NCBI RefSeq assembly: GCF_029360705.1
Contig: NZ_JARKMX010000004.1
Coordinates: 248,001-312,000, forward strand
Direction: 5' to 3'
DNA from: Paraflavitalea pollutisoli
Lineage (GTDB): Bacteria > Bacteroidota > Bacteroidia > Chitinophagales > Chitinophagaceae
DNA length: 64,000 nucleotides
This document shows positions 1 to 64,000 of this stretch, piece after piece (positions within the stretch are counted from its first letter, which is position 1; every line of letters starts with the position of its first letter). The notes under the pieces were generated by a model. That model was not told the DNA's origin and made no database searches. It was given only the letters and a program-made list of their open reading frames with translations. Both the position numbers and the translations under genes were made by a program.

Positions 1-2150
1 CGCGCCGGGCGTTTTTGGGTGAAGGGGTAATACCGGGTAGTGGGATCATTGACGAGGTTGCCAAACACAAAATTGCCCGCTTCTTGCCAATGCTGTCCGT
101 CGGTGCTGGTTTGCACGGTACCACTGCTCATCAGTCCGGCGCCGGAACGGGCAGGGGGCGTATAGGCAAATGCCGATAACTTGTATTCGCTGCCCAGGTC
201 GATGGTGACGGAAGCATCCCCGTCGGCAGCCTGCCACCAGGTGTTGGGGTTGTCGTCGATCGCTGCCTGGCTTTTATGGGTAGCCGACTCGCTGCTCGTA
301 GTGATGGTCCAGTTGGTTTTGAGCATACCCAGCTTTTGCGTGGCCAGCGGGCCGCGTTGTCCTTTCGTGAGCGCGACGGCCTTGATGTTGGCTTGTGCCG
401 CCTGGAAGGGCTCGGTATAGCGCAACGCCTGTGCGCCCGGTTCCGATCCATCCAGCGTATACCGGATGTCCAGCTCGCTTTGCAGGTTCTTCGCTGCATT
501 TTCACCGTGCGGTTTCCAGCCAAATGATTCGTTGAAGGGGACAATGCTGACCATGCCCTTGCTGTCGCGGGTGATCTGCAGCCGCGGTGGTCGGGCCTTG
601 TAATAATGAGCGGTGATATTGCTGATGACCGGTGTATCCCTGTACTGTGTAAAGCGGATGCGGAATTTGGGGGAAGTGACGGTTGCAAACCGTAAGATCC
701 TTTTATAGCCGATATTGGTGGCTGTGGCGATGGGTTGCCATTGATCATTTAACCAGGCATCGACCGTATGCGCTTCCACCCGTTCGCCATGGGTGTCGAT
801 GGCTTCCTGTAATACCAGCCGGTTGATAGTGACAGGCCGGGAATGGGTGATGATGATTTCCGGGTTGGCAGGGTTAAGTGTTGTAAAAGTGGTTGGTTGC
901 CCGTCCAGCACCGCTGCTGGTCCGCGGGCACCTTTGAATAGGTTTACCTCATAGGTGGCGCGTATGCGCCTGCCTGTTTCCTCCAGGCAGGCTACGTCGG
1001 CCGGGGAGAACTTCCCGTCGCGGTTGGGTGGTATATTAAGCAGGAAGGTGGAGTTGCCGCCCACCGACCTTTCATAAATATCGAATACATCGTCGGCGCT
1101 GCGCACCTGCTGCGCTGTTTCGTCGCGGTAAAACCATCCTTCGCGAATGGACGTATTGGTCTCCGCTTGTTGATAATGCAGATAATTTGCCGTATACAGT
1201 TTGTCACGGCTGCCCAGGTCATCGGCCGTGAGGTCGCCAAAACTGGCCAGCGTATCGGGGTTGGCTGCATAAGGCATCACGTTGTATTCGGTAGGCCTTG
1301 TACGGCCGGCTTCATTGCCGCACCATCGTATGTCTTCCTTTCCAAAGATCACGGCCTGTGGCGCGAGTGTATGGATCAGTTTTCTCCAGGCCTGGTAATT
1401 ATATTGTTGCCCGCCCTTGGTTTTGGGATGGGCACCGTCGAACCATACTTCGTGCACAGGCCCGTATTCTGTAAGCAGTTCGAAGAGCTGGTTCATGAAA
1501 TATTCATTGTAGTCGTCCACGCTGGCCTGGAAGGTGGTCTTGTTGGCAAAAGGCCGACCGGGGACTGGCCGTGGGATGGTGCGTGTGGTGTAGGGGCTCA
1601 GGTTGCCATAGAGTCCGTTGGGCGATTCGATCTGGTACAGGTCGGCTGGTGACAGGTAGATGCCCACTTTCAAGCCAACCTTTGCACAGGAGTTGGTGAG
1701 CGCCCGCAATACATCCCCTTTGCCTTGCTGAAAACCGCTGGCCATGATGCCGTGTTGCGTATAGCGGCTTTGCCACAACACAAAACCATCGTGGTGTTTT
1801 ACCGTCAGGATCACCATCTTCATGCCCGATGCTTTCATGGCCCGGCACCATTGATCGGTGTCGAGTTCCTTCAGGTCGAAGATGCGGGGATCTTCCTGGC
1901 CGTTGCCCCATTCCATACGGGTAAAAGTATTGGGCCCGAAATGGATAAAAGCGATAAACTCATTCCGCAGGGCTGCATATTGATTCGCCGTAGGTACAAC
2001 GTGCGCTGCCTTGCGCACAATGTCTTCCTTCGTATCGGTAGCCTGTACAGCGATGGTATTGCGGTAGGCGGTGCCCTTATTGTTGGTTTGTGCCTGGGCC
2101 ATGCCGGCTGTTAGAAGACCGGGCAGCAACATCGTTAGCAGTTGTTTCAT
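1..2150 (-). CDS. GH29 alpha-L-fucosidase with C-terminal F5/8 type C (discoidin) domain, 3' end outside window
   Basis: Retaining exo-fucosidase that would release terminal L-fucose from glycans in the periplasm or outside the cell. The frame is open from the ATG at 2150 to the window edge (716 codons seen, no stop), so the C-terminus is missing. The N-terminus is a signal peptide (MKQLLTMLLPGLL..AQA). GH29 hallmarks follow in order: FIHFGPNTF, HHDGF, GIYLSP and EVWFDGAHP, whose Asp (about residue 238) is the expected nucleophile. The last visible ~130 residues (IDDNPNTWWQA..VTIDLG) read as a discoidin/CBM32-like domain that would anchor the enzyme to sugar. It is the last visible gene of the leftward series 6225 to 1, starting 25 bp after the metallophosphoesterase. 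The GH29 call is firm; linkage specificity cannot be read. Confidence 0.93.
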   Translation of the reverse strand, partial: MKQLLTMLLPGLLTAGMAQAQTNNKGTAYRNTIAVQATDTKEDIVRKAAHVVPTANQYAALRNEFIAFIHFGPNTFTRMEWGNGQEDPRIFDLKELDTDQWCRAMKASGMKMVILTVKHHDGFVLWQSRYTQHGIMASGFQQGKGDVLRALTNSCAKVGLKVGIYLSPADLYQIESPNGLYGNLSPYTTRTIPRPVPGRPFANKTTFQASVDDYNEYFMNQLFELLTEYGPVHEVWFDGAHPKTKGGQQYNYQAWRKLIHTLAPQAVIFGKEDIRWCGNEAGRTRPTEYNVMPYAANPDTLASFGDLTADDLGSRDKLYTANYLHYQQAETNTSIREGWFYRDETAQQVRSADDVFDIYERSVGGNSTFLLNIPPNRDGKFSPADVACLEETGRRIRATYEVNLFKGARGPAAVLDGQPTTFTTLNPANPEIIITHSRPVTINRLVLQEAIDTHGERVEAHTVDAWLNDQWQPIATATNIGYKRILRFATVTSPKFRIRFTQYRDTPVISNITAHYYKARPPRLQITRDSKGMVSIVPFNESFGWKPHGENAAKNLQSELDIRYTLDGSEPGAQALRYTEPFQAAQANIKAVALTKGQRGPLATQKLGMLKTNWTITTSSESATHKSQAAIDDNPNTWWQAADGDASVTIDLGSEYKLSAFAYTPPARSGAGLMSSGTVQTSTDGQHWQEAGNFVFGNLVNDPTTRYYPFTQKRPA

Positions 2151-2175
2151 ATAATGGTGATTGGCGGCGCACCGG

Positions 2176-3072
2176 TCAATGCTGGTGCGCTATATAAGTA
2201 TTGTCGATCGTTCCGTCTTCGTACAGGTTCAGGATGGCATAGCCTGGCGGTGTTTCCTGCAGGTAATAAGGACCGGCAGATTTTTCATCACCCTTGTCCC
2301 ACCAATAACCGCTCATGGCCCCGTTGCACAGGTAGTGCACACCGTTGTACACACAGTTGTCGAGCAGGTGCTGGTGGCCACTGAGGCATACTTTTACTTT
2401 CTTACCGTGCTGGTAAAAAAGTTGTTTGAGCTCTTTATAATCCTTGTGCTGGCCGCCTCCCACAAAACTGCCGGTTACAGATAGGATGGGGTAGTGCGAC
2501 ATCAGGAGTACATGGTGATCGGCCGGCACTTTGTCCAGCTCAGCTTTCAGCCAGTTCATTTGTTCGGCATCGAGCGACACGCCGGGATTGTTGCCATCCA
2601 GCACGAGGAAGTGCCAGTTCTTTTTGGTGAAACTGTAGTATCGGTGTGGCATGCCGGTACGTTTTACTACATACGGGATGCCGTACATGGCATCTTCTTT
2701 ATTGGGCGCCGCCCACCAGGGATCATGGTTGCCGATGCAGGTGTACATTTCATGATCACGCACCAGTGCCATGCATTCATCCCAGCTCTTCCATTGTTCC
2801 AGTACCCTTTCGCGCGTGATGTTGTTGTAGTCGGCCGCGTGGATAGAGTCGCCGGTATTGAGGAAGAAATCCACTTTATGCGTCAGTACTTCCTGCAGGC
2901 ATTTCTTGAAGCGATCGGGCACGTTGGCTTCGGGGCGTATGTGTACATCGGTAATATGCGCAATGCGCAATGCCGGTTTCTTGCGCGCCATTGTTGCGTC
3001 GCTGCTATTGGCCTGCGCTGCGCCGGCAATGGCCAGCAGGGGCAGGCTGCCCAGGAATTTTCTTCTTTTCAT
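2176..3072 (-). CDS. exported calcineurin-like metallophosphoesterase
   Basis: Predicted two-metal phosphoesterase acting outside the cytoplasm. All metallophosphoesterase blocks are visible: ITDVHI (D-x-H), NTGDS (GD), CIGNHD (GNHD), MSHYP and SGHQH (GHxH). The N-terminus MKRRKFLGSLPLLAIAGAAQA has a basic KRR start and a short hydrophobic stretch; it may be a Tat-like or Sec signal, the twin-arginine motif being imperfect. At 298 residues it is the size of a single catalytic domain with no added binding module. It lies 25-30 bp from both neighbours on the same strand, so it is very likely co-transcribed with the dehydrogenase and fucosidase. The substrate is unknown; a phosphomonoester or diester released from a decorated glycan is an inference from context. 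Confidence 0.9.
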   Translation of the reverse strand: MKRRKFLGSLPLLAIAGAAQANSSDATMARKKPALRIAHITDVHIRPEANVPDRFKKCLQEVLTHKVDFFLNTGDSIHAADYNNITRERVLEQWKSWDECMALVRDHEMYTCIGNHDPWWAAPNKEDAMYGIPYVVKRTGMPHRYYSFTKKNWHFLVLDGNNPGVSLDAEQMNWLKAELDKVPADHHVLLMSHYPILSVTGSFVGGGQHKDYKELKQLFYQHGKKVKVCLSGHQHLLDNCVYNGVHYLCNGAMSGYWWDKGDEKSAGPYYLQETPPGYAILNLYEDGTIDNTYIAHQH

Positions 3073-3102
3073 GCTGTTGGTTTGTACCGTCAGTAAGGTA
3101 AC

Positions 3103-4209
3103 TTAATCGAGTCGGATGCCCACGCGCAACGGTTTGCGCGAAACGGCATACTGGAATGCTTCGTTGATCTCTTCGAGCGGAAATTCTTTTTCCACGACTG
3201 CGGCAAAGGGATACTTCTCCCAGTTGCGCCGCAGGAAGTCGAATGCATTCTTGAAGTCGGTAAAATTGTAGTTGTGGATGCCTTTGATGGTGATCAGTTT
3301 TCGGATCACCTGTTCGGGATCTATCTGCAAGGGCCTGGTGTTGAATACCGCCCCGACCAGTACGGCGCAGCCGCCAATGCCCAGGCTTTCTATCCCAAAT
3401 TCCATCGCATCGGGCGATCCGCTCATGTCGAAAACCACGTCGATGCCTTTACCGTTCGTGCGTTGTTGCAGCGCCTGCCGGGTTTGTGGCGTGTGCCCGT
3501 TCATGTTGAATACTTCATCGGCCCCGAAGCTCAGGGCTTCTTCCAGTCTTTTATCGGCGATATCTGCCGCAGCGATCCATTCCGCGCCTGCTTCGCGGCA
3601 CATGGCCGCGCAGGTAATGCCCAGGTGTCCCATGCCCGTGATCAGTACGGTCTTGTCTTTCAGGTCGCCGGCCATGCGGAGGGCGCCGGCAACTGTCGAG
3701 ATCGAGCAGTTGAGGGTAGCCGCAATAGGCAGCGGCAATGATTCGGGCAGCCGGATGATGCCGGTGTTGGCTTTCAGGATGCAGTACTCGGCCAGGCCGC
3801 CATGGAAAACTTCGTTGCCTTCCGCGCGCACATGTCCGTATTTATACAGGTCTTCTCCTTTCTGTGGTATGCCGCGCAGTGAATTGGGCGATTGGGGATT
3901 GCTGCTGAATACCGTCCAGGTAATGCGGTCGCCCGTTCCAATCTCCTTGCCGCGCAGGTCAAAGCCGGGATGGTTGGGATGCATGGCTACGATGCGGCCA
4001 ACGATCTCATGGCCCAGCACAGTAGGGCAGGGCTCGTTGCGCAGACCGCAATACGTATGCAGGTCGCTGCCGCAGAGTGTCGTGTATTCATTCTTGACCA
4101 GTACTTCACCGGGCAGCAGGTCCCGGATACCGAATTGCTTGATCTCAAGCGGTGCGCCCGGTCCGTGAAAAAGTGCCAATTTTCCTTTGTCTGACTGTGT
4201 GTCTCCCAT
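3103..4209 (-). CDS. medium-chain alcohol dehydrogenase, resembling the phosphonate-catabolism-associated clade; structural zinc site lost
   Basis: Cytoplasmic NAD(P)-dependent oxidoreductase of 368 residues with no signal peptide. A GroES-like domain contains catalytic-zinc residues (TTLCGSDLHTYCG and VLGHEIVGR), followed by a Rossmann fold with GMGHLG. The region where most family members carry four cysteines for the structural zinc reads NPQSPNSLRGIPQKG here, with no cysteine, yet the flanking GDRITW and LYKYGH are retained. Overall it looks like the dehydrogenases found beside phosphonate genes (the TIGR03366 type, as I recall it), and a phosphonatase-like HAD protein lies at 8354-9031. 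It sits between the SGNH esterase (28 bp) and the metallophosphoesterase (30 bp). The substrate is not known; an alcohol or aldehyde arising from an organophosphonate is an inference. Confidence 0.85.
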   Translation of the reverse strand: MGDTQSDKGKLALFHGPGAPLEIKQFGIRDLLPGEVLVKNEYTTLCGSDLHTYCGLRNEPCPTVLGHEIVGRIVAMHPNHPGFDLRGKEIGTGDRITWTVFSSNPQSPNSLRGIPQKGEDLYKYGHVRAEGNEVFHGGLAEYCILKANTGIIRLPESLPLPIAATLNCSISTVAGALRMAGDLKDKTVLITGMGHLGITCAAMCREAGAEWIAAADIADKRLEEALSFGADEVFNMNGHTPQTRQALQQRTNGKGIDVVFDMSGSPDAMEFGIESLGIGGCAVLVGAVFNTRPLQIDPEQVIRKLITIKGIHNYNFTDFKNAFDFLRRNWEKYPFAAVVEKEFPLEEINEAFQYAVSRKPLRVGIRLD

Positions 4210-4237
4210 GCTATGGTGTGGGTTTGTTGGGTGATTG

Positions 4238-5341
4238 CTATTTGATCGCTTGTCGTAATAGTTGATTCATGGCTTCGGCGTACGCGTACATGCCCCGGTC
4301 GTTGGGGTGGGTGCCATCGACGGTGCCATCGGCATCGAGCCGGATCTTTGCTGCCCGCAGCAGATGAAGATGCCGTACCCCCTGCTTGCGCAAGGATCGG
4401 AAGGCGCGGTCGAGCAGGTAGTTGACACGCTGGTACCGCCGGTTCTGCAGGGTATCGAGTGTGAAGGCGGCCGAGCCGCCGGCATGCTCTACGAGTACGA
4501 TGGGCGTTTGTGGATGGCTGTTGCGTAGTGTCTTTACGGCCGTGTCGATCCTGCGGAGCAATTCCTCATCGGGGTACAGTTGCTCGTCGTACAGGTTGGG
4601 CAGGCAGTCGAGCACATAGGCGGCAGCCGGTACTTCATGCATGAGCTGCAACAGGGCCGGTTCCAGGCGCCCATTACCCGAAAAACCCAGGTTGATCAGT
4701 GGCCGGTCGAGCAGTCTGCCCAGTATATTTGTCCACGCCAGTCCTGCCCGGCTCGCGCAAGCGCCCTGTAATATCGAGGTGCCGTAGAGTACTACCGGGG
4801 CTTCCATGGCCGGATGCAGCACTTCAAAGTTGTTGGTGGTGGCTACGCCGATGCTGAGCCATTGCGGGGCATTGTATAGTGGCAGGTACAGACGGTAAAT
4901 GGCCTGCGGGGTCGCTGCCAGTTGCTGAAAGCGGTATACGACAGTGTCTGCAAAGCTGTATTTGCCTTTGGCCCAGCGCCAGGGGCCGTTAGCTTCCTGC
5001 GCATAAAGGTCTACACCAGCTATACCGGTCAGGGGCATGTGTTCAAAGCGGGTATTGCCTGCCAGTGTATAGCGTACCGTGATCTCTGTGGCATCGGTCC
5101 GGAATTCGAGGTAAAGACCGGCGCTGTTCTGGCTCAGCCTCCATACTTCCCGCCGCACCCGGGGATTGGCGCTGACGGGCAAACGTCCATAATGACCATT
5201 CCCGCCGGCCGCAGGCAGGCGTCCGCCTATAACGGCGGCCGGGTCGCGTAAGGGCTGCCACCACTGTAGGCTATCGACGCGTTGGGCGCTGCTGTACAGG
5301 GCCATCAGTACATACAGGCAACTCAGGCTATATGATCTCAT
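4238..5341 (-). CDS. exported SGNH/GDSL hydrolase with GxDLY N-terminal domain
   Basis: Predicted secreted esterase, perhaps removing acyl groups from sugars. The start at 5341 (MRSYSLSCLYVLMALYSSAQ, a signal peptide) is preferred to the longer frame from 5386, which would run into the upstream gene; 5341 leaves an 8-bp gap. The N-terminal beta-rich half contains GVDLY, the motif that names the GxDLY family. The catalytic half has the SGNH blocks: VLYGTSILQG (Ser; Thr replaces the usual Asp of GDS), NLGFSGNGR (Gly, Asn) and DGTHPND (Asp/His). Proteins with this two-domain layout are common in polysaccharide-degrading Bacteroidota. It lies in the same unit as the phosphodiesterase and fucosidase. 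The ester substrate is unknown. Confidence 0.87.
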   Translation of the reverse strand: MRSYSLSCLYVLMALYSSAQRVDSLQWWQPLRDPAAVIGGRLPAAGGNGHYGRLPVSANPRVRREVWRLSQNSAGLYLEFRTDATEITVRYTLAGNTRFEHMPLTGIAGVDLYAQEANGPWRWAKGKYSFADTVVYRFQQLAATPQAIYRLYLPLYNAPQWLSIGVATTNNFEVLHPAMEAPVVLYGTSILQGACASRAGLAWTNILGRLLDRPLINLGFSGNGRLEPALLQLMHEVPAAAYVLDCLPNLYDEQLYPDEELLRRIDTAVKTLRNSHPQTPIVLVEHAGGSAAFTLDTLQNRRYQRVNYLLDRAFRSLRKQGVRHLHLLRAAKIRLDADGTVDGTHPNDRGMYAYAEAMNQLLRQAIK

Positions 5342-5349
5342 ACAATGAT

Positions 5350-6225
5350 TTATTTCAGGGCATCGGTTACGGGCCGGCCGATCCAAACTTGCGGTGGCGT
5401 AAGGCCGAGCAGTTTGGCCAGGGTTGCGGCTGTGTCGAAGGTCATGATGCTGGCGGTTACTTCGTGGTTGGTTTTGATTCGAGGACCTTTGATGATCCAG
5501 GGTATCTGCATCTCATTCATCGAAATAGAGCCGTGTCCTTTGTTAACGCCGCCATGATCGGCGGAAAACAATACCACGGTATTCTTTTCCATGCCGGCAT
5601 CGGTGATCGCCTGCAGGATCTCGCCGATATGGGTATCGGTGCGCTCGATCGCGGCATAATATTCCGGCGTATGGTGGCCCACATTATGTCCTACGCTGTC
5701 TACATCGTGCAGGTGCACGAACAGAAAGGTTGGTTGGCTGGTCTTTATATAATCAACGGCTGCTTTGGTGACGGCGATGTCGCCATTCGCGTTCAGGTCC
5801 TTGTTGACGGCTGCCTTGGGAAACAGGTAGCCGATGCCATCCCACTCGTAAATGACACCGATCTCGCTGTTGGGTTTGGCTTTCCGCAGCAGTGCGTACA
5901 AAGTGGGGAACATGCCATACTCGTCGAGTACACGGGCGGGCATATCTGGTTTCTTGCTGCCCCAGGTGGTATAGCCATGCAGTTCGGGGCCTGCTCCCAT
6001 CACCATCGAGGCCCAGTTGGCGGCGCTGGACGAAGGCAGTACCGTGCGGGTTTGCAGCGACCAGGAGCCCTGCTCCATCATTTTCCGCAAATTGGGCACT
6101 TTGGTATTGTTAAAGGCATAGGCGCCAAAGCCGTCGCTGCCGATCAGGATGACATGTTTTACCGGTTGGGCCTGGGCTCGAGCAGCTAGCATCGACAGCA
6201 GTATCAATAGCCTTGTCAACTTCAT
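5350..6225 (-). CDS. exported alkaline-phosphatase-superfamily phosphodiesterase (nucleotide pyrophosphatase / phosphonoacetate hydrolase-like)
   Basis: Signal peptide MKLTRLLILLSMLAARAQAQ, then a 270-residue catalytic domain of the type I phosphodiesterase group. Metal ligands and nucleophile are visible: LIGSDGFGAY (first Asp), LPSSSAANWASM (nucleophilic Ser or Thr region), HDVDSVGHNVGHH (Asp/His ligands) and FSADHGG (Asp-His). The same fold covers nucleotide pyrophosphatases, phosphodiesterases and phosphonoacetate hydrolase, so the bond cleaved (P-O-C or C-P) cannot be settled by eye. It is the first gene of the leftward unit, 80 bp from the regulator gene, with a possible copy of the regulator's AT-rich box at 6266-6275. 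With the metallophosphoesterase it gives this locus two exported phosphoesterases. Confidence 0.88.
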   Translation of the reverse strand: MKLTRLLILLSMLAARAQAQPVKHVILIGSDGFGAYAFNNTKVPNLRKMMEQGSWSLQTRTVLPSSSAANWASMVMGAGPELHGYTTWGSKKPDMPARVLDEYGMFPTLYALLRKAKPNSEIGVIYEWDGIGYLFPKAAVNKDLNANGDIAVTKAAVDYIKTSQPTFLFVHLHDVDSVGHNVGHHTPEYYAAIERTDTHIGEILQAITDAGMEKNTVVLFSADHGGVNKGHGSISMNEMQIPWIIKGPRIKTNHEVTASIMTFDTAATLAKLLGLTPPQVWIGRPVTDALK

Positions 6226-6305
6226 GAATGTGCTTTTAGCAGGTGAATGAAAGTTGCTAAGCTACTAATATTTCTTTATTGGAAAGTTAATTTCTTACAC
6301 AGAAA

Positions 6306-6911
6306 CTATTTGCCCTGGTCGGTAAACAGGTACAAGACCAACAGGCGGACCGTCGCGTTGGAATTGTTGACGGGTACGTGGGCGATGTTGCCGTCGAAAA
6401 AGAGGGCGTCGCCTGCGGTCATGTGGAAGGTTTTATCTTCCAGCTGGTACAGCAGGTTGCCGTCGATTACATAAATGAACTCGTAGGCGGAGGTGGTGAC
6501 GAGCGAGCGTTGCGAGCCGGGCTGCAGCGTAAGCAGAGAGATCTGGAAAGCTCCGCCTTCAAAATTGTATTCCAGGATGGACTGGTATTGGTAGCCTACA
6601 GCGCCTTCCTCCTTTTCGTAGCTGGTAAAGCCATCCTTGGGCAAGAAGAAATAGCCGGGGAAATCATTCTCGGTACTGAGCTGGGCAAAGAATACATCGG
6701 GTTTGATGCCCAGTTTCTGGATAATGGTGAACAGGGTGGGGATCGTGGGCACCATGCGGCCATTCTCTATCTTAGACAGCATGGCGGATTTGATACCGGT
6801 AAGGGTCGAAAGGTCCAGTAATTTGAGGTCTTTTTCTTTCCGGTACTTCCGTACGAGGCCACCGATCTTATAATATTCCAACTGACCCTGGTTGGCTGAC
6901 TCCTGTTTCAT
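6306..6911 (-). CDS. XRE-family regulator with C-terminal cupin sensor domain
   Basis: Cytoplasmic one-component transcription factor of 201 residues. Residues about 15-75 are an XRE helix-turn-helix (LVRKYRKEKDLKL..STLTGIKSAMLSKIENGRMVPTIPTL). Residues about 110-195 form a cupin barrel (LLTLQPGSQRS..YEFIYVIDGNLLYQLEDKTFHMTAGDALFF) that would bind a small effector. It stands between the leftward phosphoesterase/fucosidase unit and the rightward transporter/HAD unit, the classic position of a local regulator. Its own upstream region, shared with the transporter, carries a perfect AT-rich inverted repeat (6945-6993). The effector is unknown; the imported organophosphorus compound or its breakdown product is the natural guess. 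Confidence 0.9.
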   Translation of the reverse strand: MKQESANQGQLEYYKIGGLVRKYRKEKDLKLLDLSTLTGIKSAMLSKIENGRMVPTIPTLFTIIQKLGIKPDVFFAQLSTENDFPGYFFLPKDGFTSYEKEEGAVGYQYQSILEYNFEGGAFQISLLTLQPGSQRSLVTTSAYEFIYVIDGNLLYQLEDKTFHMTAGDALFFDGNIAHVPVNNSNATVRLLVLYLFTDQGK

Positions 6912-6944
6912 GCTGTAATTTAATAATTACTTAAAGAATAGATC

Positions 6945-6993
6945 TTTAATATTTACTAAAAAGAAAAATAATTTCGCCATCGGAAATATTAAA
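6945..6993. promoter_or_regulatory. AT-rich inverted repeat between divergent regulator and transporter (candidate operator)
   Basis: TTTAATATTT at 6945-6954 and its perfect reverse complement AAATATTAAA at 6984-6993, centres 39 bp apart, lie inside the 147-bp divergent gap. A related TAATATTTCT occurs at 6266-6275, upstream of the phosphodiesterase unit. The placement fits binding by the XRE-cupin protein, but the sequence is AT-rich and could arise by chance. Confidence 0.4.
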
Positions 6994-7058
6994 CTACTAT
7001 TTTTATACCTTGTTCCGGCGAATGGAAACTGCATTTGCGGCGGCAAGATACCTGAAAA

Positions 7059-8357
7059 ATGATGAGCACACAAAATGGCAACGGCGCCGGTAAAGCCGGC
7101 GGCAAGTTTGGTCAACAGCAATGGAAGATGTTGTTGCTCACCATGTTTTGTTATCTCTTCTTTTATACGGGGCGTCACAATTTTGGCTGGGCGGCCAAGC
7201 ACCTCGCTGCTACCTTGCATATCTCTTATGAAAAGATCGGGTGGGTGAGTTTCGCCATGCTGATCGGGTATGCCGCCGGGCAATTGATCAACGGCAACCT
7301 GGCGGATCGTTTCAGTCCCAAACACATGATCGCGGCCGGTGGCCTGCTGTCGGTAGTGGCGAATGTATTGATCAGTTTTTCCAGTTCCTTTACGGTGATC
7401 CTGGTGTTGTGGACCCTGAATGGTTATTTCCAGTCCATGGCCTGGGCATCGGGCAGCCGCATCATTTCCAACTGGTGGCAGGATAAGCGCCGGGGCATGG
7501 CTTTTGGCATGTACACGATGGCGGCGGGCTGTTCTTCTGTGATCACCTACCTGTTCTCCATCCTGCTGGTGCATGAAAGCTGGCGTAATGTTTTTCGTAT
7601 ACCGGTATTGTTTCTTGCGGTGGCGGTCGTCATCTTCTTCCTGTTCGTACGTAACGCACCGGAAGATACGGATGCAGGAGCGGTGGCCACGGAACGTCCG
7701 AACTGGCTGGAAGCTTATAAGGCTGTGTTTTCCAATAAACGTTTTTTGATCGTATGCCTGGCGCTGGGCTTTCAAAGCATGGCACGGTATGCCCTTATTT
7801 TTTGGGTGCCGCTGTACTTTATGAGCAAGGAGGTGCAGCGCGGTATGGGTGATGTCTGGATCTCGCTGTTGCTGCCGATCGGTATGGCCACCGGTGCTTT
7901 ATCCTTTGGTTTTATTTCGGATAGATTATTCAATGCCAACCGGGTGAAGTCAATAGCGCTGGGCATGAGCTTGTGTTGCGTGGTATCCCTGCTGTTGTAC
8001 TGGCTCCCGGTGCACAGTGGATGGTTGGTGGGCGTTTTCGTGTTCTGTGCCGGTTTTTTTTCTTACGGACCGCAAGCCAACTTCTGGCCACTGTCGCCCG
8101 AATTGCTGGGGCATGCGTATGTAGGTACGGGTATCGGCATCATGAATATGTGCGCTTACCTGTTTGCTGCGATCGGTGAGCCGCTGATGGGACACCTGAT
8201 CGACCGTACCGGCAGCAAATCGGTCATCTTCCTCACCGTAGCCTTCATCGCGCTGTTGAGTGCCATCAGTATCCTGTTGACGACCCTCGTTAAGAAGCAT
8301 ACCGGGGGAAAGGTTGTTACACTCCATTCACTATCATCTATAAAAAGTTCTGTATGA
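7059..8357 (+). CDS. MFS transporter, organophosphate:phosphate antiporter (OPA)-like
   Basis: Inner-membrane carrier of 432 residues with about 12 hydrophobic helices. The first helix ends in YTGRHNFGWAAKHL, reminiscent of the Y-x-R-x-N region of GlpT/UhpT-type organophosphate antiporters. LADRFSPKHM and NWWQDKRRGMAFG give the usual MFS loop motifs. The start may be 7059 or the next codon, 7062. It is divergent from the XRE-cupin regulator and overlaps the HAD hydrolase by 4 nt (ATGA), so the pair is made together. The context suggests uptake of the small phosphonate or phosphate ester that the HAD enzyme then cleaves. The OPA assignment is by pattern; the substrate is inferred. Confidence 0.87.
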   Translation: MMSTQNGNGAGKAGGKFGQQQWKMLLLTMFCYLFFYTGRHNFGWAAKHLAATLHISYEKIGWVSFAMLIGYAAGQLINGNLADRFSPKHMIAAGGLLSVVANVLISFSSSFTVILVLWTLNGYFQSMAWASGSRIISNWWQDKRRGMAFGMYTMAAGCSSVITYLFSILLVHESWRNVFRIPVLFLAVAVVIFFLFVRNAPEDTDAGAVATERPNWLEAYKAVFSNKRFLIVCLALGFQSMARYALIFWVPLYFMSKEVQRGMGDVWISLLLPIGMATGALSFGFISDRLFNANRVKSIALGMSLCCVVSLLLYWLPVHSGWLVGVFVFCAGFFSYGPQANFWPLSPELLGHAYVGTGIGIMNMCAYLFAAIGEPLMGHLIDRTGSKSVIFLTVAFIALLSAISILLTTLVKKHTGGKVVTLHSLSSIKSSV

Positions 8358-9031
8358 TCCAATTGGCTGTTTTTGATATGGCGGGTACCACCGTCAATGA
8401 AGATAACCTGGTGTATAAAACATTGCGTGAGGCCATCAATGAGGCCGGGTACCAGTTTACACTCGACCAGGTACTGGCAGCTGGAGCAGGCCAGGAGAAA
8501 CTGCAGGCCATTAAAAGTGTACTGGCGCTGGAGGGGGTGCAGGACGATGCACTGGCGGCTTCCATCTTTCAAAAATTCCTCGTCATGCTCGATGTTGCAT
8601 ACTCCACACAACCGATCACCGAGCAGGTAAATGCCACCGTGCTATTTCATAAACTGCGCGAGCAGGGCATCAAGGTCGTGATGAATACCGGCTATAACCG
8701 CCCAACTGCTGAAGCACTGATCCAAAAGATCGGTTGGAGGCAGGGGGTGGATTTTGACGGACTGGTAACGGCATCCGATGTGGCGCAGAACAGGCCGCAG
8801 CCAGACATGATCCTGCGCGCGATGCAGCAACAGGGCATTGCTGATGGCAAAAGTGTATTGAAAGTGGGTGATTCCATCATCGACATTGAAGAGGGGCGTA
8901 ATGCGGGTTGCCGGTACAGCATAGGCATTACCACCGGCGCACATACCTATGATCAATTACACAGCGCGGGTCCCGATTTTATCATCGACAACCTGATCGA
9001 ATTGTTGCCGATCGTGCGGGGTGAATTGTAG
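8354..9031 (+). CDS. phosphonatase-like HAD-superfamily hydrolase (PhnX-like)
   Basis: Cytoplasmic HAD enzyme of 225 residues. Motif I is FDMAGTTV: nucleophile Asp8, with Ala rather than Asp two residues on, as in phosphonoacetaldehyde hydrolase PhnX (DWAGT), where a Schiff-base lysine replaces the usual acid. In the cap segment, Lys49 (AGAGQEKLQAIK) can be lined up with that PhnX lysine, though this is an alignment by eye. Motif II is MNTGYNR; the acidic motif is KVGDSIIDIEEG. The protein looks like the family annotated as phosphonatase-like hydrolase (TIGR03351). Its ATG overlaps the transporter stop (ATGA), so translation is coupled. It would cleave the C-P bond of an imported aldehyde or related phosphonate; a phosphate-ester substrate is possible too. 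Confidence 0.88.
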   Translation: MIQLAVFDMAGTTVNEDNLVYKTLREAINEAGYQFTLDQVLAAGAGQEKLQAIKSVLALEGVQDDALAASIFQKFLVMLDVAYSTQPITEQVNATVLFHKLREQGIKVVMNTGYNRPTAEALIQKIGWRQGVDFDGLVTASDVAQNRPQPDMILRAMQQQGIADGKSVLKVGDSIIDIEEGRNAGCRYSIGITTGAHTYDQLHSAGPDFIIDNLIELLPIVRGEL

Positions 9032-9146
9032 TAGGGCCACTTTTAGCTGAAGCGGAATAGCACCTGCCGGCGGTAGTTTTGGTAACGAGAACTCATTCGG
9101 TGATCACCGGGATTGATTTGTAGGGTAGTGTTTCGTTTATATACTT

Positions 9147-9614
9147 TTATTTCGACCCTTTTCGCTGTATATCCGCCGCCAGTTGTATGGCCTTGTGAAT
9201 GCGCAGATAAGTGCCGCAGCGACAGATATTGCCTTCCATGGCACTGTTGATGTCTTTGTCTGTCGGGTTCTTGTTCTCGCGAAGCAATACGGCCGCCGAC
9301 ATGATCTGGCCGGCCTGACAGTAGCCGCATTGCGATACATCCAGTTCGAGCCAGGCTTGCTGCAGCGGATGATCGTTGTTGTCCGACAATCCTTCGATGG
9401 TCACTACTTCTTTGCCTGCGGCCCTGCTCACCCTCGTGACACACGAACGCACCGCTTCTCCGTTGAGGTGTACTACACAGGCGCCACACTGAGCCATGCC
9501 GCAACCGTATTTGGTGCCTACCAGACCGATCACATCCCGGAGTGCCCATAATAAGGGCGTTTCGGGGTCTATATCGAGGTTGTATACTTTTTTATTGATC
9601 GTTAACTTGAGCAT
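9147..9614 (-). CDS. small [2Fe-2S] subunit of a molybdenum hydroxylase (IorA-like)
   Basis: Electron-transfer subunit of 155 residues for the molybdopterin subunit encoded 26 bp upstream. The ferredoxin-type cluster cysteines appear in [14 protein letters not shown] and later VRSC. The second, helical domain has CGYCQAGQI and [10 protein letters not shown]. The length and the two-cluster layout match the small subunits of isoquinoline 1-oxidoreductase and related aldehyde dehydrogenases. There is no signal peptide of its own, so it would be exported by riding with its Tat-tagged partner, as known for this enzyme class. It is the last gene of the leftward unit; the convergent HAD gene ends 115 bp away, and a perfect 12-bp palindrome, CGGTGATCACCG, lies at 9098-9109 in between. 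Confidence 0.93.
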
Positions 9615-9640
9615 GGTAGATAGTTGATGGGTTCGTTTGG

Positions 9641-11923
9641 CTAAAAGGGTTTCTTGTTGTTGGTGACGGTGCCCGACTGCAGTGGGTTGTTGAGGTAGGG
9701 CTGGTTATAGTGCCTTTTTTTGTTGAGCTTGTACAAGGCATTGGCCACAGCCCCGAATACAGGAGGAAAGGGAGGCTCACCGAGGCCGGTCGGATCGATG
9801 TCATTTTGTACAAAATGCACTTCTATTTTTGCTGGTGCTTCACTGTGCCGGATCATCCGGTAATTGTGAAAATTGCTTTGTTCGGCGGCGCCATCTTTGT
9901 GGCTGAGCTTGCCATAAAAGGCATTGCCGATGCCGTCGATCACTGCGCCTTCAACCATGTTGGTGGCGGCATCGGGATTGATCACAATGCCACAGTCGAT
10001 GGCACTGTACACTCTTTCTACATAGGGGCGGTTATTGCGCATCACGATGTCAACTACATGAGCTGCATAGGAGTTGTGGCAGAAATAGGCGGCCACACCA
10101 CGGTTATATTTGTTGTTTTCCGGTTTGCCCCAGCCTGACTTCTCTTTCACCAGTTTCAATATGCCTGTATACCTGTCTACGTCGTATTCGTTGTTCCTGC
10201 CCACTGGTTTTTCTTTAACTTTCTGCAGCAACTCCAGCCGGAAATCGATGGGGTCTTTGCCCATGGCTTCTGCCAATTCGTCGAGAAAGGATTGTTCAGC
10301 TGCTGCATTGAAGTTGGACCGTGGCGCCCGGAATGCTCCAATGGTAATATTGGATGGGATCTGCCAGCCTTCTGCCAGGTAATTGTCGACAGCGCCTGCC
10401 GGGAACCGGTTAGCATGTATGGCATGTTCGGGAATGCCACCACCCTTCACATGAAAGGCAATCAGCTTCTTATTGGCATCGAGTGCGGCGCGGTAAGTTG
10501 CCGTGTACATGGGCCGGTAGATGCCATAGGTCATATCATCTTCGCGGGTATAGATCAGTTTAACGGGTGCCTGCACTTTTTTAGCGATCAGCGCTACTTC
10601 GTACAAGTAGTGGCCATAAGCACGGCGACCAAAACCGCCACCCATACGCGTCATTTGTATTTCTATCTTTTCGGCGGGTAATTGCAGTAGTTTCGCCAGC
10701 GTTGGTTCGCTCCAGCCAGGAGCCTGTAAGGGACCGGCCAGCAAGGCTTTTTCTGCCGTTACATGTGCGAAGAAGTTCATTGGTTCCATACAGTTGTGGG
10801 CCAGGAAGGGAGCGTTGTAGGTGCGTTCGATGATCTGGGCGGCGTTCTTAAAGGCCGTTTCGGGATCACCGTCTTTGCGCAATTGCTGGGCGGGCTTTTG
10901 GGCGTATTCTTCCATTTTTGCCAGCTGGGCAGTCGTGCTTTCCAAAGCCCCGGGCACAGTCACTTCTCTTTTGGTACCGCGGCCTCCAAAGGTATCTTTC
11001 GTATCACCAGCAGGTACCCAGTCTACAATAAGTTTTTTGCGGGCATTCATCACTTCCCAGGTCGTATTGCCGACAACGACCAACAGGTCGTTGAAGCTGC
11101 GGGTATCGAATCCGCCTTGTTCAAACCCTTCTTCGTATAATTTGAGCGTGAAAACATCTTTAATACCCGGCATTTTCAGGGTTTGTGTTGCATCAAACGA
11201 TTTCAACTTCATGCCGAATGCCGGTGGATGCTGTATCATGGCGATCAGCATGCCATCTACTTTGTAGTCGATACCGAAGAGTGGCTGGCCGGAGACAATC
11301 TTAATGCCCTCCACATTTTTCTGCGAGTTGCGTACGACTTTGAAATCTTTCGGTGCTTTCAGCTTCATGCCTTTGGGCACGGGTAGCGTAGCGGCTTTGG
11401 AGGCAAAGCTGCCATATGTGCCGGACTTGCCCGTTTTTTCATGGTAGATGATCGCTGCCCTGGTTGTCAGCTCTTCGATGGGCACACTCCAGGATTCAGC
11501 GGCGGCTTGTAACAACATTTGCCGGGCCGCGGCCCCTGCCTCGCGTAGCGGACGCCAATACATGCGCACGGAATTGCTGCCCCCGGTAAATTGGGCGCCC
11601 AATTTGGTGCTGTCATGAGGCCCCATTTCCACCACGATCTTTTTCCAGTCGGCCTCCAGTTCTTCCGCCACCATCATGGGGAGGGAGGTCATCACATTCT
11701 GGCCGAATTCCGGGTTGGGGTTGAGTATAGTGATGCTGTTGTCGGGATAGATCCTGACGTAGCCGGTCAGTTCATTCCACGCTTCTGGCGCGACAGGATG
11801 GTGCGGGGTATTGGCTTGCCCGGCCTTCGGTAGCCACGAAAAACTAATCATCAGCCCGCCACCTGCGAGTAAAGAAGACTTTAAAAAAGAACGCCTGCTA
11901 TGGGTGGTCCTGGTTTGTTCCAT
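9641..11923 (-). CDS. Tat-exported molybdopterin-binding subunit, xanthine dehydrogenase family (IorB-like)
   Basis: Catalytic subunit of 760 residues. The N-terminus [14 protein letters not shown] is a twin-arginine signal, so the folded enzyme is sent to the periplasm. Molybdopterin-binding segments include [16 protein letters not shown] and [18 protein letters not shown]; the catalytic Glu lies in [10 protein letters not shown] near the C-terminus. The reaction would be hydroxylation of an N-heterocycle or oxidation of an aldehyde. No FAD subunit is present, which is normal for the IorAB type (electrons usually leave to a c-type cytochrome), but no cytochrome gene is seen nearby. The unit begins 90 bp downstream of a tandem ATTACTG element (12013-12043) that is repeated ahead of two other units in this cluster. 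Confidence 0.93.
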
Positions 11924-12012
11924 CTTACAAGGTTGTTGTTGTGGGTAATGGTTACCGCGTGGGTAATCCTGTGCGTAATTTACTGGTATTTGCTGATGGA
12001 CCGCTTATATAC

Positions 12013-12043
12013 ATTACTGATCGTCTTACCAATATTACTGATC
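12013..12043 (-). promoter_or_regulatory. candidate AraC-type operator A, ahead of the IorBA-like unit
   Basis: On the plus strand ATTACTGATC (12013-12022) is repeated exactly at 12034-12043, 21 bp apart (two helical turns), with TTACCAAT at 12026-12033 between them. The same plan with the same spacing is found at 17620-17650 and 19319-19349. The near edge is 90 bp upstream of the ATG at 11923. Direct half-sites 21 bp apart are typical for AraC-family activators; one is encoded at 19414. Confidence 0.7.
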
Positions 12044-12073
12044 TGCGGATTATTGGACAAACGATGAAATTTA

Positions 12074-12688
12074 TTATTGTACCAATCTTATTTTCTTTAA
12101 CCAGCCGGTGACTGCTTTTTCTGCCGCGACGCCTTTTTCGTTTCGAATCACCAGCAGTTTGTCATCTCGTTCCGATCCACCTTCCAGGGAGAAGCCATCC
12201 AATACGGTGCTACCGGGACATAGTTGCTTTATCGTTTCAAAACTGCTGCCAACGCCATAGCCTCCATTGGTGTTGAAAGGGATCACCGTTTTGCCGTTGA
12301 GATCGTATTGGTGCAGAAAGCTTTTCATCGGAGGGGGCAATTTCATGCCCCAGGTCGGGAAACCCAGGAATACCACCTCATAGGTCTGCAGACTGTCGAT
12401 GGTGGTTTTGAGGGGCGGAAGAAAGCCGGTCTCGTTTTCATGGGCAACCTGTTGTACGGTCGCCTGGTAGTTGGCAGGATAGGGTTGTTGCGTTTCCAAC
12501 GCCACCAAATGGCCGCCTACCTGTTTTTGAATGATGGCTGCTATGGCTTTGGTATTGCCGGTGCGCGACAGGTACACGATGAGCGTCTTTTTAGGTAGCT
12601 TGTTAGCCGAAGACTGTCCGTTGGAACATCCGGAAAGCATGCAGATGAAGACGAGTAATAGCAAGCCGGGCTTGATGGTGTTTGTCAT
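12074..12688 (-). CDS. flavodoxin-fold lipoprotein
   Basis: Predicted FMN-binding protein of 204 residues. The N-terminus ends in a lipobox (CMLSGCSNG), so the mature protein would be lipid-anchored in the cell envelope, unusual for a flavodoxin. The phosphate-binding loop of the flavodoxin fold is visible as YLSRTGNTKAIA, followed by VVFLGFPTWGMKLPPPM and FNTNGGYGVGSSF, as in the short flavodoxins often annotated Flavodoxin_4. It is the last gene of the seven-gene unit that starts with the aldo/keto reductase, 21 bp after the alpha/beta hydrolase. It may be a quinone or carbonyl reductase in the envelope; the partner is unknown. Confidence 0.87.
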   Translation of the reverse strand: MTNTIKPGLLLLVFICMLSGCSNGQSSANKLPKKTLIVYLSRTGNTKAIAAIIQKQVGGHLVALETQQPYPANYQATVQQVAHENETGFLPPLKTTIDSLQTYEVVFLGFPTWGMKLPPPMKSFLHQYDLNGKTVIPFNTNGGYGVGSSFETIKQLCPGSTVLDGFSLEGGSERDDKLLVIRNEKGVAAEKAVTGWLKKIRLVQ

Positions 12689-12709
12689 AGTGGATCCTTA
12701 TTTAAAGTG

Positions 12710-13822
12710 TCAATCCAATTTTTTCTCCCGCAGCCAGGTAGACAGCAGGTCGGCGATTTGAACGTTGTTGAGATCTGCAAACGGAAAATGTGTATTGCCA
12801 TGAATACCGATCTCGGGCAGGTGCACAAGGGTAACATCTCCGCCGTATTTATTGACCACGTCACGCCATTGTCGCGCTACCTGCAGGAATACGCGCCATT
12901 GTTCCTGACCGGGGTTCTCGCTCGGGCTGTCAGGAATGTTGTCACCATAGTAGATCACGATGGGAATCTTCGTTAGTTTTTTGAATTCCTGCACCGGTAC
13001 GGTAGGTGGCACGATCGTACGGCCGCGGAGGACGATGGCTGCGGGTGTTTCTCCTTCGGGAAACAGGTAATCGCCACCAGGCTCATAAGCAACGATGGCT
13101 TTTACATTCGGATTCCTCAAAGCGGTACGCCAACCTGGCCCGCCGCTTTGTGAGTGTGTGACCAAAATGCCGGCGCCAATACTGTCGAATATCGCCGATA
13201 CCGCCCTGATATTTACGTCTGCGTTGTAGGGGCCGATGTTTGGTGCTCCCTGGCGAAAGAATTGGTTCAGTGCGCCTGGGTTGTTGGAAAATTGTACGCC
13301 TGGGTAAAACTGCGGCCATACGCCAAACCGGAATATGCCAAACCACAATTGATCATCCGGTGTGGGGATGAGGTTGATGGGTTCGGTGCTGCGGCCACCA
13401 TGGCCACGTCGGGGTTGGTCGAGCAGGTAAACCGGAAACCTGCGACGTAGGAATAGGGTTTGAAAACCTTCCCGACCATCCGGCGTCGTTTCCCAGGTTT
13501 TGGTAAACTGGCCATGGCCATGCCAAAAGACCAGGGGCAGCTTGCGTCGATTGGCTGGCACCTGGTAAAATACATAAGCATGATCGCCATGTAAGGTTTG
13601 ACCTTCCGTAGGTGGATCTACGGGCTGGTAAGCCCCATGTTTGATGGGGTCGAATATACCCGGCTGAGTCGTCAAGGCACCTCCTGCGGCAAAACTTCCT
13701 TGCCTGTCAATGACAAGTGGTCCACTGGTACTTTGTTTTGCGGTGTTGCAGGATGTTATCGTTGCGGCGATCACAAAGCCAGCCAGCCATTTGGTCTTAT
13801 GATACAGAAGTTCATTTTTCAT
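12710..13822 (-). CDS. exported alpha/beta hydrolase
   Basis: Alpha/beta-hydrolase-fold protein of 370 residues. The N-terminus (WLAGFVIAATITSCNTAKQ) is a lipoprotein-like signal with Cys near residue 25. The oxyanion region LVFWHGHGQ precedes the nucleophile elbow THSQSGGPG, where Ser replaces the first Gly of the classical GxSxG. A late His is available in IGIHGNTHFPF. Secreted hydrolases of this length occur beside cupin, carboxymuconolactone-decarboxylase-like and flavodoxin genes in many bacteria. It is the sixth gene of the unit, 14 bp after the NTF2-like gene. Ester or lactone hydrolysis is likely; the substrate is unknown. Confidence 0.84.
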   Translation of the reverse strand: MKNELLYHKTKWLAGFVIAATITSCNTAKQSTSGPLVIDRQGSFAAGGALTTQPGIFDPIKHGAYQPVDPPTEGQTLHGDHAYVFYQVPANRRKLPLVFWHGHGQFTKTWETTPDGREGFQTLFLRRRFPVYLLDQPRRGHGGRSTEPINLIPTPDDQLWFGIFRFGVWPQFYPGVQFSNNPGALNQFFRQGAPNIGPYNADVNIRAVSAIFDSIGAGILVTHSQSGGPGWRTALRNPNVKAIVAYEPGGDYLFPEGETPAAIVLRGRTIVPPTVPVQEFKKLTKIPIVIYYGDNIPDSPSENPGQEQWRVFLQVARQWRDVVNKYGGDVTLVHLPEIGIHGNTHFPFADLNNVQIADLLSTWLREKKLD

Positions 13823-13836
13823 CTTTTTGATTTTCG

Positions 13837-14322
13837 TTATTGACCCATTAATCGCGTGAAGGACAGTGACCCCATTTTCCAGGCGTTGCCTTCCGCGATG
13901 TACACTTCTGTCACCATGAATGGATTCGTTACTTCATTGCCGCCTACTACTGCCAGCAATCGAATGCGCGTGAGTACGATGGCTGTATTGCCGATCAATT
14001 GGGCAGTCGTTTCAAATATGTCAGCCTGTTTGTAGTGTATGCCCCCACTTTTGATGACGTCCAGTTCGCGGTCTTTGCCCCAGCTGCCTCCCATGTGTAC
14101 AAAGACCGATTTGTCGTGAAATAATGACTTTAGTGTATCCACCTTCTTGTCCGCCATCCATTTCCATTTTTCTTTGGAGAGTGCAATGATGCCCTGCTCC
14201 TTATTGCTGTCGTTGAGGAGGATACCGGTGGCAGTCACCGCCTGTGCGCTTGAGGAGACCGGAATAACGGTGATGAAAGAAAGGCCGACGATGAGATTGA
14301 TGATAATTTTACTGTAGATCAT
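13837..14322 (-). CDS. exported NTF2-like (SnoaL/DUF4440-type) protein
   Basis: Signal peptide (IIINLIVGLSFITVIPVSSSAQA), then a cone-shaped NTF2-like domain of about 125 residues: EKWKWMADKKVDTLKSLFHDKSVFVHMGG, with the usual helix then sheet pattern, ending in VTEVYIAEGNAWKMGSLSFTRL. Such domains act as small enzymes (isomerases, dehydratases) or as binding proteins. It is the fifth gene of the seven-gene unit, between cupin and hydrolase. The catalytic residues cannot be assigned by eye. Confidence 0.8.
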   Translation of the reverse strand: MIYSKIIINLIVGLSFITVIPVSSSAQAVTATGILLNDSNKEQGIIALSKEKWKWMADKKVDTLKSLFHDKSVFVHMGGSWGKDRELDVIKSGGIHYKQADIFETTAQLIGNTAIVLTRIRLLAVVGGNEVTNPFMVTEVYIAEGNAWKMGSLSFTRLMGQ

Positions 14323-14351
14323 GCGGAGTATATTTTATGTGTTGGATGTTT

Positions 14352-14828
14352 TCATTGCTGGTCATATTCTTGTTCATTAACGGCATCCAGCCATTCGGTG
14401 TCTCCTTTTTCCCGGCCTGTTATGGCAACCTGCACAAACCCACTGTCTTTGCTGGCGCCATGCCAGTGCGGAATATTGGGCGGGCATTTCACGGTCTCAC
14501 CTTTGCGTATAAGTTTTTTGGGACCACCTTTTTCCTGGTAATAGCCCACGCCGTCGAGGGCGAGTATGATCTGCCCGGCAGGATGGCTGTGCCATTTTGT
14601 TCTGGCGCGGGGTTCGAAGGTGACACTGCCAACAGCAACCTGGTTCACACTATCGGCTGCTACGAGGGAATTCAACCAAACGTTTCCGGTAAAGTTGTCG
14701 TTGGTGATCTTCCCCCCTTTCGCAAAAACGGGTTCTTGCGCAGGTTGCGGAGATACTGCCTGCTGGTTACAGGAAAACGAAATCATGCCGGACAGCAGGC
14801 ATATTCTCAGCGTTTTATAATGCTTCAT
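14352..14828 (-). CDS. cupin-domain lipoprotein
   Basis: Small single-domain cupin of 158 residues with a lipoprotein signal (CLLSGMISFSCNQQ). Both cupin motifs are clear: RTKWHSHPAGQIILALDGVG (His-x-His then Glu position replaced by Gln) and VKCPPNIPHWHGA (second His). The metal site is therefore at least partly intact. It starts 5 bp downstream of the preceding hydrolase stop, so it is certainly in the same transcript. Cupins of this type beside carboxymuconolactone-decarboxylase-like proteins are a recurrent combination in carbonyl- or aromatic-related clusters; the function is not established. Confidence 0.87.
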   Translation of the reverse strand: MKHYKTLRICLLSGMISFSCNQQAVSPQPAQEPVFAKGGKITNDNFTGNVWLNSLVAADSVNQVAVGSVTFEPRARTKWHSHPAGQIILALDGVGYYQEKGGPKKLIRKGETVKCPPNIPHWHGASKDSGFVQVAITGREKGDTEWLDAVNEQEYDQQ

Positions 14829-14833
14829 GGTGT

Positions 14834-15895
14834 TTATAGGTTTTGTTGATAGAAGGTTTTCAACTTATTAACCGCTTGCGATACATATTCGGGCTTCCAA
14901 TAGGTCTGTATATGGGTAGCGCCATCGATCAAGAACAATTCCTTGCTTTTGGCATTGGAAGCTTTCGCAAATGCTTCATCGGTCATATACTTTGTATCTG
15001 CCTTGCTGCCGGCCATCATCAACAGGGGCTGATCGATCAGGTCCATGTTGGCGGCCGCATCCCAGTTCATCAAATCGAGCAGGCTGCTCATGGTATACAG
15101 GAAGGTAGAGTTGGGGTGGGCATGTGTTCTATAATAATATTCATAACCCTCACGGTACAGGTCGGTGGTGGTTTTGGCGATCTCTTCATCCGTAATACTT
15201 GCCATACCGGCATAGATGATCTCACCGCCTGCCGCTTGCTGCGCACGGGCTTCAGAAGCTTTTTGCAGGCGTTCCTGGATAGTCGCTAATTGGGAGTTCT
15301 GAAAGCCATTTCTTCTTACTTCACCGGAGTTGAACATGCTAAGTGTAGCCACCGCTTTAAACCGCTTGTCAGTTTGCACTGCTTTCAAAGTATAGCCGCC
15401 GCCGCCACAAATTCCCAATACGCCTAAGCGGTTAGCATCGACCCCTGAGTATCGGGTGATATAGTCTGCCATGCCGTGAATGTCTTCCGTGCGGTAAGCG
15501 GGATTGTCCGTATGGCGTGGCTGGCCGCCACTAGCGCCCTGGTAGGCAGCGTCGGCAGCGATCGTTATATACCCCAATTCAGCCAGTCGCTGCGCATACA
15601 GTCCGGCCGTTTGTTCTTTGATTCCGCCGTTGGGGTGGGCAACTACTACGGCCGGGTATTTCCTCGTGGCATTAAACCCCGCGGGTGTATATACATTCGC
15701 TGCGATATCGATCCCATTGAGTTGATAGGTTACTGCGTTAATATTTACTTTTCCTTTTTCGTTACGCGTGATGGCGCCTTTGTATACCAACGAATATGGA
15801 TTCTTGTGCGGTGATTTTTGAGCACCTTGTGCTTCCACCTCCTGTAAGCTCGTTATGGATAAAACAGACGATAAGACTATTGATAAGTTTTTCAT
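14834..15895 (-). CDS. exported alpha/beta hydrolase with cysteine in the nucleophile elbow (dienelactone-hydrolase-like)
   Basis: Secreted hydrolase of 353 residues (signal MKNLSIVLSSVLSITSLQEVEAQ). The oxyanion segment is AVVVAHPNGGIKEQ; the nucleophile elbow is GVLGICGGGGY, with Cys where most esterases have Ser, as in dienelactone hydrolases. Later segments MMAGSKADTKYM and LIDGATHIQTYW supply the acid and His. Proteins of this layout include the YcjY-like group. It lies third in the unit, 32 bp after the decarboxylase-like gene and 5 bp before the cupin. It probably opens lactones or esters; the natural substrate is unknown. Confidence 0.86.
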   Translation of the reverse strand: MKNLSIVLSSVLSITSLQEVEAQGAQKSPHKNPYSLVYKGAITRNEKGKVNINAVTYQLNGIDIAANVYTPAGFNATRKYPAVVVAHPNGGIKEQTAGLYAQRLAELGYITIAADAAYQGASGGQPRHTDNPAYRTEDIHGMADYITRYSGVDANRLGVLGICGGGGYTLKAVQTDKRFKAVATLSMFNSGEVRRNGFQNSQLATIQERLQKASEARAQQAAGGEIIYAGMASITDEEIAKTTTDLYREGYEYYYRTHAHPNSTFLYTMSSLLDLMNWDAAANMDLIDQPLLMMAGSKADTKYMTDEAFAKASNAKSKELFLIDGATHIQTYWKPEYVSQAVNKLKTFYQQNL

Positions 15896-15927
15896 ACTTG
15901 TATTTTTTGATTGTGCAGGCCTGGTGT

Positions 15928-16674
15928 TTACCTGGCCTTGTCTTTTAGGACTGCTTCCAGCACTGCTTGTGCACTGCTGGCTGCATCACTTCCCACGGTG
16001 GAGCCAATGAAGCCGATGAATTCCTGCAACTGGGCAGGCGTGATGCCGACGTTGAGGCAGATGTTGAAGTGGCTGTTCAACATGGGTTCAACTCCTCCGA
16101 TACTGCTCAACACGGATATGGTCACCAGTTCACGTTCGGCATGACTGAGTACATCACGTTCGAACAGGTCGGCGAACAGGTGTTCTTTCAGGAATACATC
16201 TATGGCGGGTGCAAAGGCACCGTAACCTGTTGTTGGTCGGTTTTGCGGCGCGCCCGTCAACTGAGTCAGCAACTTCCTGCCACGTTCGTATTTGCTGCTG
16301 GTATCGCTGATGGGCGATGCCGTGCGTCCGGGTTCGTCGGTGATCCCTTTTGCCTTGCGTTCTTCCAGTACGGTCATCAATGTTTGCAGCCCGCGGATGC
16401 TTCTGGGAAAGCCGCAATAAGCATACAAATGCACGATCGCTTCTTTCGCCTGGTTGATCGTAAGACCACTGTCTAATCCCGCTGATAGCACCTGTTTGAG
16501 ACGGGGGAGATCACCTTGGGCAGTCTCCGCGCCGACGGCGATGAGGTGGCGTTGCAAGGGCGTTAATGTAGTTTGAACCTTGCTGTTGTTTTGTGCGGTG
16601 AGGTTGCCTGCCGTTGCAATGCCGAGCAGCAGTATCGCTGTGAACTTTATGATCTGTGCCTTCATAGGTTTCAT
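15928..16674 (-). CDS. exported carboxymuconolactone-decarboxylase-family protein
   Basis: The start at 16674 (or 16665) is chosen because it begins a good signal peptide (MKAQIIKFTAILLLGIATAGNLTAQ); the frame could open at 16710 but that would add an unneeded leader. Two CMD-type helical halves are present (LNINQAKEAIVHLYAYCGFP-like and RELVTISVLSSIGG..LNVGITPAQLQEF). Neither half has the CxxC of AhpD peroxidase relatives, so an alkylhydroperoxidase role is unlikely. The exported location is odd for a decarboxylase. It is the second gene of the seven-gene unit, 35 bp after the aldo/keto reductase. Confidence 0.85.
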   Translation of the reverse strand: MKPMKAQIIKFTAILLLGIATAGNLTAQNNSKVQTTLTPLQRHLIAVGAETAQGDLPRLKQVLSAGLDSGLTINQAKEAIVHLYAYCGFPRSIRGLQTLMTVLEERKAKGITDEPGRTASPISDTSSKYERGRKLLTQLTGAPQNRPTTGYGAFAPAIDVFLKEHLFADLFERDVLSHAERELVTISVLSSIGGVEPMLNSHFNICLNVGITPAQLQEFIGFIGSTVGSDAASSAQAVLEAVLKDKAR

Positions 16675-16709
16675 TTGATGATTTTTTCCGCCTGGTGGGT
16701 GTCCTGTCA

Positions 16710-19255
<2,546 letters not shown>

Positions 19256-19318
19256 TGGTGTTTGAATGGTGGGTGTAGCACAAAGGTGGCGGGCAAATGC
19301 CTAACGATCCTTACACCG

Positions 19319-19349
19319 ATTACTGGCGTTCTTACCATTATTACTGAAG
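19319..19349. promoter_or_regulatory. candidate AraC-type operator C, between carboxylesterase and araC-type regulator
   Basis: Plus strand: ATTACTGGCG at 19319-19328, TTACCATT at 19332-19339 and ATTACTGAAG at 19340-19349; spacing 21 bp and core offset 13 bp, identical to sites A and B. It is 64 bp upstream of the esterase ATG (19255) and 65 bp upstream of the regulator ATG (19414), so it could serve both, giving autoregulation. Confidence 0.7.
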
Positions 19350-19413
19350 GGCCGGCACTTCGGCGTAATAGGATAGAATATGGCGTAATTTTAGGACAGT
19401 AAACCACGCGATC

Positions 19414-20307
19414 ATGGATAATCTATTGCAATTCAATACGGTCAACGATTACAATGTTTTCAACAACAATCCAACCCTGCATCCGCTGGTCAGCATACTG
19501 GATATATCGAAAGCCGATCCCCGGCGGGGCCATCGCATGTATTTCGGTTTTTATGTGGTGTTCCTGAAGCAAGTAAAATGCGGTGACCTGACTTACGGCA
19601 GGGATACGTACGACTACCAGGAAGGTACTTTGGTGTTTATGTCGCCCGGTCAGATCGCGGGCAGCAATAGTCCGGACCTATATCAGCCCAAAGGGAATGT
19701 ATTGGCTTTTCATCCAGACCTTATACATGGCACATCGCTGGGCCGGCACATTCATGATTATTCGTTTTTTTCGTATGAAAGCCGGGAGGCTTTGCACATC
19801 TCCGAACGGGAGCGACAGATCGTGCTGGACTGTTTTACGAAGATCCAGTATGAATTGGAGCAGTCTATCGATAAGCACAGCAAAAAACTGATCGCTTCCA
19901 ACATTGAATTGTTCCTGGATTATTGTCAACGTTTCTACGACCGGCAGTTCATCACGCGGGAGCATGTGCACAAAGGCATCCTGGAGCGTTTTGAAGCCTT
20001 GCTGAATGATTATTTCACTTCTGATAAAACACAAACGATCGGCCTGCCTTCGGTGGCCTGGTGTGCTCAGGAACTGAACCTGTCCCCCAATTACTTCGGT
20101 GACCTCGTAAAGAAGGAAACGGGTCGCTCGGCGCAGGAATACATTCAAACCAAGATATTGTCTATTGCTAAAGAGCGGATCTTCGACCTCAGCAAGTCAG
20201 TGAGCCAGGTGGCCACGGAACTAGGGTTCAAATACCCGGCGCATTTCACGCGCTTCTTCAAACAGCGGGTAGGGCACACGCCGAACGAGTACCGGGGAAT
20301 GCAGTAG
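19414..20307 (+). CDS. AraC-family transcriptional regulator
   Basis: One-component regulator of 297 residues. The N-terminal ~180 residues are a cupin-like sensor (GFYVVFLKQVKCGDLTYG..GTLVFMSPGQIAGSN). The C-terminal ~100 residues hold two helix-turn-helix units (VAWCAQELNLSPNYFGDLVKKETG and ISQVATELGFKYPAHFTRFFKQRVG-like, ending TPNEYR). It is divergent from the ten-gene leftward cluster, and three copies of a tandem direct-repeat element precede the three units of that cluster, so it is the obvious candidate activator. A near relative is encoded, frameshifted, at 29666-30587. The effector is unknown; an aldehyde or aromatic is plausible given the target genes. Confidence 0.92.
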   Translation: MDNLLQFNTVNDYNVFNNNPTLHPLVSILDISKADPRRGHRMYFGFYVVFLKQVKCGDLTYGRDTYDYQEGTLVFMSPGQIAGSNSPDLYQPKGNVLAFHPDLIHGTSLGRHIHDYSFFSYESREALHISERERQIVLDCFTKIQYELEQSIDKHSKKLIASNIELFLDYCQRFYDRQFITREHVHKGILERFEALLNDYFTSDKTQTIGLPSVAWCAQELNLSPNYFGDLVKKETGRSAQEYIQTKILSIAKERIFDLSKSVSQVATELGFKYPAHFTRFFKQRVGHTPNEYRGMQ

Positions 20308-20322
20308 GAATTGCAGGATATA

Positions 20323-20365
20323 AAAATCAATCAGCCGGGCAAGTTGTGTCCGGCTGATTGATTTT
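20323..20365. terminator. bidirectional intrinsic terminator between araC-type gene and lpxD
   Basis: A perfect 16-bp stem, AAAATCAATCAGCCGG (20323-20338) against its complement at 20350-20365, with an 11-nt loop. A-rich and T-rich ends on both sides let it serve both convergent genes. Confidence 0.9.
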
Positions 20366-20381
20366 ACGGAAGTTGCGCCGT

Positions 20382-21410
20382 CTACAAGGTCTGCTGCTGC
20401 TGTTGTTTCTCCAGTTGGTTCACCCTTTGCACCAGGGTGTCGAGGTTACGGAAATGAATAAAGGCTTTCCGGTACTTATTGGCATCGAAGGCGGGAGATC
20501 CCATATAGGTTTCGCCGGCTTTGGTGATGCTCTTGGAGATACCCGATTGCGCAGTGATGATGGTATTATCGGCCACTTGCAGGTGACCCACAATGCCGAC
20601 CTGTCCGCTGAACATGCAGTTCTTGCCAATCTTAGTAGAACCGGCTACTACACCGTGTGCGGCGAAATAAGTATTCTCGCCCACTTCGACGTTATGGGCG
20701 ATATGGATGAGGTTGTCAAACTTCACCCCCTTGCGGAGGATGGTGGAGCCCAGGGTTGCCCGGTCGATGGCGCAATTGGCGCCGATCTCCACATCATCTT
20801 CGATGATCACATTGCCGATCTGCGGCACCTTCTGGTGATTGTTTTCCGGGTTGAAGCGGAAGCCGTCGCTGCCGATCACGGTGCCGGAGTGAATGATACA
20901 GTTTTTACCAATCACCGTCTCCGAATAGATCTTCACTCCGGCAAACAGGGTGGTGTTATCGCCGATCACGGCGTTGTCGCCAATATAGACTTGCGGATAT
21001 ATCTTTACATTGTTGCCTATTTTGGCATTTTCTCCTACAAATGAAAACTCACCGGCATAAATATCTTTTCCTACCGTGGCGCTTTCTGATATGCAAGACA
21101 TTTTGGAAATGCCTTTTTTGTTCAGCTTCACCTGGTTGTACATTTCCAGCAGTTTGGTAAACGCGCTGCCTGGATCGGCCACCCGTATCAGGGTAGCTGC
21201 GATGGGCGCGGTAGCCACAAAATCCTGGCTCACGATCACCAGCGAAGCATTTGTTTTGTACAGGTGGGGGGTATACAGCGGGTTGGCCAGGAAGGAGATG
21301 GAACCTGGTTCGCCTTCCTCGATCTTGGATAATTTGCTGATCAGCACTTGTTCGTCGCCTTCTATTTTTCCTTGCAGCAGGTCGGCAATTTGCCGGGCGG
21401 TAAATTTCAT
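20382..21410 (-). CDS. lpxD: UDP-3-O-(3-hydroxyacyl)glucosamine N-acyltransferase LpxD
   Basis: Third step of lipid A synthesis, adding a 3-hydroxyacyl chain to the 2-amino group of UDP-3-O-acylglucosamine. The N-terminal uridine-binding domain ([20 protein letters not shown]) precedes a long left-handed beta-helix of hexapeptide repeats ([20 protein letters not shown]..). The catalytic His region is [11 protein letters not shown]-terminal helix rich in Gln ends the protein. At 342 residues it is normal length. It stands alone: no lpxA, lpxB or fabZ gene adjoins, and it is closed off by the strong terminator at 20323-20365. It is probably conserved chromosomal backbone between accessory clusters. 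Confidence 0.96.
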
Positions 21411-21528
21411 GTTCAGTGTTTAGAGTTATTTAAAGGGTAACAGGGTACAGGTACCCGGCTAAAGATAACAGAATTAAGTGGTTCGAACATCCAACCCGCC
21501 ACATAACATTTCGATAACATTAGCGCTA

Positions 21529-21536
21529 TATATTTG
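21529..21536 (+). promoter_or_regulatory. possible Bacteroidota -7 promoter element for the ECF sigma gene
   Basis: TATATTTG matches the TAnnTTTG consensus of the Bacteroidota primary sigma factor and lies 36 bp upstream of the sigma gene ATG. A weak TTTCG at 21509-21513 is in the right area for the -33 box. Confidence 0.45.
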
Positions 21537-21571
21537 CGCCGCTAAAGAAAGCAGCAAAAAGAAAGCAGCCA

Positions 21572-22150
21572 ATGACAGTGCATTCCCAACACGATACAGA
21601 ACTGTGGCAGCTCGTGCGCCAGGGCGATGGTCCTGCTTTTAAGCTACTCTTCGACCAATATTGGGAAAAATTATATGTATATGCGTACAACCGCTTAAAG
21701 TTGGAAGCAGATGCCCAGGATGTGGTACAGGAAGTGATGATCAAACTCTGGCTGCGCCGGTCCACCGTAGTCATTCAAACGACGTTGGCAGCCTATCTCC
21801 ACGCCGCCGTTCAATATGAATTGCTCGCCCACCTCTCCCGTGCCCTTAAATCGACTGAACGTAAGGCCGAGCTGGAACGCAACATCCTTCCAGACCTGGT
21901 CAGTCAGACCGATCCGCTGCTGTTGAAAGAATTACTCGTCATCGTCGAAACCGAGGTTAGCCGCCTTCCTCCCAAAATGCAGCGGGTGTACCGCCTCACC
22001 CACGAAGAGAACCTCTCCATCAAAGAAATTGCCGGGCGCCTAGGCCTCTCCGAGCAAACGGTGCGCAACCAGCTCAACAACAGCTACCAGAAGCTGCGTG
22101 TGAACCTAAAGAACGCCGTACTCGCCGCCATCTTTCTCCAACATATATAA
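21572..22150 (+). CDS. ECF-family RNA polymerase sigma factor (FecI-like)
   Basis: Sigma factor of 192 residues with region 2 (FKLLFDQYWEKLYVYAYNRLK..DAQDVVQEVMIKLW) and region 4 (LPPKMQRVYRLTHEENLSIKEIAGRLGLSEQTVRNQLNNSYQKLR). It is the first gene of a sigma, anti-sigma, TonB-receptor, lipoprotein series, the standard transenvelope signalling arrangement in Bacteroidota. The anti-sigma gene follows after 124 bp. It would direct transcription of the receptor operon once ligand is sensed. Confidence 0.95.
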   Translation: MTVHSQHDTELWQLVRQGDGPAFKLLFDQYWEKLYVYAYNRLKLEADAQDVVQEVMIKLWLRRSTVVIQTTLAAYLHAAVQYELLAHLSRALKSTERKAELERNILPDLVSQTDPLLLKELLVIVETEVSRLPPKMQRVYRLTHEENLSIKEIAGRLGLSEQTVRNQLNNSYQKLRVNLKNAVLAAIFLQHI

Positions 22151-22274
22151 AGTGGTAACGAAACCCGCGGCCACCAGCCGGTTAGTTTGGTAATAATTCC
22201 GTAACAATCGGGACTAGTTAAAAATCCTCCTTTTATGCGCATATAGTCAGGAACCCTAAAAGCTCCGCGCTACC

Positions 22275-23231
22275 ATGCACATTGACCAGTTTGAAGTGAT
22301 TATCGACCGCTACCTGGCGGGCCAAGCTTCCCCCGAAGAAAAAGCCTTCATCACCACTTGGCTTCATACCAGGCCTGCTGATGCCGAACCACTCGCCGCT
22401 GAACGACAGCAAGCGTTGCAGCACACCCTGTGGCGATCGGTGGCCCTGCAAACAGTAGATAAGCCAACAACGGGCAAACCGGGCCTGCTGCGCCAATTGG
22501 TGCAACGCCGTACCTGGTTGCCGTATGCGGCGGCCGTGGCTGTGCTGGTGACCGGTAGCATCGTGGTATACCATGGCATGGTGAAGAAAGCAGCGCCGAC
22601 CTATCAGCTCATCAGCGCCCTGCCAGGTAAGGCGAAAACCATCCAGCTGCCCGATAGCTCTACGGTACACCTGTTTCCCGGTGCTACGGTAGCAGTGCCC
22701 GACAATTTCAACCGGGAGGAGCGAATGCTCAAAGCGACCGGCCGGGTATTCTTTGAAGTAAAACACGATACCGCCAAACCGTTCTATGTACAATCGGGCG
22801 AGCTACGCACCCGCGTATTGGGTACTTCATTCGAAGTGTATGCCAGCGACAGCCTGCACCAATCTGTTATCGTACGAACCGGTAGGGTGGGCGTGCAATA
22901 CGGCCAGCAACGACTCGCCCAGCTAACGCCGGGTAAGCGGCTTCGCTTCGATGCACAACAGAATAAGTTACTGATCGACCAGGTGAATGCCGGAATGCTC
23001 TGTGAGTGGTGGAACAATGGCATGGTCTTCCACCAGGCGCCCTTGTACGAAGTGATGCAGACACTGACAAACTGGTACAATGTACCGATCCGGATGACCA
23101 ATACGAAATGGATGACCGAACCAGTCACTATCCGCATAAAAGACCAGGACCTTTCTGCAGCCCTCACGCTGCTGTCGCAAACGCTCGGTTTCCACTACAA
23201 AAAGGAAAACGGCCAGGTCCTTATTTATTAA
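22275..23231 (+). CDS. FecR-family anti-sigma factor
   Basis: Membrane-spanning anti-sigma protein of 318 residues. A short cytoplasmic N-terminus (DRYLAGQASPEEKAFITTWL) would hold the sigma factor; one transmembrane helix is at about 82-99 (LPYAAAVAVLVTGSIVVY). The periplasmic FecR domain follows (KTIQLPDSSTVHLFPGATV..GTSFEVYA), then the STN-like DUF4974 C-terminal domain (APLYEVMQTLTNWYNVPI). It receives the signal from the STN domain of the receptor encoded next. In the 170-bp gap before the receptor gene, ACCGGTCTG can pair with CAGTCCGGT (about 23290-23313), but no T-run follows. Confidence 0.95.
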   Translation: MHIDQFEVIIDRYLAGQASPEEKAFITTWLHTRPADAEPLAAERQQALQHTLWRSVALQTVDKPTTGKPGLLRQLVQRRTWLPYAAAVAVLVTGSIVVYHGMVKKAAPTYQLISALPGKAKTIQLPDSSTVHLFPGATVAVPDNFNREERMLKATGRVFFEVKHDTAKPFYVQSGELRTRVLGTSFEVYASDSLHQSVIVRTGRVGVQYGQQRLAQLTPGKRLRFDAQQNKLLIDQVNAGMLCEWWNNGMVFHQAPLYEVMQTLTNWYNVPIRMTNTKWMTEPVTIRIKDQDLSAALTLLSQTLGFHYKKENGQVLIY

Positions 23232-23401
23232 CCAAAACCCAACGCCAAGTTTACTATATGCAGGAAACAACCCACTAATCACATAAAAAAACCGGTCTGC
23301 GTGAACAGTCCGGTCATGGCGCCTTTCAGTATCTCACCACCGAAAGCTGCCCGTTTAAACACACCGTCCAGTAAAGAACAGTATTATTTAAGTATAAAGT
23401 T

Positions 23402-26400
23402 ATGCAAAAAGCTATACTACGTATTTTTTGTTTTACGCTAGGCCTCTTTGTCCTCAGCATCACGGCCCTTCGGGCGCAGGATATCAGCCGCATCATTCAG
23501 TTGCCGCAGCAGGATATGACCGGCGCGGCCGTTATTTCCCTGATCGAAAAAAACAATCCGCTGCAGTTTACTTATGGCGCCACCGTCAGTGACCGCCTGA
23601 AAAACACGGTACATTTTTCCGATACCCGCATTTCTATCAAACAGGCACTCGATGTATTGCAGCAAGCTGCGCACATTACGCACAGCATCAATGGGAGCGG
23701 GGCTGTTATTCTCAAACCTGCTCTTGTATCGACCAACAACAAACCCGCAGCATCGGCTCCCAAAGATCCGGGTAAGGTGACGGGCAAAATTATCGATGAA
23801 GCCGATGGTCAGCCCGTCGTCAACGCGAGCATCCGTATCGGCGATAAATCCATCGTGGCCAATGTCGATGGAACGTTTACCATTTCTTTACCCAAGGGAA
23901 ATTATGAGGCTGAAATATCGGCCGTCGGATATGGTAAAAAAGTTGTCACGGGCATCGAAGTGAAAGACAATGGCTCTTTTCAACTCGATGTAGCCCTCAA
24001 AAGAGAAAAAGGACAGCTGTCGGCTGTAGTGGTCAGAAGTACGGCCCGCAAAGAGGGCGTTGCTGCGTTGATGGTACGTCAGAAAATGACGGCCGAGATC
24101 TCCAATGGTATTTCTTCCGAGCAGATCGCTGCCACCCCCGATAAGAACGTGGGAGAGGTGCTCAAGCGCATCTCCGGTGTCAGCACCAACGATAACCGGC
24201 GGGTAGTGATCCGCGGTATCGCCGAGCGTTACAATGTGGCCATGCTCGATGGCGTTACGCTGCCCAGCACCGATGTACAGGTGCGTGAATTCGAGTTCGA
24301 CATCATTCCCAGTAACCTCATCGACAACATCATCGTATCGAAAGGGTATACGCCCGATATGAGCTTTGGTTTTGGAGGTGGCCTGGTGCAGATCAATACG
24401 CTGGCTGTGCCTTCCCGGAATTTTACGACCATTAATGCGGGCAGCAAATACAACGACAATAGTACCGGAAAAGAATTTCTCGGCTACGGTCGCGGCAAGT
24501 ATGACTACCTGGGCATCGACGACGGTCAACGTAAAGACCGTTTTCCCAAGGACCTTTTCTACTTCGATATGGATCGCTACAATCCCCGCAACCCATATGT
24601 CAGCCCGGTGCCTCCCGGATCATCGCTTACCCCCATTACGGTAGACATGATCGCAGAGCAGAATAAAAAGATCGGTGGTACGGAGCGGCTGGGAACGCGT
24701 ATCTACACCGCGCGTCCTGGTCAGAACTACCAGTTCAGCCTGGGTAGAAGTTACGATATCGGCAAAAGCCGTTTGGGGTTTGTAGGGTCCATCAGTTACC
24801 GAAACGAACAGGCGATCGACGATATCCTCCATTTCGAAAGAGGTAGTTGGTCCAAAAATGGCAACAACAGCTACGACGCCATCACGGGTAAAGAGAACCA
24901 GGAAACTGGTGCCAGGCAATACAACTTCATCACGACCTGGGCTGCCCTGGTGAATGGCGGATGGCAAACAGCCAATCACAAGATCATCACCCGCAACTTC
25001 TATTCCCGCAGCTTTCAAAACAGGTTTTTCCGCGTCAAGGGCTGGGGCAATGATATCGGCTATGGCGAAGATCCTGCCGTGTTGGAGAATGATAGTCCAA
25101 AGTTTATCGAACTGCTGCAGAACAAACTGACTGGTGAACACAAGCTCGGTCATTTCCAGATCGACTGGAACCTGGCCCGCAACAAGGTGTCGAACCATGA
25201 AAATGATGCCGTAGAAGCCTGGGCCGGACCGGTAAAAACGGCCAATGCGACGGTGTATAGCTATGCTCCCAACAGTGTGACCGACCCTGGTGTAGGCGCC
25301 CTGAACCGCGCACAATACCTTTATGATGAAGACAACCTCATGGCAGATATAGCGCTCAGCTATCATTTTAAAATTGCTTCCTGGAATCAAAAGTTCAAAA
25401 CAGGTTACCAGTTTCTCGAACGTCATGGTAACTACGATTGGAATATACTGCCCATCGGAACATTGAATGGCACGCGCTACGGGGGCATTCCCATTCACCA
25501 GTGGGGGCAATTCCTGGAGTTCAAAGATCCGATGAACGATATCTATTATTATCCCGGCAGTTTTTCGCTGAGTCGTTACGAAGGTAAAAATACCAATGAG
25601 GCTTTCTTTGGCATGATGGACAACCGCATCGCCAAATGGATACGCCTTGTTTACGGCCTGCGTATCGAGTCGTATGTGTATGAGGAGATCACAGATGGCG
25701 TGAGCAAACTCATCAACCAGATCGATCAGCAGGCGGAAGAAAAAAGAAGGTATGTCGATCCGGTGACCGGTGAATTGGTACACAAATACCTCGACGCGGC
25801 TACGGAAGAAAAGAAATGGCGTTACCTGCCATCGGTGAACCTGACCGTCACCCCGCTTGAGAATTTCAATATCCGTGCTTCCTATGCACAATCGGTGGTA
25901 AGGCCCTCACTCATCGAGAATTCCGGATTCTCCCGCCTCAATCCAACCATTGGTCGTATCCAGCACAATATTGGTGTGCTGTCTACGGTCATCGATCACT
26001 ATGATTCGAAACTCGAATGGTATCCCGGTGCAGGTGAAGTGATCTCGGTGGGTTATTTCTACAAATATTTCAAGAACCCGGTGGAGCTGTACCTGGATGT
26101 TACGAATTCCAGCCAGAGTGTGGATGCGCTTACGGGTAACTCTGATTGGGCGAAGGTTCATGGCTTTGAGTTTGACCTGCGCAAGAGCCTTGGGTTTGCA
26201 GCACCTGGTTTCAAACCGCTGGAGAACCTTGTCTTAACGGCCAATCTTACCCTGCAAAAATCACAGGTGCAGGCAAGCCGGTTCAATTATACCAGTTTTG
26301 GCGAGTCCCCTTACGATAAAAGCGGTTTGAGCTATTCTTACCGTGAGAAGATCCTGCTGAAAGAAAAACGTCCTTTGTATGGCCAGGTACCGGTATTGTA

Positions 26401-26845
26401 CAACCTGGGATTGCTTTATACGACAGACCGGTTGAGTCTCAATGCCGTCTTTAACCACATGGGCTATAAAACCTTTACCGTAGGCATGATGCCCGAATAT
26501 GTAGAGTACGAGCGCCCGCGTGATCAGCTGGATGCACAGATAGCCTATTCCTTCCTCAAAGACAAGTCACTGAAGGTGAAGCTGAACATGACCAACCTGC
26601 TTGACAATGCACACCGTTTTTATGTGAATGGCAACCTGACGTACAAAGAAAGGAAGGGAGTGCTCTATGGTACCGTAGAATGGGGTGACCGCTACGAATG
26701 GAAGTATGGATTCTCCGAGAAATATGAAGAAGGCTATTACGAGGAATCCGAAGATGGTAAAACCAAGACCCGTATCGGCGATACCGACACTTTTGTGCGT
26801 AAAGTGGGGCGTTCGTTCAGCCTTACTGTTTCTTACACTTTTTGA
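23402..26845 (+). CDS. TonB-dependent receptor with N-terminal STN signalling domain
   Basis: Outer-membrane transporter of 1147 residues. Signal peptide; an STN domain at about 30-100 (AAVISLIEKNNPLQFTYG..ISIKQALDVL) that would touch FecR; a CarboxypepD-regulatory-like domain at about 125-200 (GKVTGKIIDEADGQPVVNASI); a plug (VGEVLKRISGVSTNDNRRVVIRGIAERYNVAMLDG); and a long barrel ending in VGRSFSLTVSYTF with terminal Phe. It belongs to the sigma/anti-sigma pair upstream. No SusD gene follows; instead two lipoproteins with a shared fold are encoded. The ligand is unknown; peptides, siderophores or glycans are all possible for this class. Confidence 0.94.
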   Translation: MQKAILRIFCFTLGLFVLSITALRAQDISRIIQLPQQDMTGAAVISLIEKNNPLQFTYGATVSDRLKNTVHFSDTRISIKQALDVLQQAAHITHSINGSGAVILKPALVSTNNKPAASAPKDPGKVTGKIIDEADGQPVVNASIRIGDKSIVANVDGTFTISLPKGNYEAEISAVGYGKKVVTGIEVKDNGSFQLDVALKREKGQLSAVVVRSTARKEGVAALMVRQKMTAEISNGISSEQIAATPDKNVGEVLKRISGVSTNDNRRVVIRGIAERYNVAMLDGVTLPSTDVQVREFEFDIIPSNLIDNIIVSKGYTPDMSFGFGGGLVQINTLAVPSRNFTTINAGSKYNDNSTGKEFLGYGRGKYDYLGIDDGQRKDRFPKDLFYFDMDRYNPRNPYVSPVPPGSSLTPITVDMIAEQNKKIGGTERLGTRIYTARPGQNYQFSLGRSYDIGKSRLGFVGSISYRNEQAIDDILHFERGSWSKNGNNSYDAITGKENQETGARQYNFITTWAALVNGGWQTANHKIITRNFYSRSFQNRFFRVKGWGNDIGYGEDPAVLENDSPKFIELLQNKLTGEHKLGHFQIDWNLARNKVSNHENDAVEAWAGPVKTANATVYSYAPNSVTDPGVGALNRAQYLYDEDNLMADIALSYHFKIASWNQKFKTGYQFLERHGNYDWNILPIGTLNGTRYGGIPIHQWGQFLEFKDPMNDIYYYPGSFSLSRYEGKNTNEAFFGMMDNRIAKWIRLVYGLRIESYVYEEITDGVSKLINQIDQQAEEKRRYVDPVTGELVHKYLDAATEEKKWRYLPSVNLTVTPLENFNIRASYAQSVVRPSLIENSGFSRLNPTIGRIQHNIGVLSTVIDHYDSKLEWYPGAGEVISVGYFYKYFKNPVELYLDVTNSSQSVDALTGNSDWAKVHGFEFDLRKSLGFAAPGFKPLENLVLTANLTLQKSQVQASRFNYTSFGESPYDKSGLSYSYREKILLKEKRPLYGQVPVLYNLGLLYTTDRLSLNAVFNHMGYKTFTVGMMPEYVEYERPRDQLDAQIAYSFLKDKSLKVKLNMTNLLDNAHRFYVNGNLTYKERKGVLYGTVEWGDRYEWKYGFSEKYEEGYYEESEDGKTKTRIGDTDTFVRKVGRSFSLTVSYTF

Positions 26846-26868
26846 TCACCGGATTTAAAACGACATAC

Positions 26869-27672
26869 ATGAAGTTTCTTTCTATAGGATTTGCAGCCAT
26901 ACTGCTGCTCTCACTATTGACAGGTTGCGATAAAAATGACAATTTCCTGGAGAAACAGGAAGCCTTTGCGATCGTTACCAGTGGATTCAATGGCAGTACC
27001 AACCCATTGGAGATCATTGTCGATACCGCTACGTTGCAAAGCCCGATTGATCCGGGCTACCCATTCAAGCGTACGGATAAATATACGTTTGGCGAAGGAC
27101 AAGACAGCGTAAAGCTGGTCATTAAGGAAAAAGCAACTGGTGTACCCGTGTACGAAAGGTTCGTGAGACGTGGGGAATACAGCGTCTCGATAGAATTGAT
27201 CTATGTGAATGGCAAGCTGATCAGCAAACCCCTTGCGCCGGCGAACAACCCGGCTGGGTTTAGGCTATCCTGTTACCTGTTCCTGCCGATTATGACCGGT
27301 TATTCGGGCGACATCGATGCGGTCTATTACAAAAAATATGAGGTGGTGAAGAATGGTCAGTTGGTGATTGTTAAAAAAGATGAATTAGCCCGGATGACAG
27401 TAAAACCCTGGCAGTTTTCCGAATTCTTCAAAATGCCCAGCTTTCCAGGCGGCAATCAGGTCATTGATGGTGAGCGGTATATCGTCAACCCGCTGATCCT
27501 GTTTTACAAGGCAGGTACTGATACACCTTATCTGGAAGGTCTTGGCTTTACGACCAGTCCCTATGCCAACATTCCCTTGTCGTACAATTCGGTACCCGAC
27601 ATATTGGGCGTAACGGAATTCGGCACGCCGGGAACTGCTTATATCGAGAACTACCAGTCTGTCAAATTCTAA
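26869..27672 (+). CDS. putative receptor-associated lipoprotein, first of a paralogous pair
   Basis: Not recognised as a named family. The start is set at 26869 because it gives a clean lipoprotein signal (SIGFAAILLLSLLTGCDKN, Cys at about residue 21); an ATG at 26842 overlaps the receptor stop. The mature part is beta-rich. After the lipobox comes NPLEIIVDTA, then KLVIKEKATGVPVYERFV and IELIYVNGKLI, all of which have counterparts in the next gene (QLEVSVDTA, TLRVKNKETGKELFSQ, YNLLHIDGKLV). The position directly after a TonB receptor suggests a surface lipoprotein that captures ligand, in place of SusD. Function is inference. Confidence 0.78.
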   Translation: MKFLSIGFAAILLLSLLTGCDKNDNFLEKQEAFAIVTSGFNGSTNPLEIIVDTATLQSPIDPGYPFKRTDKYTFGEGQDSVKLVIKEKATGVPVYERFVRRGEYSVSIELIYVNGKLISKPLAPANNPAGFRLSCYLFLPIMTGYSGDIDAVYYKKYEVVKNGQLVIVKKDELARMTVKPWQFSEFFKMPSFPGGNQVIDGERYIVNPLILFYKAGTDTPYLEGLGFTTSPYANIPLSYNSVPDILGVTEFGTPGTAYIENYQSVKF

Positions 27673-27698
27673 ACAACAACAAAAGCAACCATCGTTTT

Positions 27699-28472
27699 AT
27701 GAACAACAGCTATATAAAAGGATTCGTGATGGCCGCACTCACCCTGCTATCACTGGTATCCTGTAATAAAGATGTGGAGACTGATAAGGCTATTACTGTA
27801 GCTATCCATGGCTATAATATCGGTGATGATCAGCTGGAGGTGTCGGTAGATACGGCTGTCTATACAGACATGTTGCTACGTGCCAACGAGCAGATCGGTT
27901 TCAGTGCCGTGTATCCTTATTTTGCCGGCAAAAAAGACGCTACCCTCCGCGTGAAGAACAAAGAGACGGGTAAAGAATTATTTTCACAAACCATGTCGCT
28001 GGAAACGGGCAAGCTGGAGTTCTACTACAACCTGCTGCATATCGATGGCAAACTGGTAGAAGTAAAGGAGCCTGCAGTGGATACGTCCACGAATAAGCTG
28101 GGGTTTTATATTCATTATCCCACCAGCAACGAACCGATCGATATCATCCTGTACAATACGAATACGGGCGCCATGGCCTACCTGGCTGAAAAAGTGATGC
28201 CGGGCACGATGACCTATGTCGACTACCTGCCGCAGCCCGGGTTGACCGATAAGAACGTCATTGAGGCTTCACTGGTATATTTTACCAAGGCGGGCACCTT
28301 CGATTGGGCATTCAATGACAATGAGTACAATAGCCAATCCTATGGCCATGGCATGTATATACCACACCGGTTTTACAACCTGGGTAAGGTGCAGTCGTAT
28401 TTCATGACCCCATCGCCCTCGGGGTATGGTGTAGATGTGGCCCGGTTGTTTCCTAATAACAAGTTATACTAG
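27699..28472 (+). CDS. putative receptor-associated lipoprotein, second of a paralogous pair
   Basis: Lipoprotein of 257 residues (MAALTLLSLVSCNKD, lipobox Cys at about 22) with the same motif order as the preceding gene, so the two arose by tandem duplication and diverged strongly. It begins 26 bp after its paralogue. A strong terminator at 28503-28536 ends the operon just downstream, making these two the last genes of the sigma/FecR/receptor unit. It probably works at the cell surface with the receptor. No known family was recognised. Confidence 0.78.
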   Translation: MNNSYIKGFVMAALTLLSLVSCNKDVETDKAITVAIHGYNIGDDQLEVSVDTAVYTDMLLRANEQIGFSAVYPYFAGKKDATLRVKNKETGKELFSQTMSLETGKLEFYYNLLHIDGKLVEVKEPAVDTSTNKLGFYIHYPTSNEPIDIILYNTNTGAMAYLAEKVMPGTMTYVDYLPQPGLTDKNVIEASLVYFTKAGTFDWAFNDNEYNSQSYGHGMYIPHRFYNLGKVQSYFMTPSPSGYGVDVARLFPNNKLY

Positions 28473-28502
28473 GCATTTTTCCCGTTCTATATTGAGTAGT
28501 TG

Positions 28503-28536
28503 CCGGCACAGGTAAGGACCTGGCCGGTATTTTTTT
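28503..28536 (+). terminator. intrinsic terminator of the sigma/FecR/TonB receptor operon
   Basis: CCGGC-A-CAGGT (28503-28513) pairs with ACCTG-GCCGG (28518-28527) with one bulged A, 4-nt loop, followed by TATTTTTTT. Confidence 0.88.
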
Positions 28537-28549
28537 AACTGATAGGCAT

Positions 28550-28708
28550 ATGTTCAAGCAATGCTGGCAACTCGCAACAAGCCGATGGCGGTTATTTGTG
28601 GAAGCCCATATTGTACGGGAAGATCCGTATGATTCTGACATGGATTTGGGGTTTCGTCAGGCTTTACTGACGACCATCCTCAATTCGACTACAAACTCCC
28701 CCGATTAG
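28550..28708 (+). CDS. possible small protein (52 residues)
   Basis: ATG at 28550, TAG at 28706-28708. The product begins MFKQCWQLATSRWRLFVEAH and is acidic in the middle (REDPYDSD). There is no recognised family, signal or ribosome site. It lies in the short gap between a terminator and the SDR gene, so it could equally be a chance frame in the SDR leader. Inside it, GTCAGGCTTTACTGAC (about 28655-28671) is a short inverted repeat that could be a regulator site for the SDR gene. Confidence 0.22.
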   Translation: MFKQCWQLATSRWRLFVEAHIVREDPYDSDMDLGFRQALLTTILNSTTNSPD

Positions 28709-28765
28709 CCTACTTCTGCCTGACGGCCCATGCTGAATTTTGTGGTATCAAAAAAAACAAACAGT

Positions 28766-29608
28766 ATGGCAAATCAACAGCATAGTAAAATATGGTTCAT
28801 TACCGGGGCTTCCCGCGGTTTTGGACGCGTATGGGCCGAGGCAGCCCTCGAACGCGGTGACCTGGTGGCGGCAACAGCCCGGAAGGTGGATAGCCTGGCC
28901 GCCCTCAAAGATAAGTATGGCGATCAGGTATTGATCCTCGAATTGGATGTAACGAAACCGGGGCAGGCGCAAGCCGCAGTAAACCAGGCGCATACCCATT
29001 TCGGGCGGTTGGATATTGTGCTGAACAATGCGGGATATTCGCTGGTCGGCACCATCGAAGAAGCCAGCCTGGAGGAGGTGAAGGCCATGTATGAAACGAA
29101 CATTTTCGGCGCCCTGGCTGTTGTTCAGGCGGCCCTGCCTTTGCTGCGCGCACAGGGCTATGGCCATATTCTGGGCACCTCCAGCAACCTGGGGCATGTG
29201 ACCTTACCGGTGATCGGTTACTACGCTTCGTCGAAATGGGCCTTTGAGGCGATCCATGAAAGCCTGGCCCTGGAAGTAGCGCCTTTCGGCATCAAAGTGA
29301 CCATCATCGAACCGGGTGCCTACGCCACGGAGTTTGGCAGTGAGCATTCCCTGAAGTTCGCCGCGGGCATGGACATTTATACGGATTACAAAAACCAGTT
29401 CTTTGGTCAATTGAAAGAGCTGAAAAGAGGTGATCCGCAAGCCACTCCGGCAGCCCTCTTTCAGGTGGTTGATGCCGCCCATCCGCCACTGCGCATCCAC
29501 CTGGGCAGCGAAAACCTGGCCTGGGTAAAAGGCGTCTATGCAGAGCGGATGGCACTGTGGGAAAAATGGGATGACGTGGCACAGTCTGCCCAGTCATTAT
29601 CTCAATAA
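28766..29608 (+). CDS. short-chain dehydrogenase/reductase (SDR)
   Basis: NAD(P)-dependent oxidoreductase of about 280 residues. The start at 28766 (MANQQHSKIWF) is preferred to 28730, whose extra residues are not family-like. The cofactor loop is TGASRGFG, then NNAG; catalytic Ser lies in GTSSNLG and the YxxxK pair in YYASSKWAFE. EPGAYATEF is the usual C-terminal segment of classical SDRs. It is followed after 57 bp by an AraC-type regulator gene on the same strand, which is frameshifted. Probably a carbonyl/alcohol oxidoreductase; the substrate is unknown. Confidence 0.94.
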   Translation: MANQQHSKIWFITGASRGFGRVWAEAALERGDLVAATARKVDSLAALKDKYGDQVLILELDVTKPGQAQAAVNQAHTHFGRLDIVLNNAGYSLVGTIEEASLEEVKAMYETNIFGALAVVQAALPLLRAQGYGHILGTSSNLGHVTLPVIGYYASSKWAFEAIHESLALEVAPFGIKVTIIEPGAYATEFGSEHSLKFAAGMDIYTDYKNQFFGQLKELKRGDPQATPAALFQVVDAAHPPLRIHLGSENLAWVKGVYAERMALWEKWDDVAQSAQSLSQ

Positions 29609-29665
29609 GTGTGATCAACAGCCGGCCATCAACCTGGTGGTCGGTTATGTTTAAATCGTGGACGC

Positions 29666-30587
29666 ATGAAAAAAGAAGAAAATTCCTTACAGCGCTTTGA
29701 AACCCTTTCCGATGCGCACCGGGCTTTTGGCCTGCCACAGCCCAAACACCCGTTGATCAGTTTGCTGCATGGAGCGCCTTCCTGGGCAGATGTCGCTCAG
29801 CCGTCGCATCAGCATGTGTTGGGGTTCTATAAAATGTCGTATAAGCCGAAGTTGGGTGGTAAGCTGAAATACGGTCAGGGTTATTATGATTTCGATGAAG
29901 GTGGATTGTTGTTTGCTGCGCCCGGACAGGTGATCGGTGTCGCAGAAAACGAAGGGGCCATCTGTTCCGAATATACCTTGCTGGTACACCCGGATTTCCT
30001 GTTGGGGTATCCACTTGCTGGTAAGATCGGTGAGTATGGATTCTTTTCTTATGCCACCCATGAAACCCTGCACCTGTCGGAAGAAGAGAAGACGATCATC
30101 ATGTCGGTATTCAGCATCATGGAGCAGGAGTTGAATGGCCGCATCGATGAATTGAGCCAGGATGTGGTGATCTCGCAGATCGAGTTGTTGCTGAGTTATG
30201 CCAACCGATTCTACAAACGCCAGTTCATAACCCGTAAATTGGTGAATCATGATCTGCTGCAAAAGCTGGAAGGTCTGCTTTCGGATTATTTTAGTGGGGA
30301 AGAAAGGATTGACAAAAGGTACCCCCACCGTGCAATACCTGGCTGATGAACTGCATATGTCGCCCAGCTACCTCAGCGATATGCTCCGCACCCTTACCGG
30401 CCAAAATGCACAACAGCATATTCACGACAAACTGATCGAGCGGGCCAAAGAGCAGCTGTCAACAACGCGCTTATCCGTGGGCGAGATCGCCTATGCCCTG
30501 GGCTTCGAGCATCCACAGTCTTTCAGTAAGCTGTTCAAGACCAAAACCAACCTATCGCCCCTGGTGTTCAGGCGGAGTTTTAATTAA
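29666..30587 (+). pseudogene. AraC-family regulator interrupted by a single-base frameshift
   Basis: The first frame (29666-30346) carries the sensor domain and ends soon after LLSDYFSGEER. The next frame carries the two helix-turn-helix units (VQYLADELHMSPSYLSDMLRTLTG and VGEIAYALGFEHPQSFSKLFKTKT) up to 30587. Removing one base near 30306-30307 (AAAGGATT) joins them as SGEER-LTKGTPTVQYL, which matches the intact relative at 19414. So there is one extra base, either a true mutation that separates sensor from DNA-binding domain, or a sequencing error. If real, the DNA-binding part could only be made by internal initiation (for example ATG 30249). It probably regulated the SDR gene. Confidence 0.85.
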
Positions 30588-30610
30588 AGTTTACGTATTT
30601 TCTCCTATCG

Positions 30611-30877
30611 TCATCGTGGAGGTTTATACGCATCAGAAAAAGGCTTCCACTTATCTTTCTGTGTTACCTGGTGTGAGCCTGGTGACGGTTTCATGATGAC
30701 CTTCAATAGCACCAGCCAGATAAAAGGAATCAACCAGGTCATGATGAGGTGAAACCATTTCACCGGCTTCGAAAACAAGGGAGATCGCAGCAACGGTTTG
30801 ATAAACCTGGCCGTGTAAATGATGTAAACGAGCAAGGCTGCCAGGCCAGTTGTATATCCAATGACTGCTTTGTACAT
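30611..30877 (-). CDS. small two-helix membrane protein
   Basis: Unrecognised 88-residue protein. The start at 30877 (MYKAVIGYTTGLAALLVYIIY) begins directly with a transmembrane helix; the longer frame from 30964 adds an unlikely leader. The second helix is WFHLIMTWLIPFIWLVLLKVIM, followed by a basic, Lys-rich tail. It is convergent with the frameshifted AraC gene and divergent from the sensor kinase. It could be an inner-membrane accessory protein; nothing more can be said. Confidence 0.6.
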   Translation of the reverse strand: MYKAVIGYTTGLAALLVYIIYTARFIKPLLRSPLFSKPVKWFHLIMTWLIPFIWLVLLKVIMKPSPGSHQVTQKDKWKPFSDAYKPPR

Positions 30878-31081
30878 AGTGGTAGTTGGTGTTGCTGCCT
30901 CTAAAATAGCAGTTCTGAAGTGGTTTGTCAATAGGGAATGCCTTTGAAAGGTTGCCGCTACCATGAAATGTACAACAGAAGGCGGGGGCGGGCCATGGCC
31001 TACCTATACGCAAAAAAGCTAACTTGCGGTACTACCCATTATTTACTGTCTATCCATCGATCACCCGTTTTAATAACCAGG

Positions 31082-33685
31082 ATGATGTACCGCTTATGCT
31101 TTGTATTGCTGCTTTTGGGAACCGCCTGGCAACTAACTGCTGTGGCGCAGGACCAACGGCAGACCGTGTCGCGTTTGCTGGCGAGATTGCCGCACGCCAG
31201 TACACCGGTCATGAAGGTGGACATCCTCAATGAGATCGCCTATGTCTACGAGAGTCGGGGAGCCTACCGCAACCGGGACAGTGCTATTGTTTACAGCCGG
31301 CAGGCCCTCGCCCTTAGCAAAAAGACCGGGTATAGCAAGGGTTACTGGCGGGCACTCGATATTTGCTACGACAGTTATGCCATTTACGGTAACTACACCG
31401 AAAGTTTCCGGCTGATCGAAAACTTCGTGGATACCCATGTCGTGCAAATGTTGTTCAGTTCGGGGGTCGTGTTTAAAAACAGCATCTGGCGCACACCTGA
31501 TATCGATTCGGCCCTTATCTTTTACCGAAAGGCACTGGCCATTAGCGAAAAGGTAGGGTCGACCAAATGGATACAGGCCAGTCACCGCCATATCTTTCGT
31601 TGTTATATGGAGGCTGGCGATACACTGACCGCACTACGCGAGATCAGGCTGTTTGCCGGTAAAAATAAACCCGCCGATGTGGCCAGGGTATGGACCTCCA
31701 TGGGTAGAACGCTGAGCGAGACTACCAGCCTGCATTCCTTCAAACTCACTTGCCACCAAAACGCCATCCGCCTGTACCGCCAACTGAACGATCAAAAACA
31801 GGTGGGTGAAAATCTGCTCTGGATGGCGGATAGCTATTTGCTGGCTGGTAATACTTCTCTTGCCGAGCAATACTACCTGCAGGCATTTCCCTTGCTGAAG
31901 CAGACTGGAAGCGCCGAGGTGATGCAGGCCGCTTTAAAATTGCATGATTACTATTTTCAGCAAGGCGACCTCGAGAAGGCCCTGTATTACTCCTTTGAAG
32001 TAAAGAAAGGTGGTGAAAAATATCCCGATGACAGGCTGGATCATGTATTCCTGTACCAGGGCGATGCCGGTGTATTGCCGGGACGGCTGGACAACAACAC
32101 GGAAGGCGATCTGTATGTCACTCACCTCAAACAGGAGGCAAAACGTATGGTGATAGGTGGCAAGGCGCGGGAAGCGCTTCAAATGATCCTGCAAGAATAC
32201 AACCGGTTAAACGTTACTGACGATTACTGCCAGATGGAATATGCGGAAGCCCTGGGGAACTGTTATGCGGCCCTGGGAGATTATGCTGAAGCAGAAAAAT
32301 GCTATGCCAGGATGATGCGCTATTCGCGGTTGCTGACTGCCCCTTTCTCCGCGTCGGCCCCTTTTACGATCGGTAAATTTTACTACGATACCCGGCAATA
32401 CGGGAAAGCTGCCCCCTACCTGGAAGAATACCTGCAATCTCCCCGCATGTTCACCGCCATTACAGGTATTGGACAAGCACACCTGATGTTGTCACACATC
32501 GATTCTTCCCGCGCAGCCTATGCGTCCGCCCTGCGTCACCTGCAACTGCATAAACAGATCAATGATTCCATCTTTTCCGCTTTACGCACCCGCCAGGTAG
32601 CCGAGCTGCAGGTGTTGCACGATATGGACAAGAAGGACCAGGACCTGCGCTTACAACACAAAGACATCGAGCTGCTGATGCAGGAAAAGCAGTTGCAGCA
32701 GTCGCTGACCGATCAGAAAACAAAAGACCTGCAACTAAAACAACAGCATATTGACCTGCTGCGGCATGAAGCTGATCTGGCGCAGGCCATCGCCAGCAGG
32801 CAACTACAGGACCTGCAGCAGAAAGAAAAAGAGTTGAAACTGCAGCAGGAGAATATCGGACTGCTAGAAAGCCGTGATCAGCTGCAACGCAAGCAATTGC
32901 GGCAAGCAAACTTCCTTAAAACCATGACGATCGGCGGCATCGTGCTCTTGCTTATTATCGTGGGGCTGCTGTACAACCAATATCGTATCAAGCAGCGCAA
33001 CAACCAGGCGATCAGTAGTCGTAATGACCAGCTCAATGGATTGCTCCAGGAAAAGGAATGGCTGCTCAAAGAAGTGCATCACCGGGTAAAGAACAACCTG
33101 CAGGTGGTGGTCAGCCTGTTGCAATCGCAGTCGGTGTATCTGCAGGATGAAGCGCTCGACGCGGTACACAATAGTCAACACCGGGTACAGGCCATGGCGC
33201 TCATACACCAGAAGCTGTACCAGGCCGATAATGTGACGACCATTCAAATGAATACCTATATTCCGGAGTTGGTTCAATACCTGCAGGATAGCTTTGTATC
33301 ACGTACGCGGATCCGGTTCGATATTGAAGTAGCGCCCGTAGCGATGGATGTAACGCTGGCTATTCCACTCGGCCTCATCATCAACGAGGCCGTCACCAAT
33401 GTATTCAAACACGCTTTCACCGGCCGCGACCGTGGCCAGGTGGCCATCTCTTTACAACCGCTTCACGACCAGCAATGGGAGCTGCGGATATCCGACAATG
33501 GAATAGGGATGGCGGCCAATGAGGCTGCTGTACGACCCGCTTCGCTCGGTATGAGCCTGATGCAGGGCCTATGTCGCGATTTCAATGGCACCTGTACCAT
33601 CGACAGCTACCATGGTACCCATATTCGTGTGGTATTTGCACGTCCGGTATTTCAGCCTGCTGAGCGTGGGTCCGTCGGTGTTTAG
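31082..33685 (+). CDS. orphan sensor histidine kinase with periplasmic TPR region (HisKA_2 type)
   Basis: Start at 31082 or 31085 (MMYRLCFVLLLLGTAWQ, signal peptide); the frame from 30938 is not needed. About 480 residues of TPR-like helical repeats follow (for example VGENLLWMADSYLLAGNTSLAEQYY). Then comes a coiled coil of about 90 residues with a repeated pattern (DIELLMQEKQL, HIDLLRHEADL, NIGLLESRDQL), one transmembrane helix (MTIGGIVLLLIIVGLLY), the HisKA_2 domain with phospho-acceptor His in KEVHHRVKNNLQ, and an ATPase domain (NEAVTNVFKHAF, ISDNGIGM). No response regulator gene adjoins. Kinases of this type usually act on LytTR-type or other unlinked regulators. Confidence 0.93.
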   Translation: MMYRLCFVLLLLGTAWQLTAVAQDQRQTVSRLLARLPHASTPVMKVDILNEIAYVYESRGAYRNRDSAIVYSRQALALSKKTGYSKGYWRALDICYDSYAIYGNYTESFRLIENFVDTHVVQMLFSSGVVFKNSIWRTPDIDSALIFYRKALAISEKVGSTKWIQASHRHIFRCYMEAGDTLTALREIRLFAGKNKPADVARVWTSMGRTLSETTSLHSFKLTCHQNAIRLYRQLNDQKQVGENLLWMADSYLLAGNTSLAEQYYLQAFPLLKQTGSAEVMQAALKLHDYYFQQGDLEKALYYSFEVKKGGEKYPDDRLDHVFLYQGDAGVLPGRLDNNTEGDLYVTHLKQEAKRMVIGGKAREALQMILQEYNRLNVTDDYCQMEYAEALGNCYAALGDYAEAEKCYARMMRYSRLLTAPFSASAPFTIGKFYYDTRQYGKAAPYLEEYLQSPRMFTAITGIGQAHLMLSHIDSSRAAYASALRHLQLHKQINDSIFSALRTRQVAELQVLHDMDKKDQDLRLQHKDIELLMQEKQLQQSLTDQKTKDLQLKQQHIDLLRHEADLAQAIASRQLQDLQQKEKELKLQQENIGLLESRDQLQRKQLRQANFLKTMTIGGIVLLLIIVGLLYNQYRIKQRNNQAISSRNDQLNGLLQEKEWLLKEVHHRVKNNLQVVVSLLQSQSVYLQDEALDAVHNSQHRVQAMALIHQKLYQADNVTTIQMNTYIPELVQYLQDSFVSRTRIRFDIEVAPVAMDVTLAIPLGLIINEAVTNVFKHAFTGRDRGQVAISLQPLHDQQWELRISDNGIGMAANEAAVRPASLGMSLMQGLCRDFNGTCTIDSYHGTHIRVVFARPVFQPAERGSVGV

Positions 33686-33736
33686 CCAGGTATTGAATGA
33701 CGGCAACGCTGGTTACTTCCAAAACCCGGCTGCCCT

Positions 33737-36571
33737 TTAATCCCAATCGTTTTTGGGGCCCTCTTTCCGCCTGATCTCCGTTTTCCCAAACTTGCGGGGA
33801 TAATAGGAGAAGGTCAGCAGAAAATACTGTTGCAAGCCATTCGAGATCCGCGTGGTGGTACCATAAGAATACACACTGTTGGTGATATTCTGGTATTTCT
33901 TTAAGAGATCCATCGCCGAGAACTTAAGCTCTCCTTGTTGCTGCATGAATCGATAAGTGGCAAAGGAGTTCCAGAGTATGAACGGTTTGTCCAGGTTGCT
34001 GTTGGTGACTCGTTCAGCCGTGCTGCTGAAGGTCAGGTTGTTGGTCGCATTCACCGTGATGCCCAGCCTCGAAACGCCATTGTTGTTCGTAAAAGCATTT
34101 AACCCGGGAGCGGTTGGCTTTGATTTGTTTCGCTGCAACACCTGTTCGGCACTGAAGACATACTTCGAACCCAACATGAAAAACAGTTTGAAGGTATTCG
34201 ACAGGGTGTTGGTGGTACTGGTATTGCTGATGCCATCGATGTAGTTGGGTTGCTCCCTGAAGTTGAAGTTACCATTGTACATTAACTGGAGCGTGTTGGT
34301 GCCAAATTTCCGGGAGATGTTGAAATTGTAGCTCAGGTTCGCATTGCGTGAATGGTCGGCATTGACAAAATAGGTGATCCGTTTACCACTGGTATCATTG
34401 ATCGTGCTGTCGGTGACGGGGTTTTTGGAGGTGTTGTAGTTGCCGCTCAGGCCGGCGTTGAAGGAATAAGGTGATTTTCTGTTTTGTGTACTGAAATTAC
34501 TGTTCAGACCTATCGAATGGTTGACATTGTTGCGCAGGAAAGGATTACCAACCTGAATATTGTAGGCGTCGATGTCGTCTACGATCGTGTATAACCGGTC
34601 GATGGAGGGATACCCGTATGTTTTTGAGATGAACAGACTGGCGTTTCCCTGGTATTTCTGCCATTCGGATTTGTTATAACCAAGCCATCCCGAATATCGT
34701 AAAAAGCTAAAGTTTCGATCCAGGTTTCGTTGGGTGATCGATGAGCTGTTTTTGTCGATTTTAAAGTCATTCATCAGGGAGAAGGACATGGTTATACTGC
34801 GATAGCCGGTTTCCGTGTTTTTGCTGAACCATTTCATCAACGAGAGGGAAGGGGTGTATTCGATCAACTCGCGCCTGTTGTAGTTCGATAGTTTTTCGTT
34901 GATGTTGCGCTTTTTAATGGTAGTATCGTAGTCGGATACTGCAGCTTCGTCGGTGTTGCGGTCGTAATTGAACGATTGGTCCAGGCTGAGGTTGAAACCA
35001 AACAGGTTGTGCCGGCCCATCAGCAGTCTTTTAAAGCCGGCATAACTGAGCTCGGCATTGAAGGCGATCCGTTCGCTCTGGTTGTTGTATAGGCGGTCGA
35101 GGAAAGTGTTGTTACCGGCAGCGGTCATGGATCGGAAATCGCTGATCGTGTTTCTTTCCGACGATGATTGGTCGCGGGAGGCATTGACCCGGGCATTGAA
35201 ATTTTGGGCAGGTGCATCGTTATTGCTTTTGGCAAAGGACATCCTGACGGATTGATTGTCGGAGCGGTTGCTGCCTGAACTACTAACCCGGTTGGTACTT
35301 TGCAATTGATTGGCAGAATCCCGCACTTCGGTAAATCGTTGGGAGTTGCTGCTTCCGTTGCGGGTATTGAACGACCCGTTGATGCTGAAATTATCGTTAT
35401 AACTATTGGTCTTCACATATTGAAGCCCGACATCGTGATTGTCCGACCGGTTGTTCGATTGCCCTTCGTCGTGGATGAACTGTGGTTTTTCCACCGTCGT
35501 TCTGGTTTGGAAGGAGTTGTCGGTGACGAAGGCATTGACGCCCGATTTGTTGTAATTAAGGGTGATTCGGTCATTTTGCCGGCTATTCGACGACTCGATG
35601 AAGTTGTGTACCAGCACACCGCCAAAGCTGTGGTTCTTGTTGATGCCATTGGTGCCGAACCGGCCTACATTGTTCAGGTTAGGATTGGAATTGCGGTAGG
35701 TGTTGTTTTGAAACATCTCCTGCAGGTTGCCGATGCTCTTGTTGATGTTGTTGATGCCTCCGCCGATACCTACGCTGCTCGTCTTGTTGTACATCTGCAT
35801 CGAAAAATCGCCTTCAAAACGGTCACGCGTACCATATCCCACACCCGCTTTTCCGAAATAGCCTTTCTTAGCGCTTTCTTTCAGTTTCAGGTTCATGGTG
35901 AGTAGCGAATCCTGCGGTTGTCCCTGCGCTTGTCCCGGCTGTCCGATCTTGCTACGGTCGAATTCCTGGTAAAGCTGTATTTTTTCGATGGCTGCTTTGG
36001 GCAGGTTTTGCGTAGCCACCCGCGTATCCGTCGATCCCATGAAAGGTTTTCCGTCTACCAGGAGATTGGATACCTGTTTACCATTGACGGTGATGGAGCC
36101 ATCGGCCCAAACGACGATACCGCTTACCTGGTTCAACATTTCCTCTACTACAGCATCGCCTTTCATCTTAAAGGCAGCCGGATTGATCTCGAGGGTATCT
36201 CCATTCATTTTGATGGGGATAGCGGCCGTAACGATCACCGCATCGCTGCTGTTCAACGATAGCAACACGTTCAGGGTATCCGTACGGGCCGAATCCTGTT
36301 GAATCGTAGTATGAAACAATCCATAACCCGTATAGGTGATGTTGACCAGCAATTTTTTTCGGAGTGGTAATTTCTCAAAGGAGAATTGACCTTCCTTGTC
36401 GGATAGTTTGTAAGCGATCACCGACGAATCTGGTCCCAATATGGTGATCGTGGCCAGTTCGAGTGGTGTTTTACTGGTGCTATCCATGACGGAGCCGGTA
36501 ATTTTACCGGATTGGCTATAGGTCAGGATGGATAGGGCGAGCAAGAAACAGGTAAGGGTTAGCGGCTTCAC
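33737..36571 (-). CDS. outer-membrane beta-barrel protein (CarboxypepD-regulatory/plug/barrel type)
   Basis: Outer-membrane protein of 944 residues. Signal peptide (MKPLTLTCFLLALSILTYSQ), a CarboxypepD-regulatory-like domain at about 22-110 (GKITGSVMDSTSKTPLELATI), a plug-like region (DAVVEEMLNQVSGIVVWADGSITVNGKQVSNLLVDGKP), then a long Asn/Ser-rich barrel. It resembles the TonB-receptor relatives annotated outer membrane beta-barrel (OMP_b-brl_3), which lack a clear TonB box. It begins 2 bp after the propeller gene stop, so the two are translated from one message. The C-terminus is a charged tail (RRKEGPKNDWD) rather than terminal Phe. The ligand is unknown. Confidence 0.88.
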   Translation of the reverse strand: MKPLTLTCFLLALSILTYSQSGKITGSVMDSTSKTPLELATITILGPDSSVIAYKLSDKEGQFSFEKLPLRKKLLVNITYTGYGLFHTTIQQDSARTDTLNVLLSLNSSDAVIVTAAIPIKMNGDTLEINPAAFKMKGDAVVEEMLNQVSGIVVWADGSITVNGKQVSNLLVDGKPFMGSTDTRVATQNLPKAAIEKIQLYQEFDRSKIGQPGQAQGQPQDSLLTMNLKLKESAKKGYFGKAGVGYGTRDRFEGDFSMQMYNKTSSVGIGGGINNINKSIGNLQEMFQNNTYRNSNPNLNNVGRFGTNGINKNHSFGGVLVHNFIESSNSRQNDRITLNYNKSGVNAFVTDNSFQTRTTVEKPQFIHDEGQSNNRSDNHDVGLQYVKTNSYNDNFSINGSFNTRNGSSNSQRFTEVRDSANQLQSTNRVSSSGSNRSDNQSVRMSFAKSNNDAPAQNFNARVNASRDQSSSERNTISDFRSMTAAGNNTFLDRLYNNQSERIAFNAELSYAGFKRLLMGRHNLFGFNLSLDQSFNYDRNTDEAAVSDYDTTIKKRNINEKLSNYNRRELIEYTPSLSLMKWFSKNTETGYRSITMSFSLMNDFKIDKNSSSITQRNLDRNFSFLRYSGWLGYNKSEWQKYQGNASLFISKTYGYPSIDRLYTIVDDIDAYNIQVGNPFLRNNVNHSIGLNSNFSTQNRKSPYSFNAGLSGNYNTSKNPVTDSTINDTSGKRITYFVNADHSRNANLSYNFNISRKFGTNTLQLMYNGNFNFREQPNYIDGISNTSTTNTLSNTFKLFFMLGSKYVFSAEQVLQRNKSKPTAPGLNAFTNNNGVSRLGITVNATNNLTFSSTAERVTNSNLDKPFILWNSFATYRFMQQQGELKFSAMDLLKKYQNITNSVYSYGTTTRISNGLQQYFLLTFSYYPRKFGKTEIRRKEGPKNDWD

Positions 36572-36573
36572 GG

Positions 36574-37812
36574 CTAGTTTTTAAATTTGAATTCGATGAT
36601 GATAGGGGAAGTGGCGGGCGGATTGCTTTTGATGAACTTTTCCAGCTCGGGGGGAATGGCCACGTCTTTGTGTTTTTCAAAATAGCTGATCAGGTCGCCG
36701 GCCTTTTGTGTTTTATAGAATTGGTCTTTATTCCGGGTAAGACCAAAATCGGAGAGCAAGGATAAATTATATTGGCTGCTATCCCCTTTGATGTTTTTGG
36801 CTTTGTGCGTGACCTGCGTTTGCTTCTGGTAAATGTATGCTTCCCAGTTATACAGGTAAGCTACCATGAAATACAGGAACCGGTCATTTTCATACATGGG
36901 ATGTATCGCGTGGAGCAGCATCCCGTTGTTGCGTCTGAAATTATCTTTCTCCGTCTTGTTCTTGAAAGGTTTGGTAAAAAAACTCTGGGGCAAGCTGTTT
37001 TCCAGCGGCAACACGACCTGGTAATAGGGGGTGATGCTGTCGTGCACCATTTTGTAAATAATATCGCTGTAAGGGCGCGTAATATAGTTGATATAGGGGG
37101 TGTCCGTTCTGCCGATGCTGATACTTTCCGGTTGATATTGATATTTTAACTCATTGATCCGGTTGTAGGGCCAAAATCCTTTGATGAACTTATTGTCGCG
37201 GTATAGCTTGTACTCGTAATCGAGGCTATCGGTAAAGAGTTCACTCGTTTTGATCACCCCTGCGGCATAGATATCATCGTAAAAGTGATAAGCGCGGATG
37301 ATATCTTTTTGTTCCGGTTTTTCCTTTTTGATGGCAAAGGTGGAGTCATTCAGATCGATCGAATATTTTTTAAAGTACTTTTTGTTTTTGGGACTGCTCC
37401 AGTCCATTTCAATTTTGATCTGGTCTTTGGGCGTAAGGGCATAGGTGCTGTTGTAGCCAAAAAAAATGAGCTGGTTGGTGCGCAGGTCATAAGCGGGATA
37501 CAAGTCGCCTGCGAGCTTCTTATAGCTGATTTTCTTGATATACCGGCCTTGTTTGTCGTACAGTACTAGTTCCTTTGCCTGGTAGTTGCGGATCATGAAA
37601 TAATCCCGGGTCACTTCTACATTGCTGTATTGGGTGAACTGTGCATCCGGTGTTACTTCCAGGGGAATGAAACGCACGGAGTCGATAAATTTGGATTGTT
37701 TCTCGCTACCGGCCGCTTTGGGATGGAGGTAGATCTTCTGGACCTGTGATTGGGTGGATAGAGCGATGCTCAGGCTACAAGCGATCAGGAAAAGGCCACG
37801 AATACAATTCAT
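36574..37812 (-). CDS. exported 6-bladed beta-propeller protein
   Basis: Start 37812 (MNCIRGLFLIACSLSIALSTQSQ, signal peptide) rather than 37836. The rest looks like the DUF4934/DUF5128 propeller proteins of Bacteroidota: FIDSVRFIPLEVTPDAQFTQYSNVEVTRDYFMI, followed by repeated short strands such as LVLYDKQGRYIKKI. About 412 residues. It is located 2 bp before an outer-membrane barrel gene and 72 bp after the HmuY-like gene. Such propellers are often encoded beside outer-membrane receptors and may bind ligand in the periplasm or at the surface. Role inferred only. Confidence 0.75.
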   Translation of the reverse strand: MNCIRGLFLIACSLSIALSTQSQVQKIYLHPKAAGSEKQSKFIDSVRFIPLEVTPDAQFTQYSNVEVTRDYFMIRNYQAKELVLYDKQGRYIKKISYKKLAGDLYPAYDLRTNQLIFFGYNSTYALTPKDQIKIEMDWSSPKNKKYFKKYSIDLNDSTFAIKKEKPEQKDIIRAYHFYDDIYAAGVIKTSELFTDSLDYEYKLYRDNKFIKGFWPYNRINELKYQYQPESISIGRTDTPYINYITRPYSDIIYKMVHDSITPYYQVVLPLENSLPQSFFTKPFKNKTEKDNFRRNNGMLLHAIHPMYENDRFLYFMVAYLYNWEAYIYQKQTQVTHKAKNIKGDSSQYNLSLLSDFGLTRNKDQFYKTQKAGDLISYFEKHKDVAIPPELEKFIKSNPPATSPIIIEFKFKN

Positions 37813-37884
37813 CTTAAGGGTTAGTTGGTCACCCAAAAGTATAGTTGTAAATGTTAAGGCCCTCTTAATACTTTACTTGCGGCG

Positions 37885-38403
37885 TTATTTCAGGATGGCG
37901 TATCGTATGGTATAAAATCCTGTTGGTTCAGATGTGAGTTGATTGCGGTAATAATTGATAATTTGAACCTTGATAAACTGACCGGTGCTGGTCTTCACGA
38001 TGATCACGCGATCGGGAATAGGATTGATAGAATGGTCCTGCATGTCGTACAGGTACCAGCCATTACCACTGCCCTGGGGAATGGCTTTTTGATCACCATC
38101 GGCTTTGTAACCCGATACAGGCGCGGTGTTGAGTTGGTCGAAGGATGCAGTGACGAGTTGTGCAGAATCCTTTTTGGATCCGCTGGTGCCACTGTTGATC
38201 AGTATGGTGGTTTTGTGAAAGGCGATATTCCAATCTCCATACTGACTCACCGCCTTACCTTCCACGAGGTTGATATAAGCCGGTTTTTCACTGCCATCGA
38301 TATTGGCAAGTCGTTTCACCTCCTGCGCAGTGGCTGGTACAGCGATGAGGACGATAAAAACAGTAACGATGGTTTGGGCTATTGCGAAAAATATTTTGTT
38401 CAT
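37885..38403 (-). CDS. HmuY-like exported protein
   Basis: Signal peptide (IAQTIVTVFIVLIAVPATAQ), then about 150 residues with the pattern of the HmuY family: YINLVEGKAV, DWNIAFHKTTILINSGTSGS, APVSGYKADG, GNGWYLYDMQDHSINPIPDRVIIVKTSTGQFIKVQIINYY and a final FYTIRYA strand. HmuY of Porphyromonas binds heme and passes it to a TonB receptor; its heme-ligand His pair is not evident here. The Cys of a lipobox is also absent, so the protein is probably periplasmic. Downstream lie a propeller and an outer-membrane barrel, so the three may form an uptake or assembly set. Confidence 0.8.
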   Translation of the reverse strand: MNKIFFAIAQTIVTVFIVLIAVPATAQEVKRLANIDGSEKPAYINLVEGKAVSQYGDWNIAFHKTTILINSGTSGSKKDSAQLVTASFDQLNTAPVSGYKADGDQKAIPQGSGNGWYLYDMQDHSINPIPDRVIIVKTSTGQFIKVQIINYYRNQLTSEPTGFYTIRYAILK

Positions 38404-38551
38404 GATCGTGGGTTATGGTGTACCGAAGGGGTTCGGATGCCGGCAAAAGTGCAGCTTACTTTTTTCCCGGACGGGAAAAACGCTTGCGCAAAGCGGAAAA
38501 AGGGGAAGCCAGTTGCTGCGCCAGTTTTGGGCGACAGAGCCGGGCTATCGA

Positions 38552-38584
38552 CAAAAAAAAGACGGGGACCGGCAGGGCCCCGTC
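38552..38584 (-). terminator. intrinsic terminator of the SusCD operon
   Basis: Read leftward: GACGGGG, 10-nt loop, CCCCGTC, then eight T residues (38552-38559 as A on the plus strand). It sits 27 bp beyond the stop of the 818-residue gene. Confidence 0.9.
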
Positions 38585-38610
38585 GAATAATTTGTAAAAT
38601 GAATGAACGC

Positions 38611-41067
38611 TTATTCGTATTTGAACCATACCGTAGCCTGGCAGTCTTTGTCGGCCCTGGCCCTTACCCAACGGGCGCTGTATCCTGCGGGGAAAACATG
38701 CGTAACAGTCTTGCCGGCCGGGATGGTAAATTGCCCGTAGGTCTGCCAGCCGTTGAGGTCTACATCAACTTCGAGGGTGATGTTGACGGTTTTGTCGGCC
38801 TGGATGGTCACCGTTTTTTTATCGTAACCCGTCATGAGGAAGGGAAGAGAAGCTGCTCCAGCTTTTACTGCGCTGTTTTTCCATACGCCCCCTTCGCCAC
38901 GCGGTTTGCCCAATGCCCACAGGTCATCGATGGCGCCAAACCACAGGCCATTACCGTCGTTCGAAAAATAATGTCCATCGTTGGTAGCGCCTGTTTGGGT
39001 ACCACTTAACACCAGCAGTCCGCGCCAGGTACAAAAGTCCATGATCTTTTTGTTATGCGTGGTCACGGGACGCATGGCCTTGTAACCTGCTTCGCGGCCC
39101 ACCTCATAAAAAGTACCGTGGGCATTCAGCATCAACCGCTCCGATTCCAGCTCGCGCCGGCCGCGGGGCCATTGGCCGGCCATCGGACGGTCGAAGGCGG
39201 CATGTCCTTTTGGTAAGCGGAAGGTGCCTGTTTTATCGTGCACGATCACGGAGGCGTCGTCGAGGTCGAAATCTTTTTGCAGGGCAAGTATCCGTTGCAT
39301 GGCAGCTGTGCTGTCGGCTGCTGGCTGTATAAAACCAATGTCCTCCTGCACTTCCTGGTAACCGGTGCCAGGCGTTGTCAACGACAATACCTGCAGGTTG
39401 GTATTGTGGGCTGCGGGACGGATAAGGCTGGCGGCAAACGGGCGTTGATCGCTGGCATCGGCGAGGCTGGCAAATAGGGGTGCTGCTTTCGAAGCTTGTG
39501 GAGCACCTACCCAATACAGGTAGGCAGTAGCCACACAGCTTTTGTTGCTGGTAAAGCGGATCCAGTTGGCGCGGAAGCTGGCAGGTAATACCTCGAACGC
39601 ATAGCCACCCGCACCCACTGTGATCGTCTTGTATTTAGTCCACTGGTTGTTACCCGCTTTGTCTATTTCTACCGTAAAGGTGACAGGTGATGGTTGGTTG
39701 TGCACCAGGTGCAGTACTTTTTGCTGCGGGCCATTGACGAGGAAAGCATCAGATGGTTCGTTAGCTTGTACCGTATCGTTGACCCAGGGGCCTCCCCAGG
39801 CATGGGGCGTGCCCCATTGTTTCAATTGCTCGTATTGACCAAACCACAGGTTGGACTGTGAACGACCGGCCATGGGGTTTTCCAGCATCGTCGTTTCATC
39901 GGTCGCCAACACCAGCTGGCCATTCCAGTACGTGAAATCCGGAATATACCGCAGGTGGGTGCTGATGGGGGCAATGCCCGCGCTGTTGGTGCGGGTAAAG
40001 GTTTTGGGGAAGTCGTATAACATGCCGTGCATGTCCATCATCAACTGGCCGTTGCCGATCTCGCGGATGCGTGGCCATTCCGTATACCAGCCACCCCGGT
40101 GATCGTAAGTTTGAGTAGCCTTCGGCAACCGGTACGTGTACCATTGCCCGTTATCGAGCAGTTTGAGGATGACGGATCGACGGTCCCAGCCAATGGCCCA
40201 CAAGGGGCTTTTGTTGTCGGGTGCCCCATAAATACCACCCGGGCCGGTTACATCGGTAAATTGCTTCCGCTCGATGATGTTCCAGGCGGTGCCATTCCAA
40301 CTGGCCAATACACCCATCTCCTCGGGTGTAGCAGGTTGCAGGGAGCCGGCTTTAAGGTCGCCGGGCATTACTTTGTGGGCCGCTACTTCTCCGTTATTGG
40401 CCACTACAAACTGATCTTGTGAGGTATATGCCCCTTTGCCATGCCAGCCCGGTACGGGTTTGTTGAAGAGTTTGGTGGACTGCAGGGTATGCACATCTAC
40501 TTCATACACCATGCCCTCCATATCGTAGAAATATACTTTGTTGGCTGGATCGGTCAGGTGCCTGGCGGTGGCCGTCATACGACCCGGCATTTGTGTAAAG
40601 GGAATGACCCTTACGTTGCCAATACTGTCGATAAAATAGCTGCTGGTGATCAGCTGGTTCGATTCGCGGTGGACCATCCGGTTGGCGGGGGTGCCGCCGA
40701 TACTCTCCGGGTGCACAGTCAGCCGCAGGTCTTTGGTGATGCTGTATAATTTGTCCGAGCTGCCCATGGGGCAGTGGGGCGAGTAGGTCACCATCCACAA
40801 CTGGTTGGCCCAGCCCACCACGGCGCCGATGCCACCTTCAAATCCATCACTCTTTTTGTTAAACTGACCATTGATATCGCCACAGCCAGCGGTGTTCTTA
40901 TCGTTGAAGAGGGCGAGGTGTGGGTACACGCCGCTGATCTGTAAAGGGCGGCGGGTAGTATCGGATGCTGGTGTGCTGGCCGGTTGTTGCTGGGCGGTAG
41001 CTGGCCACGCCAGGCTGGTCAGGGTGATGCTTATCCATAAACTGCGCTGCAGGGTCTTTTTGCTCAT
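38611..41067 (-). CDS. large secreted protein of unknown function with internal duplication, third gene of the SusCD operon
   Basis: No family recognised. Signal peptide (SLWISITLTSLAWPATAQ). The N-terminal ~330 residues have many Trp/Gly-rich strands and look like a beta-propeller (IGAVVGWANQLWMVTYSP, LWAIGWDRRSVILKL). Residues about 340-522 and 642-818 are clear repeats of one another: LMMDMHGMLYDF / LMLNAHGTFYEV, SNLWFGQYEQLKQWG / NGLWFGAIDDLWALG, VTFTVEIDKAGNNQW / VNITLEVDVDLNGW, ANWIRFTSNKSCVATAYLYW / ARWVRARADKDCQATVWFKY. The repeat ends in a small beta-sandwich. It starts 50 bp after susD and is followed by a terminator. It could be a surface glycan-binding protein or a new hydrolase; no catalytic motif was seen. 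Confidence 0.82.
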   Translation of the reverse strand: MSKKTLQRSLWISITLTSLAWPATAQQQPASTPASDTTRRPLQISGVYPHLALFNDKNTAGCGDINGQFNKKSDGFEGGIGAVVGWANQLWMVTYSPHCPMGSSDKLYSITKDLRLTVHPESIGGTPANRMVHRESNQLITSSYFIDSIGNVRVIPFTQMPGRMTATARHLTDPANKVYFYDMEGMVYEVDVHTLQSTKLFNKPVPGWHGKGAYTSQDQFVVANNGEVAAHKVMPGDLKAGSLQPATPEEMGVLASWNGTAWNIIERKQFTDVTGPGGIYGAPDNKSPLWAIGWDRRSVILKLLDNGQWYTYRLPKATQTYDHRGGWYTEWPRIREIGNGQLMMDMHGMLYDFPKTFTRTNSAGIAPISTHLRYIPDFTYWNGQLVLATDETTMLENPMAGRSQSNLWFGQYEQLKQWGTPHAWGGPWVNDTVQANEPSDAFLVNGPQQKVLHLVHNQPSPVTFTVEIDKAGNNQWTKYKTITVGAGGYAFEVLPASFRANWIRFTSNKSCVATAYLYWVGAPQASKAAPLFASLADASDQRPFAASLIRPAAHNTNLQVLSLTTPGTGYQEVQEDIGFIQPAADSTAAMQRILALQKDFDLDDASVIVHDKTGTFRLPKGHAAFDRPMAGQWPRGRRELESERLMLNAHGTFYEVGREAGYKAMRPVTTHNKKIMDFCTWRGLLVLSGTQTGATNDGHYFSNDGNGLWFGAIDDLWALGKPRGEGGVWKNSAVKAGAASLPFLMTGYDKKTVTIQADKTVNITLEVDVDLNGWQTYGQFTIPAGKTVTHVFPAGYSARWVRARADKDCQATVWFKYE

Positions 41068-41117
41068 GCGTGTAGGTTCAATTGTTAAGATATAGGGTAC
41101 GGACGGTATTCGTTGGA

Positions 41118-42815
41118 TTAATAATTGGGATTTTGGGTCATATTCGTATTAACACGCCGTTCGCTGGCGGGTATGGGCCACAGGTATTGTTTAGTCTTGT
41201 CGAAGCGACGCTCGAGGATCAATTTGATATCGCTGCCAAAATTGGTGTAGTCGGCCACGCCATCTTCATCGATCTCCGGTGTAGCGGCAAAAGGCCATTT
41301 GGCGGCATCTACACGCGGTGCGGCGGCCCGTGGATCGGGTAGTCCCATGACGGGCCGGGTCAATGCCTTTTCTGCCAATTGCCAGCGAATGAGGTCCATA
41401 TAACGTAGCCCTTCCAACACAAATTCCACCCTTCTTTCGCGGCGCACGAGTTTTTTCAGTTCGGCAGCAGTCATCGCTGCCGTAGCAGCGGGATAGCTGG
41501 CGGTAGCCGTATGGGCAACGCCGTAAGCGCGTGCCCGTACCCGGTTGATGGCTTCCAGTACGCGCGCATTCGTTTCTCCCAGCTCGATACTGGCTTCTGC
41601 AAAAGTCAGGTACATTTCCGCGAGGCGGTAGAGAATGGCGTCGTTGTCTTCTACCAGGCGGTCGGCCCAGGATTGATCGATGCCTTTCTTCCAAAGGAAT
41701 CCTGTAAAGCTGGCAAAAGCCGCCACCGAGCGGGTATCGACATTGCTCACCATCCGGCTGTTCTTGTAGCTCCATACTGTCGTGGAGTCGGGGTGTGGCT
41801 GATACGAAAAGCCCAGCCAGGGCGTACCAAATTCTACGATCGACATCGCCATCCGCGGGTCCCGTTGCTGGAAGGGTTTGTTGCGGTTGTACAGGGGCGA
41901 TTCATCGATGGGTTTGCCGTCGATGCATTCGTAGGCGTTGACGATATCGAATGAAGGGAAATAGGCTCCGTATCCACCGGCGGTACGACTCATGAATTCT
42001 TTTACCCAGCCTTCGGCCGCACTGAATACTTTTTGCTTTTCATCCCGCGGGGTAGACCAGATGATCTCTTTGGATAATTCACCTTCTTTAACGAACAGTT
42101 GCTGATAGTTGGCGTGCAGGGCATAGACTCCGCTCCCTGCCAGCTGGATCACCGAATCGGCGGCTGCTTTGGCCATGGCCCAGTTTTCTGTATACAGGGC
42201 AGTGCGCGCTTTGATGGCAAAAGCCAAGCCCTTCGTGACGCGCCGGATGGAGGCTGAAGTATAAGACGCAGGCAGGTTGGCGGCGGCATAGTCCAGCTCG
42301 GAAAATATAAAGGGAATGATCTCCGCCTTGGGTGTGCGGGCAATCTCGTACGATTCTTCCAATGGCTTAGGTCCGGTCAGGAACGGTACATCACCAAAAT
42401 GCGTGACGAGCCGATAGTACTGATACGCACGGATGAGGCGCATTTCAGCTTCCAGCCGGGCGATAACGCTGGCAGGCGTGTTGGCAGCTGCTTTGTCTTT
42501 GTTGACCAGGAAACTGTTCACGCGCGCAATGGCCTTGTAGCTGTTGAGCCAGTAGGTGCGCACGGCAGCGTCTTCCGAATTCATGTTGCCACTGATCACG
42601 GAGTTGCCGTTCTGCCGGTAGATATTGTTGTCGCCGAAGAACTCGTTGTCGTTGCTCCAGAAATCACCGCGGTACAGGTCATTGACCGCCAGCTCCAGCT
42701 GGGCCTGGTTGGCATAGAATCCCGCTGAGGTGGGATTGGAAGGATCGGAGAGGTCGAGCTTTTTGCAGGCAGGCACCAGGGCTGCCACACAAAGTCCGTA
42801 TAATAGGTTGCGCAT
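41118..42815 (-). CDS. SusD/RagB-family surface lipoprotein
   Basis: Outer-membrane-associated ligand-binding lipoprotein that forms a lid on the SusC channel. The lipobox is VAALVPACKK; starts at 42824 and 42815 are both possible, and 42815 gives the more usual signal length. SusD features are present: LDLSDPSNPTSAGFYANQAQLELAVNDLYRG at the N-terminus (broken up by gaps in most relatives), RAYQYYRLVTHFGDVPFLTGP, and the C-terminal LIRWQLAEKAL..LWPIPASERRVNTNMTQNPNY. About 566 residues. It lies 26 bp after susC. It binds an oligomer, probably a glycan, but neighbours give no substrate clue. Confidence 0.96.
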   Translation of the reverse strand: MRNLLYGLCVAALVPACKKLDLSDPSNPTSAGFYANQAQLELAVNDLYRGDFWSNDNEFFGDNNIYRQNGNSVISGNMNSEDAAVRTYWLNSYKAIARVNSFLVNKDKAAANTPASVIARLEAEMRLIRAYQYYRLVTHFGDVPFLTGPKPLEESYEIARTPKAEIIPFIFSELDYAAANLPASYTSASIRRVTKGLAFAIKARTALYTENWAMAKAAADSVIQLAGSGVYALHANYQQLFVKEGELSKEIIWSTPRDEKQKVFSAAEGWVKEFMSRTAGGYGAYFPSFDIVNAYECIDGKPIDESPLYNRNKPFQQRDPRMAMSIVEFGTPWLGFSYQPHPDSTTVWSYKNSRMVSNVDTRSVAAFASFTGFLWKKGIDQSWADRLVEDNDAILYRLAEMYLTFAEASIELGETNARVLEAINRVRARAYGVAHTATASYPAATAAMTAAELKKLVRRERRVEFVLEGLRYMDLIRWQLAEKALTRPVMGLPDPRAAAPRVDAAKWPFAATPEIDEDGVADYTNFGSDIKLILERRFDKTKQYLWPIPASERRVNTNMTQNPNY

Positions 42816-42841
42816 GGTTGTCATGTTTGTGTTGATGGAGA

Positions 42842-45800
42842 TCAGAACCGGATGCTGGCGCCTGCCATCAGGGTTCTTACAATGGGGTAAGTGAAGTTGT
42901 TGGATTCGGGATCGAGGAATTTCGGGAATTTGCTCAGGCTGAACAGGTCATTGCCCGCTACATACAAACGGATCGCCTGGATCTTTGCTTTGGCGGTGAG
43001 TGCTACTGGTAGCGTATACCCGATGGTGAGGTTCTTGACCCGGAAATACCCCCCGTTGATGAGCCAGTGATCCGACAAGGTATAATTGTTGTTGTTCGTG
43101 GTGAGGTTGGTCGACAGGCGGGGATACACGGCGGCGAGGTTCTGCGCTTCCGAATTATTACGGCTGTAGAATTTGCCGACGATGCCGGTTGGCACATTTC
43201 CGAAAGCAGAGAGGAATGGCATGATCGCTTCGCTGTTGAGCCGGGTGAGTACCTTGCCCACCCCTTGAAAAGTGAGTGCCACATCGAAGCCCCCATATTC
43301 AGCACGCAGGTTGCCACCATATATCCAGCGGGGTAGGGAGCCGCCGAGAATCTCCCGATCGTCGGGCGTGATCTTGCCATCGGGTTTGCCATCGGGACCA
43401 CTGATATCGCGGTATTTGCTGTCGCCCACTTTGGTGTTGTTGCCGTTGAGCGGGGTAGGACCGGCAGCGATCTCGGCAGCTGTCTGATAAAAGCCTTCGA
43501 AGCGGTAGCCATACCAGGCAGCATATTCGGCCCCTTTTTGAATAAGTTGGTCGCCGAGGGTTTGTGTGCCACGCAGGTCGCCTACTACCGAGCGCGCGTC
43601 AGAGAGGTTGGCGGCTACAGAATACCTGAGCTTGCCGATCCGGTCTCTCCAACCAAGTTCTGCTTCCCAGCCTTTCACGGTCATATTGCCCGCGTTCTGG
43701 AAAGGCCGGTCGTAGCCGATGTACAGGGGGATATCCAGTTGCAGCAGGATATCGGTGGTGGCTTTCCGGTAGTACTCGCCGGTCAGTGTTAACCGGTTAT
43801 CGAGGAAGGCGGCATCGACACCGATATTGCTGGTGGTCGTGGTTTCCCAGGTGATGTTCTCGACATTCAATACCTGCTGGCCGAGGCCAGGTTGTGGTAC
43901 CACAACACCATTCTGGTAAAACAGGGCGCTGCTGAAATTGAGTAGGGCCTGGTAAGCATAGTTGTCGATGCGTTCATTACCGGCCTGCCCCCAGCTGCCG
44001 CGCAGCTTCAGGAAAGAGAGCCACTGGGCGCGCTGCAGGAATTTTTCTTCCGATACCGTCCAGCCGGCAGATACCGACGGAAACCAGGCATTGCGGTATT
44101 GCGGGGCAAAGCGGGAAGACTGATCAAGCCGCAGGTTACCCTGTATATAATATTTGCCCTGGTAATTGTATTGCAGCCGGCCAAAGGTGGAGTGCAGTCC
44201 CAGGTCGCTCGCCCCTCCATAACTTTCCATGATCTCGCGGGTGCCGGCACTCAGGTAGGGAAAGTCGAGCAGGGGAAAGCCGGTGCGCATACCTGTCATC
44301 GATTCCGACTTACGGTAGATCTCTTCATACCCCACCATTATATCCACGGCATGGTCGCCAAACGTTTTGTTGTAGTTGGCCAGCAGTTGTCCATCCATCC
44401 ATAGGTTTTCGATGCGCGTTTCCGTGAGGATGGCTTGTGGGGTACTGTTGGCATAGACGACGCGGGCGGGGTCTGCCTTATCGTAGTAGCGGATGGGTTT
44501 TACGAAGTGTTTGGTTTTGTCCCAGTCGAAGGTGGGCGATACCTGTGCCGTAATGGTGAGGCCGGCGATGGGTTTCAGTTGCAGCCCAATGCGACCCAGG
44601 AGCTGGTTGTATTTGTTCAGGCTCGTTCCGCCTTCGCGCAGCTGGGCGATGGGATTGAGGCCGTCTTTGCCAGGGGCGTAGCGGCCATCATCATAGTAGT
44701 CATCGTACCAGGCCGGAAAGATGCGGGCATCATAGATGGGGCCGTAAGCGGGTACATCGCTGTTGGTAAGGCGATAGGCGAGATCGATATTGGCGGAGAG
44801 GAGGCGGCTGATCTGCAGGTCGTTGTTGACCCGGAACTGAAAGCGTTCGTATTGGTAGTTGTCATAGAAAGCACCAGTCTTATTGTATCCCAGCGAAGCC
44901 TTCGTCTTTAGTTTTTCGGACCCACCGGTGAATACGAGGTCGTGCCGTTGGCGGGGTGCCTTCCGGTGCGTGAAGATCGTTTTTTGCCAGTTGGTATTGG
45001 GAAACTTATCGGGGTTTGCGCGGTTGCTGTCGAGGTAACTGTTGATGAAATCATCGGAATAAAAATTGGTGCCGCCATCGTTGATGCGTTGTTCATTGAA
45101 ATAGCGGAAATAATCCTGGATGCCCACATATTCCGGCTGGGCCGTGGCCTGCTGCACCCCGTATTCATAGTTGTAATCGAGGTTGCTGACGCCTGCTTTG
45201 CCTCTTTTGGTGGTAATCACGATGACGCCCGAAGCGCCCTGCGAGCCGTAGATGGCGGCGGAGGCGGCATCTTTCAATACCGTGAGTGATTCCACATCAT
45301 TGGGGTTGACGAGATCGATGCTGTTGGCCGGCACCCCATCGATGATGATGAGGGGAGCGGTGCTGTTGAGTGACGTGATGCCCCGGATGCGGATGGTAGC
45401 ACCACCGCCGGGAGTGGAGCTGCCGCGGGTGACGGTGACACCTGCCACGCTGCCTTGCAGGGCTTCCGATACCTGGGTGGTTTGGCGGCCGCCGACGTCT
45501 TTGGCGCCGATCGTGGCTACGGCGCCGGTGAGGTCACGTTTTTTCTGGGTACCATAACCAACGACCACGACATCGTCGAGGTTTTTCTCTGCCCGGGCGA
45601 GTGACACGGTAAAGGGCCCTTCGCCCGTCACGGCCAGGGAATAGGTCAGGTAGTTGACCAGGGATAGGTTGAGTAGCCTGGTGTTGGCAGGCACGTTCAG
45701 CACAAATTTCCCGGAGTCGTTGGTAGTGGTGCCCAGGTTTGATTGGGCAACGGTAATGCTGACCCCAGCCAACGGTTGATGGGTGGCGGCATCGGTCACC

Positions 45801-45886
45801 GTACCGCTGACCGTGCGGGTCTGGGCCCTGGATATACTGGCCAGCATAAGCAGGACAATCGTTAGTAATGGCAATCTCAATCGCAT
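42842..45886 (-). CDS. SusC/RagA-family TonB-linked outer-membrane transporter
   Basis: Start at 45886 (MRLRLPLLTIVLLMLASISRAQ, signal peptide); the longer frame to 45988 adds an unlikely leader. The N-terminal CarboxypepD-regulatory-like domain (TVSGTVTDAATHQPLAGVSI) is followed by the SusC signature VVVGYGTQKKRDLTGAV and plug motifs (RIRGITSLNSTAPLIIIDGVP, LKDAASAAIYGSQGASGVIVITTKRG). A long barrel ends in TLMAGASIRF with terminal Phe. About 1014 residues, typical. It is the first gene of a three-gene leftward operon (susC, susD, 818-residue protein) and is divergent from a membrane-bound putative regulator. Confidence 0.97.
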   Translation of the reverse strand: MRLRLPLLTIVLLMLASISRAQTRTVSGTVTDAATHQPLAGVSITVAQSNLGTTTNDSGKFVLNVPANTRLLNLSLVNYLTYSLAVTGEGPFTVSLARAEKNLDDVVVVGYGTQKKRDLTGAVATIGAKDVGGRQTTQVSEALQGSVAGVTVTRGSSTPGGGATIRIRGITSLNSTAPLIIIDGVPANSIDLVNPNDVESLTVLKDAASAAIYGSQGASGVIVITTKRGKAGVSNLDYNYEYGVQQATAQPEYVGIQDYFRYFNEQRINDGGTNFYSDDFINSYLDSNRANPDKFPNTNWQKTIFTHRKAPRQRHDLVFTGGSEKLKTKASLGYNKTGAFYDNYQYERFQFRVNNDLQISRLLSANIDLAYRLTNSDVPAYGPIYDARIFPAWYDDYYDDGRYAPGKDGLNPIAQLREGGTSLNKYNQLLGRIGLQLKPIAGLTITAQVSPTFDWDKTKHFVKPIRYYDKADPARVVYANSTPQAILTETRIENLWMDGQLLANYNKTFGDHAVDIMVGYEEIYRKSESMTGMRTGFPLLDFPYLSAGTREIMESYGGASDLGLHSTFGRLQYNYQGKYYIQGNLRLDQSSRFAPQYRNAWFPSVSAGWTVSEEKFLQRAQWLSFLKLRGSWGQAGNERIDNYAYQALLNFSSALFYQNGVVVPQPGLGQQVLNVENITWETTTTSNIGVDAAFLDNRLTLTGEYYRKATTDILLQLDIPLYIGYDRPFQNAGNMTVKGWEAELGWRDRIGKLRYSVAANLSDARSVVGDLRGTQTLGDQLIQKGAEYAAWYGYRFEGFYQTAAEIAAGPTPLNGNNTKVGDSKYRDISGPDGKPDGKITPDDREILGGSLPRWIYGGNLRAEYGGFDVALTFQGVGKVLTRLNSEAIMPFLSAFGNVPTGIVGKFYSRNNSEAQNLAAVYPRLSTNLTTNNNNYTLSDHWLINGGYFRVKNLTIGYTLPVALTAKAKIQAIRLYVAGNDLFSLSKFPKFLDPESNNFTYPIVRTLMAGASIRF

Positions 45887-46187
45887 ACAATAAGCAGTGT
45901 TTGTTTGGAGAAAGCATAAAAATATCGGCAGGCGGCAGGCGGTTCCAAAACGTGGGCTGTTCAAAGCCCGGTACAAAATTATGAGCAAGCCAGCGCGCTA
46001 GTGGTCAGTGGCTTACTTAGCGAAATTGTTTTAATATGAACAGGTCTGCACCTGGCTTTTGTCAGGAAAAGCAGGGGAGGCTGATGGCGGGCGGCTTTGA
46101 TTTTGCGGTTTTGTAATTAATGTTAAATTGCGCATCGACTACCTGCGGGACGAAAGCGGGTGTTTGTTGGACATGTTGTAGGACTAT
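45887..46187. promoter_or_regulatory. divergent intergenic region between susC and the putative membrane regulator
   Basis: 301 bp without a convincing gene. Read toward susC, TAATTTTG (45974-45981 as CAAAATTA on the plus strand) fits the TAnnTTTG -7 element, about 90 bp before the ATG; no clear -33 box was found. No strong inverted repeat was noticed. Confidence 0.45.
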
Positions 46188-47549
46188 ATGAAAACCTCAG
46201 GCGGCCCCCATACGAATAAGGATGTATTCCATTACCTCGAAGCTTGTTGTTGGCTGGTGGCAGGCCGCTATGATCACAAGCCGGTTGCCAGTTGGTCCAA
46301 CCTCGACTACATGAAGCTGAGCGGGGTGATCTACCGCCAAACCAATGTACAGATCAGTGCCAGTACCCTGAAGCGGGTGTTTGGCAAATTCAGGACCGGC
46401 GAACGCTATTATCCCCAGCAGGCCACGCGTGATGCGCTCGCCCGTTTTACCGGCTTTGCCGATTGGGAGGCATTTGTACGCTACCAAGATGAGCAACCCA
46501 GAACGGCCCATTCGCCTGAACCCTCTTCTAATTTAATCGAAGTGCATCCCGTTTCCGAAGCAACAGCGCAACCCGCAAGTTCGCGCAGCGCACGGAGGTG
46601 GTTGGTGTTGGTGGGACTGGCGTTGGTGGCACTTGTGTCGGGGTGGTTCCTGTTACCGACAAAAAAAGCGGAACAGCTGCCCGACTTGCGGGGCGTACAA
46701 TTGTTGTGCAGTAATCCCACCGGCAAAGCGCCACACTCAGCTATTTTCAGTTTGCAGGTGCCGCGGGAATTCAAAGGACCGCTGGACCAGTTTACGATGG
46801 TGTTTGACGATGGCAAGCGGAAGCTGCCATTTACCGGGGGCAAGTTGCTGCATTATTATGAGATACCTGGCCGCTACTATGCGGTGCTGCAATACGATGG
46901 CAAGCCTGTGGATACGGCGGTGGTGTACCTGGCTACCAATAATTGGGAAGTGGTGACAGAGATGGAGCGCGATACGATGCGCGTGTATCCGGTGGCGGCA
47001 CTGCACACGCCTTCGCCCGAAGGATTGGGGGTTACTACCCAGGCTTTGCAGCAATCGGGCATCGATACCAATCATACTTTTTATGTGCATTTCTCACGCA
47101 TGCAGCCATTCGATATCGATGGCGATAATTTTGAACTGACGGCCCGGGTACGTACTTCGGTTGACCGGCCGGGCGTGCGTTGTTCGCAGGTGAAGATGGA
47201 ACTGTATGGCGACCGGTCCAAACATCGAGTGTTGTTCCTGAAACCGGGCTGTATCAGCTGGAGCAACCTGCGCTTGTCGGACGTGGAGATGGATGGTAGC
47301 CGGGATGATCTCAGTTTCCTGGGGGCCGATCTGTCGACGGGTGGAGTGATCAGGTTGCGCATTGAAAAAAAGAAAGCGCAGCTTTGGCTCGACAGTCAAT
47401 CTGTTTATACCGGTGGGTACACGTTTCCACTGCAGCGGCTGTACGGCTTACGTATTTCCTTCGCCGGCATCGGGTATATCGATAGTGTGGGTATCCGCGA
47501 CCTGGCCTCTGGTGGCGTATACCAGGAAGCGCTGCGATTGTCCCAGTAA
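46188..47549 (+). CDS. one-pass membrane protein with N-terminal HTH-like domain and periplasmic sensor region (putative PUL regulator)
   Basis: Not a named family to my knowledge. Residues about 10-100 form a cytoplasmic helical domain with NLDYMKLSGVIYRQTNVQISASTLKRVFGKF and PQQATRDALARFTGFADWEAFV. The ISxxTLKRVFG and TLDALARF-like pattern reads like a DNA-binding helix-turn-helix seen in other Bacteroidota proteins. A transmembrane helix spans about 138-156. The periplasmic part (~295 residues) is beta-rich: a PKD-like stretch (FTMVFDDGKRKLPF..YEIPGRYYAVLQYDG), then a concanavalin/LamG-like domain (DGDNFELTARVRTS..LRIEKKKAQLWLDSQSVYTGG). It is divergent from susC, where PUL regulators usually lie. 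A membrane-bound one-component regulator is the best reading; this is inference. Confidence 0.75.
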   Translation: MKTSGGPHTNKDVFHYLEACCWLVAGRYDHKPVASWSNLDYMKLSGVIYRQTNVQISASTLKRVFGKFRTGERYYPQQATRDALARFTGFADWEAFVRYQDEQPRTAHSPEPSSNLIEVHPVSEATAQPASSRSARRWLVLVGLALVALVSGWFLLPTKKAEQLPDLRGVQLLCSNPTGKAPHSAIFSLQVPREFKGPLDQFTMVFDDGKRKLPFTGGKLLHYYEIPGRYYAVLQYDGKPVDTAVVYLATNNWEVVTEMERDTMRVYPVAALHTPSPEGLGVTTQALQQSGIDTNHTFYVHFSRMQPFDIDGDNFELTARVRTSVDRPGVRCSQVKMELYGDRSKHRVLFLKPGCISWSNLRLSDVEMDGSRDDLSFLGADLSTGGVIRLRIEKKKAQLWLDSQSVYTGGYTFPLQRLYGLRISFAGIGYIDSVGIRDLASGGVYQEALRLSQ

Positions 47550-47728
47550 TGCTTATGGTGTTTTATCATTCCATCCCAGCGAAAGTACTACCCCCCATGG
47601 CGAAAGCTGCTGGCATGTACGATAGGCTGCGCGGCCATGACGTAAGAAGGCTATTCATGATTTCAGCCTGATAATGAGCGTCGTGCCCGGCGAAACCCGT
47701 CTTGTTTCCCCTACCTTGAAAATAAAAT

Positions 47729-47776
47729 TGCGCAACCAGATAATTGCACGTATGTTTGCAACCACATAGTTGCAAA
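47729..47776 (+). promoter_or_regulatory. two tandem ArsR-type operator palindromes
   Basis: TTTGCAAC-CACATA-GTTGCAAA (47755-47776) is a perfect 8+6+8 inverted repeat ending 10 bp before the arsR-type ATG. A second, imperfect copy, GCAAC-CAGATA-ATTGC, lies at 47732-47747, 24 bp upstream. The TTGCAA half-site and position argue for autorepression. Confidence 0.75.
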
Positions 47777-47786
47777 TACGCCCATC

Positions 47787-48113
47787 ATGGAAACAAGAAG
47801 AGATATTTTTCAGGCGATCGCCGACCCCACGAGGCGGGCGATCATGGCGTTGATTGCCTTGCAGGCGATGACGCCCAATGCGCTTGCCGATCATTTCAAT
47901 ACGAGCAGGCAGGCAGTGTCGAAGCATATTAAGATATTGACAGAGTGCGAGCTGGTAAAGCAGGAGCAGCAAGGCAGGGAGATCTATTATTCACTCCAAA
48001 TTCAAAAAATGAAAGAGGTTGATAAATGGTTGGACCAATTCAGAAAGCTTTGGGTGACCCAATTCAATCAACTGGACAATGTATTAGCAACCATTAAAAA
48101 ACAAAAAAAATGA
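47787..48113 (+). CDS. ArsR-family transcriptional repressor
   Basis: Winged-helix regulator of 108 residues ([50 protein letters not shown]). It lacks the metal-binding ELCVCDL motif of metal sensors, so it belongs to the non-metal group that is commonly paired with SRPBCC/AHSA1 proteins (the SdpR type). Its stop overlaps the next ATG (ATGA at 48110-48113), so the pair is translationally coupled. Two palindromes just upstream are likely its own operators. Confidence 0.94.
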
Positions 48114-48610
48114 CAAAGGATCTGCAATTTGATTTTACGGTTGACAAAGCGGCCAAGACCGTAGTCATCACGAGGGAATTCGATGCTGAACTTTCACTGG
48201 TATGGGATGCTTTTACCACGGCTGAGCTGCTGGACCAGTGGGTAGCGCCCAAGCCCTGGAGCGCCAGAACGAAACACATGAATTTTGAAGTGGGGGGCAG
48301 CAGGTTGTATGCGATGGTGAGTCCGGAGGGGATGGAGCGCTGGGCTCTGCAGAAATATACCGCGATCACGCCGAAGACTCATTTCAAGATGTTTAATGCG
48401 TTTGCGGATGCAGCCGGTAATCCGGAAGCAGAGGGGTCTGATTGGGACTATCAATTCACCGACCAGGGGGAGACAACTAAAGTAATTATCTCTATCTATA
48501 ACGAATCGATGGCTCGTCTGGAGCGGATGATTGAAATGGGCTTCAAAGAGGGTTATGCTGCTTCGATGCAGAACCTGCAGGCGCTGTTACTATCATTGTC
48601 CAACAAATGA
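48110..48610 (+). CDS. SRPBCC/AHSA1-family protein
   Basis: START-like ligand-binding protein of 166 residues: [33 protein letters not shown] is the family opening and the C-terminal helix [23 protein letters not shown] closes the cavity. Usually annotated activator of Hsp90 ATPase homologue, but bacterial members paired with ArsR regulators probably bind small hydrophobic ligands. It overlaps both neighbours by 4 nt (ATGA), so three proteins are made from one coupled message. Confidence 0.93.
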
Positions 48611-48816
48611 TCTACGTCTTCAAGACATCTGTCAAAACAAAGAAGGAGGTGAAGTGTCTGAAGCCTCACATCGATAATATACTTTCCGGCGAACAATGGA
48701 ATTTCGATCTCCAGGACTGCGACAGGATCTTGCGTATCGACAGCGACCAAAACATTGTGTTGAGCATCATTGACCTGCTGCAACTTCACCAGTTTTACTG
48801 CGAAGAGCTGGAGTAG
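48607..48816 (+). CDS. small protein of 69 residues, perhaps ferredoxin-like fold
   Basis: Unnamed small protein ([20 protein letters not shown]..). The strand-helix-strand-strand-helix order ([48 protein letters not shown]) resembles HMA-type metal chaperones, but the CxxC metal motif is missing. The ATG overlaps the stop of the SRPBCC gene (ATGA), so it is real and part of the ArsR operon. A terminator follows at 48841. Function unknown. Confidence 0.85.
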
Positions 48817-48840
48817 CGAATAGCCTTCTAAAGACTACCA

Positions 48841-48867
48841 AAGGCAGCGTAATGGCTGCCTTTTTCT
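48841..48867 (+). terminator. intrinsic terminator of the ArsR operon
   Basis: AAGGCAGC (48841-48848) pairs with GCTGCCTT (48855-48862), followed by a T-run. It overlaps the first possible in-frame start of the next gene (48852) and so helps to rule that start out. Confidence 0.88.
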
Positions 48868-48938
48868 TTTTGACGATTGGCGAGATGAAGGGGCTCGCCC
48901 CTGGTAGCCTTTTTGCAGTGGTAGCCCAAAGCATGGGC

Positions 48939-49919
48939 ATGAAGAAATTCAGTTTGAAGGTATTGTGGCAGATACTCAAGGATTCCTTTACGGGCTTTTC
49001 CGATCATAAGGTGATGAAACTAAGTGGGTCGCTGGCTTATTATACGGTGTTTTCCATGGCGCCGCTGCTGATCGTGATCATTTCCTTGTGTGGGTTTTTC
49101 TTTGGCCGGGAAGCAATCGAGAATGGGGTGTATGGGCAGATTAGCGGCTTTGTGGGATCAGATACCGCGCTGCAGATCCAGCAGATCATCAAAAACGCCT
49201 CGCTCGAGGGAAAAGGGAGTCTAGCCCTGGTCATAGGTATCGTAACCTTGCTGATTGGCTGTACCACCGTTTTTGCGGAGATACAGGATTCCATCAATAC
49301 CATCTGGGGATTGAAGCCAAAACCCAAGCGTGGTTGGTTGAAGATGTTACAAAACCGGTTGCTGTCTTTTTCGGTAGTGATCAGTCTTGGCTTTCTGTTG
49401 CTGGTGTCGCTGGGCGTTTCCGGTATCATAGATGCACTCAGCAGCCGCTTACAGGCCCGGTACCCGGATACGACGGTCGTCATCTTTTATATCATTAACC
49501 TGGTGTTGACGATCGCTGTAGTGACCGTCTTGTTTGCAGTGATCTTCAAAGTGCTGCCCGATGCGAATGTGAAATGGAAAGATGTGATGGCGGGTGCCTT
49601 CGCTACAGCTTTGTTGTTTTTGCTGGGTAAGTTTGCGATTTCGTTTTACATCAGCAAAAGTGATGTAGGTAGCACTTACGGCGCTGCGGGTTCATTGGTG
49701 GTATTGTTGTTATGGGTGTATTATTCTTCCATCATTCTTTTCTTTGGGGCAGAGTTTACGAAGGCCTATGCGATGAAGTTGGGGTCGGAGATCAGGCCCA
49801 ATCACTATGCTGTGACGACGCGCGAGGTGGAGATAGAAGAAGGGAGCAAGTCTGTGCAACAGGTAGAAGCCAAAAAGTCTTCAGAAGAACGTGGTAAAAA
49901 AGGGCCGACGCACGGTTAG
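48939..49919 (+). CDS. YihY/BrkB-family inner-membrane protein
   Basis: Integral membrane protein with about six helices and the family pattern SDHKVMKLSGSLAYYTVFSMAPLLIVII, TVFAEIQDSINTIWGL, and DVGSTYGAAGSLVVLLLWVYYSSIILFFGAEFT. The start is set at 48939 (MKKFSLKVLW); 48933 is also possible, while 48852 lies inside a terminator. The C-terminal tail is charged and Glu/Lys-rich. The family is often annotated virulence factor BrkB or ribonuclease BN, the latter wrongly; its real role is unsettled. It stands alone. Confidence 0.93.
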   Translation: MKKFSLKVLWQILKDSFTGFSDHKVMKLSGSLAYYTVFSMAPLLIVIISLCGFFFGREAIENGVYGQISGFVGSDTALQIQQIIKNASLEGKGSLALVIGIVTLLIGCTTVFAEIQDSINTIWGLKPKPKRGWLKMLQNRLLSFSVVISLGFLLLVSLGVSGIIDALSSRLQARYPDTTVVIFYIINLVLTIAVVTVLFAVIFKVLPDANVKWKDVMAGAFATALLFLLGKFAISFYISKSDVGSTYGAAGSLVVLLLWVYYSSIILFFGAEFTKAYAMKLGSEIRPNHYAVTTREVEIEEGSKSVQQVEAKKSSEERGKKGPTHG

Positions 49920-49930
49920 CACGTCGGCCC
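49902..49930. terminator. hairpin straddling the YihY stop codon
   Basis: GGGCCGACG (49902-49910) pairs with CGTCGGCCC (49922-49930), enclosing the TAG stop. Six A residues precede the stem, so it is a better terminator for leftward than rightward transcription; only a weak T content follows on the plus strand. Confidence 0.6.
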
Positions 49931-50271
49931 TACACAAATAACTGCAACTAGCTCTATGGCTAATTAGCTTTCTACGATCAAAAATAGCCAAGGAGTATAA
50001 TGGGAAATTATGGAGAGTTGCAGGTTCAAAGATACTGTTCGTTTACGGATATGAAGTCTTATGCACACAATTTATTCTGAATTTAATTGGTTCTTAAAGT
50101 GATGTGTATTTGAATTGACCTGATTCGGATATTTTGCGCCGTTATAGTAGTTGTTTATTGTGCAAACGACATGTTTTGTGGCGACAGCATTCTTTTTTGG
50201 ACCGTTTTACATCCCTGACTAATTACTAGCAAACCACGGGTGGATATTGTCTTATACTTACCTGTTTCTGA
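49931..50271. other. AT-rich intergenic segment with no visible gene
   Basis: About 340 bp, visibly richer in A and T than the neighbouring genes. There are no long frames and no clear hairpin. It leads into the broken gene at 50272 and may be the decayed rest of the same element, or foreign DNA. No integrase, insertion-sequence ends or direct repeats flanking it were noticed. Confidence 0.5.
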
Positions 50272-51029
50272 AAAGCTGTTGCAATTATATATTTTACTTA
50301 CTGTATAGTTTTTGTCAATTGGAATGCTTATGGTGGCGGTGGAGGTGTAGACTATGGTGACGCAGGCGCGGGTGGTGGCGGTGGTAGTACATTGCCGGCC
50401 ATCTCTGGAGATGTTGCCATCTATGACATCCAGGATTCGCTGAACAATCCTTGTTTGAAAGAGGTGCTGTCGACGGCTTTAAATAAGCGGCTAAAAAGCT
50501 GGATAGCCAGGACCTTGGATACGGTTGCCCACATCAAAGGCGACTTTGACCTTGTTTTCCGGGAAAACCAGTTAGTTTTTTTAGCGATTCCAGTGTGATG
50601 GGGCAATTTAATCTTCAGGATAGCCATTTTGGTGGTCCTCCCTCTGATCCAAAGCAATATGGTACCATTGTAATCGACCTGAATGTAACATCTCTTCCAG
50701 GCATGTCTAAAGAGGCGATTGCAACGGTAATCTATCACGAAGCCATTCACGGTCTGCTGGAAGCAAAAGGTGTTCCTATTGATTGGCCACATGAGACCAT
50801 GGCAGAATCCTATCAAACCAGGATAAAAATTGTACTTACCGAGTTATTCCCTTGTATGCCAATTGATGATGCCAGTGCCTTGGGATGGCTAGGCCTTACC
50901 AGGACTTACCAGTTCCATGCCATCAAAATATATGATGTCCAAAATGCCACCGGCATAACCAGAAATATCCTGCAAACGGCCTACGATTATCAAACCAATC
51001 AAAGGGGTACTGCCTCTGGCTGTCCGTGA
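50272..51029 (+). pseudogene. remnant of a gene with Gly-rich linker and HEAIH metallopeptidase-like domain, frameshifted
   Basis: No start codon fits: the frame opens after a TGA at 50269-50271 and enters VNWNAYGGGGGVDYGDAG and more glycines, as in the linker of a longer protein. It then reads NPCLKEVLSTALNKRLKSW to ENQLVF. At a run of seven T residues (50576-50582) the reading must shift to continue as SDSSVMGQFNLQDSHFGG and on to ATVIYHEAIHGLLEAKG, which contains HExxH, the zinc motif of metallopeptidases. The second frame (50598-51029) ends TASGCP. Both halves together look like the C-terminal domain of surface or toxin-like Bacteroidota proteins. Adding one T (or removing two) restores the frame. 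A terminator follows at 51119. Confidence 0.7.
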
Positions 51030-51118
51030 TATTGGGTCTACTTAAGCAAACCGTATGCGTAGCATATCCTTTTAAATTAGGATTGATTGAAGGAATGTTG
51101 CAATTATTTGCATTGCAG

Positions 51119-51153
51119 AAGGGTGTATCAAAAAGTATGATACACCCTTTTTG
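51119..51153. terminator. strong intrinsic terminator after the HEAIH remnant
   Basis: AAGGGTGTATCA (51119-51130) pairs perfectly with TGATACACCCTT (51138-51149), 7-nt loop, then TTT. It is bounded by A and T runs and can also serve the convergent RidA gene. Confidence 0.88.
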
Positions 51154-51238
51154 TATGCTGTTCAGTTTTATTTTTTGAGCCTTACTCATTGGCGCCAGGA
51201 GACCATCATCGGCGAACTCCTATTTGGTATGAGATATC

Positions 51239-51634
51239 TTATTTGACCACCGTCGCTTCCAGCTCCACATTCAGGGTTTCGTAGAGGCCCACGACCTGCA
51301 TGAGCGTCACTGCTTGTTTCATGCCATGCCGGGCAACGAATTCCTTAAAGAGGTCAAAACAGTTGTTGATAAATTCCTCCCAGGAAGTGGTGTAGATGGT
51401 CAGGCGTACGATGTTGCCGGCGTCGTAACCCGCCTGGTTGATCACCGTTTCGAGGTTCTGGATCGCTATTCCAAGCTGCGTACGCATATCGGCATTGCTG
51501 GAGCTCCCGTCGGGTAGTACCGCTGCCTGTCCGGCCACATACAAGGTGCCTGTTACTTCCGTTACTTCTACTGCCTGTACATAACTCCGGTCGTCCTGCC
51601 AGGCCCAGGGATTGATCACTGTCTTTTTCATCAT
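51239..51634 (-). CDS. RidA-family protein
   Basis: Trimeric YjgF/YER057c/UK114 fold protein of 131 residues (start 51634 or 51631): VTGTLYVAGQAAVLPDG, QLGIAIQNLETVINQAGY, IVRLTIYTTSWEEF, ending LYETLNVELEATVVK. True RidA imine deaminases have Arg in the last motif (PxRxxVE); here that position is Leu or Thr, so the enamine-deaminase activity may be missing, as in other Rid subgroups. It lies 60 bp after the Crp/Fnr regulator gene on the same strand, which may control it. Confidence 0.92.
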   Translation of the reverse strand: MMKKTVINPWAWQDDRSYVQAVEVTEVTGTLYVAGQAAVLPDGSSSNADMRTQLGIAIQNLETVINQAGYDAGNIVRLTIYTTSWEEFINNCFDLFKEFVARHGMKQAVTLMQVVGLYETLNVELEATVVK

Positions 51635-51694
51635 TTATATTGTTTGATAGATGACAAAATTAGACAGTGTTTTTATGTGCTGGTGTGATCAGGA

Positions 51695-52288
51695 TCACAT
51701 CTTGCCGCCGCCGGCACTTCGATGACTACGGTATAGCCGGCTAAGCGTTTCGCGGGATAAACCCAGGTAAGCAGCCAGCAGGGCCTTCGGTACGCGTTGC
51801 AACAACACTGGCTGTTTGCGCAACACGAGTTCATACCTTTCACGCGGGGTATCCGTCAGGAAGGAAAGAATGCGGTCCTGCGAAGCCATATGTCCCCGGT
51901 TGGCCTTATGCAGAAAGAAATGCTCCATTTTTTGTAGCTGCTGGCAGATGGTCTGGTAGCCATCCAACGTAAGACAGTACACCTGTGTATCCTCGATGCA
52001 CTTTAGGCTCAGCGACGCAGGGTCGCCGGAAAACCAGGCAGGATAGTCGGTCTCCCACCAATCTTCCATCGCAAATGAAACAATGTGTTCACGTTCTTTT
52101 TTATCCTCGTAGGTTAGTTTCAGTAATCCAGCAATGACCAGGTACACATACCTGACCGGTTCGCCTTTGGTGATCAGCATAGCGCCTTTGGTGGCCTTTC
52201 TAGTAATGAAGTGCTTTTCTACAAAGGCGTATTCCTCATCGCTGAGGGGTACCACGTGTTCTATATGCCGACGCAGCATGGGTTCCAT
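51695..52288 (-). CDS. Crp/Fnr-family transcriptional regulator
   Basis: Cyclic-nucleotide-binding-fold regulator of 197 residues. The sensor domain (LITKGEPVRYVYLVIAGLLKLTYEDKKEREHIVSF) lacks the Arg-Ser pair needed for cAMP and has no cysteine cluster of Fnr. The C-terminal helix-turn-helix is VPKALLAAYLGLSRETLSRLYR. This short Bacteroidota type often controls an adjacent gene; here RidA is next on the same strand. Confidence 0.92.
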   Translation of the reverse strand: MEPMLRRHIEHVVPLSDEEYAFVEKHFITRKATKGAMLITKGEPVRYVYLVIAGLLKLTYEDKKEREHIVSFAMEDWWETDYPAWFSGDPASLSLKCIEDTQVYCLTLDGYQTICQQLQKMEHFFLHKANRGHMASQDRILSFLTDTPRERYELVLRKQPVLLQRVPKALLAAYLGLSRETLSRLYRSHRSAGGGKM

Positions 52289-52341
52289 AGCTGCTAAGAT
52301 AAGTATTTGCCAGGCGCAGCCACTTTAAAAACGGAACCCCG

Positions 52342-52410
52342 CTACCAGAATTTCCACCAGGGTTTGCCGGCCTTTTGTTGAGCTTGCTGAGTGGCCCGCT
52401 TCTGGTCCAT
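52342..52410 (-). CDS. possible 22-residue peptide gene (MDQKRATQ..WWKFW)
   Basis: ATG at 52410, TAG at 52342-52344. The product begins with basic and Gln residues and ends KPWWKFW, an amphipathic, Trp-rich tail. The ATG is 3 nt after the stop of the gene at 52414-52806, and GAGGGTT, part of that gene's end, lies at ribosome-site distance. That position makes a chance frame less likely, but 22 residues is below what can be judged without conservation. Confidence 0.35.
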   Translation of the reverse strand: MDQKRATQQAQQKAGKPWWKFW

Positions 52411-52413
52411 ATG

Positions 52414-52806
52414 CTAACCCTCGGTGAGTTCTACTGCTTTACGAACCACATTGGCAAATTCGCGGGGAGGTCCCTGGGAGTGCTCGCCATAGATAAACTG
52501 CACACCCGTTTCCACCTTGTCGTTGCTGAGTAGAATCTTGAGTTCGCAGGTACGTCCCTTTTTATCCGGCACGTCAAAGGTCTTGTGCAGAAATTCCTGC
52601 ATCTCGGGAGTGATCATGGAACGGAGTTGTGAAATCATTGGCAATGTGCCTGTCTTACCTATGTAGAGGTTATTGTCTTTACAGTCTGCACTGCCATTAC
52701 CCATTCGGTTGATGGTGCCATCCGAAGTAAGCAATATGAACAACACCTGGTTTTTGTCTATTTTAAGCGTGATGAGGATCGCTTCTATTTCGTTGGGGGC
52801 TATCAA
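52414..52806 (-). CDS. hypothetical protein (130 residues)
   Basis: Not recognised. No signal peptide or membrane helix. It starts MIAPNEIEAILITLKIDKNQVLFILLTSDGTINRMGNG and later has MISQLRSMITPEMQEFLHKTF and LKILLSNDKVETGVQFIYGE, an alternating alpha/beta pattern of a soluble cytoplasmic protein. Codon use fits its neighbours. It is on the same strand as, and 125 bp upstream of, the Crp/Fnr gene, with the 22-residue frame in between. Confidence 0.7.
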   Translation of the reverse strand: MIAPNEIEAILITLKIDKNQVLFILLTSDGTINRMGNGSADCKDNNLYIGKTGTLPMISQLRSMITPEMQEFLHKTFDVPDKKGRTCELKILLSNDKVETGVQFIYGEHSQGPPREFANVVRKAVELTEG

Positions 52807-53055
52807 GTATTTATTTTTATGCTAGTAATAATACCTCGCTGATCTGTTAGTACGATAAGGTATAACTTTTTTTCGTTGCTTGGTGCCTGGCCACGAATGG
52901 AAATCAGCTACCTGACTAATTTATGCCATCCGGCAGGGGGCAAGACCTGGCCGGGAAAAAATCACAAATATTCGGGAAGTATCGCCATTCTTACAGGCAC
53001 CTTTAAGGGCCACCTTTGTCTTGTTGATCTTTTAAAACCATCAACAATCAATAAA

Positions 53056-53751
53056 ATGACAAATTCCATCAAAAACGTAGTACTGGTTCATGGCGCTTTT
53101 GCAGACGGCTCAGGCTGGAAGGCCCTTTACGAAGTGCTCAGCACGAAAGGATATAACGTAACGATCGTACAAAACCCGCTGACCTCCCTGGAAGACGATG
53201 TTAAAGCCACTCACCTGTTGCTGGACAAACAAGACGGCCCCACCGTACTGGTTGGTCATTCCTGGGGTGGTGCCGTGATCACCGAAGCGGGTAATCACCC
53301 TAAAGTCGCGTCACTGGTGTATGTAGCCGCCTTTCAACCCGACAACGGCGAAACAGCGCTGCAATGGTTCCAGACAGCGCCACCCGCCCCTGAAAACGGT
53401 GTCCTTCCCCTCGATGAAAAGGGCATTGTGTATTACGACAAGGATCGGTATCATGCAGGTTTCTGCGCAGATATCTCCACAGAAGAAGCTGCCTTCATGT
53501 ATGCCTCACAGGGATCATTCTATGGTCAATGTTTTGCGACCCCCATTACCGAAGCTGCCTGGAGAAACAAACCCTCCTTTGCCGCTATCGCCACCGAAGA
53601 CAAGAGTATCGATCCGACGATTCAGCGTACCATGTACAAACGCTCCAATACAAAAACAACGGATGTGAAGGGTAGCCACGTGATCTTTATGTCGCAACCA
53701 GAAGCTGTTGCCAAAGTTATTCAACAAGCTTCGGACGTTCAAGCTAAATAA
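53056..53751 (+). CDS. alpha/beta hydrolase (AB hydrolase-6-like esterase)
   Basis: Start at 53056 (MTNSIKNVVLVHGAF); the frame could open at 52876 but the extra part is not family-like. About 231 residues: oxyanion segment VLVHGAFADGSGW, nucleophile elbow VLVGHSWGGAVI, C-terminal His in VKGSHVIFMSQPE. It is cytoplasmic. The group is commonly annotated alpha/beta hydrolase and includes esterases like salicylate-ester hydrolases. It stands alone with a terminator at 53772-53808. Confidence 0.93.
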   Translation: MTNSIKNVVLVHGAFADGSGWKALYEVLSTKGYNVTIVQNPLTSLEDDVKATHLLLDKQDGPTVLVGHSWGGAVITEAGNHPKVASLVYVAAFQPDNGETALQWFQTAPPAPENGVLPLDEKGIVYYDKDRYHAGFCADISTEEAAFMYASQGSFYGQCFATPITEAAWRNKPSFAAIATEDKSIDPTIQRTMYKRSNTKTTDVKGSHVIFMSQPEAVAKVIQQASDVQAK

Positions 53752-53771
53752 TTCACGTAAAACGATACCAG

Positions 53772-53808
53772 CTAAAAAGCCGTTTCATTTTTTGAGATGG
53801 CTTTTTAG
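53772..53808. terminator. bidirectional intrinsic terminator
   Basis: CTAAAAAGCC (53772-53781) pairs with GGCTTTTTAG (53799-53808), and the stem continues inward through GTTTCA/TGAGAT for 16 bp in all with a short T loop. Located between convergent genes. Confidence 0.88.
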
Positions 53809-53836
53809 TTCAAGTGACCAATGAAGATAAGAGTTG

Positions 53837-54157
53837 TTACTTAGCCTTGTATAATTGTATACTCCCCACCTCCGGGTCTATGCGCACATAGCCACCACGG
53901 ATAGTTACCAGTACATTTCGATTATCCAATACGACCACCCACGTGGGATGCAATCCATACCAGAACAGGTTATGAATGCTACTTTTTTTCTGCACCTTTT
54001 TGTCAATCACATAACCCCCTTTGCTGCCGGCCAGGTAGATACAATCTTCGTGAATGGCAAAAACCGCGGGCACATCACCATGATCAAGTGCGCTGTGATT
54101 GAAAATGAATCTTTCGCGTAGGTAAGTCTGGTTAGCCCGCCGGCATTCAGCCCCCAA
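53837..54157 (-). CDS. hypothetical protein without ATG start (106 residues), possibly a fragment
   Basis: No ATG occurs in the frame; the longest reading starts at a TTG at 54155-54157. The product (CIYLAGSKGGYVIDKKVQKKSS..LHPTWVVVLDNRNVLVTIRGGYVRIDPEVG) looks like two beta-repeat units around GGYV, so it is probably protein-coding. Either TTG is used or the 5' end has been lost. It is 15 bp downstream of the small membrane protein gene on the same strand. Confidence 0.4.
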   Translation of the reverse strand: MGAECRRANQTYLRERFIFNHSALDHGDVPAVFAIHEDCIYLAGSKGGYVIDKKVQKKSSIHNLFWYGLHPTWVVVLDNRNVLVTIRGGYVRIDPEVGSIQLYKAK

Positions 54158-54172
54158 TGCGATAGCATTGGC

Positions 54173-54421
54173 CTATTTCTTCATCTTCCGATACATACCC
54201 AACAAGAGGGTTTGCGCAGCAAGCCGTCCGGCGAATGCCGCATGGTCCTTTTTACCCAGCATTTTAAGTACGAGCGAAAAACCGGTAATACCGATCGACG
54301 CCCACAAAAAAGGGTCAACGGTAGCTTTCGCCGGGTTGGCTTTACCAGGTGCAGAAGCTGCTTTTACCTTTGGGGTGGCCGCTGCCCGCGAAGTGTTTTT
54401 TTTGGCGGTAGTTGTTGCCAT
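54173..54421 (-). CDS. small membrane protein with Ala/Lys-rich N-terminus
   Basis: 82 residues. The N-terminal 30 residues are almost only Ala, Lys, Thr and Pro (ATTTAKKNTSRAAATPKVKA), followed by one hydrophobic helix (PFLWASIGITGFSLVLKML) and a second, weaker amphipathic segment (FAGRLAAQTLLLGMY). The tail resembles the Lys/Ala repeats of histone-like or surface-anchored proteins, but no family is recognised. It is divergent from the PaoABC-like operon with a 63-bp gap. Confidence 0.65.
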   Translation of the reverse strand: MATTTAKKNTSRAAATPKVKAASAPGKANPAKATVDPFLWASIGITGFSLVLKMLGKKDHAAFAGRLAAQTLLLGMYRKMKK

Positions 54422-54484
54422 AATGCAGTGTTTATCAAAAGCGCAACAATTTTGCTGCCACCGGGGTACAGGATTTGATGATAT

Positions 54485-54976
54485 ATGGAAAAACGCATGT
54501 CATACCCTGCCGCCAGACCCGTCACCTTCTCCGTAAATGGTGTATCGCATACACTGTCATTGGCTCCCTGGGTAACCCTGCTGGATGCCTTACGTGAACG
54601 GCTTCGCCTCACCGGTACCAAGAAAGGCTGCGATCACGGCCAATGTGGCGCCTGTACCGTTCTGTGTAATGATCAACGCATCCTAAGCTGCATGACCCTC
54701 GCCGTCATGAAGCAAGGTGCGGCCATTACGACCATTGAGGGAATTGCCACCGGCGACACACTGCATCCTTTACAGCAGGCTTTCATCGACCACGATGCCT
54801 TCCAGTGTGGCTATTGCACACCGGGGCAGATCTGCAGCGCGATCGGTATGCTCCGGGAAGGTAAAGCGCGCACCCGCACAGAAGTAAAAGAGTTGATGAG
54901 TGGCAACCTTTGCCGCTGCGGCGCCAACAAAACAATCATCGATGCCATCATGGAGGTAAAAGAAAGCTATGAATAA
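54485..54976 (+). CDS. [2Fe-2S] subunit of an aldehyde oxidoreductase, PaoA/YagT-like
   Basis: Electron-transfer subunit of 163 residues (start 54485 or 54497). Cysteines for the two [2Fe-2S] clusters: GCDHGQCGACTVLCNDQRILSC (first) and CGYCTPGQIC with LCRCGANKT (second). Unlike E. coli PaoA, there is no twin-arginine signal, so this enzyme would stay in the cytoplasm. It overlaps the next gene by 8 bp. With the two genes that follow it forms the three-subunit type of xanthine oxidase-family aldehyde oxidoreductase. Confidence 0.93.
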   Translation: MEKRMSYPAARPVTFSVNGVSHTLSLAPWVTLLDALRERLRLTGTKKGCDHGQCGACTVLCNDQRILSCMTLAVMKQGAAITTIEGIATGDTLHPLQQAFIDHDAFQCGYCTPGQICSAIGMLREGKARTRTEVKELMSGNLCRCGANKTIIDAIMEVKESYE

Positions 54977-55988
54977 TTTCGACTATCTACAGCCGCAGTC
55001 CGTCAGCGAGGCGGTTGATCAGGCAGGCACTAATGATAGCAACAGGTTCATCGCCGGTGGTACCAATCTGCTCGATCTCTGGAAATACGATCTGCTGCAT
55101 CCTGCTGCACTGATCGATATCAATCAATTACCCGCACTCAACAGCATCACGGAAACTGCGGAGGGCGGACTGCGCCTGGGTGCTTTGTGCACCAACGCCG
55201 CCACCGCTTATCACCCGCTCGTAGAAGAACGTTATCCGTTGCTGTCGAAAGCCATACTCGCGGGTGCCTCGGCACAGATCCGAAATATGGCTACCAATGG
55301 CGGTAACCTGCTGCAACGTACCCGTTGCTATTATTTTTATGATCCGGCGGTGCCCTGCAATAAGCGCAACCCCGGCTCTGGTTGCCCGGCAATCGGCGGC
55401 TACAACCGGATGCATGCCATCCTGGGGGCGAGCGATCAATGCATTGCCGTATTTCCTTCCGATATGTGTGTGGCCCTGGCAGCATTGAACGCTGTGGTAC
55501 TGGTTACCGGACAGCAAGGTGATCGCAGCATTCCCTTTGCCGATTTTCACCGGCTGCCTGGCGACCAGCCAGCGCTGGACAATACCCTGCTGCCGGGAGA
55601 ACTCATCACGGCCATCGATCTGCCGCCCAACCGTTTCGCCACTAACTATTCGTACCTCAAACTCCGGGATCGTCATTCGTATGCGTTTGCCCTGGTATCA
55701 GTCGCTACAGCACTGGATCTCGACGGCGATACCATCCGCGAGGCGCGCATCGCCCTGGGCGGCGTAGCGCACAAACCATGGCGTAATGAGTTGGCCGAAC
55801 AATTTCTGCAAGGAAAAGCAGCGATTGAGGCCAACTTTGCCGCAGCGGCCGATATCCTGCTACAAGGTGCGCAAGGATATCAACACAATGGGTTTAAAAT
55901 ACCGCTCGCTAAAAAAGCAATCATCCGTAACAGCCTGATGGCGTTGGATCCGGCCAGTCAATTGCCCGGTGCCCAGCCATCGGCATAA
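54969..55988 (+). CDS. FAD-binding subunit of an aldehyde oxidoreductase, PaoB/YagS-like
   Basis: FAD subunit of 339 residues; FIAGGTNLLDLWKYD and ATNGGNLLQRTRC are the flavin-binding signatures. Cys120, Cys130, Cys139 and Cys158 (QRTRCYYFY, VPCNKRNPGSGC, SDQCIAVF) sit where PaoB carries a [4Fe-4S] cluster, not found in most xanthine dehydrogenases. That feature assigns the set to the PaoABC type. It overlaps the [2Fe-2S] gene by 8 bp and precedes the molybdenum subunit by 12 bp. Confidence 0.92.
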   Translation: MNNFDYLQPQSVSEAVDQAGTNDSNRFIAGGTNLLDLWKYDLLHPAALIDINQLPALNSITETAEGGLRLGALCTNAATAYHPLVEERYPLLSKAILAGASAQIRNMATNGGNLLQRTRCYYFYDPAVPCNKRNPGSGCPAIGGYNRMHAILGASDQCIAVFPSDMCVALAALNAVVLVTGQQGDRSIPFADFHRLPGDQPALDNTLLPGELITAIDLPPNRFATNYSYLKLRDRHSYAFALVSVATALDLDGDTIREARIALGGVAHKPWRNELAEQFLQGKAAIEANFAAAADILLQGAQGYQHNGFKIPLAKKAIIRNSLMALDPASQLPGAQPSA

Positions 55989-56000
55989 TCACCCACTTTT

Positions 56001-58238
56001 ATGCAATCAACACCAACAGTAGGAAAACCGATCAGCCGGTTGGAGGGCATCTTAAAGGTGACTGGCGCTGCCCGCTATGCCGCGGAATATGAGGTTCCGG
56101 ACCTCTTGCATGGGTATGTGGTGAACAGCACCATCACCAAAGGCTCCATCACGCGGATCGACACCACGCAAGCGATGGCGGTAGAAGGTGTGGTACACAT
56201 TTTTACCCACGAAAACCGGCCGCGGCTCGCGTGGTTCGACCTGCAGTATGCGGATATGGATGCGCCGCCCGGCACAGTCTTTAAACCACTCCATGATGCC
56301 ACCATACATTACAACGGGCAGCCCATTGCGCTGGTCATTGCCCAAGATGTCGAGACAGCCCGATATGCGGCCAGCTTGTTGACCATCGAATACGAAGAGA
56401 CATCGTTCGATACCTGTCTAAACGATAACCTGCACAAAGCCAGAAAACCGAAGAAGGGATTGGCCTCCGTGATGAAATCGCCGCCGCCCAAGCCAACCGG
56501 TGACGTGAAGAAAGCGTTTCAGCAGTCTGCCGCGCAGGTCGCTGCGGAATTCAGGCATAGCACGGAGCACCACAATCCAATGGAGCTGTTTGCCACCACC
56601 ACGGTCTATGAAGGCGACGGCCAACTCACCATTTACGACAAGACGCAAAGCACCATCAACAACCAGCTATACGTGGCCAACGTCTTTGGCTTGAAGTATA
56701 AGTACGTACGCGTGCTGGCGCCTTTTGTGGGTGGTGGGTTTGGATCGGGCTTGCGACCGCAATACCAGCTTTTTCTTTGTGTGATGGCTGCCCTGCAATT
56801 AAAGCGGTCTGTGCGCCTGGTGCTCGATCGCAAACAAATGTTCTCCTTTGGCCACCGGCCGCAGAACGTGCAACGCCTGCACTTTTCGGCGGATGATAAA
56901 GGTCAGCTGACAGGGCTGAGCCATACGGCTTTTTCAGCTACCTCTCAGTTTGAAGATTATGCCGAGACGGTTTCCGAATGGAGTCACAAACTGTACCCGG
57001 CGCCCCATACCTCCTTCGACTACCAACTGGTTTCCCTGGACCTGCACACGCCCGTGGACATGCGCGCCCCGGGCGGCAACAGCGCCCTGCATGCCATCGA
57101 GTGTACGATGGATGAATTGGCCTACAAACTCGGCATCGACCCGCTGGAATTTCGACTGCGCAATTATGCCGACGAAGATCCTTCGACGGGAAAGCCATTT
57201 ACCAGCAAAGCTTTACGGGCTTGTTACCAGCTGGCGGCGGAACAATTTGGCTGGCACCAGCGCAATCCTCAACCGGCAAGCATGAAGCGTGGTAATAAGC
57301 TTGTAGGGTATGGTATGGCTACCGGCATCTGGGACGCGTTTCAGTTTCCGGCCCGGGTAGAAGCGATGATCGACCAGGAAGGGAAACTGGTGATCAGCAA
57401 CGCCACAACTGATATCGGGACTGGTACGCTTACGATCATGACACAGATCGCTGCAGATGAATTTGGCCTTCCTATTGAGCAGGTCAATGTCCACTACGGC
57501 GACAGTAAAAAGCCTTTTTCAATGTTCCAGGGTGGATCGGCTACCACAGCCTCTACGGGCTCGGCCATTGTGATAGCCGCCCAGGCGTTGAAGAAGAAGT
57601 TGTGGAAGATCGCGAAGGGTATGGACGGCTCTCCCCTGGCCAAAGCCGGGGAAGCAGACGTCGCTTTCGATAGCGGTCAAATTTATCTCAGGCATGACCC
57701 CTCTGTAGCCATTTCCCTGGCAGCGATCGTGGCTGCCAATAAAGGCCGTCCTATCAAGACTACCAATATGGGCAAGCCCCATTTGCTCAAGCTCCGTAAA
57801 TATGCCAAAGCAACGCATAGCGCTGCCTTTGTGGAGGTGGAGGTGGATGCGGAACTAAAGACGATCACGGTTACCCGTGCTGTAACCGCAGTGGCCGCGG
57901 GGAAGATCATCAACCCAAAAACGGCCCGTAGCCAGATTGAAGGGTCGATGGTGTGGGGCATCAGCAAGGCATTACACGAAGCCACCATCCTGGATGAAAA
58001 GCTGGGCAAGTTCATGAATCCCAACCTGGCCGAATACCATATTCCGGTGCATGCAGATATTCACGAGCTCGATGTGATCTTTGCCGATGAACCCGACGAA
58101 ATAATCAACGAGCTCGGTGTAAAAGGGGTAGGAGAGATTGGCCTGGTGGCGATGCCAGCTGCGATTGCCAACGCCGTGTACCACGCCACGGGGAAACGTT
58201 TCTACAACCTACCCATACACTTTAACGAATTGTTGTGA
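56001..58238 (+). CDS. molybdenum cofactor-binding subunit of an aldehyde oxidoreductase, PaoC/YagR-like
   Basis: Catalytic subunit of 745 residues. Family motifs: GAARYAAEYEVPDLLHGYVV at the start, APFVGGGFGSGLRPQYQLF and DMRAPGGNSALHAIECTMDELA in the cofactor region, TDIGTGTLTIMTQIAADEFG, and the catalytic Glu in ELGVKGVGEIGLVAMPAAIANA near the end. It oxidises aldehydes to acids, in E. coli mostly aromatic ones. No Tat signal. The cofactor-sulfuration chaperone gene (paoD/xdhC type) is not within the window. A terminator follows at 58368. Confidence 0.94.
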   Translation: MQSTPTVGKPISRLEGILKVTGAARYAAEYEVPDLLHGYVVNSTITKGSITRIDTTQAMAVEGVVHIFTHENRPRLAWFDLQYADMDAPPGTVFKPLHDATIHYNGQPIALVIAQDVETARYAASLLTIEYEETSFDTCLNDNLHKARKPKKGLASVMKSPPPKPTGDVKKAFQQSAAQVAAEFRHSTEHHNPMELFATTTVYEGDGQLTIYDKTQSTINNQLYVANVFGLKYKYVRVLAPFVGGGFGSGLRPQYQLFLCVMAALQLKRSVRLVLDRKQMFSFGHRPQNVQRLHFSADDKGQLTGLSHTAFSATSQFEDYAETVSEWSHKLYPAPHTSFDYQLVSLDLHTPVDMRAPGGNSALHAIECTMDELAYKLGIDPLEFRLRNYADEDPSTGKPFTSKALRACYQLAAEQFGWHQRNPQPASMKRGNKLVGYGMATGIWDAFQFPARVEAMIDQEGKLVISNATTDIGTGTLTIMTQIAADEFGLPIEQVNVHYGDSKKPFSMFQGGSATTASTGSAIVIAAQALKKKLWKIAKGMDGSPLAKAGEADVAFDSGQIYLRHDPSVAISLAAIVAANKGRPIKTTNMGKPHLLKLRKYAKATHSAAFVEVEVDAELKTITVTRAVTAVAAGKIINPKTARSQIEGSMVWGISKALHEATILDEKLGKFMNPNLAEYHIPVHADIHELDVIFADEPDEIINELGVKGVGEIGLVAMPAAIANAVYHATGKRFYNLPIHFNELL

Positions 58239-58543
58239 CAAGTGGCGAACCGATCAGGGGTAGGGTACTGCCGATCATCGCACGATACCCATAGTCCAGG
58301 GGGTATCAATAAATCTGCGATGATAAGTTGTCAATTATTAAATAAAATAACCTACCTTCAGATCAATGCCAACCGATCTCGTTGGCCTTTTTTACACCTT
58401 CGTATAGCTGACGGTCTTTAGTCATAATCTCCCTTTATTAATAATTCCTTTTGATAAAGTTTTGTTTATTGACACATTGATTGGCGTTCCAGGGTTTTTG
58501 AATTGGCCGTTACCTTTTTTGATTTCTTTTTTAATTTGTACCG
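58239..58543. other. intergenic region after the PaoABC-like operon, with terminator at 58368-58392
   Basis: 305 bp without a gene. GCCAAC (58368-58373) pairs with GTTGGC (58381-58386), 7-nt loop, then C and six T: an intrinsic terminator. The rest (58400-58543) is T-rich leader for the hydroxylase gene; no convincing -7/-33 pair could be fixed. Confidence 0.75.
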
Positions 58544-59527
58544 ATGCTTGCAAACTTCTTTTTTTTCACCTCTTTTTTCCAGGCGCCAAAGATTGAGTTC
58601 AATCATATCAGTGATTTGGAGAAGCGTACCCCGGATATCATCATCTGGGCAGCACCCGTGATGTTTTTCTTTGTGTTGTTGGAATGGTATATCGCCAAAA
58701 AGCAGGACCATCACCTGTACGACAAAAAGGAAACCATCGGGTCGGTACTGGTGGGTATAGGCAATGTGATCATCAATACGTTCCTGAAGGTAAGCCTCTT
58801 CTACCTGGTGATCTGGATCTATAACCTGGTGCCGTGGCGGATGTATTTTAGCTGGTGGTCACTGATCCCCTGTTACCTGATCTTTGACCTTTCCAGCTAT
58901 TGGTCGCACCGTATATCGCACCAGCAGCGTTTTTGGTGGGCAACCCATGTCGTTCACCACAGCAGCGAAAATTATAACCTGAGCGTATCCTTCCGTTTAA
59001 GCTGGGTACAGAACCTGAAGCTTGTATTCTTTCTGCCGGTCATGGCCCTCGGCTTTCACCCGGTCATTTTCTTTATCACCAGCCAGGTGGCGGTGCTCTT
59101 TCAATTTTGGGTACATACCGAATACATTCGCAGGCTTCCTCGATTCATCGAGTATATTTTTGCCACGCCTTCCAACCACCGGGTACACCATGGGTCTCAG
59201 GAAAAATACATCAATAAGAACTACGGTGCCACCTTCATCTTTTGGGACAGGCTGTTTGGCACTTATCAGCCTGAAGAAGAACAGGCGAAATATGGCATCA
59301 GCACCAATATTGAGCATAAGGCCAATCCCATTCACCTCAACTTTCATGAGTACGTCGAAATGTGGCAGGATGTAAAAGCCGCGAAAGGCATGCGGAGAAA
59401 ACTCTTTTTCATCTTCGGCGATCCCATAGCCGTCGCGAATTATAAAAAGGAAGCCGGGAAAACGACAGTAAAACCTGCTGGCATCCGGCGGGAAAAGTCT
59501 GTCCATCAACTCACTTCTCTGAAATAA
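58544..59527 (+). CDS. fatty acid hydroxylase/sterol desaturase-family membrane enzyme
   Basis: Integral di-iron oxygenase of 327 residues with about four membrane helices (MFFFVLLEWYIA, VIINTFLKVSLFYLVIWIYNL). The His boxes are complete: SHRISHQ (HxxxH), VVHHSSENYN (HxxHH region with THVVHH) and SNHRVHHGSQ (HxxHH), plus an upstream His. Family members hydroxylate or desaturate lipids, for example sphingolipids, which Bacteroidota do make. The C-terminus is a basic cytoplasmic tail. It is monocistronic. Confidence 0.94.
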   Translation: MLANFFFFTSFFQAPKIEFNHISDLEKRTPDIIIWAAPVMFFFVLLEWYIAKKQDHHLYDKKETIGSVLVGIGNVIINTFLKVSLFYLVIWIYNLVPWRMYFSWWSLIPCYLIFDLSSYWSHRISHQQRFWWATHVVHHSSENYNLSVSFRLSWVQNLKLVFFLPVMALGFHPVIFFITSQVAVLFQFWVHTEYIRRLPRFIEYIFATPSNHRVHHGSQEKYINKNYGATFIFWDRLFGTYQPEEEQAKYGISTNIEHKANPIHLNFHEYVEMWQDVKAAKGMRRKLFFIFGDPIAVANYKKEAGKTTVKPAGIRREKSVHQLTSLK

Positions 59528-60063
59528 ATGTCGCTGCCGGTAGCCCTTCTTTATTAATCAAGGTAGCACTGCTGTTACGCTTCAGACATTCCTGCTGAAT
59601 TCTTAAAAACATCTTGCGCTGCAGCAATCGTAACATCTGTTAAGCGTTTGCTATTCCTGGCTGATTTCAGTGTCTGTACTGTTGCACCTCTATTCCTCCT
59701 CATTGGGTCCTCGAGGCCCGTAGTGCTACAGAGGTGGAATCGAGGAGGAATCGAGAAGGAACCATGAATCAACGCCCGTTCATCATGCCACCTACGTACG
59801 ACCATCACAAACATTTAGTCCTTCCGTCCCTAAAAAAAGAGAAATTCCGGGTAAAACTGCCCGTTCGTCACACGAGTTGTCGAAGGTCGTCACAGGTTCG
59901 GCAGAAGCCCACCCCATTTGTCCGGGGGACTGGTCGCTGACAGGCTATTTTTGTGGCACTGGTGGGGGGACAGGCCGCGAAGGATAGTTTGCGGAGCTTG
60001 TGAAATGAATTAAATTGTAAGGCCAGTAACTACACCCATTGATAGATGCCTAATATTAAAAAC
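59528..60063. other. long non-coding gap with short repeats
   Basis: 536 bp in which I see no credible gene; a 68-residue frame at 59734-59940 is short, basic and unlike any family. Near 59732-59758 the stretch GTGGAATCGAG / GAGGAATCGAG is a direct repeat, and CACCTCT and ATTCCTCCTC (59687-59701) are inverted copies of AGAGGTG and GAGGAGGAAT a little further on, so a folded RNA is possible. The promoter for the next gene must lie in the right-hand part, but none stood out. Confidence 0.5.
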
Positions 60064-61404
60064 ATGAATGACAACAACAGTCGTCGCGACTTTATCCGTA
60101 ATGTGTCACTAGCCGGCAGCTCTGTGCTGCTGTCTTCCTCACTCTCCTCTGCCAACAGCTTTTTTACGGGGTCACCCAATGATAAAGTAGTGCTGGGCAT
60201 CATGGGTACCAATAGCCGGGGCAGTTTCCTGGCAAAAACGTTTGCCGGACTGCCCAATGTAGAAATAGCCTATATCTGCGATCCGGATGCTACCGTATTG
60301 GAAAAGACGATTGGTGACCTGGAAAAACTAACCGGCAAGCGGCCGCGTGGTTTTGCCGATATCCGCCAACTGTTGGCCCAAAAAGACTTTGACGGACTGG
60401 CTATCGCAGCGCCCGACCATTGGCATGCACCCGCGGCTATCATGGCACTGCAGGCAGGCAAACACGTGTACGTAGAAAAACCCTGCAGCCACAACCCGCG
60501 GGAAGGCGAACTGCTCGTGCAGGCCACCGCCAAATACAACAAAATGGTTCAAATGGGCAGCCAGCGCCGCACTTTTGACAACGTCAACAAAATGATCAAC
60601 CAATTGCACACAGGCGTCATTGGTAGGGTCTATTTTGCCCGGGGATGGTATACCAACAACCGTAAATCCATTGGCCACGGCACCAATATACCGGTACCGG
60701 GCAATCTTAATTTTGACCTGTGGCAAGGCCCCGCACCCCGTCAGGCTTTTAAAAGCAACCTGGTGCATTACAACTGGCATTGGTTCTGGCATTGGGGTAC
60801 CGGCGAAGCGCTCAACAACGGCACCCACGAACTCGATGTGATTCGCTGGGGATTGGGCGTCGATTATCCGGTAGAGGTTGTCTCCGCAGGCGGACGTTTT
60901 CATTGGCAGGACGATTGGGAAACACCCGATACGCAAACGATCACCTATAAGTTTCCCAACAACACGGCCGCTACCTGGGAAGGAAGAAGCTGCAATAGCT
61001 ACGCCTCCGAAGGGTCGGGAAGAGGGGTGGTATTCTATGGCGACAAAGGTACCATCGTGTATCCCGGCAGCAACAGTTACCAACTATTCGATGCTGCCAA
61101 CAAACTCGTGCAGGATATAAAAGACAATACACCGTATAATCCTTCCAACCCGGTTAGTCCGACCGAATTACTGGATGCCCTGCACCTGCAGAATTTTGTA
61201 CAGGCCATACGCGGTCAGGAAAAACTCAACGCGCCCATTGCCGAAGGACATAAATCGACGCTGCTGCCACAGTTGGGCAATATCGCCTACCGCACCAATA
61301 GTGTGCTGCAGTGCGACCCTAAGAATGGGCATATCGTCAACAATAAAGCTGCCATGGAACTATGGGGCCGGACTTACGAAAAGGGGTGGGAAGTGAAGGT
61401 GTAG
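60064..61404 (+). CDS. Tat-exported Gfo/Idh/MocA-family oxidoreductase
   Basis: Start at 60064 (MNDNNSRRDFIRNVSLAG) or 60046; the SRRDFI twin-arginine motif sends the folded, cofactor-loaded protein to the periplasm. The NAD(P) site is GIMGTNSRG, the catalytic Lys motif is VEKPCSHNPRE, and the substrate domain has NNGTHELDVIRWGLG. About 446 residues. Exported members are common in Bacteroidota glycan clusters and some use bound NAD to act as glycoside hydrolases (GH109-like). There is no glycan gene beside it here, and the next gene is a Crp/Fnr regulator 37 bp on. Confidence 0.93.
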   Translation: MNDNNSRRDFIRNVSLAGSSVLLSSSLSSANSFFTGSPNDKVVLGIMGTNSRGSFLAKTFAGLPNVEIAYICDPDATVLEKTIGDLEKLTGKRPRGFADIRQLLAQKDFDGLAIAAPDHWHAPAAIMALQAGKHVYVEKPCSHNPREGELLVQATAKYNKMVQMGSQRRTFDNVNKMINQLHTGVIGRVYFARGWYTNNRKSIGHGTNIPVPGNLNFDLWQGPAPRQAFKSNLVHYNWHWFWHWGTGEALNNGTHELDVIRWGLGVDYPVEVVSAGGRFHWQDDWETPDTQTITYKFPNNTAATWEGRSCNSYASEGSGRGVVFYGDKGTIVYPGSNSYQLFDAANKLVQDIKDNTPYNPSNPVSPTELLDALHLQNFVQAIRGQEKLNAPIAEGHKSTLLPQLGNIAYRTNSVLQCDPKNGHIVNNKAAMELWGRTYEKGWEVKV

Positions 61405-61441
61405 ACTTTTATCGTAGATTGCGCCGATAGACGAGATTACT

Positions 61442-62020
61442 ATGTATGAGCAGCTCATTCGTTATATCGAGGAATATGCACAGGCGAGGTTAACGCCAGC
61501 GGAAGTAGCACTGATCAAAAGCAACTTCAAACCAATGTCGCTGAAAAAACGGGCATATTTCTTACAGGCAGGAGCCGTTTCGAAGTACGCCGGCTTTATC
61601 ACCAAAGGCGCCATGCGGCAGTATTGTGTAGACGACAAAGGCGACGAAAAGATCGTTCACTTTTATATTGAAAACCACTGGGCCACCGACCGGGAGAGCT
61701 TCGCTTCGGGGAAGCCTTCACTCTATACCATCGAGGCCTGGGAAGACACCGACCTGCTCCTCATTACCCGCGAGCAGATCCAGGCACTGATCAAGCAGGT
61801 GCCAGCACTGGCCACCATGACCCAGGTGATGGATGAACGACATGCCATCGCCACCCACAAACGCCTGGGCTCCCTGATCGTGGGCAGCGCAAAAATGCGT
61901 TACCAGGAATTTATGACCAACTACCCGCATTTCGCCCAGCGATTTCCGCAACACCAGATTGCTTCCTTTTTGGGCATCACCAAAGAAACCCTCAGCAGGG
62001 TGAGAAGGCAGCACCCATGA
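61442..62020 (+). CDS. Crp/Fnr-family transcriptional regulator
   Basis: 192 residues. Effector domain with LKKRAYFLQAGAVSKYAGFITKGAMRQYCVDDKGDEKIVHFY, without cAMP-binding residues, and a C-terminal helix-turn-helix (FPQHQIASFLGITKETLSRVRR). It is of the same short type as the regulator at 51695-52288 but clearly different in sequence. It may be cotranscribed with the exported oxidoreductase, or control the convergent flavoprotein and pirin genes; a hairpin with no T-run at 62023-62042 (AGCCGGGC/GCCCTGGCT) lies between. Confidence 0.92.
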   Translation: MYEQLIRYIEEYAQARLTPAEVALIKSNFKPMSLKKRAYFLQAGAVSKYAGFITKGAMRQYCVDDKGDEKIVHFYIENHWATDRESFASGKPSLYTIEAWEDTDLLLITREQIQALIKQVPALATMTQVMDERHAIATHKRLGSLIVGSAKMRYQEFMTNYPHFAQRFPQHQIASFLGITKETLSRVRRQHP

Positions 62021-62044
62021 CAAGCCGGGCGCTGCCCTGGCTGC

Positions 62045-63067
62045 TTACGCCTGTTGCCTGATCAGCGGGATCACTTTGGTACCGATCAGCTCTATCGATT
62101 GCATCAGCTGTGCGTGTGTCAAACCTGCATTGTCCATTTGAAACGTAAACCGGTCAACGCCACCCAATGCTTCGCTGTGCCGCAGGATCTTAGCTGCCAC
62201 GGTTTCTGGTCCGCCCACGACGAGTACACCTCTTGGCGCAATCAGTCCGTTGAACTGCTGCCTGGTCACCGGTGGCCATCCGCGTTCTCTTCCCAATTTC
62301 GTCCATAACTCCGCATAGCCCGGATAGTAATCGGCAATAGCGGCTTCATCGTCGATGCCCACATAGCCAGGTGAGTGTAGACCTACGGAAAGCTGATCGG
62401 GGCTAAATCCTGCCTCCTGGCCCGCTTTCCGGTACAGGTCCACCAATGGCCTGAAACGCTCAGGCTCTCCGCCAATGATCGCCACCATCAATGGCAGGCC
62501 CAGCTGACCGGCGCGAACAAAGGATGCAGGTGTACCGCCTACGCCGATCCATACAGGTATTTTTTGCTGCAAGGGCCTCGGGTACACCGGCTGGTTGTTG
62601 AGCGATGGCCTGAACTTGCCCGACCAGGTTACAAACTCATGCTCCCGGATGCGCAACAGCAACTCGAGTTTCTCTTTGAACAGCGCATCATAATCATCCA
62701 GGTTGTACCCAAACAAGGGATACGCTTCGATGGCCGAACCACGTCCCACCACCATTTCTGCCCTTCCTTTCGAAATAATATCGACGGTGGCAAAACTTTG
62801 AAACACGCGCACCGGATCTGAAGTGCTGAGCACCGTTACGGCGCTGGTAAGCCGGATCTTTTGGGTGCGGGCAGCTGCTGCCGCCAGTATCACGGCAGGT
62901 GCTGCATCCAGGAATTCTTTTTTATGGTGTTCACCGATGCCGTATACGTCGAGTCCGGCTATGTCGGCCGCCACGATCCTTTCCAATAACTGATCCATGG
63001 CTGCCTCGCTGCTAAGGGTGTGGCTGCCATACATGGCCGATGCAAAACTATCTATGCCTATTTCCAT
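62045..63067 (-). CDS. LLM-class (luciferase-like) flavin-dependent oxidoreductase
   Basis: TIM-barrel flavoprotein of 340 residues. Signature segments: LDVYGIGEHHKKEFLDAAPAVILAAAAARTQKIRLTSAVTVL, DIISKGRAEMVVGRGSAIEAYPLFG, and KIPVWIGVGGTPASFVRAGQLGLPL. These fix the bacterial-luciferase family, in which FMN reduced elsewhere is used to monooxygenate or reduce small molecules. It lies 35 bp after the pirin gene on the same strand; that pairing suggests a redox or quinone-related task but the substrate is unknown. Confidence 0.93.
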   Translation of the reverse strand: MEIGIDSFASAMYGSHTLSSEAAMDQLLERIVAADIAGLDVYGIGEHHKKEFLDAAPAVILAAAAARTQKIRLTSAVTVLSTSDPVRVFQSFATVDIISKGRAEMVVGRGSAIEAYPLFGYNLDDYDALFKEKLELLLRIREHEFVTWSGKFRPSLNNQPVYPRPLQQKIPVWIGVGGTPASFVRAGQLGLPLMVAIIGGEPERFRPLVDLYRKAGQEAGFSPDQLSVGLHSPGYVGIDDEAAIADYYPGYAELWTKLGRERGWPPVTRQQFNGLIAPRGVLVVGGPETVAAKILRHSEALGGVDRFTFQMDNAGLTHAQLMQSIELIGTKVIPLIRQQA

Positions 63068-63102
63068 ATCTGCGATTGAATAAGTTGAAAAATGCGTGTT
63101 GA

Positions 63103-64000
63103 TCAGGACAGCGCGTTAGGGGGCGGACCTCCGGCAGGCTTCGAATTGCCGGCAGGCAGGGGGATGAATTCCTCGTTATCTGTCGGTGGTAATATGATCC
63201 GTCCCTGCTTCCAGTCTTCCTTGGCCTGTTCGATCCGTTCTTTGCGACTGGATACAAAATTCCACCAGATGTATCGTTCACCCAGGTGCTCTCCGCCCAG
63301 CATCATCAGGGTGGAGGGTTCCGTCGCGATCAGCAGGGGATCGGTATCCTGTTTAAACACCAACAGTTGTCCTGCCTGGTAAGCGGTCCCTTCTACCTGG
63401 AGGCGGCCTTTGGCGATATACACCCCTCTTTCTGCGTAGCCTTGCGGGATGCCGAAACGGGCATCTTTGTCAAGCTCCACATGCACGTAAAATAAGGGGG
63501 AGGTGGTGGTGACGGCACTCTTTTCACCAAAGGCTTCGCCGGCGATCAGGCGCATCCAAACACCTTTATCGGTGAATACAGGCAATTGCTCCGGCTTGAA
63601 ATTGGCAAAAGAAGGATTGGCTTCTTCGTCTTTTTCCGGGAGGGCTACCCAGGTTTGTATCATTTCCAGTTGGCCGCCGGCCCGGATGTTCGGGTCTTCG
63701 AACCGTTCACTGTGGGCAATGCCACTTCCGGCCGTCATCCAGTTGACCTCCCCGGGCTTGATGACCTGTTCTACCCCCAGCGAGTCGCGGTGGGTGATCT
63801 CTCCGCTAAACAAATAACTTACCGTCGATAGGCCAATATGTGGATGTGGCAGCACGTCGAACTGACTGTGGGTGGAGGCCGGTACACTGATCGGTCCGCC
63901 ATGATCCATAAAAATGAAAGGACCCACCATTCTCCGGAGTTGGAAGGGCAATATGCGTTTAACCGAAAACCCGGGCATGATCTGCGCTTCCCGGGAAGAG
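63103..64000 (-). CDS. pirin family protein, 5' end probably outside window
   Basis: Bicupin of the pirin family. PFIFMDHGGP, HPHIGLSTVSYLFSGEITHRDSLG and the iron-binding His/Glu set in GSGIAHSERFE are visible, and the second cupin holds YAERGVYIAKGRLQVEG. An ATG is present at 63978 (MPGFSVKRILPF), but the frame stays open to the window edge and SSREAQI upstream looks like normal pirin sequence, so the true start is likely beyond 64000. Pirins can act as quercetinases or redox-dependent co-regulators. It is upstream of the LLM flavoprotein by 35 bp. Confidence 0.9.
   Translation of the reverse strand, partial: SSREAQIMPGFSVKRILPFQLRRMVGPFIFMDHGGPISVPASTHSQFDVLPHPHIGLSTVSYLFSGEITHRDSLGVEQVIKPGEVNWMTAGSGIAHSERFEDPNIRAGGQLEMIQTWVALPEKDEEANPSFANFKPEQLPVFTDKGVWMRLIAGEAFGEKSAVTTTSPLFYVHVELDKDARFGIPQGYAERGVYIAKGRLQVEGTAYQAGQLLVFKQDTDPLLIATEPSTLMMLGGEHLGERYIWWNFVSSRKERIEQAKEDWKQGRIILPPTDNEEFIPLPAGNSKPAGGPPPNALS

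Follow-up and report, generated by a model that had tools for sequence, protein, structure and literature searches.

In Bacteroides, the regulation of glycan loci is understood mostly in terms of HTCS, ECF/anti-sigma systems, and SusR-like regulators (PMC3878776). The accessible portion of a review on hemicellulase genes names HTCS, ECF/anti-sigma systems, and catabolite repression as the common systems (PMC10766802). SusR itself is described as sitting in the membrane, with its sensor in the periplasm; it binds DNA through a C-terminal domain that does not resemble the DNA-binding domains of other factors, and it activates susC-type operons (PMC3878776). More generally, transmembrane transcription regulators are reported to be widespread and enriched in Bacteroidota in the available text of a survey conducted with Pfam DNA-binding models (PMC10269533).

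Here, we describe a protein family represented in a 64,000-nucleotide stretch of the Paraflavitalea pollutisoli genome (hereafter, the window). We consider it likely that the family member in the window is a membrane-anchored one-component transcription activator, with a lectin domain as its sensor, for a neighboring susC-susD-g818 operon. Like SusR, as far as the accessible text describes it, the protein would be a membrane protein with a periplasmic sugar-sensing part and a cytoplasmic DNA-binding domain, the latter predicted here (PMC3878776). Unlike SusR, whose DNA-binding domain is C-terminal in that description, the window protein would carry this domain at its N terminus, and its C terminus is a ConA-like sandwich (PMC3878776). 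Its predicted sensor, a PKD domain plus a ConA-like lectin domain, also differs from that of SusR; SusR is set apart here by its described layout, not by sequence. A cytoplasmic DNA-binding domain (again predicted here), a membrane helix, and an outside sensor in one component are also features of the ToxR/CadC kind of regulator in the available text of the survey (PMC10269533). Unlike those regulators, the window protein has no Trans_reg_C or OmpR-type winged-helix match in Pfam. ToxR and CadC use an OmpR-type winged helix. Pfam also returns no histidine kinase, receiver, or AraC domain, which distinguishes the protein from HTCS, and no sigma-70 region 2 or 4 or FecR domain. ECF sigma/FecR systems comprise two proteins and an STN-bearing SusC, whereas here there is one protein and a SusC without STN.

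Because the N-terminal domain matches no Pfam model, a Pfam-based survey of the kind described in the accessible part of PMC10269533 would be expected to miss it. In a literature search, with subscription papers mostly outside its reach, none of the titles and abstract openings listed concerned the family. The preliminary description of this locus had proposed a regulatory mode different from HTCS, SusR, and ECF/FecR. The general mode is known, given the precedent of SusR in the accessible text of PMC3878776, and that part of the proposal falls; the protein family, its DNA-binding domain, the lectin-containing sensor combination, and the predicted operator appear to be new.

Domain layout and the N-terminal domain

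The reading frame at positions 46188 to 47549 (plus strand) is open and encodes 453 amino acids plus a stop codon. It is divergent from susC, whose ATG lies at 45886 on the minus strand, with 301 bp between the two start codons. An AlphaFold2 model from a 72-row alignment (mean pLDDT 88.4, pTM 0.69) comprises an N-terminal helical domain (amino acids 11-102, positions 46218 to 46493), with helices at residues 11-28, 38-52, 58-64, 78-87, and 93-102, followed by a single transmembrane helix (134-155, 46587 to 46652). C-terminal to this helix are two beta-rich regions, a PKD-like beta-sandwich (171-259, 46698 to 46964) and a ConA-like lectin/LamG beta-sandwich (298-438, 47079 to 47501). The hydrophobic stretch is also present in relatives of the same layout. 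An Arg-rich stretch precedes the membrane helix, and the N terminus is thus predicted to be cytoplasmic (inside-positive). Cys332 and Cys355, both C-terminal to the membrane helix, are invariant in all 72 rows, as would suit a periplasmic disulfide.

The window protein has no match in Pfam, and its only two matches in NCBIfam are SDR oxidoreductase models (E 0.024 and 0.09), far below the cut-offs. Domain labels come from relatives and from structure. Among 72 relatives searched at E values up to 0.5, PF18911 (PKD_4) matches 44 (best 1.6e-5), PKD 21, 3keto-disac_hyd eight, and Laminin_G_3 three. The second sandwich aligns with ERGIC-53 (VIA Z 12.1, rmsd 3.2, 152 aligned), which points to a ConA-like lectin/glucanase fold, and its Foldseek rows include Emp47, CBM66, and GH16-type glucanases. 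Structure matches of the whole model to large multi-domain enzymes and toxins were rejected as signs of kinship, since they reflect the common ConA-like fold. The anatomy first read from the letters, namely a separate N-terminal domain, one membrane helix, and a PKD/LamG-like part beyond it in a gene divergent from susC, is thus borne out, with the PKD/LamG label supplied by relatives and by fold. The PKD-like and ConA-like part is predicted to be extracytoplasmic, and fold and genome context suggest that its ligand is a glycan.

The linker between the N-terminal domain and the membrane helix (amino acids 107-131) has a pLDDT under 50. A low-confidence stretch at this place would suit regulated proteolysis, whereby the N-terminal domain is freed from the membrane as a soluble factor. 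Against this, regulators of the ToxR/CadC type work from the membrane, and we regard release as quite unlikely. The reading that we favor is of a regulator that acts while membrane-anchored.

The N-terminal motifs first read from the letters form the most conserved region of the protein: W36, T60, L61, K62, R63, K67, P76, and T80 are invariant across 72 sequences. Five of these (T60, L61, K62, R63, and K67) lie on or just past helix 58-64, where a recognition helix is expected; the proposed recognition helix and next residues (amino acids 58-67) correspond to positions 46359 to 46388. Modeled alone, the domain reaches a pLDDT of 85.3. Foldseek ranks the TP901-1 CI repressor's DNA-binding domain first (probability 0.91), at an E value of 0.43 that is below significance. 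The top VIA rows are mostly repressor-type HTH and POU-S structures (6t90, 3zhi, 6rnx, and 1y9q), and the unrelated chains 6b9s and 6b9t are also among the best rows. The best VIA match, 5d4z, has a Z of 6.0 (rmsd 3.6, 73 aligned), and values below about 13 may be chance for helical bundles. The HTH-like character that had been proposed from sequence therefore finds lambda-repressor-like HTHs as its best structural neighbors, all below significance.

An HTH assignment by sequence was rejected. The protein has no Pfam match, no HTH family is among the 25 listed of the 41 Pfam families matched by the 72 relatives, and an N-domain profile had no match among PDB sequences. The likeness to XRE, CI, and POU-S domains is weak and at the level of fold only, and unlike XRE/HTH_3 proteins, the window protein has no HTH_3-type match in Pfam. 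A lambda-repressor-like HTH is thus suggestive only, and DNA binding by the regulator is proposed from this fold together with the genome context.

The weakness of the HTH match leaves room for another reading, in which an unlinked regulator binds the operator described below and the window protein is either a RodZ-like membrane protein with a protein-binding HTH fold or an accessory sensor. RodZ, a protein of the cell-shape machinery, shares the HTH-transmembrane-periplasmic build. We consider this very unlikely in light of how the operator and the gene family are distributed, and continue with the window protein as the candidate DNA-binding regulator.

Family spread and gene neighborhood

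The operon opposite the regulator gene lies on the minus strand. It comprises a susC-type TonB-dependent receptor gene without an STN domain (42842 to 45886; TIGR04056, E 1e-256), a gene for a susD-type lipoprotein (41118 to 42824; PF07980, 3.8e-46), and a conserved third gene, g818, which encodes a secreted protein of 818 amino acids without a family match (38611 to 41067). The best Pfam match of g818 has an E value of only 0.081, and NCBIfam and PDB sequences yield none at E up to 1. The g818 product is a candidate new glycan-active protein.

Other genes flank this arrangement in the window. An HmuY-like gene and a gene for a DUF5128 six-bladed propeller follow the operon (36574 to 38403, minus strand); blastp gave no match to either one in the two nearest relatives (L015 and L016), over the stretches covered. 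Downstream of the regulator (47787 to 48610, plus strand) is an ordinary pair with overlapping ends, an ArsR-type regulator gene and then an AHSA1-domain gene.

We find relatives of the regulator across much of the phylum. All five genomes of the genus hold a relative aligned over most of the length, seven of 59 near genomes hold a relative, and a profile of the N-terminal domain finds matches in 34 of 395 Bacteroidota genomes; each of these counts includes the window's own genome. A scan of named Bacteroidota genomes yielded 226 relatives, and we kept the 80 best. Hosts include Spirosoma, Dyadobacter, Pedobacter, Sphingobacterium, Chitinophaga, Mucilaginibacter, Flavobacterium, Echinicola, and others. 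In a tree of 55 chosen members, built by a quick method, clade A (n = 26, SH-aLRT 100) holds the window protein, clade B has 17 members plus one long-branch row (SH-aLRT 99), and clade C has 11 (SH-aLRT 98).

Among the 80 kept loci, 65 carry a relative with at least 35% identity. In 59 of these the regulator gene is divergent from susC, in five from g818, and in one (L091) from neither. In comparison, only three of 730 other genes of at least 150 amino acids in the same loci are divergent from susC; genes were our own ORF calls, labeled by blastp against the window's proteins. The proposed association with susC genes in other genomes is thus found in 64 of the 65 close relatives, counting those beside g818. 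In L091, a 20.1-bit copy of the operator described below lies before a susC about 5 kb away. Furthermore, several loci have a SusC/SusD pair of a different subfamily (25-31% identity) and still keep g818. According to labels read from the sequences, members of clade C have SusC/SusD as neighbors, together with GH2-, GH28-, GH43-, or rhamnosidase-like genes. The neighbors of clade B encode secreted proteins that are LamG-like or 3-keto-disaccharide-hydrolase-like.

The gene that follows g818 varies among relatives. It encodes a GH29-type alpha-L-fucosidase in L016 and, as read from sequence, an apparent MFS transporter in Pedobacter (L067 and L097). The regulator reading frame is split or shortened in L113, L114, and L115 (129 plus 313 amino acids in L114), by frameshift or assembly error. 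Pedobacter ghigonis has a second, diverged regulator copy (L097:1-782, minus strand), which shares 33% identity with the window protein. It is located some 9 kb away from the other copy and is cut by the end of the locus.

A candidate operator and its position

The intergenic region 45887 to 46187, for which a binding test had been proposed, contains a conserved candidate operator in activator position. This is TGTTCA-N6-GGTACA-N6-TGAGCA (45958 to 45987, plus strand): three half-sites 12 bp apart, with the third inverted. An expectation-maximization search of 61 divergent intergenic regions (66 collected, five dropped as broken or too short) gave the consensus TATCCAAAATTATGGACAACCTAA, which another half-site precedes by 12 bp; the layout is TGNYCA-N6-half-site-N6-TGRNCA. 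In most loci, the operator lies 26-35 nt from the upstream-most start codon of the regulator.

The site was ranked with a matrix from 33 training loci (of Cytophagales type, such as Spirosoma and Dyadobacter, with one labeled Flavobacterium) scanned over 28 other whole loci. In 17 of these 28, the top rank goes to the best intergenic site, which is among the top three in 21. This test is partly independent, as the consensus that seeded the training came from all loci. The window's site ranks first of 127,954 positions under this matrix and is a weak copy, at 13.3 bits. The 11 loci in which the site does not rank first are L056, L067, L071, L078, L097, L101, L107, L110, L112, L124, and L126. 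L056 does have a 21.8-bit site, a short way into an over-extended susC ORF; in L067, L071, L097, L107, and L112, the gap holds no clear copy though regulator and susC are present, a point that favors an unlinked binder.

With a matrix from all loci, a site above 13 bits is found in the gap of 53 of the 64 named loci with a usable gap, where site counts are inflated by relatedness (many loci are Dyadobacter or Spirosoma). Across 1.57 Mb, 38 sites at other places exceed 13 bits, and several of these fall in regulator gaps shortened by ORF calls. The triple half-site occurs once in the window against 0.01 expected from dinucleotide shuffles, with the middle of the pattern relaxed to fit the window copy. 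The strict layout matches in 13 of 139 loci, one match being the window's own copy; the match in L110 is outside the intergenic region. A genome-wide count with a 17-base pattern and up to one mismatch was set aside as too noisy to tell whether the site is confined to this locus (6 to 20 matches per genome versus 0 to 17 for the reversed pattern, in 15 genomes); the window's own operator does not fit that pattern.

We find that the operator keeps a fixed distance from the susC promoter. Of the 58 loci whose site scores 10 bits or more, 39 have CAAAnnTA (the -7 box TAnnTTTG in reverse) at 30-34 bp from the first half-site (shuffles, 0.1), and none of the 58 has a copy at another distance within the up to 110 bp searched. 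The exact box is absent in the other 19; the window has a -7-like box with one mismatch, TATTTTTA (45917 to 45924, minus strand), 33 bp from the operator, and its susC transcript is predicted to start at about 45912. In a flavobacterium, the TAnnTTTG box spans -12 to -5 (PMC9723704). On that scale, the operator would occupy about -46 to -75, immediately upstream of the -33 region. Put differently, the window's operator appears to be in activator position. Activators sit just upstream of the -33 region, and it is on this position that we favor activation over repression.

Six clade C loci provide a second view, as the regulator gene there is co-directional with the glycan genes. Clade C sites were scanned with a matrix from divergent loci, clade C loci L122, L124, and L126 among them. 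The best adjacent site, downstream of the regulator and before the glycan genes, ranks first in L119, L121, L133, and L134, second in L132, and 22nd in L120. Four of the six (L121, L132, L133, and L134) have TAnnTTTG 31-32 bp past the site, and L119 and L120 have none at the expected spacing. In L121, two sites overlap, one on each strand (21.5 and about 18 bits), and the spacing is taken from the lower-scoring one, which has the usual orientation to the operon. L130, a clade C locus with a different layout, has its best adjacent site upstream, at rank five. Since the co-directional loci keep the site before the glycan genes, the site belongs to the target operon rather than to the regulator's own start.

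These positions bear on a repressor, in which the same protein and operator would hold off both divergent promoters until the lectin domain binds a glycan. Divergently encoded regulators often autorepress, and the operator is also near the regulator's own start in most loci, both of which favor repression. A repressor's site, however, would more often overlap the -33 and -7 boxes; the operator here keeps its fixed distance from the -7 box, upstream of the expected -33 box, and its place is retained in four of six co-directional loci. We therefore judge repression unlikely and prefer activation.

As an activator, the protein might work as follows. Its cytoplasmic HTH would bind half-sites of the type TG(A/T)(C/T)CA upstream of the -33 region of the operon, and the membrane helix would join this HTH to a periplasmic PKD-like spacer and the ConA-like lectin domain. 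The lectin domain would sense an oligosaccharide imported by the same SusC/SusD pair, and ligand binding would cluster or re-orient copies of the protein such that their N-terminal domains fill the three half-sites (about -46 to -75). Filled half-sites would then recruit RNA polymerase to susC and close a positive feedback loop. The repeated half-sites suggest a need for two or three N-terminal domains side by side, an arrangement that clustering in the membrane, driven by ligand, would supply.

Clade B appears to use a different arrangement of a similar half-site. The matrix from divergent loci finds no sites beside the clade B paralogs; there, TTCA half-sites occur every 10-11 bp. A pair lies upstream of 17 of 22 members versus 10 of 537 control upstreams, and a perfect triple upstream of 12 of 22 versus three of 537. 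This pattern was set after most of the upstreams had been viewed, and the controls still contain upstreams of members and partners, which makes the comparison stricter. The pair is absent upstream of five members (L024, L131, L030, L032, and L034).

Two plasmid relatives, both annotated as hypothetical proteins, came from a later protein search. The Spirosoma oryzicola gene has a clade A site that ranks first (27.9 bits, spacing 33). The Persicobacter psychrovividus gene has no clade A site; it is divergent from an alpha-N-acetylglucosaminidase gene, and the reverse strand of the gap carries one 11-bp TTCA pair.

Other regulators at the same operon

At E values up to 1e-20, g818 is found in five of 395 genomes, namely the window's own and four without a match to the N-domain profile. 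In two of these four (L141 and L143), ECF sigma and FecR genes precede a SusC with an STN domain, at the same operon place as the window's regulator. In another (L144, overlapping L140), a full HTCS takes this place and is likewise divergent from susC. The fourth, L142, has no susC within the 17 kb fetched and gives nothing for the argument of replacement. In contrast to the STN-bearing SusCs, those of the window and of L015 lack STN. Thus, with ECF/FecR or HTCS at the g818 operon elsewhere, the window protein occupies the place of a dedicated regulator.

This replacement in three of the four genomes also argues against an unlinked binder. So does the distribution of the operator, which goes with the gene family in several orders, whether the gene is divergent or co-directional, and on a plasmid. 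A further point is that the paralogous clade B has its own arrangement of a like half-site beside its own genes. We infer that the window protein itself is the binder of the operator.

Genomes without the regulator do not clearly lack the operator, as weak matches of 9.2 to 12.4 bits lie in their gaps. The best matrix scores in L140, L141, L142, and L143 are 10.1, 15.3, 12.8, and 12.4 bits. Ahead of susC or a sigma gene, L140 has a site of 9.9 bits, L141 one of 10.1, and L143 two, of 9.2 and 12.4 bits; within their loci, these rank first to fourth. These weak matches are A/T-rich and without CCA/TGG cores, and may reflect chance, a remnant, or function; the 12.4-bit operator-like site at L143:13207 is upstream of the ECF sigma gene.

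More broadly, it seems probable, at a lower level of confidence than our reading of the window protein itself, that the family is a fourth class of PUL regulator. Such a class would be Bacteroidota-wide, with an undescribed membrane-anchored DNA-binding domain, TTCA/CCA half-sites in helical phase, and a lectin switch, and it would be evolutionarily interchangeable with HTCS and ECF/FecR. The N-terminal domain, which is also fused to NACHT-like ATPases and to other membrane proteins, would then serve the phylum as a general DNA-binding module. If our reading of the window protein holds, loci that lack HTCS, ECF/anti-sigma, and SusR-like regulators would gain a direct sensor with a predictable binding site, and regulons, perhaps even ligands, could be predicted from sequence. 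The family would also supply a small sensor for sugars that comes with its own defined operator, and domain libraries would gain a new DNA-binding domain. With an operator proposed, the regulator claim can be tested directly at the bench.

The N-terminal domain is also found outside the layout described here. In other Bacteroidota, it is fused to long P-loop (NACHT/STAND-like) proteins (L035-L041; for example, L035:4-1773 on the minus strand, L036:1450-3210, and L040:1417-3177). L035 has a weak Pfam NACHT match (E 0.0033), and PADLOC gives weak and partial matches in two of four tested fusions. More distant matches (L045-L054; for example, L052:1417-2583) mostly have a hydrophobic stretch, with unrelated short C-terminal parts.
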